This document shows positions 1 to 64,000 of a DNA stretch of 64,000 bases, piece after piece. Made by a program: the position numbers and the translations under genes. The stretch comes from Marchantia polymorpha subsp. ruderalis (lineage: Eukaryota; Streptophyta; Marchantiopsida; Marchantiales; Marchantiaceae). The notes under the pieces are model-generated. The model ran no database searches. It saw only the letters and a list, made by a program, of their open reading frames with translations, and was not told where the DNA came from. The stretch lies in contig AP031351.1 of assembly GCA_037833965.1 (NCBI GenBank), forward strand, positions 8,072,501 through 8,136,500, in the 5' to 3' direction. Position 1 is the stretch's first letter; each line of letters starts with the position of its first letter.

Positions 1-141
1 AGACAGGACGAGACTCAAACGCACAAGAAACTCCGCGCAAGAACAAAAGAAATTGTCAGCCAGCAATGATGGGCTTTTTAGTAGACAAAGGAAAATGCGA
101 ACTAGGACAGCCACAATGAACTGATGGCAGTAGCTTCAAAC

Positions 142-1962
142 CTTTCTTCTGTGCGAACTGCTCCCATTTTGTCGGAGGCCTTGGCTTGGGTAGCTGGAAC
201 AACCAACGCATAGCCCAAATGTCCATAAGATAAATGAAGCCATCAGGGCTGTAAGTGAAAACGAAGACGACTCATTAACATTCGAAAATTATGCAAACAA
301 TATCAGAGTACTAGAAAAGACACGGTGACTATTGAACATTTGAAAGCTGAAAAAACCACAAAAGTGATCACAAAATCTTTACACACCGGCTTCTCCCGAG
401 GAAGACGCGTTGTTGGAGGAGGCAAAGTCACGAGGCGTCCGACTTTGTCAACGGTCGCTGGAAGCTCGTACAACTTATCACTGAGGGCCTGGATCAACTC
501 TCTCGCTTTCTCAAGGCATTCAGCCCTGCAATAACAGATGATGATGGCAGGCTTTGAGTTCCAAGGGCAACGTTTCTCTCTACAGTACTTCTTAAATCGA
601 ATCGTGGGGATTCGATTTAAGATCATACTTATACAATTAAACCATGCTGAATTTCAGCGATCTAGAACGAGTGAAGTCGCATGTGACATGAGGATTTAAT
701 TGAGTGAAACTTCCCTAACCAGAGTTCCAAGATTCTAGTGTACATTATGCAGTATAAGATCAACCTCGGGGAATAACCCTGCAAATAACCGGATCAACTA
801 ATGTCTAGGTGGTCCATCTCATGGTGCCCAAGGGGTACAGCAGTTGGGAAGAAGCATGGATACAATGACAGACAAACCGAGACCTGTCATGCATGAACTA
901 GAGATTGAATGAAAGACATATTAATGCAAACATGGAAGATTGCAGTGACCAGGAGAACGTTGGGACATGGAAGGCAGTACGGGCAGAGCACTGTCCATGT
1001 GACAGCTGCTCTGCTGTCACATGGACAGTGCTGGAGGAACTCAATGGGCAGTACGAATATACAAGTTCGACGCAAGCAATTCCTCCAGTGCCCATCGGCA
1101 AAATTTGGATGGGAAACGCCGAATTCCCGAGACAGAGACTCGCTACTTCATCAGAGCAGAGGCCTTCGCACAAAATTGCGCGCAGCGGATGATGACTCCA
1201 AGCCAACAAGCGAGGCAAGAGCATAGGCTGTTCTAGGATGCAGTATATAGATGAGCTGAACTCCGTGAAGTTTCGAAGCTCTCAGTTTTTTATCATTTCC
1301 CATGTACTCTTGGTGGTGTGTGAGCGCACATCAACTCACAGATACATCAAGGATCGAGTGACTTCAGTGTTTGTTTTCAGAACTTTAAGAGTGCCACGTA
1401 TCGCTGAGAAATAGCATAAACCAGATTGCTCGGAGAATCAGACTCGAGTGAACTCTGAGGCAGATTCAAAACACAAGGCCGATCTAAAATCCACGTAACT
1501 CAACACACTTTGTTCAGACTTGAAGCTTGTCCTACTCTGGAACTTCCACAAAGGAAAGAGAGCCACAAGGGATGGCCGGAACCTGTCGCTTAAGCTAAAA
1601 CGCCGATCCACTTTGCACTTACCGACCTTAAGGCGCATCACGGAGACAGTGAGAGACTCCCGTGAATAAGAATCAGCATCAGAGGGATTTCTGGAACCTT
1701 GATTGATCCCCTGTTGTTAAGAAAGCCGGAGCCGCACACTCTGGCCTTCCAACTATGAGTGATAAATTTGCAGGTGCAGTGAATGAATGCAGTGATGTGG
1801 CTGGTGAGAGGAACACAAGCGAACTTACGGTGAGGAAAAAGAAGCTCGCGGATCGAAGACCATCAAGTTGCCAAGATCCATAGCGTAGAGGTCAGCGGGC
1901 TGCATCGCATAAGCTTCATGGTTCGAAGTACTTTCGATCGCCAGATCTTCTGACGAGTCCAT
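142..1962 (-). CDS. RRS1: Ribosome biogenesis regulatory protein RRS1 (5' part; continues past left edge)
   Basis: RRS1 is a nucleolar 60S assembly factor that, with RPF2, brings the 5S RNP into pre-60S particles. Three exons are visible, in transcript order 1829-1962, 387-525 and 142-193; phases join cleanly (44 codons plus 2 nt; then 1 nt). The ATG at 1962 opens MDSSEDLAIEST and leads to the family motif MDLGNLMVFDP. Exon 2 gives the helix ending LPPPTTRLPREKP, the hallmark of RRS1, and exon 3 gives PKPRPPTKWEQFAQKKG, matching the conserved W-x-x-F-A block. Donors are GTAAGT, GTGTGT and GTTTGA. About 108 residues are present of a protein usually around 300; the basic C-terminal half lies outside the window. 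Intron 1 is long (about 1.3 kb) and holds a perfect hairpin. Identity is firm; exact exon edges are by eye. Confidence 0.9.
987..1032. repeat. Perfect 20-bp inverted repeat (hairpin) in RRS1 intron 1
   Basis: The arms 987-1006 and 1013-1032 are perfect reverse complements of 20 bases around a 6-base loop (TGCTCT). The arm begins AGCACTGTCC. It lies deep inside the first intron of RRS1 and is palindromic enough to fold in RNA of either strand. No coding role is evident; short overlapping ORFs here are by-products of the palindrome. Confidence 0.85.
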
Positions 1963-2600
1963 TTGTGCTGAAAACTGAGCACTCTACAATCCGGAGACCC
2001 GCCAGTCTTTCCAATTTGCACTCCTCGTCACGTCCCGTGCAAAAATTCCCTCCCCCACCGACGGCAGTGAATCTGCAAATCTTAACCAAATGGTGACCGG
2101 GCTTCTCTCTAAAACCCTATGAACTGGAACGACGGGACCAATTTCCCAATTTCCCAGCACTAATTGCAATGTGCAGTCTGCAATCTGCACTCTACGACTC
2201 AATTCTGAGAATTTCTTCCGCAGCTCTCGGGGCAGCAAATCGGGAGCGGCCTGGAGCGAAACTCCAACCCTTCTGAGCAATTCTGGAGCCAAACCCCGCG
2301 GCTAGGGAACGAGCCGTAGCGCAACCCTAAGGTTTCTCAGGGTTTAAGCCGGTCCAGGAATTCGTTACCGCGTCCGACGATCGGACTGCAGTCACTAAGC
2401 CGATCGAAGCCAGTCGGCGATGGACTGCAGTCAACTGCCGTCATCAAAGTACAGTAGAGCACGTCAATAAGAAAAACTCGGAACTGTGTATCGCCCGGGA
2501 GGAAAACGAACGTGCGACCGAAAATGACCGAAAAATGGACGAATAGAGTACGGTCAGGGGGCCGAATTTAGCACAGAACACCCGTGTTCTCATGGAGTGG
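1963..2600 (-). promoter_or_regulatory. Putative 5' UTR and promoter region of RRS1
   Basis: This stretch lies directly upstream of the RRS1 start on the minus strand. It has higher GC than the DNA beyond 2600 and no convincing coding exon. A minus-strand open frame (1984-2292) has only a TTG start and stops just before the RRS1 ATG, so I read it as untranslated leader or promoter. The transcription start was not located and no TATA box is clear. Confidence 0.4.
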
Positions 2601-5250
2601 TACGATTATCAGTAAGTCTTGTGATAATGATGGCACGTAGAGCATGAATTGGCTTGAGACAATGAATAAACCAACTTTTTTGTTTTTTTTAAGTTTCGAT
2701 ACGATTTTTTTCTAAGGATAAAACAGAATCCAGCATATATAAACAGTAGCTAAGATCAACACACATATCATTATACGTACAGATTTTGGTGCTTTGGGAG
2801 ATAAAACTTAGGTTCTTGGTTATGTTGATCAATGAATTATCTCAGTGAATCAAACACAGCTTGGAATATATGACATTCAACTTTTTAATAATACAAAACT
2901 GGCAAGAAAAATCAATCAACTTCTCATTTTCATCCTCAGCACATCTTATGGTTGCTCGCATTGGATAACCATAATTGTTACTGGGAAAATATATTTAGCA
3001 CAAGCGGAAGCTTAGAGAGATTTTGAGACTAACTGTGAGGAGTACACCTAAATTGCTCGAACCAAACAAATTATTTGATTCACAATTTATCTAACTTGAA
3101 CATGTATTGAAAATGTAATCATATTGAAGCCTTTGACGATATCGGACCATACAAGTATAGTAAATCTCAAGATCTTGATACGTAACTTTTCTTAATTAAG
3201 TTTTTGTAGTCAATCTCATTGATGTATTAGTCCAAAATTTTCATGTTTATATTGAATTGAGAGATACAGTTAAACATTACAGTGAATCAATGAGGCCAAA
3301 AAACTTTATTTTGTGCTTGTTGCATAGTTTTAAACCCTCAAACTTTCAATTTTCTTTATGATATTGAAGTGCTATGTAAAATAAGATACAACAATTAAAA
3401 TCAAACGTCATCTTTTGCTATATCATATGTTTATTGATTGATTTTTTTATTTCCAAACATTTTATTCTTAATCATGTTAAAGACTAAGTAAATATGATGA
3501 AATATTTGTCATTAAAAAATATGTAGGAGCTAATAAATTAAAAAATTTATGGTTTCATACAGTTGTATACATCTATTTATGATGTTATGAACTATTTTAA
3601 ATATAATTTACTAATTTATTCCAAAATTATTATAATTTTAAAATATTTAAATTAATCTTTGATTCATAAAATTAATCTGGAATGTTGATTTTCAAAAAGG
3701 TAAACAAAAGTTGAATATGTAAAAAAACAAAACATAGAATTATCATTTTTTCTTATTTTTTTTAAATACTTCAATCCTCATGCGATTTGCACATATTTCA
3801 TACATTGTAACGAAATGAATATGAAATTACAAAGCCTTCATGCAACAACATCATATTTTACAACTATCTGAGCAGAAATTTAAATTTGGTAAAATTAGAA
3901 TCAATATTGTGAAAGATGTACAATTATCTCCACTAGGATCACATCTTCATGACAAACATCTATTGAACTGTTAAACATTTTCATCTGAAACTAATTGCAA
4001 TTTTAATTGTTTCAACTTTTTTCAATACAAATGTTTAAATCATTTTTGAATCTATTAGCTCTTGAAATAAATTCAACATGCAATATAAAGTAACTTAACT
4101 AGGAAGTTGAAAAAATGTTAATGATTGAAATTTTGATACTTAATATGTTATCTGCATTCAAAATACAAAAATAATTATTTCGTTGCAACGAGTAATATAT
4201 AAGTAAAATTCATATATTATAATATAAGAAATAAAATTTACTTATATTTTATGAAAATTAAACATCAAAAGTTTACATCAAATTTGAAACACCATTAAAA
4301 TACTGTTTTAGTTTAAATCCTTTTTGAAAGACAAAAAACTATATATAAATATATATTTATATTTATATTTTAGGCATCATCCATAACTTCATGAAAAATA
4401 AAGATATCTAAATTTTTCCATTCTAACATACAGAAATAGCATTTAAAATTGTCAGCAAATGGAAGAGCTCTATGTTTTTTTTTTTTTTGTGTGGGTCCAT
4501 CCAATATTATGTGTGTATTGGATAAATCTCAGTAAGTGACATGATTGTAATGGAGCACTTGTATCCATATGAATCATGTACATTGTAGTGTTCTCTGCTG
4601 CAAGCCTGAAATGAAACCGAAGTTACTCAACAATGTGCACTATTGGAGTATGGTAGTTTGGTTACAATCGTATGTAAATTCTTCAATTACAAACCCGTTG
4701 TCAACGAAATCCAACACTGTTTCAGATTAAAAAATAATTGTAAACATTTTTATTAAAGTAGTTGACCTTAACCATCTATCTTGATGTGGAGAGCGTTATA
4801 CCAAAACAATGAATATGCAAACTATTATGAGTTAATATTTGATTCAAACTTAGATGTATTTGTTGAAGTTAATACGTCAATAGATGTACAATTGAGAATG
4901 CTGGTGGAGTTGGTTCCGTCACGCGTAGAAGGGATCAAGGTGCCAATGTATCTTCAATGTGGAAAAGTCGTGACCTAGCAGTCCGAATAAATCAGATCCA
5001 AGAAATATCTAAAAATCCTGAAGCAATGTCAATCCAAAATTGAGTTATTCAATGTGAAAACTCACACCACGATCCTCTTCTCCAATGCCATGCACTTTGA
5101 GCATGGGGTAGGTGGGTGGATACAGGCTTATTTTCACGTTTCTCATCTCACCGCTACCACCCATCTCAAAAGTAATATATTTATTATATTTCAGTTATAA
5201 CGTCTTATAATATTCGAGGTTAGTGCTAAAAAAAAAACCGAATGCACGGA
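2600..5250. other. AT-rich intergenic block, no gene seen
   Basis: Base composition drops sharply to strongly AT-rich, with runs such as T10 near 4480 and alternating TA tracts near 4340-4370. Open frames are few, short and unlike known proteins. There is no terminal repeat or transposase remnant that I can name. It looks like old intergenic or eroded repeat DNA between the RRS1 promoter and the next GC-rich region. Confidence 0.5.
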
Positions 5251-6300
5251 AAAAGAGGACGCACAGAACGACCCGGCCCGGCTCTAGATGAGCAGAATGA
5301 TTTGGAAAAAGAAACCCACCAATCCAAGCTAAACAACAATTGTTAATATTATTAATGATGTCAGTCGACTTTCTTCCAATCGGACGGAGCTTCGCTCATT
5401 CGATGGGAAAAGTCTCACAACAGAAAGTCTGCAGACTTGCAAGCCCAGGGTTGAGGAAGTTTAGGGTCGAGAGACCGTCCTTTCAGAAGTGGCCCCTCGT
5501 CATGCTCCAGAGGGTGCTCTCTTATGGAGAAATGGTACACGGGCACGTCGTATCCTCTGCCAGTGCTGCTTCGATCACGTACATGTTACCACGGTGGAAG
5601 AAACTATTATGAGGCATTTGTTCCTGAACCTATGGAGGCTGTTCTTTTGGTGGGTTTCCACCTCTTTGACTTGTTCTCATGTTCATTGTAAGCTGGATGT
5701 CGTGTGGGGTTTGCAATTGTCCGTACCTGGACCAGGAGTAGTTGTAGCAATCTCGAGCTGGAGGTCTCTTTTTCACTGGAATTGAGCTATTTAACACCTT
5801 GACCTAAAGTTTGCAAACTGTTCGATATGAGCTCTAGAGCTTTGTTAGACTTCGGACAAAGGATGCATTCTGAAGCAAAGGACTATCAGGCTGCTGATGA
5901 TCTGCTCGGTCGAAGTACATACATCGACAATGATTAATTGAAGCCCTTGCAAGTCTACAAAGATATCGAGCGACTGGGATTCTTATCACAATCGCTCAGG
6001 AAGTAAGTTCGGATTCTGATGCAGGCCTTTGTTCTAATGCACGAGACTTCGATAGATCCCGGTCCTTTCTCGGTCGGCTCAATGGGCACTCTTTGGGTCC
6101 GGCTTTTGCTCGGCTTCATGCATAGATTACAACAAAGGTACTTTTGTTGATACTGTGCATCAAATCCAGAAGTACTTCCATCGATCGATAAAATCTTCGC
6201 TTTTTGTTCTAATTTCCGAACGAAAATAACTCTTCGAATCGAAACAGAACGGGTGCCGAATCGCATAATATCGATAAGCTTCCGACGACCGGGAAGCATG
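5250..6300. other. Intergenic stretch with short overlapping ORFs of no known family
   Basis: Overlapping plus-strand frames at 5340-5612 and 5489-5785 and a minus-strand frame at 5955-6314 are open, but none shows a domain, codon pattern or flanking splice sites that I can support. They could be eroded transposon coding sequence; I assign no function. Confidence 0.3.
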
Positions 6301-6700
6301 ATAGAGACGAACACGAGTCATCGCCGACCGATATTATACTTTCCCGGGCAGCACGTGCAGACAGCACACGCCGGATCTTGACGACCGACGACTCCGTAAC
6401 GTAAATCTCTCCGACCGCCGCCCCCGTCGCGCTATTTACCTCGAACCGCTTTCACACCCGGGGCCACTCTCGGAGTTCGTGCCACGCTCCGTGCAGCGGA
6501 CTTGCTTTCCACTGTCTGACTCGTCTCCTCTCCCCGCGAGCCTATCCGGCCAGAGCCGTTGAGCCGCGTGTGGCGCGGGCGACGGGATGCGTTCCGGAAC
6601 CGGCTTCTTCTTGAGCGAGAGCGAGCGAGAGAGAGCGCGGACGGATACAAGAAGGAAATGGTTTGATAAGGTTATCTGCGCTCTGCTGGGCTTGGATCGA
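6300..6700. promoter_or_regulatory. GC-rich promoter-like segment with GA repeats
   Basis: GC content rises abruptly here, with CGCC-rich DNA and a purine run of GAGCGAGAGCGAGCGAGAGAG around 6610-6640. This pattern is common at plant promoters and 5' leaders. Overlapping minus-strand frames (6432-6978) are rich in Arg and Ser, as expected from GC-rich noncoding DNA. A plus-strand transcript starting here could feed the unassigned fragments at 7.0-8.3 kb, but that link is only a guess. Confidence 0.3.
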
Positions 6701-7019
6701 GGTTGATGCGCGTGAGGGCATCGGTCGGAGTCGTGGAGTGGCGGTGACATTTGTGTCGAGCTCTTAGCGATTCCGTCTCTCCCCCGAACGTGGAATGATT
6801 TGAAGAGTTTTTTTTGGCGATGCAGAAGCGTGCTAACTCGCAAAATGCCTCGCATGTGCATTCTTTGGAGCACGTTGGCATGATGTTCCGTATGGAGTGT
6901 GTGTGTGTTACATTTGTGTTGAGCTTCGTCCGTATGCTGGCGTCGTGTCTCGTCCAGTGGATGGAGAAACCATGACATGATTGTGGAATATGAGATGTGT
7001 TTAAAGAATACAATTGCAG

Positions 7020-8260
7020 GGAGTGATGAAGCGAAGAGAAATTGATAACCTCGTCAAGAAGCAAATGGATACAACCAAGTAATCTGATATTAAAATTTCA
7101 TTTCATGCGATTGTTTTAGTATGGATGCACTCCATATTAAACCTACCGGTAGACCTCTTAGTGATATCAGTTGTTAAAGTCAACATCCACATCTCCAAAG
7201 CAAGGAGATCGAAACCTCATAATTGATCAAAGGGCTCTTTCATCGGTACACGATTATATGATTTATAATGATTCGTTCTCACTTGAATCGTAGCAGGTGC
7301 AACTTATTGTAATTTCGTCAACCAGTTGTGGATTCAATTCGACAAAAATTTTGACGGTCTGTTCATGGACGCTTGCTCCAAGAGGCTAGAGGGTTTCTCT
7401 GGGCATTATCAGTTCGAAACTCTGTCAAGATGGTTATTCATATGACAATACTGAAACTTGGACTCATTCAACAAAGATGTGTGATATTTTATGATCTCTA
7501 TGACCACAAGAGTCATACAGTCATCCAGCGCGAGTCAACAGAACTCGGCGACGTGAGGCCAGTAAAAGCGAGAGAATTTTCCGTGAAGACCTTCTTGGAC
7601 CAATTGCTAACTGATTGGTCCAGTCTGGCGATGATCATCGTCTCTTCACACTAAACAACAATAAAGGCTGTATTCCACGTGGCCAAATGGACTAAGACAA
7701 CTTTCTTCATATTGTACAAGAACATCCCATGTTCAGCCGATTTGTTCTTATGGGACTATTTTTATTACATCGTTGCGCGTTTCCTTCTTCTCCAACTCGT
7801 TGAAGACGAAGTTGTACGGGAAGATATATGTTTCGCCGCAGGCTTTCATTCCGCTGTGAGAACAAGAAAGGTAAATTGGGCAAGAATGGGAAGTAAATAC
7901 AATTTGTTAAAATAAAGGAAAAGTTAGAAAAGATGCGGTCGATGAAGATGGTTTTGATGACTTGGCGACTGGTAAAAGAGTTTCCGCGTTTGGCGAGTGA
8001 CCGACACACTCCAGACGGACACACTGCATAATGACTCTAGCTGACGCAGGTGACTGCATGACGATGCCGCCACAGAGTATATCAAGCGTCAAGGCCGAGT
8101 ACCGCAACGTTGAGAAGTTTTCACCTCAGTTCGATGTCGTTGATGTTCCAGGAGGTAAAGGATCGTTCGGGCACATTCTTTGCACTAAGAAATTCGAACA
8201 GCTGCTTGTTCCCGGGATTCGCAACCACTGCAAGATGGGAGTACCTGTAGTTTAGCGGAG
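7020..8260 (+). other. Unassigned plus-strand ORF fragments (possible decayed or multi-exon gene)
   Basis: Several pieces look protein-like without forming a gene I recognise. A short exon-like frame after an AG at 7019 reads MKRREIDNLVKKQMD. A frame at about 7340-7440 reads DKNFDGLFMDACSKRLEGF. An open frame of 78 codons at 7679-7915 and one at 8031-8255 (ending with FDVVDVPGGKGSFGHIL) follow. They lie in different frames and are separated by stops, so either small exons are being missed or this is a decayed gene. I do not know the family. Confidence 0.25.
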
Positions 8261-8878
8261 ATCGTGGCAGGGGTGAGCATGGGCGATAGAAGACACATTG
8301 TCAACTGATGTTGAATCTTACTGGTCAATATATGATGGCGCTGTAAGTAGATCCAGTGCTATACTAAGTGGGTTGATGAGACTGATGCAGGAGAAGGTAA
8401 GTGAAATTATTCTGAAATTCATCACGACGGTGAGAAGGTAAGTGGTTATTTGCGTTCATGCCAGCCCCCACCCAGCCGCTCTGAAACCATGTCAAACTTG
8501 CAGGGGTCGGAAACTCACACAGACGACGTCAACACTCACTTGGGCAATCAGGGATCCTGACGGATGGATGGCAACATGTGGGGGCGGTCCTGGTCTTCAG
8601 GGTGCTGGACTAACCGAGACTCGTGACCGGTGACTGGGTGTGATGACTTCTTGACTTCTGACTTGAGGCTAACGAGTAGTGAACGATCAGGAAGGGAGTG
8701 GTACAGGAATATACTGAGCTCTGCAGGGATGGGGAATGGGGTAGCGTGGACTTTGGGACCTCCCGGAAAATTACTGTAATGGGAAATCGAGTTGCAGGCC
8801 CGTTCGGAAAGGCTGTCACCGGTCTACTGTGAGGTCGTCGTCTGCGTGCCATTGTTGCGAATAATTCTCTCCCAAACT

Positions 8879-8887
8879 TATATAAAA
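8879..8887 (+). promoter_or_regulatory. TATA box just upstream of the first AAE13 ATG
   Basis: TATATAAAA sits 29 bases before the ATG at 8916. In plants transcription usually begins about 30 bases downstream of TATA, that is near 8910-8920. The upstream ATG would then lie at or within a few bases of the mRNA start, so small shifts in start site would decide whether it is included. The spacing is read directly; promoter function is inference. Confidence 0.4.
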
Positions 8888-8915
8888 CCAGTAGATATCG
8901 ATCCCCATCATCAAC

Positions 8916-11900
8916 ATGCGCATTTCGTGCTTTCGCAATACATCTCAGCTTTCTCTGCTGAAGAGGTGGGTCAACACTCTTCTGCCTCATAGGACCTCCT
9001 CCTCCTCATACAGCTTTGGCATAGCAGAATCACAGCTCACGCATCTTCGAGGGATTTTCAGCCTGAGGGACTCCCTGTTGAAGTCTGCTGGTAGATCATC
9101 ATCCCTTCTTCATCAATTGCTCGCTTTGCGTGATTTCTTCATTTTTTTTCGTGGATTGCAGCGACAGGCAGATTACATGTGATGCCCTATGACAGTATAT
9201 CTAAATTTAGATAGCAAATCTTAGCAACCTCCGCGAGCAGAATTTTGAATTTGGAGTTCAACCTCGAGGCCGGGCGTTCATTGTCCACTGCGAATGTTCT
9301 TACTGTACGACTAACTTGCGTAATTGTCATCTCCGATTGCAGACTTTGAGAGCAAAATGGAGGTTGTGAAGGTTGCTCTGAAGTTAGAATCTGCAGCACT
9401 TGAGAAAGTTGCTGTTACGGCTGGTGATAAGTCTTTTACTTACGCAGAGGTGTTACGTTCTGCTTTCAACATCTCGTCTATTTTGGAGAACAAGGATGGA
9501 AGCAATGGGCATGTTGCTGAAGGCGAAGAGTCTGCAGAGAAACAGGTGCTTCCACTACGAATGTCCACCTGGCACAAGTCTAGAAATTACCAGGAGTTTC
9601 ACTTTCTCTTCTCAGTCCAGCTGATCTGGCGTTATCTGGCGTCCAGATGATCAAGTTTGAGGCAATTTTGATTGACTACATGACGGAAACTCCTTCCTTC
9701 TTCAGTGTGTCTCCGCCAGATGTTCTCAATTTTCGCTACAGGTTGAATATAGTTTCAATCGTGGTACTTAAAACCGTACGAGCTTGCGTTGGGTTCCGAT
9801 GAAAGCCCATGATTGCCTTCAGGATGTGTCTGATTCTAATCATCCTGGAACCAAGAAGCTTTACAAAGCTTTCAATATGTAGCTAGCTGATCAAGACACC
9901 AATCCGTCTTATATTAGATTTGTCCAAAAGCCCTGGGCTGTTACGGTCAGGGTCTGTTCTATGAAGCCATAGATATCTTGAAACAATACTTCTCTGACAC
10001 ATTTTCTGCGTCAACAGGCACAATATCGTCATTGTCAAGGTTAATTCTGAGTTTTCTTCGTATCCCGTTTACATCAGAGCACTTACATCTTGAGAACTTC
10101 TTCCAGGTCGTCGAAGCTGAAGCCGGCAAGAAAGCTGATGGCCCAAGAATCGGTATTATGGCCAAACCTTGTGCAGAGTTCGTTGCCGCAATGTGGGCCG
10201 CCTGGCTAAATGGGGCTGTTGCAGTTCCGCTTGCTCTGAGCTATCCGGAAGCCGAGCTTATGCACGTTATGACCGATGCGGTAATGGATCGAATTCAAGT
10301 CATTTGTAATTAATAGGCTTGATGAAGCATGCTCATGTTTGCAGTTAGAAGATTCTATCAGTCCAGATCAGTCAGATTTCGTAACAATCCGGACTGTTGC
10401 AATAAGGAAGTTTGGCTGTCAGCTTACTTTTCCGTAGATTCTTTCAACTTAATTTTCTTGTCGCCAGATGGAAGATGACTTCTGTGCCTATTGTCTCTGT
10501 GACTTATCCTAGTTACAAAGCTTATCGATGATGTATTACACGACGCTGTAAGTAGGTGTTTGGGCCTAGTATATCATAGTTCTGTTCCAAGACCGAGCCG
10601 ATTTGGTGAATATGTTCTAGGAGGACGGATCAAGTTTTGCATGACGATATAGTTGTAGGTCTGAGATTTTGTTGACTTTGTCCAGGACATTTCCGTGGTC
10701 GTCGCAACTGAGGAGTATCGTGAAATTTTAGAGAAGGTGGTTGAGAAGAGCCCAGGAGCCAAATTGTATATCCTCCCTCCCGTTGTCAACACCCATGGGA
10801 ATGAAATTACAGATACACAGAGTTTGGATAAGCTCTTGGTGGAAGTAAAGAATCGATCGTTAACCCTTTCAGGTAGATGAAATATACCTCTAACTGGTAG
10901 AATATGCTTTCACATTGCCATTTTCTTCATAGACTATCACCTTGGATCTCGGCCTTTACCCAATCAGCTTTTGGTTTCCACAGCTAGTCAGGGAGTGAGT
11001 GTTCCGTGTAGAATTTCAGTACCTTTCAAAAGGTTGTTAGGATGACTGGCATTTGTCGATGTCGAGTGCTGGTAAATTTCACATTTATGCTCATTGTTCT
11101 GAAACTGAGATTGACCTCAATTATATATATATCCGTAGGTGAAGAGGCAGCACTTATCATCTACACAAGTGGCACCACCGGGAGACCAAAGGGTGTGGTG
11201 CATACTCAGGCAGGCCTAGGAGCACAGGTTTGTAGTGCGCCATGTTGTTGAGGGTTTTGTAATGTCTCAAATTCCATTGACATTTTGTGCCATCTAGTTT
11301 AAATATCAGTCATAAAGGCTTTCTTAACTTTCACTTAGATCATCACCGAAAGATAACTAGCACGATGGATGATCTGATAAACACAACCAACGGCTGTCAA
11401 CGATCTCTCGACATTGTAGGTTCGAATGTTATCAGAAGCTTGGGGATACACTGCCGATGATCGATTCCTTCACTGTCTGCCCTTGCACCATGTCCACGGC
11501 TTAATCAACTCACTTCTGGCACCCCTTTATGCCGGAGCAACGATTGATCTGCTGCCCAAATTCAGCACGAGTGGTGTTTGGCAACGCTGGCGCAGCAGCT
11601 ATCCCGTTTCTGGAGAAGTTGCTGCTACCCCGATCACGGTCTTTACTGGCGTAAGTGTGACTCATTTCACCTAATGATAACTTGTAGAGTAGAGATGATG
11701 ACTCAGTTTTTTTTTCTTATGGACGGCTAACTTTGAAAATTTTTTCTTCATCACATGTAAGATAGAAGATCTTGGAGAGCAATGCTCTTGGTTATAATTC
11801 TAGTTTTCCCATTTTTTCAATATTCTATATTTCAGCTGCTGGAAAATCTAATTTCTTAAGATGAATACTCCTGAAACAGGTTCCGACGATTTACGTGAGA

Positions 11901-14725
11901 TTATTGCAAGGGTATGAAACCATGGATGCAGAAACACAAAAAGCTTCTGCTGATGCTGCCAGGCAACTACGTCTGATGGTACTAGATTCTCCTTTGGTGA
12001 AATTTATCTTCACGTCGGAATAGTTTTTTGCCCGTGAAAGAGCTTACAAAAACTGCAGGGTATTTTATTTAGACCAGCGACATGTCTAAGCATAGCATAT
12101 TAAGCAGCTATTTTCCTTGCGTTTTGATGAGCAGATGTGCGGATCTTCTGCTCTTCCACAACCTGTTATGGACCAGTGGGAGTCTCTTACTGGACATAGA
12201 TTGCTAGAAAGATACGGCATGACAGAGGTAAGAAAGACGTGTTACATCCTCATTGATTACTGTTCTATCAATTCCAGCTCTTAGTAATTGCTCCCTAAAC
12301 ATGACTTTGAGAAATTCAGTGGCTGGAATCTATGTGGTCGGGCCGTGCAGCATGTGTCATAGGAAGTAAAAATAGCTTACTTTACATACTCCTAGGTGAT
12401 AAATATGACGGAAGAAATTTCATTTTTTCACTGGCATGCAGTTTGGAATGGGGCTCACGAATCCTCTACATGGCGAAAGGAGGCCAGGTTTTGTTGGCAA
12501 GCCTTTTCCGGGAATCGAGGTATGTGAAACTGCATCTCACATCAGCTGGACCACCGTCTTAGTAGCAGCTACGCGGTCAGCGAAGGAATGCTGGCATTTT
12601 CAAGGCTTCTTTATTTTTTGAAACGTTGGAGTAGAGAAATGTAGGCAGATAAGGATACTGGTGTCAAGACGTTGATTATATTATGTTGAAGCGGATGCAT
12701 TTGCGTTTGGGAACATAGGACTTATTACTTGACCATGTTCAAAAGATTCTGATCATTTGAAATGTTAAGTCGGATTTGACTTACTATAGTAATCATTGAG
12801 ACAATTGAAACTGGCAGATAAGAGTAGACGATTCCGACTCCGATGTGAAAGGCGTTGGAGAACTCTTGATGAAGAGCCCGTCTATGTTCAGGGAGTACTG
12901 GAGGCAGCCTAAGGTTTAACCCTTTTCCTTTAACGTTTATGTGATGAAGTTGCTACGCTGTAACCATGTGATTTCTTCAATTTTTAATTCTGTACCTGGT
13001 ATCGTTCCTGCCTTAGTATGCCCATTCTACATAGATGGCACAGTTGTGGGAGCCGTTTGGAAATTGTTCTAGCGCTTTGGGGCAGGGAAACAAGTTCATG
13101 TATTGCTCTTGAAAGTTTAGGCATCATCACATATGTACCTGTCAATGGCTGAAGGCCATTTACCCCGCTCCCTGGCTATTCATGAAAAGTATGAAGGAGA
13201 AAAATATATGGCTGTATTTGAAACTTTGCTGACTTTGAAAGTTTTTTTCTCTTTTTCCGAGACAAGTGAAAAAGAAGGGGAATTCATTTTATAGCTTGTA
13301 TGCCCTTTGATTAGAAAGCTGATTTGGACGTATTTCCAACGAATTTCGCTTGATTTCCAGGTGACAGCGGATAACTTTACCGAAGATGGTTATTTTAGGA
13401 CGGGCGACACGGTGACAATCGAGGATGGTTATGTCAAAATTCTTGGGAGTAAGACCCCTATACTGAGCGTCGTTATCGTTTCTTGTTCATAATACGCTAG
13501 AGTGCAGTTTGACTTGGATTGTGCTTACAAGGATGATGCAGCTGTTTCTGATATTTCGCCAATTCCGCTTGGTTGACTAACTTAAAGAGTATTGCTTGCA
13601 GGAACGAGTGTGGATATCATAAAAGTAGGTGGTTTTAAGCTATCTGCCCTTGAGATTGAAGCTGTTCTCTTAGAGGTACATATACCTCTTCTCGCTGCCT
13701 TTGCCAGTTGAAGTAGCATTTGTTTGTCCCGACTTTTATCTACCGTTTATTTACATTATTGTTTTCTTAGTGGATTTTGATTGGTCCTACAATATACTGG
13801 CACAAGCAGTGTTTGTTGATACCTATAGTAAGTACATTTCGCAGAAACGAATCTTTGAGGGTTTGAATGCTTGAGCATTCCGCTAGGTGGTACAATCATG
13901 CGACGTTAATCATCTCGTGGGTCTCAACACGATGTTATGCGTTATCTTGTGCAGCGAATTTGTTAATGTCTTTTTTTTAGCAAATGGTCAAGTGGTCCAT
14001 GTGGGAAATGCTGTGGAATAACTGCAGTAGGATTTGGCGTAAACAAGCACATGGTTACAAATAAATCTGTTTGTTGCTTATTTTCCTGAGGATAATATAC
14101 ACTTTCAAAGATTCTGTCAAAATCTGATGCTACTGTATGTTATGAATTTGTGTAGCATCCTGCAATTGCGGAGTGCGCTGTTCTCGGCCTGCCCGACAAG
14201 GATTACGGAGAACTCATGTGTGTAGTCATAGTTCCCCCTGAGGCTAAAGCAGCAGAAGCAGCTGCCACCTCAGAACCTGTGCTCACTCTGAAAGAGCTCC
14301 ACAAATGGGGTGCAGATAAAATGGCACCTTACAAGGTACTCTTCGTTCCGAATGGATTAGACTTGTTTTGTACAAACGTTGAAAACATAAATCTTCATTT
14401 GTCGTGATTTTCAAGTAGCTCGTGGTATTCGTTGTTGTATCGTTGTTTGTGAAATAAATAAATGCTATTGAAGCATTGAATACTGACGGTAAGACTGGCC
14501 TGTATGTGAAACAGCTTCCTCAAAAACTTCTCATATGGGAGAGCATGCCTCGCAATGCCATGGGCAAGGTAACCTGTTTATGATGGTGATGCTGGTGGAT
14601 TCTGCTTTTGCTTGAAACAGCTGCATCCTTTAGTGTCTTCGAGCTACAAGCTAATGTAGACCCTCGTGGACTTGCAGGTGAACAAGAAGGAATTGAAGAA
14701 AACTTTACTGGAGTCTACTTCATAA
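8916..14725 (+). CDS. AAE13: Malonyl-CoA synthetase, acyl-activating enzyme 13 type (AMP-binding), 15 exons
   Basis: It ligates malonate to CoA using ATP, detoxifying malonate and supplying malonyl-CoA, including for mitochondrial fatty acid synthesis. Exons: 8916-9090, 9343-9545, 10107-10280, 10686-10872, 11139-11227, 11420-11650, 11880-11978, 12135-12227, 12442-12519, 12818-12913, 13361-13448, 13602-13675, 14156-14335, 14515-14568, 14678-14725. All junctions keep frame and give 622 residues. Motifs: phosphate loop [11 protein letters not shown] (255-265), YGMTE (413-417), TGD (489-491), hinge region [13 protein letters not shown], and the adenylating lysine in RNAMGK (607). [12 protein letters not shown] and [14 protein letters not shown] are typical of the malonyl-CoA synthetase clade rather than 4-coumarate ligases. 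Residues 1-63 are Ser/Arg-rich with no early acidic residues, as in a mitochondrial presequence; the internal Met64 (9357) opens MEVVKVALK, the start known for the cytosolic Arabidopsis form (about 544 residues). There is no C-terminal peroxisome signal. Confidence 0.93.
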
Positions 14726-17700
14726 GAATTCGTGCTTCCAATTTTGCTCTTCGTCACCTTCTTTTACCTTCAAATTCGACTTTTTTACAGCCACTTCCTT
14801 CAAAGTGAGCGCGTGTCTTGATTAAGATACTCGAGAACTTCGGACTCACCTGTAGCCTGATCTAGCTGCATAAGGGGAGTAGTAAGTTGAAGACAGTGTA
14901 GATAATTTGTATTTTGTGTAATTGGGAGACGTTTGTTAATCAGCACGATTAACTAAAAGGGCACGCCATTCTTTCTCCAGCTAGGAGCAACACGCACTCA
15001 AAAGATTCACAGGTCTCAGGCACCTGACAAATGCTACTACTAGGTAGAATCCACTCTGAAATGCAGAATATGAAACGGAGTTTAGGAACGAGGGCGTAAA
15101 CGATTTGAGATAAGATAGTACAGCTGTACCGAGCATTGTTCATGTTCCTCCTGTGATAAATAGAAAGATGCCTGTCCCTCCACGCTGGTCTCGTTATCGT
15201 CTTAAACTCTTTTCCGGCCATTGATCTAGCCGCAGAGTTCATGTGTTTGGTTATGTGTACTGCCTCTTCCATTCAATGGAATGGTCACTATTGGACTTTA
15301 TACACTACCGTAATACACGAGTGATCGGGACATTTAGCTTGACGGGGAAGTCCTGGAAGGTCACGGCAGCAGATGTCGCCACTCATCAATTGTTGCCTTT
15401 TGCGTGATGGCGCTGTATATATTCTTCTTATCATGTACATGCTACACCAAATTTCTGGTTTCCGCATTAGTAGGTCAATGGCATGGTTATGTGCTGCCCA
15501 ATGTGATATTTTGTTCGGTGCTGGCAGTTCTGTTATGACCGTGTTTCAGAATCCCAGCCTTGACATCAGCGCATTCAACACCGTCTTCAACCTAGTCCAC
15601 ACATCCGAAGCACTCATTTCTTTCTATATTTAACTAAAACTCAGTGGATTAGTCTTCAGCAAGGTTTTCTCATCAACGTAAGTTCTGAATGCTATGATGT
15701 AGGGACGTTGGAAACCATGAAAGCACTCAAAAGTATGTGGCTTCGTAATCCTGAACAATCTCGGGAGGAAAGATCAAGTCTATAATTGTAGACATTCTTA
15801 TGATTATCGACAAGAATTACAGTGGAAACCTGCACATAAAATATAATAATTTGAAGGTAACCTACACACTTGTATGCATCTAGTTGCAGTTAGCAGAGCA
15901 GGTGTTTAACAATTTTTTCCGAGTTTACATCTTATAGTTCTAAGACCATATTTCAATTATGTAAAGTAGATTCACTTGTTAGGAGTTTGATTTTTCTGGT
16001 GCTCAAATATCAAACTAAAGCTTATATATTACAGATGTAATACTGATATCATGATAGACTTAATTTTTTATTGCTTTTAAGTCTATCTCGTCTTAGAAGT
16101 CTACGTTTTTTCTATTTAAATTTGTATATATTTTATAGTCATATGAAACTGCCAGATTCTTTCCATTTATTTAGATGATTGATATCTATCATCTATGTAT
16201 CAATCAAGTTTAGATGTTTCTATCATAACATAAGTAGTGTATTTTTATGAAGTTCAAAATCAATAAAAAATGAAAAAAATAATCACAAGTGGAGTTGAAG
16301 TAGCTGAGTAGTATTAACGCACATATAAATGTCTTGAAATGTGCTCAAAAACATACCAGTACTTAATAAATTTAATTTCTTATGCATATATATATATATG
16401 TACATTATACCATTTAAAATGATTGGTTATGAAATTTGATATGAATATTGAATTAACATATGTTCGACACATGACTTATGTAATATGTAGCAAAGATAGG
16501 TATGTATGAGATATGTATATGTTTGATAACCACAACAAGGGATCATGATGAATATCTTGTAGTCCATACACGAACACATTGTCTAAAATGTCTAATTTTG
16601 ACGTAATGTCAAAGAAGGATAGAAAATATGATATTTTATACTTGGATCATCGAGTTTTTGAAGTATAATTCGGAACGGATAAAAAGGTCAAGTTTGACCT
16701 TTGGAAGACACGCTTGCACAAACTTCTTCTTAAACTTGAAAAGATGAATGAAAATTCTCTCCTCGACGTAATCATTACATTCTTTATCACAATGTGCTAA
16801 AATATCAACTGCTCCACCGAAGGGCATTTATCTCATGGAGTACTTCAGCTTCTTTACTACATAGCAAAAGGGTCTGGTGACTCATTAATAAATCACAAGA
16901 GGAGAATCATTTCCAAAATATCAACGCTATCTTATTCCATGGTCAAGCTAGAACACCATTTTAACTCTTTCATTGAGATATAAACTGCACATATTTTATA
17001 GAAGGATGGTCGCTTAGATGAGAAATGGGTTCTTAAATGGTCGATTGATATCTTATGGCAATCCTCCGACACCTATCAATCAGCTGAAGCTTCACAGTTT
17101 TCTTTGCTTTGCAATAAAGTGGTCCTACTTGTGGACAAATGTCTCATGAATGCAAGTCAATTGGGATAGCGGACAGAGACATGTCATCGTATATCTTTCA
17201 ATTTGGGTTGGACATAGATGCCAATTTTAGATGAAGAAGACTGATGGGATCATTCTCTTACGAACATGCTACAGAATGGACATCCGTCAGAGGTCATCAT
17301 CCCTACGAGAGTAGACAACTCTTCTGTAACTCAATGGCCTTCCAGGATTTACGCAGCCATGAGTTCAATTAGGGCCATACCACACTACCGGTAGCCAGCA
17401 CCAAGCTCATGGCTATAAGAAAACATTTCATTTCCATTGTCATGTGGATGAGTTGTTAATTGTACAACTCAAGCTATGTGAACTCGATAAGGAGAGACAA
17501 GCATAGTGATATCTCCGTTGTAAACGACTAGTTATCAACGTTGAATGTAATGATGTTGTACATTGATTACTATTGTCACAATAAATTCTTTGTATGCACA
17601 TTTAGCTCAACAGGATCACTGTGTTCGTTTATCATATATGTCATCACACATATTAATGAGCACGTTGCTCTCTTCATTATCGTTTTTATCGCTGAAGTAT

Positions 17701-18248
17701 ATCTTGAAAATATGTAATGACTACGTTATTGCATGTTTGACTCAGCATGCAAATAAGGATTGTGTTTTGCATAAGATGCTTCATTGTACTTGGCTGTTTA
17801 CCTATTCTTCTTCTTCTTCGGTACACCCTTCAACCTCCACATAATTTTTACTCACTTGCATTTTTTGCCTCTCTCATCGTCTTCCTTTCTTAACTTGCAA
17901 TTTGATGCTAGATAAAAGTTACAGAGAAATTAGAATATGCACTATGCAAAGCTTATGCAAGGGGACTGAGTAATTTGTCGAAAGGGAAGGGCGCATCATG
18001 CTCACTTCCCTTTTGCTCCACCCACTCCATGCACCGTGCATGGAGTGGGTAGATTGTATCAGATCATCTTATGTATACCAGAATTTTGCTCGCTCGTACC
18101 CCCATTCGTTTTCACCCGGAGATTCTTCAAAGCCAATCTTGGATCGGTGTGCTCGATTTCTTCTTGAACAACATCAGGTGGCTTGGGCGAAATCACGCAA
18201 GAGACTCGACACGAATGTGCACATGTTAATTTATGTTGACCCTATGGA
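14726..18248. other. Intergenic DNA downstream of AAE13, no gene seen
   Basis: The first few hundred bases are probably the AAE13 3' UTR. After about 15800 the DNA is AT-rich, with a (TA)n tract near 16388. Open frames at 15373, 16636, 17563 and 17998 are short, unlike known proteins and not supported by splice sites. A 31-bp palindrome lies at 18020-18050 and a hAT transposon begins at 18257. Confidence 0.5.
18020..18050. repeat. Perfect palindrome with 15-bp arms
   Basis: Arms 18020-18034 (ACCCACTCCATGCAC) and 18036-18050 are exact reverse complements around a single C. It lies about 200 bp before the hAT element. It might be a terminal-repeat junction of an excised element or an extrusion-prone site; the sequence alone does not tell. 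Confidence 0.85.
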
Positions 18249-18256
18249 CCATAGAC

Positions 18257-20822
18257 CAGGGTTCCTAAAATCTGGCGTTTTATTTTTAGACGCCAGATTT
18301 GCCAGAATTAATCTGGAAAATATGCCAGAATTAATCAAGCCCACTTAGTCGACACCTGTATGAAGTTTCGACAAAAAATACAAGGATAAGGCTGGAGGTG
18401 TAGGAAGTCAGAATGTAGAAAATCTCGCACGCATCCAAGGGGAGGCGGGGAGTGGATAGCGAGAAGGAGTATCTTAGGTTAGGAATGCATTCCCGAAGGT
18501 CTCTTGTCTCGAACGCAAGCACCGAAGTCACAACGAAGCTTTTGCAATCCATCATGAGTCGAAAAACTCCGTTTCAGGTCAAACATGGCGTCGAGTTTGG
18601 TTTGCAACCGGTACAACGATCTGTACATGGCACCATCACAACAATTCAGTGTTTATTTTGCGTCCATATCGGTCGTGAAAAACGGGACGGTCGTGAAAAA
18701 CGGGATGGTGCAGGTGTGAAGCGATAGAGAACCAAGAACACGCAATTGTTTCAGTTTCCGTTTCGTCTTGAAGCCTATAAAAATCACTTGGAGTCTCAGC
18801 ATCCTGAAGATTGAACCAGTTACCAACTGCTTTCGTATCAAGAAAAAGTTAGTTTCTTCAAGACCAGAGATATATCAAGCATACACCGTTACCTAGACAC
18901 AGACAAGGATACTCTTCAGTTTGTAATTTCTCAGTCTCCGATAGTTGATGTTGTGGTGGGAGATTTGTTTTTTCATCCGGAAGAAGACGAAGAAGACGAT
19001 GTGTTCCAACCAATCACCAAGGCCAACGCCATGAAGTTGTTCAAACTGCAGCCAGACGGATCATACTTGGTTACGATCAAGAACTCTTTGCGGTTCAACC
19101 TTGCCATGCAACATGTTTCTGTTGGACTGTCATTTAGGCAGACAGCCAAGGTGATTGAACAGCATCGTGTAGCGACCAAGAATCCAAAATTGAACGGCCT
19201 CAACGATCATGTGGTGAGTCAGTTTGTGCGTGTGCTCCTTGCCGTCGACCTGCAGATCATCTCCGATATACTCATGGATCCAAAGATTTGGATGTTTTCT
19301 TTAGCGGCTGATGCAAGCACACATTTGGGAGTTCCTGTACTTGACCAGCGAATTCGTGTGTGCGTGAAAGGCGTGTTGTACAACTTCCACCTGGTGCTGG
19401 TTCCATTCTTTGAACGCCATACTGCTCAAAACTATGTCAAGCTCATCAAGACTATGCTTGACAGTGTGTGTCCATCTTGGCGCGACAAAATCATTTCGAT
19501 CAGTTCAGATGGAGAAAACATAATGACAGGTAGGCACGCTGGAGTTGTCACATTGCTTGAGAAGGAATGTTCCAATCCTGTGCTTCGTATTTGGTGCGTT
19601 GCTCATCAGCTTGATATTGTGGTGAAAAATGCCACGCATGGTGTGTTGAACGAGATGTTTTATAAGGTTGCCCATGCGTTTTCTGTGCATCTTCGAGCTC
19701 AACAAAATCTCATCAACAAAATGGGTTCCAAATGCCCAAAGGACACAACGCGATGGGTGGCGTTTGATAGTATTCTTTGTTGGCTTTTGGAACATCGTCG
19801 TCGGTTGATGATTCACGTGGAGAATAGACGACCTATCCAAGTCCCGTCCATGCAATGGTGGATCATTGCAGGAGCTCTATCACCATTGTTTGATCGGATT
19901 GCCGCGACTATCTCCTCAATTCAATCTCCAAAGCTGATCATCTCTAAGCAACGCCAAGAGTTAGCAAAGCTGATGACAGACATTGCAGATAGTTTGGATA
20001 TTCGTTCTACTACAGATGCAGCGCTGAACAAAATTGATTCTATCACAATCGTTCAGCAAGATGGTTTGTTTGTAACCAAAAATTCTATTGTCATGCATAT
20101 ATTAGATCAAGGTTCGTGGGCAAGGGATCTGTATTATGAGCTTTCAGGATTTGAGCAACAGCAGACATTGGAGGAGATAGATACTTTTTCACTCTCTATT
20201 GTGGCAAACGGTTTGTAGATCAAGGCAGAACGTGGTTCTAACAATCATGTCAAGGAATTGGAAGCACCTTCTGTGATGCATTTCTGCAAGCAGATTTAGT
20301 CAAGATGCGTCCTGCTTTATTTATCAGCGAGGTGGTGGATCAATACAGGGCACACCTGGGCAAGCACTGGAGCACTGACATGATCGACAAGGTGGAGAGT
20401 GAACACCGTGACCTGCTACTTATTTACGGGCGTGAGCTGAATGTGAAAGAGACCATTGACAATCACAGCGAGAAGACTTTCTTCAACGAGGCATGGGATT
20501 GTTTAAATGGACGTTTTTTGCATTTGCGACAATTGTGCGGTGGTCTAGCTACTGCTTTTCCAAATACTACCTAAGTTGAAAGCGATTTTTCCATTATTAA
20601 ATGGGAGAAAGATGATTCACGCACAAGGCTGACAAGTATTTCTTTGGCAGGCATTATGCATGCTAAGCAATTTGAAACGCTGAAAACTGTTGTAGCAAAC
20701 CGCTTGGAGGAAAAATAGTGAAGTTAGTGTTAGTGCCAAAATTGCTAGAATTAAGTAGAAAAATCTGCCAGAATTACCGTAATTATGGCAAACCTGGCAT
20801 TTGCCAGATTTTAGTAGGTCTG
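18257..20822 (+). mobile_element. Complete but inactive hAT-family DNA transposon
   Basis: The 2566-bp element begins CAGGGTTCCTAAAATCTGGC and ends with an imperfect inverse (its complement begins CAGACCTACTAAAATCTGGC). It is flanked by 8-bp target duplications CCATAGAC (18249-18256) and CCCTAGAC (20823-20830), differing by one base. CAG-starting short terminal repeats and an 8-bp duplication are the signature of hAT elements. Inside is one transposase with stops and a frameshift, so it cannot move by itself. The single mismatch in the duplication suggests moderate age. Confidence 0.88.
18554..20718 (+). pseudogene. hAT transposase pseudogene with N-terminal zinc finger
   Basis: The reading frame runs from MSRKTPFQ (18554) through a CxxC...HxxxxH zinc finger (QCLFC at the start, NHLESQH later) that resembles BED-type DNA-binding fingers, into an RNase H-like core. 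Recognisable pieces are FRQTAKVIEQH, SLAADAST, ISISSDGENIMTG, RIWCVAHQLD and the C-terminal dimerisation part around LRQLCGGLATAFPNTT, then VESDFSIIKWEKDD. It is broken by a TAG at 18725-18727, a TGA near 18814, a TAG at 20216-20218, a frameshift near 20262 and a TAA at 20572-20574. The longest uninterrupted piece is 18953-20218 (421 codons). It shares the finger and the FRQTA block with the fragments at 34.5-42.2 kb. Confidence 0.88.
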
Positions 20823-20830
20823 CCCTAGAC

Positions 20831-22800
20831 CACACAAAAAACGTTCAAACTTAGTTCTTGCACCAAACTTGATCCAAAAGTGCAGATTTTGTGTTTGTTC
20901 ATGTTGATCCTCGATCCCACCCAAATGTCCTAATTGGAGTGCATGTTTTCATACTTACTTAGTATGTGTGTAGAACGTTAGAGATCTCGAAGGAAAGAAA
21001 ACTTTGTAAACTTACGGACGACGACTTAGAGAGATTGAGAGGGTGATGATACATAGAGAACTCTAGATAATTTCCATTCACTATCGACTGTTTCGAGATA
21101 TACCACGACCTTATAATCATGAACGAACATTTCAAGACCGTTGACATTTTTGCTGTTCAGACGAAGATGTATGGCCCAAAATGCATCATAATCCATCGTC
21201 TAGAAAATGCATAGGTAGAAAAGTGCATCTAGAGTGCAGGATTGTAGTTTGTCTATTGTGCCTATATTAAGAGGGGTCACAACATTTCTAACCAAGCTAG
21301 GTAGACAAGCTGAACACCCTAAACACTGCAGAGGAGATATCAAGGAGTCTGGATCATTTCATCTGTTCATCCTAAGCCTGGCCAATCAGCCCCCACATGT
21401 TAATGGCTCGAATTTAAGTTACGAGTACCAGCAAGATGAACTTTCAAGCATATTGTGGAGCAAAGAAGGGTTAAAGAGAAGCATGCGGTGAGTTGATGTG
21501 CCATGTGTATGCTTAGATACACAGAATGAGTGGAAGAGGATGTGGTAGAACTAATCTATCGAAACTTTGATAATGCAAGGGTGGGATTTCTTCCGTTGTG
21601 CTGATAATCTGAAATTATAGAGCACAACTATCTTGGTGCATGATTAAGGGGAGCCATGCACATATTTCCCAGGGTGGCTTAATTGAATTTTGGTCTGACG
21701 GACTTGCTATGGCCAGCATGACACCAATAAACAAGCTACTAGAAGATTGTTGGTAAACATTTCGGAAGATTACTAACCACCCTATGGCATGGATTAGTAT
21801 TAGGGAAATGACAGGAGTGTGGATACAAGGATGCTAGTCTTAGTTTTTTCGTTGGAACTCCATCAAGAACACTTGATCACAAACTAGGAGAATGAGGGGG
21901 TTCAAGCCAAAATGAAGGGAGGGGCCGCGCCACTCAATTTTCATGGTGGCATGTGTTTTGTTCAGTCTACTTGTTAAGGACAATATCAAACCAATTATCA
22001 AACTAAAAAGAAGGAGTTATAGAAAACATTAGGTAAAATACTAACTACAACAGTGTATGGAGATGGCTAGAGAAGAAATACAAGAAATTCAGCTCTAGTT
22101 CTTTCCATGAACATGCAAGAATATCACTTTATGACGTTCAATGAGCACGAGGATTAGAGCAACATCCATCCATGACTCAAAAGCCATGGATAGATGAGTT
22201 ACGCACCTTTTATAACTTTCTTTAGTATATTGCGTAACTCTATGTTCGAAATGTAGTTGGATTCCTGTACAGAGAGCGCCATGTCGAGAAGTGATATCAA
22301 GTAGTTGAACGTTATCAGATAAACACATCATATGTTGACTATCTTATAATCATATTTTGAATACAGTAAACCTTCAATGAAATACTCCTGTCAAAATACG
22401 AAAACTGGAGTCATGTTTATTTTCTTCCTTTGTTGATTTATTTGGGCTTGATTAGTTATTACATCCATTTTAATACAGGAAGCAAAGAGACGCAAGAGCG
22501 GTTATGAGATAATTTAGTGCATGAAATTCGGTTACGGGGAGTCAATATGCTACCCTTCAGACACCATGAGACCGTGGTTAGAACGAAGGGAAGCTCAACG
22601 CGAATGAACCAACAGCAGACAATAAAAGACATTTCCAGGTTACCTCTGATCACAACGCAATCAATATCATTGCTGACCGAGGACACAAATCGGAAGATGC
22701 CAAAACTGCGCACCCTATCCGGAGGTGCACTTTCCACCAGATTTAAGTCCTTCTCTCATGGCGACGACCTGCTCTGCTCATCCGACAAGATAGAAGCCCG
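20831..22800. other. Intergenic DNA between the hAT element and the alanine aminotransferase promoter
   Basis: No open frame here shows a domain or good splice context; those at 21234, 22095 and 22517 are short and overlapped on the other strand. No terminal repeat or RNA gene was recognised. Confidence 0.45.
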
Positions 22801-22849
22801 ATATTAAAGGAAAAGAAAAATATTTTAAAAAGGGGAAAATACAAGGAAA

Positions 22850-23451
22850 AGGAAAAAGGCGAAGGTGGGCCGAAAGGAGGGGCCGGGTACGACTTCGTAG
22901 GCGGAGAGGCCGTGGGCCGCTTGGTCAAGGCGAAGACGTGCCTAGGTGGAGTCTAGCGAGACCCGTCCGGTCGACTTGGCTCCGGTGACTTGGCCCGGCG
23001 AGGCGGGGCGGGACGGGGCGGGGCTGGGCTGGGCTGGACTGGTGGTCTCCGGTCCGGGCTTGCTTGCTTGGCTGATCTGGGCCGATCCGAGTGAGCAGAG
23101 AGCAGAGCGGAGCGGATCGATGTCAGACGGGCGAGGCATGACATGGCATGGCATGTCATGACTGACGCGATCGAGACGAGCGAGGAGTCAGACGAGTGCG
23201 GCGCAGGTGGCGTGCGGACGGAGACGCGCCCGAGAGCAGCGCCTGCCTTCGGTCTTCGGTCGTTTGCGCCGAGGAGATTAATAATCAAGATCGCCGAGTC
23301 CGTCTCTGTCTCGCTCGCTCGATGTTTTGAGGAGGAAAGCAGTGGCAGCAGAAGCAGAAATCGAAGGTCCGCACGGAAGGGAGGGAGCAAAGAAAGAGGA
23401 AGGAAATTGATCGGCAGCCGAGCGAGGAAGTAGTAGCGCCGGGGAGCGAAA
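22850..23451 (+). promoter_or_regulatory. GC-rich promoter and 5' leader of alanine aminotransferase
   Basis: GC content jumps here, with G-rich runs (GGCGGGGCGGGACGGGGCGGGGC near 23000) and a GA-rich leader (23390-23450) directly before the start codon at 23452. Long overlapping frames on both strands are compositional artefacts. There is no clear TATA box, so this looks like a GC-rich, broad-type promoter. Confidence 0.45.
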
Positions 23452-29024
<5,573 letters not shown>

Positions 29025-30758
29025 TGTGCTAGGACAAACGTTTTCGGAACTCAGCATTCCGATACTTATCCCCGGTAAACGGGTTCAAAACTTGCGGAGA
29101 GAAGTAAGTTTTCTAGCTGCGGGTTTTCTTGGCTGTTCGTGAACTTCACTGGCTGTGTGGATTGTATATACTGTGCACCCTTGGCTCTTTTTATCAGGTG
29201 ATGTGCTGATAAAAAGTGCATATGTCATAAGTGGACTCCTGGTCTAAGATACAATATCCACAAGCACTCACCTCTCATGGGAATCCTTACAACTGTTGCT
29301 AGTTTTAGGTCTTATCTCATGATATGTCAACCTCGCCATACTTCGCCTGTGAAGGAAACTTTGCAACGGTGTCACACCAAGTCCCTCGGATGAACTCCCC
29401 ACCCGGTACCGCCTGATAGTTCAAACTGTTGTGTCCACATATGACAATAGTGGCTCAGTACATGAGCAGCTTTCTTTTTCGAGGTTGCAACGAGGATGCA
29501 ACCTCGGGCCAAAACCAGTTGTGGTCTGTGCTTCCGTTTGTCGCGTTTAATTTCGATTTCAAATCTGTTAAAGGGCAAATACTATTCTGGAACAATGTAA
29601 TCTATTGAAGGAAGTGAGGAACTTAACACCCAAAGAACTGAAAGATTTTGAGTCAAGGAACTGAAAAACAGTCGCTAAGTGTATTGAGTTGTCTGATGTG
29701 GATTTGACATGGTTCGAAGATGCTCCAGTTTCGCGTATATGAATGAAAGAAATCCACCGTGGAAGGTGCTAAAGCTTTCACTGTACGTTAACTCAGTCTT
29801 GAAGTCATTCGAGTAGAGAGGACCCAGTTTATGGACGTGAGGTGATGCTGTAGAGTGTAGGCAAGAACTTGTATGGATGGTCGAAAATCTCGATAAACAA
29901 ATACGATAAGCAAGATTCGTTTTTTGCATTTATTAATGTACCCATTTCCTGATCTAACCCGTTTGGTGCAGGATTTTGTTTACGTTCGAAACAAAATTAT
30001 GTGGTCGATTCATTGCATTGATCTTTAAACTATGAATCCACGATCAAGCTGCAAATCATTGAATAGGTAGTGCAAGGCACCAAATGTAAGTACCATTATT
30101 GTTTCCTTCGTGATTCGTGAGGAACACTCGAGTTCAAAGTTATCTGGATCAAACAGTCCATGACAATTCTGTAGAGAACTGTACAACGACTTCAAAACAC
30201 AGTTTGATGAATTTGTGTGACTCTTCCCGGAAGTGAGAACTTGGGCTCAAAGTCCGTTTCTTCAACCTGAATGACGCAAATTTCTCACCGCTTTGCAATG
30301 TGTTCTATTTGAGGATGTAAAGTTGTATGCGTCACGCAAGAGAAATCACTCTCCATGTGTGGTAAACTCCCACCAATAAAGAATGAATGTCATCTTAACT
30401 AACTGTTCTATTACAATCAAATCTATACAAACTTTGGTTGACCTTTTATAGTAGTTAGTGGAAGTTTTGCAGTAAATTTATTGTCAAAGACTGATAACCT
30501 ATATAATACCATTCACATTCAACGAGTGAGACTTTAGTTCAACATGTAATAAAATAAATAACAATACAAAACTTCATACAGCTGAAAACTAATAAAATTC
30601 AATCTACGCTAAAGATTGAATAAAGATCAGGTTTTTAAACGAAAGACAATCTGAGTAGAATATTTGTAGGGGTCTTATTTATTTATCTTTACAAGCGAGC
30701 AATATGTTTTAACTTTAGGAATTTCAAAGTTGAACTTGACCTCATTGGATAAAGATCA
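29025..30758. other. AlaAT 3' flank and intergenic DNA with two small hairpins
   Basis: No gene is seen. Two perfect stem-loops lie near the AlaAT stop: 29187-29216 (11-bp arms CTTTTTATCAG, 8-base loop) and 29480-29506 (10-bp arms CGAGGTTGCA, 7-base loop). The first could lie in the 3' UTR. Beyond about 30300 the DNA becomes AT-rich up to the miniature transposon. Confidence 0.45.
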
Positions 30759-30768
30759 CACAAATTAG

Positions 30769-31414
30769 GAGAAATTTGCTTGATGGTACCACTGCGGAAA
30801 GTAATTTGCTTGATGGGATCCTTCAGGTTTCATTTTACCCAATGGGTAAAATGAAACGATGCACTGTCATCCATGTTTTAATAACAACTAGAGAGAATGC
30901 AACGAGTCAACCACACCCGCGGACAGAGTGGACTTCGCCCTCCATCACACTCACTTGTTTTTATGTTGTCATTCTGTATCCAGCCACTCACCCAGGTGAC
31001 GAGCAAAGAAATGTTCATCTGGAGTTTATTTGTTCGCCACAAATGGGTGATCGCGAGACTTCAGCTCGGACCACTTTCCGGTACTAGCTCCTCGTCCCAT
31101 ACAGAGGGTTACAGAAGGAGGGTGCAGGTGGGAGGCAGCAGAGAAATCCGCGAATCGGTGGGATCCGAAGAAATGAAGAACAACAAATAGCACTTCCAGC
31201 AAAATCGATCTTTGACCTCGTGATAATCCACCAGATACTATAATCAGTGATTGATCTCTGATTATAATCCCCGCATTGTAACTAGTAGTAACCGTAATTA
31301 CAAGAACTATGTCCGACGGCACACCGTCGTTGGGGTTCCATCGGGTAAAACTAAACCTGAGGGGTCCCATCAAGCAAATTACTTTCCGCAGGGTTCCCAT
31401 CAAGCAAATCTCTC
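30769..31414 (-). mobile_element. Mutator-like miniature inverted-repeat element, copy 1
   Basis: The 646-bp element is flanked by a perfect 10-bp target duplication CACAAATTAG (30759-30768 and 31415-31424). Its ends are inverted repeats of roughly 80 bases beginning GAGAAATTTGCTTGATGG / GAGAGATTTGCTTGATGG, each containing the TTTGCTTGATGG unit twice. There is no transposase. Long terminal inverted repeats with a 9-11 bp duplication are typical of Mutator-like elements. It matches the element at 50387-51004 in inverse orientation. Its internal ORFs are repeat-derived and not considered genes. Confidence 0.85.
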
Positions 31415-31799
31415 CACAAATTAGTCATTGATAGTATTTGTATTGAATTATACAGTAAATTTTGATCTATTATCGAGTGTATGATCAAATGACTTTAAAA
31501 TAATACCTTAAGTTCAACCATTTTACCAAAAAACGGGTAACTTCACTGCAATCAGAACATAGGTTTCAAATGTTTGACGTAGACACAACATTCTTCTAGT
31601 TCGTTGTATCATCGTTAACAACATATGAACTAATATTTATGAAAACAAGTAAAAGATAAAGGATAATAGATCAAGCCCGGTATCCAAAGTATCAAAATGT
31701 TGAAAAACACAATACAAGCAAAAACCAAAAACAAGATAAAAGATCCCAAAGCTCAATTCCTAATTAGTGCCAAGTGCCAAAAACGGTAACTAATAATGT

Positions 31800-33650
31800 T
31801 TCTAATATAACAATCTAAATCAAAAGTAATTAACCGTGATAAATCATAGAAATTCTCCACATCTATATTATGAGCAAGCCTAATGTCTTCGTACTTAGAA
31901 AGTGTAACGAATACATGCTCTTCATACTTAATGTACCCACCTTCACATAATCTACAAATAGATTCACTCTTAGCAATATTAAACTAACATCTTTCTCTAT
32001 TCAAGCCTTTGAATCCACTTCTATATCTAGCAATAATATAACGTAAGCACGTAGAGATTCTTGTTCACAATAAACAAGCATAGGACTCACATGAAGTTGA
32101 TAAAATTGCATCTTGATGATGCGTTTGCTCCAAATAATGTTCAGAAATTTTTCATTTAGATGTTCGCGTAGTGCCATAGGTTGCAGGTCCCAATCGCGTT
32201 CTGTCACATTCTACCTCAAAGATCAAATCATCACATCCGCTAACCATCCTTTGGCACGTGTGGCATGCAAAGCTTGAAGAAAAAGGCGAGAAACATCAAG
32301 AGATTTCACACTTCTGATGTAAGTGATGGTGAAGTATAGAGCTTCAACCTCTATCTATAAACAACCAGTTTCAGCAAGAAGAATAGCATATGGAGTTTGG
32401 TTTTTCACACCCAATTCTTCTTTTAGAAATATCTTTTGCACCTTCTCCACACGCTTCCAACCTGTCTTCTTACAACCAAAGCCCCATACTTGGATTCCAT
32501 ATAGTACTACCGACAACACTAAACTTAGATGAGCTCTTCTACACCAATTTAAGAATGAATATAGAGCTTTGTAATCATTTTCTACTTTCTTTTGCACGCT
32601 ATGTGTACAACTGTAATTATTAGAAAAATCAATGCTTAGATATTTATAACTGTTCACATCTTCCAATTGTATATCATTGTAATTGAAATAGAACTTGAAT
32701 CTAGTGCCCACTACCATGACTTTAGACTTTTTTATATTTAACTCCATCTGATTATGGCTACAAAAGCTAATCAAAGTATATAATTATTTCTGTAAACTAA
32801 TTGCATCACGTGCAAGTAATATGATATTCATTAGCATACAAGAGAACTTTGATAACAAAGTTTTCAAGCTTAACACCTTCACTATCACATGCCTCCAACC
32901 ACTCTTTGATATCATATATAAAAACTCCAAATAGAGTAGGAAAGAGACTATAACTTTGAATCATTCCAATGATACTCATTAACTCTTCAGTTTGAAAAGT
33001 GTTGATCTTGGCCCAAATAAAGTGGTATTATAATGTGGCCACAGATGCTAGAAGATCTGATGGTACTCTAATGATTTGCAACCTTATCCATAAAAGCTCA
33101 CGAGGTATATTGTTTAAAGCTTTCTTAAAATTGATGAAGGCGCGAAACAAAACTTTTCCATTGCTCTTAGAATTCTCCCATCAAACACGGAAGACCAAGA
33201 TGTGGTCAATGGTGTTGTATGTAGGGCAAAAACTTCAAACCGCACTCACTTTTGATGAGATTATGTCCATGTACTCAACTTTGACTCCATCAATTTGCCA
33301 AACAACTTGGCAAAAACATTACCCACCATTATAGTGCGATAGTTTGTCACCAAGCCTTTCCTTCCTGATTTATAAATAGAAAAGATCTTTTGTAAAGACC
33401 AAGTTGAAGGAAAATTATACATAGAAGCATTCTCTAATGCTTTAGTGAGTATTGATCCAATAATATCTCCTTCTCATTTAAAAAGTTCAATAGAGATTTC
33501 ATCCAAATACTTTGATTTACCATTTGCTAAATTTTTGACTTGAATTAATACCAGGTCTATGTACATTAGGCATTCTAAAAATAGATGCTTAATATCCCTA
33601 ATATTAAATGTCTTGAATACCTAATCTTCAAAAAACTTTCATGAACATTC
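31800..33650 (-). mobile_element. Decayed LINE (non-LTR retrotransposon) reverse transcriptase fragment
   Basis: Read on the minus strand from high to low coordinates, broken frames give the finger-region block NYRTIMVGNVFAKLFGKLME, then SLFPTLFGVFIYDIKEWLEA and LLYANEY near the active-site region, then MELNIKKSKVMVVG and YKYLSIDF (32355-32774), and finally a C-terminal zinc-finger-like CRLCEGGYIKYEEHV. This order is that of LINE ORF2 proteins. No endonuclease domain was seen, and stops and frame changes are frequent, so it is a 5'-truncated, dead copy. The boundaries are approximate. Confidence 0.75.
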
Positions 33651-33689
33651 AACGGAGGAAAGAAATTTTTCTCGAACATTCAACGCAGG

Positions 33690-34465
33690 AAAGAAGAGGA
33701 GTCGCTTTGCTCGCGTGCTCCGTTTGAAGTGGACGTTAACTGAGGTGTGGACAACTTTGAGGATTTACTATAAACCCGTAGATTTACCAATTCTTTGCTT
33801 GTTTTTGATCTCAAAATTCAATGTTTTCTTTCTTCACTGTACTTATGTACAATAACTTTTTTGACGTTGCAGGAAGAGCAACCCAACGTTCGAAGCAATC
33901 GTAGAATTTGTCACACAACTATAGCTTCTGTCTATACGGCGGAAGTCCAAAGGAGAGGAGGCTTGGAAGAATCCAACAGGCGGCTCAGTGTGTCTCAATC
34001 ACATGTGAGATTTAGAAGAAAGTATGTGATTGAAAAATATTCCTCGTTTGTTTGCAACCAACCAAAGAATGCATTGAATGTTTTTCTCTTCATGTACACA
34101 ATCTTATCTAGAAGGTAGTGTGTTTTTGTGTGTAGCTTTTGGACAACTATTTTTCTCGTATTGATTATGTTAAGACAGCCCTTCGAGACCAAGCTCAACC
34201 TCTTCAATTTCACGTGACTCACATTTTTGACTATGCATTTTTTCTGAAGGTTTTGGAGCCCTTGCTTCTAAAATTGTGATTTGTTATAACTCGTTAGAAG
34301 ATTGCTTAAGATCAAATATAAAAGAAAAAGATGTATAAGAAACTATCTGAACGCATGAAAGAAGAGAAGTTGCTTCGTTTGTGTGCTCCGTTTGAAGTGG
34401 GCGTTAACTGATGTGTGGACAACTTTGAGTACTAACTATACACCCGTAGATTTACCAATTCTTTT
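33690..34465. repeat. Pair of about 110-bp direct repeats flanking 570 bp of unassigned DNA
   Basis: The sequences at about 33690-33800 and 34368-34465 are similar along their length (both include TGCTCCGTTTGAAGTGG and CCCGTAGATTTACCAATTCTTT). They lie in the same orientation about 680 bases apart. Between them an open frame (33795-34118) contains EEQPNVRSNRRICHT after an acceptor-like TTGCAG, but no family is recognised. The arrangement could be a segmental duplication or remnants of a terminal-repeat element. Confidence 0.6.
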
Positions 34466-36466
34466 TTTTTTTAAGGAATATAAAAGTGAACCAGACCAGT
34501 GCTAGAGAGTGGTGATTTAATCTTTTTCTCGTGAATCTTGATTTCCAACAAGAGGTGGAATCTGCCAAGAAGTCAATAGGCTTACTAGGAGCGTCTTTCA
34601 TTCATGGTTGGAATAGCAAAACGGTCGAACGCGGTGCCGACGCGCATGACACCTTTCAATTCGTCGCATCAACTAGAATATGGTCTTCAGATTTCAAACG
34701 AGGTTTTGTCACGAGTTGAATCATTGTAGTTGCATGCAGATTCTATACAATCTTTGGTTGGGAGAGCAAAATTGGTGCAAAACGTCAAAAAGCTACCACG
34801 AAGAAGACGTTTGGTCAAGCATTTCGTCTTGAAAACTACCGCATACATCTCAAAAGCGAGCACTCGATTTGTTGGGAAGAGTATCAATCACTCTGTACAG
34901 AAAGTAAGATTACTTACTTTGACATTGATGTCACATCTTGACAAGGATACTGACCATGTAATCTACAACATTGAGAAAAGCATAGTTGAGATTATCATAG
35001 TAGAAATGTTATGGTATCTCAAAGATTTTGAAGGCCAAAACTATGAGATCGCAATGCGTGTATTCATGCTAGATACTCACACATGAAACTATTTCGTGAT
35101 TATCAAAACCCCAAGGGTGTACCAACTTGCAATTAAATATATTGGCATTGGTATTAGTTTCAGACAGACTGCATTGGCGCTTCAGGCAACCAAGGAAGTT
35201 GCTATGGTCTCCAAGCTAGGTGAGATGAATGATTTGAAAATTGCTACATTTGTACGCGTATAATGCAATGCCAATTTTCAAATTATTTCCAATATCTTAC
35301 GCATGGTGTGCGCATTCTCAATCGTTCTAGATGTTTCAACTTGCATGGGTACTTCATACATAGATATTTGTGCTCGTTTTGTTTGGCGACGCCAGCTTTA
35401 TAATTTGCATCTTATATCTATTTTGTTTTACGGATGTCATACGCGTTTGTCACAGTTTGAAGTTTTGTGCAAATTATTTGATGTGCACTTTCCCAGCTGA
35501 CTAGTCATGTTGCAGGTGTTATTACACGTCTTCAACAATGTTCATTGGAAGGATTCATCCGTGTCTGGTGTATTCTTCATCAATTGGACATTCCGCTACA
35601 GGAGGCATACTTGAAGCTAGATGGGGGTGCATGGTTTGCGACACTAGTATCTATGATCTCGCACCTGCGTTGACAACAGAAGCTTATTTCCATGATGAAA
35701 TCAACTTGTCCCAAGACATCTACAACTAGATGACATGCCATGTTTAGTGCTATAAGTTGGCTCGATGATCATCATCATGAAATCAGTGCACATTATCTTG
35801 AAATTCTAGTGAGTTCTTCTCGGCGCGCATCTCAACCTGAAAGTGATACAGTGGAATCTGTCTAAAATAATACTCTTGAGAATTCCCCTAATTGATTTAT
35901 GAAGATTATTAGTTTACGGAGAGTGATGTCCGGCGCCTTGTATTCTTGTCAGAAACTCGCAAGGCACGCACCCCTCCACCACACAGACCACAACTACCAA
36001 CCAAACACACCTTGCAGCACCAAACACGATCAGCAATCCGCCAAATCGCAACTGCTCTCAACATGCCGCTATAGGGAGTGAAGCACACTACAATGTCGGA
36101 TAAGATCCGCATTGACCTTTGCAAGCATCACGTTGCAAATCCTAAGCTGACACAGAAACAACTTGTCAGCTGGCTCCAGCAAAAGCACGACGTTAAAGTC
36201 AGCCAAGGCATAGTCTCCAACACGCTCAACCGGTTGGTAGAGCTGCCCCAGCTTGACCAAGAGGTTGCAAACCAGAACAGCAAACGTCAGCGTTCAGTCA
36301 AGTATCCCATGATGGAAGACGCACTCGTCGCTTGGTTCCACAGCCATCAAGACCACGTCAACCTGAGCGGTGAACTCGTGTGTGAAGCTGCTCAACAGAT
36401 GCTCGACAAGCTCTATTCCGACCATGACCGTAGCTTCAAGTATTCCAATGGCTGACTGGAGGCGTT

Positions 36467-39400
36467 GTGGTGCCTAGTTTTTTTGTTTTCTTTAAAAATC
36501 AACAAAACTAAAATATATTTGTGTAGAAAGTAGCCGTATGAGTTAGAATGAGTAGCTTTTGAGGAGTTATGATAGGATTAGTTAGTATTTGCCTACTGCC
36601 AAAGATCTTCAGGTCTTCGGATCTTTGGCTCAACCTTTTCTGGACAGTGCAAGAGCTGCGTCTTCGGCAAAGACATTGAAATCAATTTGAATTGCGCAAC
36701 GGGCCGCACGACGTTTGCACACGTCAAGAATTCTATTGGGCGCGGGAGGAGGCAATGGTAGGGCTTCAAGGGTAAGGGCATTATGAGGAGCATTAGTGCC
36801 GACATTGCAATATTGAGCAAGAACGAGCGAGAGTGAGAGAGAGCGTAATCGACCGACCTTGCTAGCAGCGAAGACGCGAATTGGAGACATGGCGCCGCCC
36901 AAGAAGAGTGACAAGGTGTGGAAATTGGTCCCCTTGAAGGTGCTCTACGAGGAATTACGACCCTTCAGGTGCGAGCTGAGCGAATTGCGTTTCAATTTCC
37001 TTTTGTGGAACTGGAATTGCATCTCGGTGAGTATCTGCAAGGAGATTATGGATAAGAACGAGACCGAGGGCGAGGATCTCGGAGATAATCCCATGCTGTG
37101 GACGATTGAAATTTGGGCGAAGGTGATGGGACTGTGCGCAGGTAGCGATGAGGATATCTTGTTCGAGAAGAGTAGCGTGATACTTACGCGCACAGAAGAA
37201 TAATCTTACAGGCCACTCTTGAATTCCGGGAGGCAAGGGACGAATGGATGGAAGACCGCCGACTACCAGGATCCGAAGAGACGGGCGATTGCACTGGGGA
37301 TTATGCATATCTTGCGACCGGCGCGCACGACGTATGTGACGGCTTGACAAGTAGGGTTCTTCGAGCGAATCTTGAATGGACAGAGAGTACATTGGGCAAG
37401 AATCTTTTACGATCTTGTATGGGTGAATGCGAGCTCATGGAGGACCGGACCGTTGGTCAATCATCTGACTTCCTTCCTTGTGAATTTCTATCGAGGCATG
37501 GATTTGCTTACAAGGGAAGAGGAGAAGCGATTTCCGAGGGAACGGGAAATCTTGACAGCTGAGTCAAGTGAAGGAACCAAAAACAATAACCGTCGACTTT
37601 CGTGGACGTTCTGCCAAATCGGGAGAGGCCAAAACGGCGATTGGCGAAGAGAAGAAAAGTGGTGAGTGATGACGAGGGAGATTTGGCGCTAGAGATCAAA
37701 AGAGCGGAAACGGAGGTAGAAGTAATCAGGCAGTCGAGAACTCGCGCGAGATCAAAGAGGAAGGCGAGTTGAGGATTGATGGTAACTAAAATATCGGATA
37801 ATAGCTTGGAAAAGACAGTTGCCCCAAGTGTGAGTACACCCGAAGTCGCAGTTGGCGAGTCGACACAGCCTATGAAGATCGAAGGACCTTCGGGGGTACT
37901 AACTGAAGTTTCAGGAGATGTACCGGTGGAACCTTTGAAGGAGGGAACGGAGATGGTAAGTCCGAATTCTTTGTATTCGGAGCGGACACGGTCTGTGGGG
38001 AGTGAGGAAGTACTTCAACCGAAGACAAGCGAAGAATTGGTGAAGGAGCTTACACTAAGTGACGAAATACTTGAGCAGGTTGTTGCGCAGGTTGGAGGTT
38101 TCGCTACTGAAATATCTGGACATGAAGAGAGAGAAGTATGTTGTGTCCAAGGAGGTAGGATTCTATGTAGAGATGGTGAGGAATAGGACGCCGCTCAAGA
38201 GAGCAGTAGCGGTGAAGAGGGAGTGAGATTCCGCGACTAAGATGTCACGGGAGCGAGCTGCAATCTTGTTAGCCGAGTGCGCGGCAGCGAAGGCGGCAGT
38301 GAAGGAGCGAGAATCTCAGCATCGGGAGAAGGAGATCGAGTGCAAAGTGCTGCAATTGAATTCATCGAAGTAATCCGGACGGTGTGCAGAGTTAGACGGA
38401 ACTTGAGCTGGACTTCATGTCTCTAACGAGAATGGGCAGAAGATGACAACGGATTTGCTCACGAGGTTCGAGAAATCCAGAGAAGCGTATGATGAGGCAG
38501 TCAAACGATCGGAGCGACTAAACACAACAGCGGAGAAGCAAGAGAAGAAGCATGTCGAAGAACTTGCTAAGTTGGAGGCCCGAAGAGCCGAAGAAGTTCG
38601 TATCACCAAAGAACTTCGGGGGAAGATTGCAGAGGCGAAGACGGCGGAAGAAGATCTTCGTAGCAAGATTGCGGAGATTGCGGGGAAGTGCGAGATGGAA
38701 TTCCGACGTGTGGAGGAGCTATCAACGAGTCTGGCGGAGGGAGTCCGGAAGCATGAAGAGGAGTTGGCGAATTGGCCAAGAAATTGGCAAATTGCGAATC
38801 GGCAAAGTCTTCGGAGGTCGAATGTAAATTGAAGGTTGAATCGGAATGTCGACGGTTGTGGGAGCAGTTAGGCAAAGCAGACATGAGATCGCAAGAGTCG
38901 CAAAGGAGAATGGAGAAGGCAGAGGAGGCCTACCGTCAGCTACGGTCAACCGACGAGTTGAAGTTGCGTCTAGAGAAGTGTCTGAACGGATTTGCGATGT
39001 GAGGATTGCAAACGGTGACGTGGCTGAAGCTAGATTCGCTTGAGCACTTTGATAAACAGAAGCTATTTTGACTGGCTGAATTAAGGTATTAGTTTTTGTT
39101 TGATTAGAAAATAAAGATTGCATTTTTTTCAAAGCAACGGTTGATGAGCACCAAGATTCAATGGATCCGTATGATACAAACAAATTGTAGAGTTAGATAA
39201 TTCGTTTGTATCGTTTGTATTTGTATTCGTTTGTAAAATATTCCAAAGTTGCCATTGTGAATAAAGAGGCCCAAGGCTCTTTCCTTGGAGGGCTTTTCTA
39301 TCAATTGGCTTGTTTTGACTATAAACCTGCGTCCACTGCGTGTCTGTGTGCTAGTGTGTGATCCAGACATCGAGCACAGTGCGTTCCTGTTTGTCAAAGT

Positions 39401-39795
39401 TACCGCATTGGAAGTTGTGAGTATTCAGCTTGAATGTTATGAGTAGCCGAGTGTTCCTTGGAATTTAAGCAAATTCAAGTCTGGGTATTCGGGTCATTGT
39501 GTCGGGATGTACGCAATACTGGAAAATTCTCCCCCTTGAATATGAGTGTGGGGTCGCAAGCGATTCCCACAAGTGTTGATTGGAAAAGTTTCAAGTTGTG
39601 AGTGTGATTACGCACTACTTTGCGGATCTTTGGCTCTAGCTGGGTAGTGTCTTCTTGAAGTGGCATTGGCCTAAGAAGTAAAACTCCTTGATAGAATGCT
39701 AATATGTGACAAATCGTGACTTTTGTGGTTGTTTCTATCCTCGTGGAATCAGATCTGTACCATTATGCTCCATTTTGATATTTGTCTGTCATTAC
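36467..39795 (+). mobile_element. 3.3-kb insertion inside the pogo transposase, with 7-bp flanking repeat
   Basis: The transposase sequence breaks after NG-stop-LEA and resumes with AFKKRHN; both edges carry AGGCGTT (36460-36466 and 39796-39802), consistent with a 7-bp target duplication. The inserted DNA carries the coiled-coil family pseudogene and about 400-750 bp of flank on each side. Its ends (GTGGTGCC... and ...TCATTAC) show only weak inverse similarity, and there is no poly(A), long terminal repeat or transposase that I recognise. The right edge also looks like a splice acceptor (ATTACAG), so insertion within an intron is the alternative reading. Confidence 0.6.
36890..39043 (+). pseudogene. 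Pseudogene of a multicopy liverwort-type protein (N-terminal globular part plus long coiled coil)
   Basis: Start MAPPKKSDKVWKLVPLKV at 36890; an intact frame runs to 37203, then a one-base frameshift, a stop replacing Trp at about 37347, and further frame changes. Successive parts: helical N-terminal region (DPKRRAIALGIMHILRPA, RVHWARIFYDLVWVNAS, FYRGMDLLTREEEKRFP), basic linker, an acidic Ser/Pro/Glu-rich middle (37776-38186), and a K/E/R-rich coiled coil (38221-39000) with LARFEKSREAYDEAV-like heptads. I recall such proteins, distantly like plant mobile-domain proteins, as a large family in Marchantia; that recollection cannot be checked here. The function is unknown. Several lesions make this copy non-coding. 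Confidence 0.6.
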
Positions 39796-42170
39796 AGGCG
39801 TTCAAGAAGCGCCACAACATCCACTCGCACCGGCGCTTTAGAGAGAGTGGCAGCGTGAACAAGCAAATCATCGATAAAAGCCTTCCTCGTCTTCATGAAA
39901 CGTTGGATAAGTTCGAGTGGAAAGATATCTACAACATGGAGTAGACTGGCCTCTTTTTTTGAATGCAGGTATTTTTTATGTTCATCAAATTTCTTGGTTT
40001 GTAGACGACGTGATTCAAATCTAACACACTGCCCAACATCAGGCGGACAATTTTCTTGCCACACGGCAACTAGAGGGTCTGAAGCAGAACAAGGAACGCA
40101 TCACTATGGCGGTCCGCTGCAATGGTGATGGCGACAAGCTTCCGCTCTGGATCATCGGGATGTAAGCCCAATCTGAGGTGCTTCAAAAATGTCAACCGTG
40201 GAAATCTTGGTTGCACCTACCAAAACAATTCAAAAGCTTGGATGGCGCAACTAATCTTCCTTGAATGACTTTGACCGGCAAGACTTTGACCGGCAAATGA
40301 CTTAACCAAAAAGTTATGTTGATTCTCGAAAACTGTAGCGTCCACGTTCAGGTTGACGAGCTTCCCAAATGGATCACACTTTGCAACACAACCATTTTCT
40401 ACCTCCCACCGAACACAACGTCAAAGATCCAACGTTGCGACCAAGTAATCATCCGCAACTTCAAGGCCTACTACCGCCAAAGTTTCAACCGCCTGCTTCT
40501 GCAGCGTCTGAATGACAAGGTTGAGCAGCCTGAGAAGATCGATGTTCTTCAAGCCATTCCGATGGTAGTGCCTGCATGATCTACGGACATCAAGCCTACA
40601 ACAATCCACAACTGCTTCTGCCATTGCAAGATTCGGTCAGAGGGAACCGATGCCATCCCAATTAACGAGAACGAGCTCTTGGATCAAGCTGTCATGGAAG
40701 AACTGGAGTAGCAAATTTGCCAGTTCCGTTATCTCAACCCAATGGACATCTGCAACCTGTTGAAATACCCCGTAGAAGACGAGATTGCGTACATCCAGAA
40801 TGTTGATGATGTCATCAACGATCATCTTAGCAACGAAGCAGACGATGGCGGCAATGCAGACGATGACAGCCAGGAGCAATCGAGGATCAGTCTCACCGAG
40901 GCTCAGAAGATGCTTCAGACGCTTCAACTGTTTAGGATGCAACATGAAGCAGATTCTCAAAACTTCCTTCCGTCACTTCAACGCATGAAGTATATCATCA
41001 GCAAGATTTGTGTCAACCAGATGGTCTAGAAGTACATTCGTCAGTTCTTCAACAATTCGTACAATTGATGAATACTGATCCGTCACAATTACGTAGGATT
41101 TTTTTGTTCGTATGTAGGAAAAAAAAATATATATTTTTTAGAGACCGCCAATTTCAATTAATAATCAAATTACGGAGGAATATTAATTTATGTATGGGCC
41201 GGGGCGCAGGACCGGCAAATCTGATTGATTAATGGAGGTTTTTAATTTGGGGAGTATTATTTTAGACAGGTTTACTGTATTTGGTGGGTTCTTAATGTTG
41301 TCATAAGGAGCATCACAAGTGCTATACATACGACGGTGATGCGACTGTAAGGTCATCGGTTGACGCTTAGGCAACAACAAACATATGTTGAACTATTAAT
41401 TGGTGAGTAACTGCTCAAGATCAGTGCAATTCGCAATTCCAACTTTGAAAATGTGGACGAATTCGCTTATGTCATCCGCAACAATTGGACAGCTTCCTAT
41501 ATTGACATCACTGGCTTTATTGAAGATCTTGGGCATTTTGCTTTGACTATAATCAACAATTTTGAGTGAACCAATTCGGTAAGTATTTTTTTGGAATGTT
41601 GCGTTTCTTATATTTGATATTGTTGATGGCTTTATGGAGTGTATAGCATTGCAAGATGAACGCGGGTCAAGCAGCGATATGGACAGTCCACCTGTGTATT
41701 CATTTGAATTAGTGAAACTTAAAGGTCGTGATATTAGCCGTCTCATTATCCAAAAGAAGTCTCGTCTTGATTGTAGTTGGTCTCCCTCTGCAATTGACAA
41801 AATTGGCTTTCAATTTATAGAGCTTTGTATCATGTACAAAAATGTCTCAGCTTGTAGAGAAGTCATAGATACTTGTGATGATCAGTGCTCATTTGACGAT
41901 GCGTGATCACTCTCATGTTTATCAGGCCGTTTCAATTTTTTTAGAAGATTTTGTCGGTGGACTAGGTTCACCGTTTCTATATAGAGCTCCTATCGAGAGT
42001 GACTTCTCAATGTTGAAATTCAGGAAGGATGTTTTTACAATGTCATTGACAGATTTTTCTCTAGAATGATTTCTCCAATGTAAATAGTATGATTTGTTGC
42101 GCACCTTGAAGCAATAAAACTGAAAGATTATGCTTACTGAAAGAGAATTCATGCTTCAGAGCTTGCTGAA

Positions 42171-44246
42171 ACTGTATCATTCATTTGTAGACTTATGTTG
42201 AATTGGATAGAATCAGTAAGAAGATTTTTTTTGATTTTTTAGATTGTCTGTAAACAATGATGCCTGCCTAATTTCATTCTGTATGTGTGCCTAATATACT
42301 TATATTAGGCACAAATAGGCATATGTCTAACGTACAGAGGCCTAGTCATCAACTTTGATTCAAAAAATTAGCGAAGTATTTCTTCACAACAAGTCATTGA
42401 TGCAGCGGAATGGAATAAAGCTTTTCAGCAAATTCATTCAAACTCTTGGGATCAAGAGTAGGTTTAGAAGACCGTACTGTTATACTATTATCAAAAAAAT
42501 TGAGGATTCTCCATAAGCTCCTTTGTCAATTATGCTTACTTCATACTCAAAAAAGCTCGTTTCTTGGACTTCATCAAATCTATGTAGAACCTTGTCAATA
42601 AAATCCGACTTTGGAGATATAAAGACTTAGTCAACTGATCTCATACTCCGCTTGCAATCAAAATCAAACCATCTATTGCAAGCAAAACTCCTAGCTCTTT
42701 GATTCTTCTGCTGCAAAAAAAACTGAGAAACAGTTATTCACTAGCTGTATGTGGATCATTTGACTCTTAAATAATATGGGAAGTTGGGTTCGCACTTGTT
42801 GCTAACCCCATTAGCAACAAGTCAGATAATTTTATTGCTATCCTTGGATGAATCACTTAGTCCACATACAACTTGGGTGCAATTTAGTACTAACACTTGG
42901 CCACTATTATATTATTATGGGCTTCTTCGGATTGACATCTGCACAGGGGTGTCGTTACAACTGCCATGTGTCATATGATACTCGTCGATCCAACTTCCTA
43001 CGGCTAGGTGATGCATCTCATAGCGCTGATAATTCTTGGCAAACCCACGGATTTGAGTTTTGTCAGCATCATGTCAGCTACTAATGAGTAAAACTGAATG
43101 TAATCTATCGCTGGCCGCCCCGCCCATATCAGCAATACAACATTAGTTGGGCCTGTGATATCTCAAGAGCTCGATTTCATAGTGCAACACCTACTGGGGA
43201 TATTTCAAACATGCCAGAAGATCCCATGATTGAAAATTTCTTTGATACTCATAGCTCACTGGCTGGACCACGCGTGGTATGAGGCCATCCATTATCAAGA
43301 ACATCCACTTGGTTGCAAATGTGCAGTTTTCCAGACAACTTTGAAATACAATATTCACATCGGTGACTCTGGTGAGGGATTGGAAGTGTTCTGCTTCTCG
43401 ACTTGGCCCCTTTATCCTGGGCTATAAGGATAGACGATCTCCCCGCATATGGATGGCGATCTCAGAAGTACCGACCATTTGAGAATCATGGAACTCACAC
43501 ATATAGTCTCCACATACACTGTGACACAAAGCATTATCTGGCGATGAGGTGGAAGGAACCGCTGGAAACTTTGAGGTGAGTGGAGATTATGATAATTTCA
43601 AAGCCTAAAATCGACTGCACATGGGTTAAGCCGGTTTCCCGGTAATTGGCTGCTGAAGCGCTCTCGTTGCTCTAGTCAACGGAATTCATTCGTTATGCTC
43701 GTCACCGCATTACGCTGTGCGCTATGTTGGTGTCCAACGAGCATTGTCAACGCATGTAGACCAATACACGGACTCCACCAGCACCCTGAACGGTAACATT
43801 TTAGATAAACACGTCTGAGAATTTCAACATTGTGAGAACACTGCTCTTGTGACAAACACATGAGTATTCTATCCAGCAAAGCTCCAAACCATCTTATACA
43901 CAAGTTCGTGAAAGGATAAGAAGAGAAAATACAGCACAAGATATTTTCTGCGAGAGAAAAACTTAATGCAAGAAGGAACATCGCCATGGGTTGATATAAT
44001 CGAAGCTAACGTAAGTACAAAGTGATGACTAAACCTTACAATCTGAGATTCTACCTGATTTGAATGGCGAGTGTGTGGTAAGAATTGGTGATTTCAGCAC
44101 GACATCATCCTTCTTAGTACATATATGAGCTTCATGCTCAGTGTCGAGTGAGTGCATTTGTGCTGTGAATACTTCCCATGCAGAAACATAAATACGGCAA
44201 AACTTGATAATTGACTTCGATAAGGGGCACTTGTGGTCAAATGGTC
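42171..44246. other. Intergenic DNA between the nested transposons and the RLSB gene
   Basis: A 12-bp-arm inverted repeat lies at about 42287-42312 (GTGCCTAATATA). Frames at 42784-43084 and 43230-43427 (containing HPLGCKCAVFQTTLKYN) and on the minus strand at 43676-43987 are open but unrecognised and without clear splice sites. Part of 43.7-44.25 kb is probably the 3' UTR of the minus-strand RLSB gene. Confidence 0.4.
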
Positions 44247-47200
44247 CTACTGCTCGTTGTTAGGTTGACCCAACTCCCCAGAATCTGTCTCCTCTCCGAA
44301 ATGAAGCCAATCACGATTTGCTATCTCATTCTCAATCATCTCTACTTCGCTAATATTGTCCTCCTCCTGATCAACCTCGGTTAAGCTACTACGATATCGT
44401 GATGCCATTTCAGCCGCTTCACTGAAAACTCTCTGCAAAAAGAGACACGATGGCACAAATTAAATTCAGAAACGAGGGCAGGCATGACATTTACCATATA
44501 CGCAACTCAAGCATTGTCGAATATGCTATTCTTGAAATCTCAACTTACAGGGTTAGTTATAAACTTAAAACAAGGAATCAGAACATTCTTAGGATTGGAA
44601 AGTACTGATATGACCAAAAAATGGAAGCTTCTCATCCACACTGAACACGAAAATCATCCAACAAAACGCTTACAGACAGTTTTTCTGCTTGTTGAAATAA
44701 GCATATTACCTGCTTGTCTTCAAGAATAAGACCTTTGCTGCTCTCTAAATCAGCTGTGCTGCAATTGACGTAAACAAAAACGATGTAAAAGAGCAGATCG
44801 AATAACAATTATAACTGAAACCGGAGGTGAAACTCGATGCAAATTAAAACCAATTTACATCGGTAATCTCCATGGAAATCTCTGGATTTTACGAGACATG
44901 AATGAACCGAACGCGAGCCAGTATTTGGTCCACCCAGCCAAATTGTAAATCAAGTGAATAGTTACCTTAAAGCGATCCTGTGTGGGATGGGGGACTTCAC
45001 CACCATCACTTTAACTTCCTCGTTTACTGAAAATATTTCTTCTAAATCCTTCACCCTGGAGCGGGACACATTCGATATATGTACCATACCGCTGCAAGAA
45101 GGTAGATGCAGATGTGTCAGTTGCAAATAATATGCGTAGAGGCACTTGGAAAAGGCTACAAGCTTACGGCCGAGGTCAGCTGTCTATACATCCGTCAGTT
45201 TGAAACTTTTAAATTAATATGGAAGGCAGAAAAAAAGAGCCATTTTCCGTCCATATATCATTGGTTCAATGGGATGGTGTACACAGATCTCTGCATCTAC
45301 GCCCTTTCGCTTTCTGTTTTTCACCCACAATATGTCGTCTTTTCGTCTAATAAACTCATCTATAGCTTTCCCTTTCAATCTAATTTATTTGCAAGTGACA
45401 CAACCTTGAGTGGAGACTTTTCAATCATGTAGATCGACAGCAATCTTTCGTGTTGCCTTGACCACCAAGTACAAGGAAAATGAACCATTCAGTTGATCAG
45501 TTGATGTTTAGCATTAAATTAGATTCGGAGAACAGATATCTCTTGAAAGAAAACCAATTCTCGTCTTACCGTAATGATGTACCAGTCAAGCTCACTTCCA
45601 CTCCAAAAGGGAAGATTTTGTTTACTATCCCATCGTGTAACGAACCTGGGCCAAGGTTTTTCCATCCCTGAAACCAGATCATACATCAAACAGTTGTGGA
45701 AACTCCGCTGTTGGCATTTATACCATACTCAAAACAATGACGAAATTTGGACCACACGACTTACAAGTGTATCCATCGCACGAAATTACCAAAACAACGA
45801 GAGCTTGCAGATTCTCTTACCCATGCTCGCTTCTCGCTGATTATCAACTTCCCACTTTCTTCATCAACTTCTGTAATTAGGACCTGCACACGTTCTCCGA
45901 CCTACACAGGCAGAAATGCTTAATTGTTATCAATAAAGGGCCATACAAATCGCTTATTGAAGAAGGATGGCCAAACCAGTTTGCACTGACCTAGTTTGAA
46001 CATCATTACCAACCTAGGTCAGTGCAACATAGCACATCAGCGAGGAGAAAACAATATAAGGTAAAGAGGACGAATAAAAGATGCCTGAAGATCCGACTCA
46101 TCAATAAAACTAAATTGTAAGCAACTATCTGCTAATCCAGAGTTCTCGAACTTCATAACTTCCACAGTAGCCCTGTTCTTTTACCCAACCCAGCTGTTAA
46201 ATGAATCAACCTAAAGAGTCATCTTTAAATTCCATGTTCCTCTTGATTGTTCTAAGCCCTCGTGCTTCATGCCAAACCAGACAAACAGCAGCACTCCTGG
46301 ACCTAAACCTGCTAATTACCATCGCAATATGGCTTGATACACTACCAGGACACACGTACGATATTACGAGGTTGTAACAATGAATCCGAGTTTCACAAAC
46401 ATTGAGACTTGAATCAAGGCATTCTTCAGCGTCACTAGTAATCCTACTCACCCGAGACTTGAGCGCACCAGTCCCCATTGACCTCTTTAGAAACTGGTTG
46501 AGGGGTAGAAAAGCTCGTAGTCCCTACAAGAAGCGAAATTCGAATAGTTGTATGAATACAAATGTCAGATGGATTGACGTACAGAGGAGCGACTTGATTG
46601 AAAATCGATCAAAGGTTGTACATACTGGATCCAAAAAATACATTATTCTCTTACATAAAAACATATAGTACCTCAATTTTCGTAAGAACTCCACCAGAAT
46701 TCCATTCGAGTATTTGCACCTCAAAGGGCTCGTTCTGTTTTTTAATCTGCAACCGAAGTTGATATGAAGTCTCTGTCAGGCTCGGTCATAAGTTCATGAG
46801 GTAGTCTGCACTAAGTTGTGAGGTAAACGTAACTTCCCTGGAAGCAAGGTAGATTTCCATACCTGTCGAACACGTTCCCAGGCTACAGGAATCGAAACCT
46901 TTCTCGAGGAAAGTATAGGCCTCCCGCTCAGAGTTACACCCTGCACTTTCAACCTTAAAACTGTGCCAACTTCGACGATTGGAGCCCTGGCTGCCGGAAG
47001 ACAAAAAACTTCTTCATCACGCACGAGTCGGAATCGGCCTACAGGGAAATCCTGCGTTGCACCTCCCTCTACAGCATTCATCTCCCAGAAGAGTTCATCT
47101 GACCGGAATAGGTCCACAGGGTAAACATCCTTCGTGAGCATGCGTCCAAGTTGTTGAGCACCGACATCCACGTCGAGCTTGTAATCGTTCCCAGAAACGA

Positions 47201-48021
47201 TCACCCCCATAACTTCATCTCCGACTTTCGGTACGTAGTACTCGAAGTCACTAGCTTCCTCGATCTGGGATGATTGAGAGTGATGCGCAGTAAGCCCAAA
47301 CCTGGTTGCAAAATCGGCCTTTTCTGCTTCTGGCAGCGGTTTCCTTACTCCCAGAGATCCTCTCTTCTTTCTCTTGGAAGGCTGGTTTTGGACATCTGAG
47401 AAGAAGGATATCTCGTCATCAGCTGGCCATGCCTGCTCATCATCTACATCGCTTGCTTCCTGAGAGGTTACATATTGCGAGGAGATGCCGTTTAAGTCTG
47501 CAATTGATCCAGGTTGATCATCAGTGTCTGACTCCGAATCGTCCTCATCCTTACTCCTCCCTTCCCACACTTCGTCCTCTACAGATCTCGGAAGGCTGCT
47601 AGCTGACAACGGCTGCTGTGTGCCTATTCTTGTGCTTGATTGAACAAAAAAGGAGTATGATGATGCACTGTGCAATTGACAATAGTTCGATTTCCCGTGG
47701 CGATTGAGAAAATTTGCAAACGTACTGACTTCTTGTATTTGCCGCCTAGAATGTAACAGTCTGCCTTGTGTTTGTTCGGCCTGATGAAATGAGCATGAAG
47801 GTGAATGCTTCGAGAGAATTCCCAACACGTCCTCCGCTTTACTTCTCCGGCTCCATATCCTATCTTTAAGACGAGGCACTGTGCCCACGGGAAATGCACA
47901 ATTGTTCACTGTATGAATAAATTTATGAGATAATTCGTTCAGCTGCCTGCGAATTCACACCAAAATAAGTCAGCCCCCGTGGTATCAATTGCCACCACAT
48001 TAGAGCAACCGTCGGGGCCAT
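44247..48021 (-). CDS. RLSB: Plastid S1-domain RNA-binding protein, RLSB/PDE338 type; 9 exons
   Basis: Homologues of this protein (maize RLSB, Arabidopsis PDE338) are chloroplast proteins that bind rbcL mRNA and aid its expression. Exons in transcript order: 47961-48021 (tentative), 46863-47908, 46672-46746, 46452-46523, 45821-45901, 45570-45667, 44966-45091, 44710-44758, 44247-44432; all junctions keep frame, total 597 residues. Three S1-type units: about 246-360 (VPKVGDEVMGVIVSGN), 370-442 (EWNSGGVLTKIEGLRAFLPL) and 446-519 (GIVNKIFPFGVEV ... GMVHISNVSRSRVKDLEE). The end has ADLESSKGLILEDKQ, VFSEAAEMASRYR and DWLHF, all diagnostic of this subfamily. Residues 110-180 are acidic, then a KRKKR patch. 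The first exon (MAPTVALMWWQL) is chosen because the large exon lacks any early ATG; it implies a 52-nt intron, unusually short, so the real 5' end may differ. Confidence 0.87.
45981..46027. repeat. 14-bp inverted repeat in an RLSB intron
   Basis: Arms 45981-45994 (TTGCACTGACCTAG) and 46014-46027 match perfectly around a 19-base loop, in the intron between the exons ending at 46452 and starting at 45901. It could fold in the pre-mRNA or mark a tiny mobile element. Confidence 0.8.
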
Positions 48022-49780
48022 AAGGCGAAAGCATTGCAAATTCCACAACACGGACTCGATCTGTGATACAGCAAAATTCGCCCGACTGGACAGACTGGAC
48101 GGACCACAGCTCCGACGTCTAATCAAAGACCCAGCACGAGCTTGCTGCTCAAGGACGCAATCAAATCAAAGACAATCGTCTGCGAGTCCAGGAACGCACG
48201 ACAGAGTAGAATTGCTGGAGCAGACATTCGCTCCCGAGTGAATTTCACATCGAGCCAGCGACGGGCTTTGCATTCCCATCATGGCGCCAGCCTTCTCTTC
48301 TCAGACGAAAAGCCTTCCACTCGGCACACGAATTGCTGAAGGATCGCTCACTCGGCTACGCACGACCTCTGCGGCCACATTTCCCTGCCGAATGGGTCAT
48401 CCTCGTCCCATGGATTCCAAGCCCAAATCTGCCTTCCATGCCCCGTCCACGAACTCCAGTACACGAAGTCCAGTACACAGAACAGGCTCCCACCGGCGAC
48501 TGTTACCCGTGACCATCAGGTGCCGCGATCGGTACCTATCCTCCCTGTCCGATGCTTTACTCTCCTTCCCCCCACCCCACTCTTCTTTCCCCTTCGCTCC
48601 CGTTCGTTTCCGTTCGTTCGTTCCCCTTCCCTGTCGCTCTCGGTAAGTGTGCTTTAGAAAACGCTTACGCGCACGTTCACGTCGTCACATCATCCCCGGG
48701 GGTGGGGAGGGGTTGGAAAGAACGGCATGCGAGGGTTAGGGTTTTGCGTGATGCGGATTCCACGTCCAGATTCCTCACGTACTTTATAATTCGCCGATCG
48801 ATAAATGCGTCGCGCTGCATGCGTGCGTGCATGTGATCAGCAGAGGAAGAGCCTTTGGAGAAGGAAGAGAGTTCATCAACATGAGATGAGAGGATTGGAC
48901 AGTTGCGTTCTCTCCAATCCATAGGCGGAGCACGTTTGTAATGCTCAGAAATGAGAAATTGGCACCATTATTTCCATCGTAACGAGGCCGAAGAAGAAGA
49001 ATTGAATTAGATTAAGTTAAAATTGGATTGAATTGAACGGTCCAGAACTCTGAGAACCGTCCCAGCGCTCCAGCCAACTCCAAGGCAACCGGCAGAGATA
49101 CGGTATATTTTCTTCGCATTGTCTCGAAACTTGCAGATCTTAATGGCGAGTTGTGACAATCGAATGTGGAGGAGTATCAGCGATGGAGGGCCCCTCACTA
49201 ACGTAGATGGGGTACTCGTCTTTGGACATGTGGAAGAATATATCGCTGGAGAACACTTACATGTAAGGATGCTCTAGAGATGCAATATCATAGAGAACTT
49301 CAGGAATACCCACACTATTAGTAAAAGAGCTCTAGCGCGAGATTATAATGATAGTGAATGAACTGCCAAAAGGTGTGGAACAAGCCGAAGCAATTTTAAA
49401 CTAAACTCTAAATAATTTAGAGATAACTACGCGTTGCTACTGGAGTTGAGTTGTATACAGAAATCCAACAAAATCTGATAGATTTTTCTAGTTATATAAA
49501 GAACCTTCTTCTTTATTTTAGTCAAATGATGAAAATTCCACTGCAAGAAGAGTAAAATACACACCGCCTCCGAAGTGAGAAAGTCGAACCTGACTAGCCA
49601 AATTTAAGTTTTTATTACATGATAAAACCTACCAAAACTAACTAGATGAAAATACCTCTAATGGGATGTGTATGTACCCATCTAACCTTATCACCTTGAA
49701 ATGTTTAGATATCTCATTTTGAGCCCAATGACTCAAGAACTCAACCAGATTATCCACATGACTGAGACTCGCATGAGCCA
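48022..49780. promoter_or_regulatory. RLSB upstream region, then intergenic DNA
   Basis: The first 700 bases are GC-rich and contain pyrimidine-rich runs (CTTTCCCCTTCGCTCCCGTT near 48590) typical of plant leaders or promoters. Overlapping plus-strand frames (48142-48836) and a minus-strand frame (48677-48922) are compositional. From about 49200 the DNA is AT-rich, with no feature seen until the LINE fragment. Confidence 0.35.
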
Positions 49781-50080
49781 CCATTATTGGTACCTTGCCG
49801 AAGAGTAGAAGTCAGCTCCGTTCCAAGATGTCAAAGGAATCCAATGCATCATGTACACAGAGATATCAAGAAGACAATATAAAATTGTGGTAGCAAAAGC
49901 CAAGGCGTCTGCACGGTAAAAAAAAACATGAATCAATGATTCAAGTACTACTTGGTCGCAGCAGCTATAGTTTTCAAACATTGTTGAATGCGCGACATGT
50001 TGCCATTGGTTGACGGCAATCGCACGATGATAAAAGCTCCACAAGAAGGCCGCTTCCTTGCGGGGATCACGAATCAGAGG

Positions 50081-50372
50081 CACTAGTGCTCTCCAATTCA
50101 CACTAATAGGCAAGCTAAGTGTTTGTCGCTGATGATGCCAATGGCAGCCATGGCTAGCCGTGTAGACGTATAGTGACTCACCGTTACTTCAAGTCCAGCT
50201 TCCATGCGGGGGACCATGGATCCAGACCTTGGATCAATTGGGGACGAAGTTCATAGTCACTAGTGCTCTCCACTTCACACTAATAGACAAGCTAAGTGTA
50301 TGTTGCCGATGACGCCAATGGCAGCCATGGCTAGTCGTGTAGGCGTAGAATGACTCATTGTTCCTCCAAGTC
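50081..50372. repeat. Direct duplication, about 115 bp at a 177-bp period
   Basis: CACTAGTGCTCTCC starts at 50081 and again at 50258; both copies continue through CAATGGCAGCCATGGCTAG with some substitutions. The second copy ends just before the target duplication of the miniature element (50377). The repeat lies in LINE-derived DNA. Confidence 0.82.
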
Positions 50373-50386
50373 CAACGATCTGGATC

Positions 50387-51004
50387 GAGAGATTTGCTTG
50401 ATGGGATCCTTGCGGAAAGTAATTTGCTTGATGGGACCCCTCAGGTTTAGTTTTACCCGATGGGACCCCAACGACGGTGTGCCGTCGGACATAGTTCTTG
50501 TAACTACGATTACTACTAGTTACAATGCGAGAATTACAATCAGAGATCAATCTCTGATTATAATTTCTGGTGGATTATCACGGGGACAAAGATCGATTTT
50601 GCTCGAAGTGCAATTAGTTGTGCTTCAATTCTTCCGATCGTAAAGATTCACGAATTTCTCTGTTGCCTCCCACCTGCACACTCCTTCCGTAACCCTGCGT
50701 GGTCCGAGCTCAAGTCTCGCGATCACCCATTTGTGGCGAACAAATAAACTCCGGATGAACAATTCTTTGCTCGTCTACTTGGAGAGTGCCGGGATACAGA
50801 ATGACAACATAAAAACAAGTGAGTGTGATGGAGTGCGAAGTCCACTCTGTCTGCGGGTGCGGTGGACTCGTTGCACTCTCTCTAGTTGTTATTAGAACAT
50901 GGGTGACGGTGCATCGTTCATGGGGTCCCATCGGGTAAAATGAAACCTGAAGAGTCCCATCAAGCAAATTACTTTCCGCAGGGGTCCCATCAAGCAAATC
51001 TCTC
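50387..51004 (+). mobile_element. Mutator-like miniature inverted-repeat element, copy 2
   Basis: The 618-bp element is flanked by a perfect 10-bp duplication GATCTGGATC (50377-50386 and 51005-51014). The terminal inverted repeats are about 84 bases (50387-50470 and 50922-51004), starting GAGAGATTTGCTTGATGGGA, with a second TTTGCTTGATGGGAC unit inside each. The interior matches the copy at 30769-31414 over its full length but in inverse orientation. It has no coding capacity for a transposase, so it must depend on an enzyme encoded elsewhere. Confidence 0.88.
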
Positions 51005-52560
51005 GATCTGGATCAAAAGTAAAACGATCAATGGATGTCACATACCTGAGCATGGATTAAGCTCGCTCTGCGGCCAGCGGATCCATTGTAATGATCCGAG
51101 TGCGAGCACACTGGACATTGTGAATGTCGATGGAAAGGCATTAGCGACCGAAATTGAGTAATCATCATGAAGGTACTGTGAGTTACTTATATCAAAATGC
51201 TTCTATGATCGTGTGATATCGTACTGCAAAACTCTCAAGACATCTAAAAGAGTATCAAAGTTTCACCCACAAACTCATTAGCATAGATCCCAAGACATTT
51301 TCCTAGGACCGATTCGAACTGTGTGCGGTGATCGATGATCTTCCATTCCACATGGATCTTGGATTGAAACAATTGTATTTGGCTTCTTTCTGATTTTTGT
51401 AGTTCATATCGGAGTTGTAGCTCTTGCCATGGCAATAATTGCATGGTATTCAAAAGTCAAAGCTCATGGAGACATCGTAATCCTCTACTTATCAATTGGC
51501 GAGCTCGAAGTACGCTAAAATCAAAGTTACTAACGAAGAAATGTGTTGTTCATTAAAGCAAAGTGATTTGGATTTCCTCGAATGTAGTCGGAGATTTAAC
51601 ATCCACCAATGAGCTAAATAAACTCCAGGCTTGTATAAGCCTGTTCCAAAGAGGGGAATGTTGAAAATTTAGTCAAGAGTATACATTGCAAACTACGTGG
51701 CCAAGATGCCAATCCATGTGGCATAAGACCATGCAATCAATGTCGTAGTAAAATATGAAGTGGGGACGTATCGGGACTTTTCCATAAGTGCTGCGAGTGA
51801 CTCATCCGGATCAATGATGTACAATCCTCAAATGCGTTTTCTTACACAACAGTCATCCCAACTAACACGAGCCCCTGCATTTTCTTTCGAACCGGCCCAC
51901 ATATGTTGATGCCTAGAATTGTTGTTGATATGCCCCAAATGCTAAGAAAGTACCAAAGCGTAGAAACAAGTACGGAGTTAACCACCACTAACCGGAAATC
52001 AAGTGAGAGGTGGACCAAAGACCAATACTCAAGTTTGGCTTTGATCTTCTTGGCGAGAATTGTGTCCACATTCATCTTCGTCAAGGAAACACCAAATGAT
52101 GTACTCAGCGATTTAGATAAAGTCCAGGAGGAACAATCATGCATCCAAAAGACTAAAGCCAGTAGGGAGTAGGGAATAGACCACATTTTTTCCGATTGAT
52201 GGTTAGTCCAAGGTTGCAAGACCAAACTACGTGAGGAGAGTGGAAACTGCACTGAGAAAATGCTATGCAACAAATAAAGAAATTGTTGCATCGTAGTCAA
52301 ATTGAGTAAGAAGTTGATGTGAGGAATTGTCAAGAAGCTGGATGCCCCGAAGCCTTCCAATCTCCAGCGTGTGTAGAGAATCAATCGCAAGAGCTTCTGA
52401 CACCAGGAGAAATAAATATGGAGCTAATGGGCAGCCTTGTGGCACTCAAAATAGCAAAATTTCCCGTATTGAGACCATATATAAAGAAGCTTAGGACATT
52501 AAAAGTCGGATGGAGTATTAAATAAAGGAAGTTGCACAAACTATTTCAACTTTAAGTTTT

Positions 52561-54475
52561 TTTGTATGGCTAAAAGAGCCTTGGCAATCCATCTCACCAA
52601 ATTCTCTGAAAAATGTATTTGTGGTAAAAAATAATGGCATCAGTCATTCGGGAAACATGATGGAAGATGGAGTATTCAGTAAGTTTCACAAGCATCTGTT
52701 TGGGAAAAAGAGCTTACTTTTTTTTCCATGTAGATGAAAACAGTGTAATATTTGTAACCGTGGAATACTTTGAAGATGATTGAAGGGAATCTGGACGATG
52801 AAATTGATTATAACATTTTAATATCTCAAAGATAGTCTCGAAATTTGAAAAGACATTGAAAAAGCTGATTTTATGATCTTAAAAAGCTGTTTTGAATCCC
52901 TTCAAACTAAATGATATTATCTTCCAAACTTACACCACATGCCAATCAATCCATGACATGTTTAACTAAATAGATATGATCCCTACTTTTTCTGGAATAA
53001 ATGAGTAGTCAATCGGGGTGCGTGTTCAAAACGCCACAGGATTAATTTGACCTCGATGTATATGACTCTGTCACAAAGAAGGGCTATTTTCTAGATGGTT
53101 CTTATTCATGACAGCTAACAAAATCTACAAACAGCAAGTTCTCCTTTGGCAGGCTTGGACACTTTCACCACCGGCTCTTTGGGTACGTTACCGAGTTTTG
53201 TGAGACTGCAAATCTCCTAAAAAGTACACGTGCTGGAAATGGGTCATCATGAAGTAAACAAGATCTATTGTAGAGCTTGAAAGGATCAATGACGTCAAGG
53301 TCAACTCAACTCCATGGAGTGGGGAATTGCACACGAACCGAAAGCCACATCAAAACTACATAAGATGCGGACGTAGGACTCAGGATCAGTAGAGCAAGAC
53401 GAAGCAGTACACTTTCTCCGACACATTCGCTGTCGGGATGAGGTTTGAGGCCTCGGTCAGTAGCAAATACAAGAGAAGTACAATCTTCGGATCTAGGACC
53501 TTTTTCTCTTGCAATGCACTCTTGTCAAAAATTGTCTGGAATGCAGAACATTGGAAAGGATCGAAGGCTAGATGTAAGCTTTTCTTATACGATCCATGTG
53601 TTCCGATTAACCAGACTGTCATCACATCCAGACTCATTCGATGAAAAAAACAGAAAATGGTAAAAGCGCTGCAACACACCAGAACTGCACGAAACTTACA
53701 TCGTTTGGTTTGTGAGTTTTTGAAAACACTTGGCAGTGACATCAACCATTATCAAGATTATCAGAAACAACACACCTAAGCAAGAAGTGCTGCAGCACAC
53801 CAAACGGCTGAAAAAACTGTCTTTCTCACCATTCCAGCGAGCAAACGTTGATCTGAACCATACACGGGTATTGTAAGACAAAGCACCTAGACATGAGCTG
53901 CATCCACGAGACGTGAAGGCTGACAAGAGACCTGACAACAGACTGGAGAAATTGATAAGGATCAGAATAAACAACCCTCCCGAACTCTTAATGACTGCGT
54001 TCCCTCGTCGCGCTCCTCCAAAGATGTAACCAAAGATCAGGAAAAACAAGCAGCTCCTTCGACAGTACAGCCAATGATATGATTTCCAACTGATTGCAGT
54101 TTAGAACACAGTCTCGCTTTTGCTTTTTTGCCTTGTTCAAATGCTACTGATGGCCAGGAAAACGCAAACCCCAAGTTCTTGTATAATTCAAATCCACCCT
54201 GAATATGCTTCAAGTGAAGACTTCAAGGCTTAAATTATGAGTCCTGGAGTCGTACTAAACGATATACTCACGTCAACATCTAAACGCGCGAGATCTCACA
54301 GCAGCGTGGGCCTTTAGGCGAAAACGTTCACCCAGTCCAAGAGGACAAAGACATATATGTCGATGACAAAATTGCGTCCTTCACTTTCTGCTGATAAGTG
54401 ATGTGAAAAGAACTGTCTACTTGCACAACTCGCGATCTGATTGCCCATAGCCAAAGATATATATTCTCCCAGTAA
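52561..54475. other. Intergenic DNA and QCR8 3' flank, no gene seen
   Basis: Minus-strand frames at 53386-53745 and 53696-54049 encode hydrophobic stretches but show no family resemblance and overlap each other. The last few hundred bases before 54476 are probably the QCR8 3' UTR. Confidence 0.4.
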
Positions 54476-55404
54476 TTACATTCTGTGGTGATGCTTCTCC
54501 TTCTCCACGGCACTATTAGCGTACCTGCAAAGGACATAATTACAGGGTATCAAATACTCTACTCTTCACTCATAACTCCACGATGCATAACCGTAGGTAA
54601 ATCTGACCATTAGCATCGTGATGGCATTGACTAGATTCATCCGGAAATTTGCAAGCCTTATTCGGCTGGAAATCCTACTCGAAGAAGAGAAGACAAGCCT
54701 AAATGCAGCTTCGTTGAACAACTTTAAGTCATTCAGATCTCGATACCCAGCTTCAAACTTCGATTGCCAACATCAGAGATATGAGGTTCATGAGCGCTTT
54801 CCTGTAAATAAACCACGATCTCCCACACTTCTAAAGGAACCCGGAATCTACTCCGACACATTATGTGAAAAAGGTGATATGAGGTCCCCATACGTTCTTC
54901 TAACACCATCGAGAGGAACTAAACATCCCTTCTTGTCCCCACTCTCAATCTCTACAATCCCTCAGAAGCAGACAACCCTAGACAAGAGGAAACGGAGAAA
55001 GATGGCGAGGGAAACAACCATCTTGAAAATAATGATACTGATCCGCAAGTAAGAGTAAAAAATTGGAAAACACTCACCATGTGTCCAAAATCACCGGGGA
55101 TCTTCCAATTCTCAAGCTCTCAAGACGAACAAAGTCACAACAAGGCTCCCCGGGGAAGAAAGAAGGACGATCGACAACAAAAAAGCTTCCCGACTCCATT
55201 ACAGAAGCTCGAAAGAGAAGAAGTGGAGCACACTTACATGTAAGTACCGGCGACGGGGCAGACCAGCGTCAGAGTGTTCACCCAATTCTCCGAAATTCGC
55301 TTCTTGGTCTTGTAGGCGAATTGCGACCAGAAAGTGGTCATGATCTTGTGCTCGAATGGCGACAGAGTGTAGACCACCTCCTTCAGCTTGTATCCCTTGC
55401 CCAT
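54476..55404 (-). CDS. QCR8: Cytochrome b-c1 complex subunit 8 (QCR8), 2 exons
   Basis: QCR8 is a small single-span subunit of mitochondrial complex III. Exon 1 is 55238-55404, starting MGKGYKLKEVVYTLSPFEHK; exon 2 is 54476-54524 and ends VEKEKHHHRM-stop. The donor ATGTAAGT and acceptor TTTGCAG split a Met codon, restoring GTYMYAN. The 71-residue length matches plant QCR8 (about 72). Conserved features are KEVVYxLSPFE, the motif ISENW, a hydrophobic membrane segment (TLTLVCPVAGTYMY, residues about 43-57) and the basic, His-rich tail. There is no cleavable presequence, as is usual for this subunit. A (GCT)n tract lies immediately before the ATG. Confidence 0.92.
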
Positions 55405-57701
55405 GATTCCAGCAGCAGCAGCAGCGGCTCCGCAATCGCTTGAAGCAGATCCAGATGCCCTAGCGCTCGCAGTCGGACGAATTGTCGAATTCGTCGATGG
55501 AGAGCGAGCTCGGTCCCTTTGTCTCTGAATCTCTCGCTCTTTGGCACGAGCCGAAGCCAACCTAGGAGTTCTTTACGGAGCCAGCGCGACGGGAGAAGCC
55601 GGTCACCGACACGAGGATTTCGCACACACAGATCAGTTTACTGGCTGCAGTCAGTCATCGCTGCTCGAGATCCCTGGTCCCTCGGTACCAACGTAGTACC
55701 TTAACCTTTGCTGTTTACGGTTCATGCCTTGCCTCGATGGAATGAATGGCGGCCGGTTGGTGCGCATGCGACATTTTTTCCAGCAGCTTTCTGCCCTTTC
55801 GACGATCAAAACGAGGGATTGTGCCGAAAGTTACTCTCATTCAACGTCTTCACATATTCATTCGTCGTAATTTTTATTTCCAAGTTTTAGAATATTGGTT
55901 ATTTTTGTTCGCATATTTCCTTTTTTTCCATATTTTTCTTTTCTTTGGTATATATTTAGTTTTTCCTTCTTGATTTATATGTTATTATAGCTATATGCAA
56001 ATTTTTTTCATTGTTTGTGAAAGTATATCATTTATTTAGTTTTTCTAGAGAGACTTTTGAATTTGTTTGATTGTGGTTTTTTTTCAAATATAACATTTAA
56101 TGTTAAATAGGGTTATATATACAATTTCCCTTCCTTAGAGGTTCATTGGGAAAAAGAAATTTTTAATCATTTCGGAGAGTTCTGCACGGGCGTCTTTAGC
56201 GCAACATTCCGCATTCGAGAAGAGGAGACACCAGAAAGCGAAAGGGTGAAAGCATGAAATGGAAGATTTCAAAATCAGAGATGAATGTGGGGTAATGATG
56301 AATACACAAGCGTAGTCTTCAGAACAGCAGAAATAACGCCGCGGGGACATGTGCGCACCCCTTCATAATTACAATTACGCCACGAGTTGAAGTAATCTGT
56401 TGAAATAAACTTCGATTGCGAAGTTTCTGACCAAAAGAATTGTGAACGAAAAAACCCCGAGGTCACAAATGCTCCTCGTGGCTACGAGTGGTCATATATA
56501 CAAAACCCTGTGATTCACAGGCAAGACACTCTCTATCTGTACAGGCCTGCCTAGATTTACAATCCCTGATTTTAACGAATGGAGCAGTTCCCCTCTATTC
56601 GAATGCAAGTTCCCATCGCCATTGCGATCTCCAAAAATTCGGAACGCCCGCTGTACAAGTAACTGAAATTCCCTCCAAATCTCTCCCAAATTTCCCTCAA
56701 TTTTCCCGCCAATTTCTCCAAAACTTCTCCCGATTTTCCTTACGCGGCCGGGGCAGCTCGCGCAACCTCAGGCTGCAGCTGCACACGAGCGCTTGCCGAT
56801 CGAGGCGCCCTGTCGTCGCCTTGCCGAACCGGTTGAAGCCTGCACGCCCTACCGCTGGAGTAGCAGCTCATGCTCACAACGCTCGGATTGGACTGCCTCG
56901 TGTCCGACGGGAAGTCCCCGAAGAAAACTCGTACCCCGGACCCGCTCATCTCCTGCCTGCACCCTTGAGCCCCGTCCCCGGCGAACATTGTGAAGACAAC
57001 CTCCCGTCAAATTGGATGAGTGTTCCTCTCGATCCGCAGCTTTGCGAGCGATTATGAGACCTCGATCCTTGTCTGATGACAGACGAAATCCAAGAGTGCC
57101 AAGAATTCCGAGAGTTCCGAGTAATCCGAGACCCGAAGCGGAGCGATGATCGAAGAAGAAGAGCTCGGGGAAGAGACGATGAGTTTTCAGTGAAGGACTA
57201 GCCTTTAGGGCGCTGCTGACGGAGATATAGTGGTTTGCGAAAACCGCAGGGCGAAGAGCAGGTCGCCCTTGACGTGGCGCGCATGCAATCGCTTCGTCTG
57301 GCGGATCGAGCATCTCCACCGCGGTCCGCGTATGGCGCCACTCCTCGTCATTGGTCGCCCGAAGTCTTCCGACAGGTGGAGCGTCGCCTCCACGCAACAG
57401 CTGTCCGAAGGCTGCGAGCGAGTGATGTATCGGGCGAGTCCACGTCGCGAGTCTTCGGACAGCTGTTGCGCTCGCGTTCCTCGTCACCTGCTGATGTGTA
57501 CACTTTCCACGACGCGTCCCCTTGGAGAATGTTGGACATTCTTGGCTCGATCATTCGGATCGTCGGGATTTCTCGAAGAGTTTCTCGCCTTCAGTCGATC
57601 GAACAGCGTGCGGGCCCTTTCTCGATCGCATTGACTACGCTTCCTCCTTCTTTCCCATCGAGCGTTGATCGCTTCCGCTTCGTGTCTGGCATTCTAGCGC
57701 C
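55405..57701. other. Divergent intergenic region between QCR8 and the gene at 57702
   Basis: The region next to QCR8 (to about 55740) is GC-rich, probably its promoter; 55850-56130 is very AT-rich; 56700-57700 is again GC-rich and probably the promoter and leader of the gene at 57702. Long overlapping frames on both strands (for example 56849-57487 minus and 56488-57057 plus) have no domain. An inverted repeat with 18-bp arms lies at 57393-57470. Confidence 0.4.
57393..57470. repeat. 18-bp inverted repeat upstream of the gene at 57702
   Basis: Arms 57393-57410 (CGCAACAGCTGTCCGAAG) and 57453-57470 are exact reverse complements with 42 bases between. They lie about 230 bp before the start codon, probably within the promoter or 5' leader. 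Confidence 0.85.
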
Positions 57702-58423
57702 ATGTCGTCTGGTCAGGTGGAAGGCGCGAAGACCTCGAGTATACCCGAGCGCAGCTTGAAGTCCGAAAATTCTTCGGGTCAAGAAGGAATTCCGAAAATC
57801 CTCAAAGCCGACGAATCTGGTGCTCCTGTTGTTCCTCCCGAAGTCGCAGAAACTACGGAGAAAGAGAAGGCGAAGACGAAGGAAATTCAAGCACAGCCCG
57901 AGAATGTTCTGCACGAGGTACCGCTCTCCTCCCTTCATCTCTCGTTAGCTTTTGTCCCCTGAGGTCGACCAGAAAGACAAAGGCTGGTTCATGCGCAGTG
58001 TCCGTATGAACATAACTCTGGGCTGTAATTGGGAGCTGCTTGTGAGGTTACCAATCTGATTCGGTCGTGATAAAGAAGTGAACTCCTGACTTCGCTTCAG
58101 TGCTCTGAAATCGGTGCAAGGTAGTAAGGGAGGTTTTCACTTTGCGGGGAAGAGAAATTGGTCAGGAGTACGTGTCCTAAGAATTTCTTGCATTTGCGTC
58201 TGTCAATTTGGAATTCAGATGGAGGTTCAAACGGGCCAGTGAACAATTTCACCTAGAAAGAATTAGTAGCCGGGTGGCAAAGAAGTGCCCAGGAATGAGT
58301 GATAGAGCAGACCTCGTCGCAATTGACAAACTCATCATCGGCGAGAAGTTTGTACGGAAGTTTCCTACACTGGAACAGCTTCAGTTGCCTGAAATCCCGA
58401 CACTAAACTCGAAGGCTGAATAG
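57702..58423 (+). CDS. Small conserved-looking protein of unknown function, 3 exons including a 20-nt microexon
   Basis: Exons 57702-57917, 58101-58120 and 58219-58423 join in frame to 146 residues. The first 72 residues are polar and charged (MSSGQVEGAKTSSIPE ... ENVLHE) and probably disordered. The microexon gives CSEIGA plus part of an Arg codon; without it the third exon would be read out of frame and stop after a few codons. The C-terminal 75 residues (WRFKRASEQFHLERIS ... DRADLVAIDKLIIGEKF ... FPTLEQLQLPEIP) look like a folded domain. I feel a resemblance to small plant mitochondrial proteins but cannot name one. The neighbouring QCR8 gene is on the opposite strand. Confidence 0.6.
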
Positions 58424-60350
58424 AAAAGGGAGAAGTGAAAGTTTCTTGTAACACTCCTGATTCATGATAGTCAGTCACATTGATCGAAGCCAGTGTTTGT
58501 GACGTCTCTCAGCTTTCTACTCGAGCACTCGCATCCAGCTGCGCAACGTTCTACCGTATTGCAATTCCGCCAGGCTCAATTCCACTGAACTGGACACTCA
58601 TATTTAACAGGAGATACACATTTCCCAGAAAACGATCCCACGACACAGTAGAGAGGAGAATCAACAGTTTCCTAGTAAATTTAACGAAAACGTATTTGTA
58701 TTTTAGCTTCGCTTCCGAGTGTGATACTCTTACGTGTCAGATTAGTCGATGTGCATTGAGGACAAGCACTGAAGGGAAGTTTATGACTAATATTTAGTTG
58801 ATTCATTTCGATATATATGCCATGAACTTTAGTTGTATATGTAATAAAACGATAATCTGGATTGGAGCACTATGGAACATAATTCTTTTCCAAATCTCGT
58901 GAAGTTTTAGTACTTCAGATGAATGACTTTTTAGAAATTAGGAAATTTAAAAATTAGGTAAATTTTTTAAATTATTCTTAGAATTGGAGGTAATCCTAAT
59001 GATATTCTAATTACATTGGAATTGGATTTTATGTAGGACCTTTGTAACTCAATGATATTGATATTTTCTTCTGTAGGTACGAAAAACTTTATAATGTATC
59101 GTACCAGTAAGCTAGAGTACAATCAGTATGTCATTCTTTGATCAAATGGTAGCATCACTAAATTTTAGTGTATGTAACTTAGTTGATGATGTTAGACCTC
59201 CACTGTTTTTGTTGAAAATATGGGGACACTGAAGTTGTATGTAATATTTTTTTATTTTGTTTAATATTTTTGGCAATGTATCATGATTTAACTATAAATC
59301 GCGCAATATGTCTAAAGAGAAAACTAAGTTAACGATTTGAACTAACCTCAATACTGTAAACTATAAGATGTTTCACTAAAACTTTTACATCAGGGCAATA
59401 AAATAAACACTTATTATTAGAGATACAACGATGACAATACATTATTACTGACATAATATGCAAGTGAAAAAAAAACAATCAAAGAGAAAATTCAAACATA
59501 GTCTCCGAGGATGAATGAAACGAGATGGCGAAAGAAAACAAGATGATGTAGAGACAACATAGCACAAGTCACTATATTATCCTGACCTGTTCAATTGGAT
59601 TGAGATGTAAATGTTAATAAACAAATGAATGTTTGAATGTCATTTATATAGAATTTATACTTTTCTATTTCTTTTGTAAAATTCTGTACTGATTACTTCA
59701 AACCAGAGGAAAAACTAAAGCCAACCAACGGATCACGTGTTACAACCATTCCCGAAAAATAATAAGAAATGAAAAAGTTCTCGGAATGCTATGGAAATTT
59801 CATATATTGATAAGAAAAATCGTACGTAACGGTGTCTACATCGATCTCATTGATTAGGGCCACAACCGTCTGTCCGCGGTCCGTATAGGGACAGTGACAG
59901 GGACAGTGGAGAGAGCGCACCGAAGTTCTCACAAAGGAAGTACTTCCATGGACTCCTCCTCGTGCCAGTCCAGACACTACAGGGCCCGGCCGCTGGCGAC
60001 GGCGACGGCAACGCAGTCAAAGTCCTCCAATCAGCAGAACCGACGTCCGAAGTAGCGGAACCTTCGAGGCGAAACTGCGAATTCTGCAACTCGTCGCAGT
60101 CAAGAACGGAAACTTCGAGCCGAAATGCAGCGCGTCACCTCGTCGTAGTCGAGAACGGATCCGAAGTGAGAAGCGACTTTCCGACTGATCCCGACGCAGT
60201 GATGTCGTGGTCGTGACGTAGTTGCCCGAAAGGTTCGAGCGACGTAGTTAGTTGGCAGGAGGCGGCGCTGACCACACTGCCCGCCCGTTCCCGCGGCAGA
60301 GCGCGCGTAGACGTTGGCGCCCAAGTCAAAGTCTAGTGCGCCGAGAGCGG
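58424..60350. other. Intergenic DNA: AT-rich, then GC-rich from 59840
   Basis: The stretch 58800-59780 is AT-rich without recognisable genes. From about 59850 GC content rises sharply and short frames open on both strands without domains. A segment near 60060-60190 repeats GAGAACGGA/GAAGTGAG-like words in a loose tandem manner. I see no gene. Confidence 0.35.
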
Positions 60351-60370
60351 AGGGGAACAAAACAGTCTGT

Positions 60371-60415
60371 GGGTCGGGTCGGGGCGGGTCGGGGCGAGGG
60401 GGGCGGGACTGGGGG
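60371..60415 (+). promoter_or_regulatory. G-rich run with G-quadruplex potential
   Basis: The plus strand holds at least six closely spaced runs of three or more G (GGGTCGGGTCGGGGCGGG and onward to GGGGG). Such tracts can form G-quadruplexes and often lie in GC-rich promoters. It is 1.6 kb before the CPL4-type start codon, so a promoter link is only possible. Confidence 0.5.
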
Positions 60416-62014
60416 ATTGATTAATGTTATTTTGGGGACCCCGAGGGGTGACACAAATCACGGAAGCGTACGAGTTCCAATTTAGGCTTGTGGCAGACAT
60501 TGTTGCCACTTTCGTACCGTGGGGCGTTGTCAGTGAGTCAGCGAGCCTGCCAAGCTGCGCATGCTGCGTCTGTCATCGTGATGTGGCCAATGTGTGCGTC
60601 CATGAGTGTCGGGGTTGATTGAGCTCGGGCTCTGCGTGATCGCGATCAAGTTTTGAGCCAAGGTACTAGTTCACGACTCATATGGTTGATCGCCGCTTTC
60701 TTTTGACAATTGGCACGTGATGGCATGTGAGTGAGAGACAGAGTGAGTGAGGTTCATTTTGCTTCTGGTCGATATTGGATCGCGTACAAAGTTTTGATCA
60801 AGCTTTGCGTCTTCTTGGAAAGAAATTGTGGAATTTTCTGGGGTTTAGTGCTCTGAGCGCGCATTCCAGAGAAGGAAAGGGATGCGCTGACCGTAGGTAA
60901 TTTGAATGGATGGTTTTTTTAACTTGGACAGTTCAGGTCGAATGTGGCCATGGCCACTGTGGAATGTATGTAGAAATGATCATGTTTTTAGTAGAGAAAA
61001 TCGTCTGAGATATCAAGACTCTGCCTGTTATCAGAGCTGCGCCGTGTTGGATTTGCAAGAAACCCTGCTACCGTAGGCTCCTGGGGTCCACTAAACACTG
61101 TTGAACTCACTCAAAGCTTGTCACAGTAATTCACTGGAACAGTCCGTTAAGGTCCCCATAGTTCTTCGCTTTCCACATTTGAACCAGTCACGATCAATGT
61201 CTTATCATGCCTAATCTTTCGTATTTGTTGAAGAAAACTCGGAACGTGTTGCCATCTTTGTGGCGATGATTTGTGAATAATGTCAGGAATGACGATCCGC
61301 ACAAGTTTTGTAGGAATCTGAGTGATAGAATGGGAAATGTCAATGCTGCACTGCTACTGTTCTTTCTACGATTTTTAAATATTGAACTTGCTCGATCGGA
61401 TCAGCGTCCGACCCAGCGTTCAATGTCAACATCTCCGATTCAGTAGTCTTCTCATGTTATAATTATGACCGTCAACAGGTCATTCAACTAGCAGAGTCTT
61501 CGTGTGTGCTACCAAGCCTTTATCTGTCTGCAGAGTGTACTGTCACGGGTCCAGACAGTGGTTCCAACTTTTTTTGCTAAAACTGCTAAGTATAAACTGA
61601 TTAATTCAGAATAAGAGGTGATGGTGGATATCTGATACCATTTATGTCCACTTAACTAACAGAAGAGCCTGCAGCGTATATATCAGATGGACCTATATTA
61701 GGTATCAAGAGGAAGAACTGTGGAGCAAAGACCCGTAGAAGAGTGTAACAAGTTTATGGATGATTTCCTCAGGCTCTTCAATTTTTCAAAACCTGTAGAC
61801 AACTGATGTTGAACTAATCGTTTGGTACGAACAGAGATACAAGCAGAGTTTCTCTGTTGGCCGCCAGGTTTACTATCAAACTGGAGAAAATATCAATCAG
61901 ATCAGATATGACGCTGGAAGACGGGATTTGTATCGTGAATAACGATGATGATAACGAAGATGGGTAGGATTCGAGGTCTGTGAATGCAAATGATAGCTGC
62001 GACCAGCTGGAATA
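60416..62014 (+). promoter_or_regulatory. Upstream region of the CPL4-type phosphatase gene
   Basis: No coding exon is seen between the G-rich run and the ATG at 62015. The 5' leader of the phosphatase mRNA, perhaps with an intron, must lie here. I could not fix a transcription start. Confidence 0.3.
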
Positions 62015-64000
62015 ATGACCTCGGCGTCGAGTGCCCCATCGTCGCCTGGAGCGTCGTCAGCAAGCGATGACTTCGCTGCAATGCTCGATGAGGAGCTACA
62101 GGGATCGTTGGAAGAAACCGGTGTTGTCTTGGAGGAAGTCGGAGAAGATGCGGATGTCGAAGTTGATGATGATGATGAAGCGGAGGAGGAGCCTGAGCAA
62201 GAGGATGTGGCATTGGAGACAGATCCTGGAGAAGACTCTGTTGTAGAAGAGGACGAGGAGGAAGAAGAGGTTGACGTTGAAAATGCTGGCAACAACGAAA
62301 AGCCTGACGATTTTGGGGGCGAGAATGGCGAACGATTGGGGTATGTGCGTTTTCGTAGTTAGCCCTCAGAACCTTAGTAGGGCGTCATTAACAAGTCCGC
62401 AGTGTTTATTATAGCAAGACTGATGTGCAGGATCGTAGAGACAATTATTTTTTGCAGCTTTTCCTTCTGTATTTTGAGATACTGTATGTGCTAGATGCAA
62501 AGTAGATGAAGACCTGCCAAATAGCTCGTATACATCTATGGAGGAGGAGTGCACAGGTAGTTTGGCCTTCACATCAATGAATTTTGCGTTGCTATTTGCC
62601 TGATTCCCTGAGCTTACAGGAAAGCTACAGCATCTAAGGAGGATTATGAAGTAAGGGAGGAAATGGAAGGTCGCAAGCGTAAGCGAGAAGAGGAGGATGA
62701 TAAGCGAGATCCTAAGAATGCCAAAGGTAACCCTTCGTTCCATATTCAAACTTAAGTTGATGCCACAATGGCCGTTAGGCACTTCGCTCATCAATAATGC
62801 CCTGGGTCTCATGTTCCAGTTGAAATAGAATATGGGTTTGCCTTGGGTTAGATTTCACGGTAGACTCACATTACTCATTAAAAGGTTGGGATATGCTGTG
62901 TTCACTTCTTCGTGCAGGAGTATGTCCACCGCACCCAGGCTTCATGTGGGGCGTGTGTATCCGTTGTGGCGAGAATAGACAAACCAGCAATAGTGAACCA
63001 GCTGAGATCGGTGTTGCGCTTCGCTACATTCATGAGGTATTGATCACTATCCGATCTTCATGGCTCTTTCTAACATGTGTATTCGTAATCTCTGCACCAG
63101 ATGTATCCTTAAACCGCCAAGGACCTTCCAGAAGCAGTTATGGTGTTTGAGAAGAGAGGCATATGATGTTACACCTGAGATTCAAAGTTTTGCGGTGGTG
63201 CAGCTCTCAGTTTCGATTTTTAGATGGATAGATGAATCTCGCGGATCTGGACCTTCTTTTCTACTTGTTTAAGTTTGATGCAGAAAATCTGATCGTGAGC
63301 AGCATGATATTTGTTGTTCTGATTAGGACTAGAGTACGAGCATTTAGTAGACGTGAGTCATCACTTTATTGGCAATAAGGCGTCTTATTAGTGCAAAATC
63401 TTAGTAAATCTTCCATCCTGGCATCTCTTAATTTGCTCGGCTCGTTTTACGTAGTGTTACCTTGCGTTCTGTTGTATGAAGGATACATGTATTGACTTTA
63501 CTATCTATTACCCTTCTGTTTTCATCTGGATGTGCGTTCCTGAATTCCTGATATTGCGGTTGCGAACGATATCCTGTCGGTCTTTCTTTTACCTCGACTT
63601 TTATTTTTCAGCATGAGCCAAACACTTCGTCCACATTATTAACCATGTGGTCTCTACGATTCTGCATTTGCTACCAAACTTATGCTCTTTCTCGCGCAAT
63701 GTTTCTCGCTCATTTCTTTTTCATCGAAATGTCTCCTCTTGAAGCCTACGGTGGTTCGGTATCTAACAAAGCAGACTGACACTCTTAATCTACCCTATCT
63801 GCTTGTCAGGGGTTGGAGGTGACTGAAAGAGAAGCAGCAAGAATGCGTCGCGATGAGCTAAAACATGTCATTGCTAGGAAAAAGCTCTACTTGGTTCTAG
63901 ATCTGGACCACACACTTCTTAATTCTGCTCGATTTATAGAGGTGCCTCCTGATGAAGAGGCGTACCTAACAGCTTGTTACTCGAAGGCTAGGTCTGCTAA
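62015..64000 (+). CDS. CPL4: RNA polymerase II CTD phosphatase, FCP1/CPL4 type (5' part; runs off right edge)
   Basis: This enzyme dephosphorylates Ser residues of the Pol II CTD in the nucleus. Exons: 62015-62340, 62620-62726, 62918-63036 and 63810 to the window end; phases match. The start MTSASSAPSSPGASSASDD resembles plant CPL4, followed by a very acidic stretch (residues about 45-95), a basic KRKREEEDDKRD segment, then a Cys-rich block with CPPHPGF and CIRCGE, ending RYIHE. Exon 4 carries REAARMRRDELKH and KLYLVLDLDHTLLNS, where DLDHT (215-219) is the DxDxT catalytic motif, with Asp215 the phospho-acceptor. About 247 residues are visible; the rest of the phosphatase domain and the expected BRCT domain lie beyond the edge. 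CPL3 is the alternative paralogue, but its long N-terminus is absent here. Confidence 0.88.

Follow-up and report, generated by a model that had tools for sequence, protein, structure and literature searches.

Structure of the locus

The window analysed here is a 64,000-nucleotide stretch of the genome of Marchantia polymorpha (contig C2, positions 8072501-8136500); the genome searched comprised 9 contigs with 241,466,482 bases. The locus consists of four nested insertion layers, each inside the previous one. A LINE-like repeat (layer 1) contains a TIR transposon (layer 2), which contains a pogo element (layer 3), which in turn contains a solo LTR (layer 4; Table 1). This order follows from the fact that each element is interrupted by the next. 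Target duplications are present at two junctions of the nest (TA and GGCGT) and inverted ends at the third, and empty sites for layers 1, 2 and 3 were found among paralogues in the same genome. A sequence-only reading of the window had described a three-level nest and proposed a check for empty sites. Its relative order of outer transposon, pogo and insert agrees with the empty copies, which are present within this genome for each interrupted layer, but the layers number four, the outermost having been overlooked. Searches found no tRNA genes across the window and no Rfam matches at 33000-44000.

Table 1. Features of the nested locus (positions in the window)
Feature	Position	Strand	Basis or remark
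Layer 1, left part of high-copy repeat	32400-33549	-	RT-like minus-strand frames; probably continues further left
Layer 2, TIR DNA transposon (hAT-like), interrupted by pogo	33550-42346	+	Inverted ends; 8 relatives read
TA target site, left copy	35847-35848		Flank of pogo
Layer 3, pogo/Tigger-type element	35849-41277	+	Inverted CAGT... ends, each about 26-27 bp long
GGCGT target site duplication, left copy	36461-36465		Flank of layer 4
Layer 4, solo LTR (TG...CA), Ty3/gypsy	36466-39796	+	Ends, 5-bp duplications, internal flanks in other copies
Remains of LTR-borne coding region	36889-39260	+	ATG kept; ends just before AATAAA; frame shifts
GGCGT target site duplication, right copy	39797-39801		Flank of layer 4
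TA target site, right copy	41278-41279		Flank of pogo
Layer 1, right part (continuation of repeat)	42347-42734	-	Matches adjacent part of repeat

The two outer layers

The left part of the layer-1 repeat (32400-33543) matches 39 other scored places at 83-84%, mostly over the full stretch (best 40 of 1169 candidates), and the right part matches 39 other scored places at 80-81% (best 40 of 689 candidates). Among the matches scored, the two parts lie adjacent to each other, with a 2-base gap, in at least eight places, and all four copies fetched read through the layer-2 insertion site. The minus-strand frames are presumably those of a LINE reverse transcriptase, which they resemble; a Pfam search of these short frames gave no match, neither to RVT_1 nor to an endonuclease domain. 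On almost all contigs the best left-part copies are grouped in a single interval in the middle of the chromosome (for example C4 19.88-20.13 Mb and C9 10.43-10.76 Mb; one copy lies apart, at C7 17.35 Mb), a pattern that centromeric repeats might show. Right-part matches are more scattered (best 40 of 689 candidates).

The outer element had been placed at 34530-42170 in the earlier reading. These limits have to be replaced by those of the inverted ends, and the element sits inside a further repeat. The two ends (33550-33573 and 42323-42346) are alike at 19 of 24 bases; the right end was taken from relatives and its partner was found once in the window, at 33550. An 8-bp target duplication would be typical of hAT elements; that of layer 2 is degenerate, with its left copy at 33549. 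Transposase remains do flank the pogo element, as had been stated, and reading frames located in 34720-35497 and 41583-41903 agree with those of a relative in 73-83% of amino acids, but the hAT identity is one of resemblance, without Pfam support. The transposase is hAT-like in its spacing SDG-N---G--AGV-T-L...WC--HQLD. The hAT dimerisation domain PF05699 gave no match in the scanned frames of the layer-2 family, and none of the 150 genome matches to PF05699 listed falls in known layer-2 copies, which is a weak test because the frames are broken and divergent. PDB sequence searches with layer-2 relatives gave no match, and a single-sequence structure model of one relative (window 18815-20215), made to look for the RNase-H-like fold and insertion domain of hAT transposases, had a mean pLDDT of 35, too poor to use. 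The window also contains, at 18815-20571, a longer-framed relative of the layer-2 transposase (467 aa, 32% identity, no Pfam match) with CAGGG-like inverted stretches seen by eye near 18260 and 20825. The left arm of layer 2 carries a direct repeat (33682-33806 and 34350-34472, 87% alike).

The pogo element

The bounds, TA sites and matching inverted ends previously described for the pogo/Tigger element are all present, the ends being CAGTGGAATCTGTCTAAAATAATACTC and, apart from slight deviations, its inverse. Most left-flank matches end at 35848, and those to the right flank begin at or near 41278. Eight layer-2 copies were compared at this site. The two halves overlap by exactly TA in five (L035, L036, L037, L039 and L042) and meet within about 6 bases in L040 and L041, and L038 lacks about 75 and about 56 bases on the two sides of the pogo site. 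Pfam detected HTH_Tnp_Tc5 (PF03221) and HTH_ABP1_N (PF18107) in 36075-36455 and DDE_1 (PF03184, E 9e-16) in 40301-40579. Layer 3 shares the TA duplication, CAGT ends, Tc5-type HTH and DDE_1 with pogo/Tigger elements (Tc1/mariner group), and nothing basic sets it apart from them.

The transposase gene is split by the layer-4 insert and is broken elsewhere too. The reported break between LEA and AFKKRHN is confirmed by the four other long copies (L043-L046), all of which are continuous across the insertion point (84.7-87.5% over pieces); the other pogo matches obtained are shorter or much weaker. These four copies have the same type of ends, some with substitutions. In the four copies no frame spans the transposase gene, and the longest open piece has 236 aa.

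The insert as a solo LTR

The insert begins with TGTGGTGCC and finishes with CATTACA, with GGCGT on either side. It had been described as 3329 bp between two copies of AGGCGTT. A repeat does lie on both sides, but that form is two bases too long because the outer A and T belong to element and flank; the true insert is 3331 bp and the duplication is GGCGT. The segment had also been called gene-bearing. A gene is present, but the segment itself is the solo LTR of a Ty3/gypsy retrotransposon with LTRs of about 3.5 kb, and the gene lies inside the LTR. The window copy is a solo LTR because the duplications lie directly outside it. Comparison of the first with the last 1200 bases of the insert revealed no significant repeat (best E 0.08, nine copies tested).

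Pattern searches of the genome with up to 3 mismatches gave 727 matches for the right end (1 for its control) and 250 for the left end (0 for its control). Five of the first nine copies, window included, have an exact 5-bp duplication, which is absent or unclear in the other four. In 20 further copies, picked for well-kept ends on both sides, the duplication is exact in 10, has one mismatch in 6 and is absent in 4, and exact duplication occurs in 0 of 380 non-partner flank pairs. Among the 4 that lack it, L073/L074 carries an internal flank, as expected of a 5' LTR. A 1-kb internally deleted copy (L059) has its own TATGT duplication. A 9.2-kb copy (L058), considered as a long autonomous version, is actually an LTR copy that a different gypsy element has interrupted.

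The flanks show that some copies of the family belong to larger units. After the LTR end, TAGATAAATTTTTCTTTTGGC or a close variant is shared by 12 of the 100 right flanks listed (123 matches), and before TGTGGTG, ATGGGGAGAGGAGTA or a close variant is shared by 11 of the 100 left flanks listed (104 matches), as counted by eye with the window row included in each list. In these other copies the shared right flank is a primer-site-like stretch and the shared left flank a polypurine tract. Shared LTR flanks can also stem from segmental duplication, and six other left flanks, in two groups (four on C5 and two on C4) with a different kind of shared flank, look like segmental duplications. At one site on contig C1 (L057), the LTR end is followed by the shared stretch with a TGGCGC primer-site-like piece and then, in gypsy order, by frames for gag (weak), reverse transcriptase, RNase H and integrase (weak). 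Pfam matches to RVT_1 and RT_RNaseH are well above their cut-offs, and those to Retrotrans_gag (E 9e-4) and rve (E 1e-6) lie below theirs. The TGGCGCC... of this flank presumably fits a tRNA end. With its TG...CA LTR, 5-bp duplication, primer site and polypurine tract, the layer-4 family resembles other Ty3/gypsy LTR retrotransposons.

This unit (C1:1796524-1813335), a candidate full-length element, has LTR matches at both ends and AAGTG at both outer sides (left side in L102). Its 5' LTR gives matches to the beginning and to a late stretch of the coding region. Another stretch, at about 1406-1419 kb of C1, was rejected as a full-length unit on its unlike outer flanks (ATGAC vs GGTCG), and in a third candidate other sequence occupies the position where the 3' LTR should end. 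At 6776-8000 of L057, a further LTR copy of this family lies in inverted orientation across the last part of the larger unit's integrase frame.

The coding region inside the LTR

The LTR contains a coding region of some 800 codons in the gag-pol sense, measuring about 2.4 kb from ATG to stop in the window. The ATG is present in all 12 aligned LTR copies. The stop that closes the region overlaps AATAAA in most copies, and this motif is intact in 10 of 12. The region is broken in every one of the 12 copies, and the longest open piece within one uninterrupted LTR stretch has 387 codons (L056). The window copy is degenerate at about 39040-39240, being T-rich and unaligned where the 11 other copies align mutually; another small insertion, or a deletion patched with filler DNA, may account for this stretch.

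The codon positions of variants were compared in 48 overlapping frames of the 12 copies, with uncorrected p-values. In a 185-aa frame of the N-terminal part, variants found in 3 or more of the 12 copies are distributed 10/4/36 over first, second and third positions (uncorrected p 3e-8), and counts of 7/2/29 and 8/5/28 were obtained for frames of 144 and 158 aa, the three frames overlapping one another. Single-copy variants are even in the same frames (57/63/58, 44/39/47 and 47/39/52, respectively), and the non-coding LTR ends, used as controls, gave 17/12/9 and 9/10/9. The third-position excess is weaker or absent in many frames further on, and four off-frame readings present the same variant sites with shifted position. 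In the coil-rich middle, single-copy variants lean to first positions (for example 60/28/39, p 0.002, and 49/21/37). Because common variants in the N-terminal part concentrate on third positions and those of single copies are spread evenly, purifying selection probably acted on the LTR protein during the multiplication of the family.

A Pfam search of the LTR protein returned no convincing family, with a weak tropomyosin match (E 0.05) in the coil part. Relatives of the protein occur in two other, diverged families, with 25-67% amino acid identity over short stretches and a best E of 1e-18. Family B (L056, from 1615 to about 5776) runs from TGTGGTAGC to ATCACA, has the duplication ATTGG and encodes a relative of the protein. 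This element is solo-LTR-like and sits inside a copy of the layer-4 LTR family (family A). Family C (L101) encodes a relative in several protein stretches. The DNA of families A and B aligns over about 100 bases near the right end only.

Formation of the nest and alternative explanations

The locus very probably reflects four successive insertions, with a retrotransposon LTR that carries its own, probably selected, coding region. An hAT-like TIR transposon hit an old LINE-like repeat, and a pogo element then entered a TA inside the gene of that transposon. Next, a Ty3/gypsy retrotransposon landed in the pogo transposase gene and duplicated 5 bp there, after which its two LTRs would have recombined and left one LTR behind, a recombination that we infer from the solo form; the nesting and the target sites themselves are seen directly. 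Given the probable purifying selection, the LTR region most likely encodes a protein that serves the element in some accessory way.

It is hardly credible that the nest is an assembly artefact or a product of ectopic recombination. Repeats are dense at the locus, but the TA and GGCGT duplications, the inverted ends at the third junction and the empty sites in paralogues all speak against such an origin. The 3.3-kb piece has also been considered as a gene-capturing, non-autonomous DNA transposon whose short inverted ends would be TGT...ACA. That reading, once a working idea, would account for the missing repeat between the two ends of the insert, for the weakly inverted TGTGGTGCC and TGTAATGAC and for the internally deleted copy with a duplication of its own. 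It was dropped on the shared primer-site-like and polypurine flanks (12 and 11, respectively, of 100 listed) and, since gag-pol also lies within a unit having matching outer flanks, is very improbable. Somewhat less remote, but still unlikely, is that the gene began as a separate element, entered an ancestral LTR and has since been a passenger that plays no part there. The extra genes of plant LTR elements described in PMC7264820 sit in the internal region, and codon positions give a weak or mixed signal over much of the coil-rich middle, as this explanation would allow. The third-position excess of common variants in the N-terminal part argues against it, as do the related proteins of families with LTR DNA that can barely be aligned to that of layer 4. 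An LTR with a coding region of its own remains the preferred reading.

Dating of the layers by private substitutions was dropped, as the differences add nothing in favour of the layer order. Private divergence is 8.6% for the LTR (5.0% after the 39000-39399 bins are dropped), 5.4% for pogo and 4.1% for layer 2, in a weak test whose thresholds differ among layers; the values are similar across layers and do not mirror the nesting order.

Comparison with other elements

The nesting itself is ordinary; the point of interest is an LTR-internal, probably selected gene with a sex-chromosome bias. As in other nested transposon stacks of plants, elements lie within elements and their order is read from target duplications, with no basic difference except that four element kinds occur here at one small site. 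The stack provides a clean relative chronology of these four kinds in a model liverwort. The sag gene of mouse mammary tumour virus is located inside the LTR and is alike in position, although element and host are unrelated. Some exact-phrase searches of open-licence literature for a gene inside a plant LTR listed no papers, and another listed a few. The Ty3/gypsy elements with additional ORFs described in PMC7264820 are likewise gag-pol elements that carry, in sense orientation, an additional coding region apparently under selection, but their additional ORFs are located in the internal region, whereas the Marchantia coding region lies inside the LTR. It is therefore retained in solo LTRs. 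A protein gene inside the LTR changes what a solo LTR is, and hundreds of copies that may be annotated as hypothetical genes or as solo LTRs would then represent one and the same gene of a transposon.

Distribution on the chromosomes

The genome sizes given for MarpolBase v7.1 in PMC13078153 are 242,451,485 bp for Tak-1 and 248,042,680 bp for Tak-1 plus chrU, a difference of 5,591,195. Contig C1 has 5,591,195 bases and, by this exact size match, is the female sex chromosome U of M. polymorpha Tak-2 or a very close plant. C1 makes up 2.3% of the genome yet carries 24 of 56 exact left ends of the LTR, 41 of 104 left ends and 36 of 123 right ends, an enrichment of 12.6- to 18.5-fold. The C1 rows are complete in all three lists of LTR ends because rows are ordered by contig within each mismatch class. 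On balance, the data favour a group of Ty3/gypsy elements in Marchantia that carry a selected accessory gene in their LTRs, in which LTR-LTR recombination yields stand-alone gene units and one family is strongly concentrated on chromosome U. This concentration perhaps arose via the LTR-encoded protein or via the lack of recombination there, and the bias makes sex-chromosome targeting or retention directly testable. Among the matches listed, 8 of the 12 copies with an internal right flank and 8 of the 11 with a polypurine left flank are also on C1.
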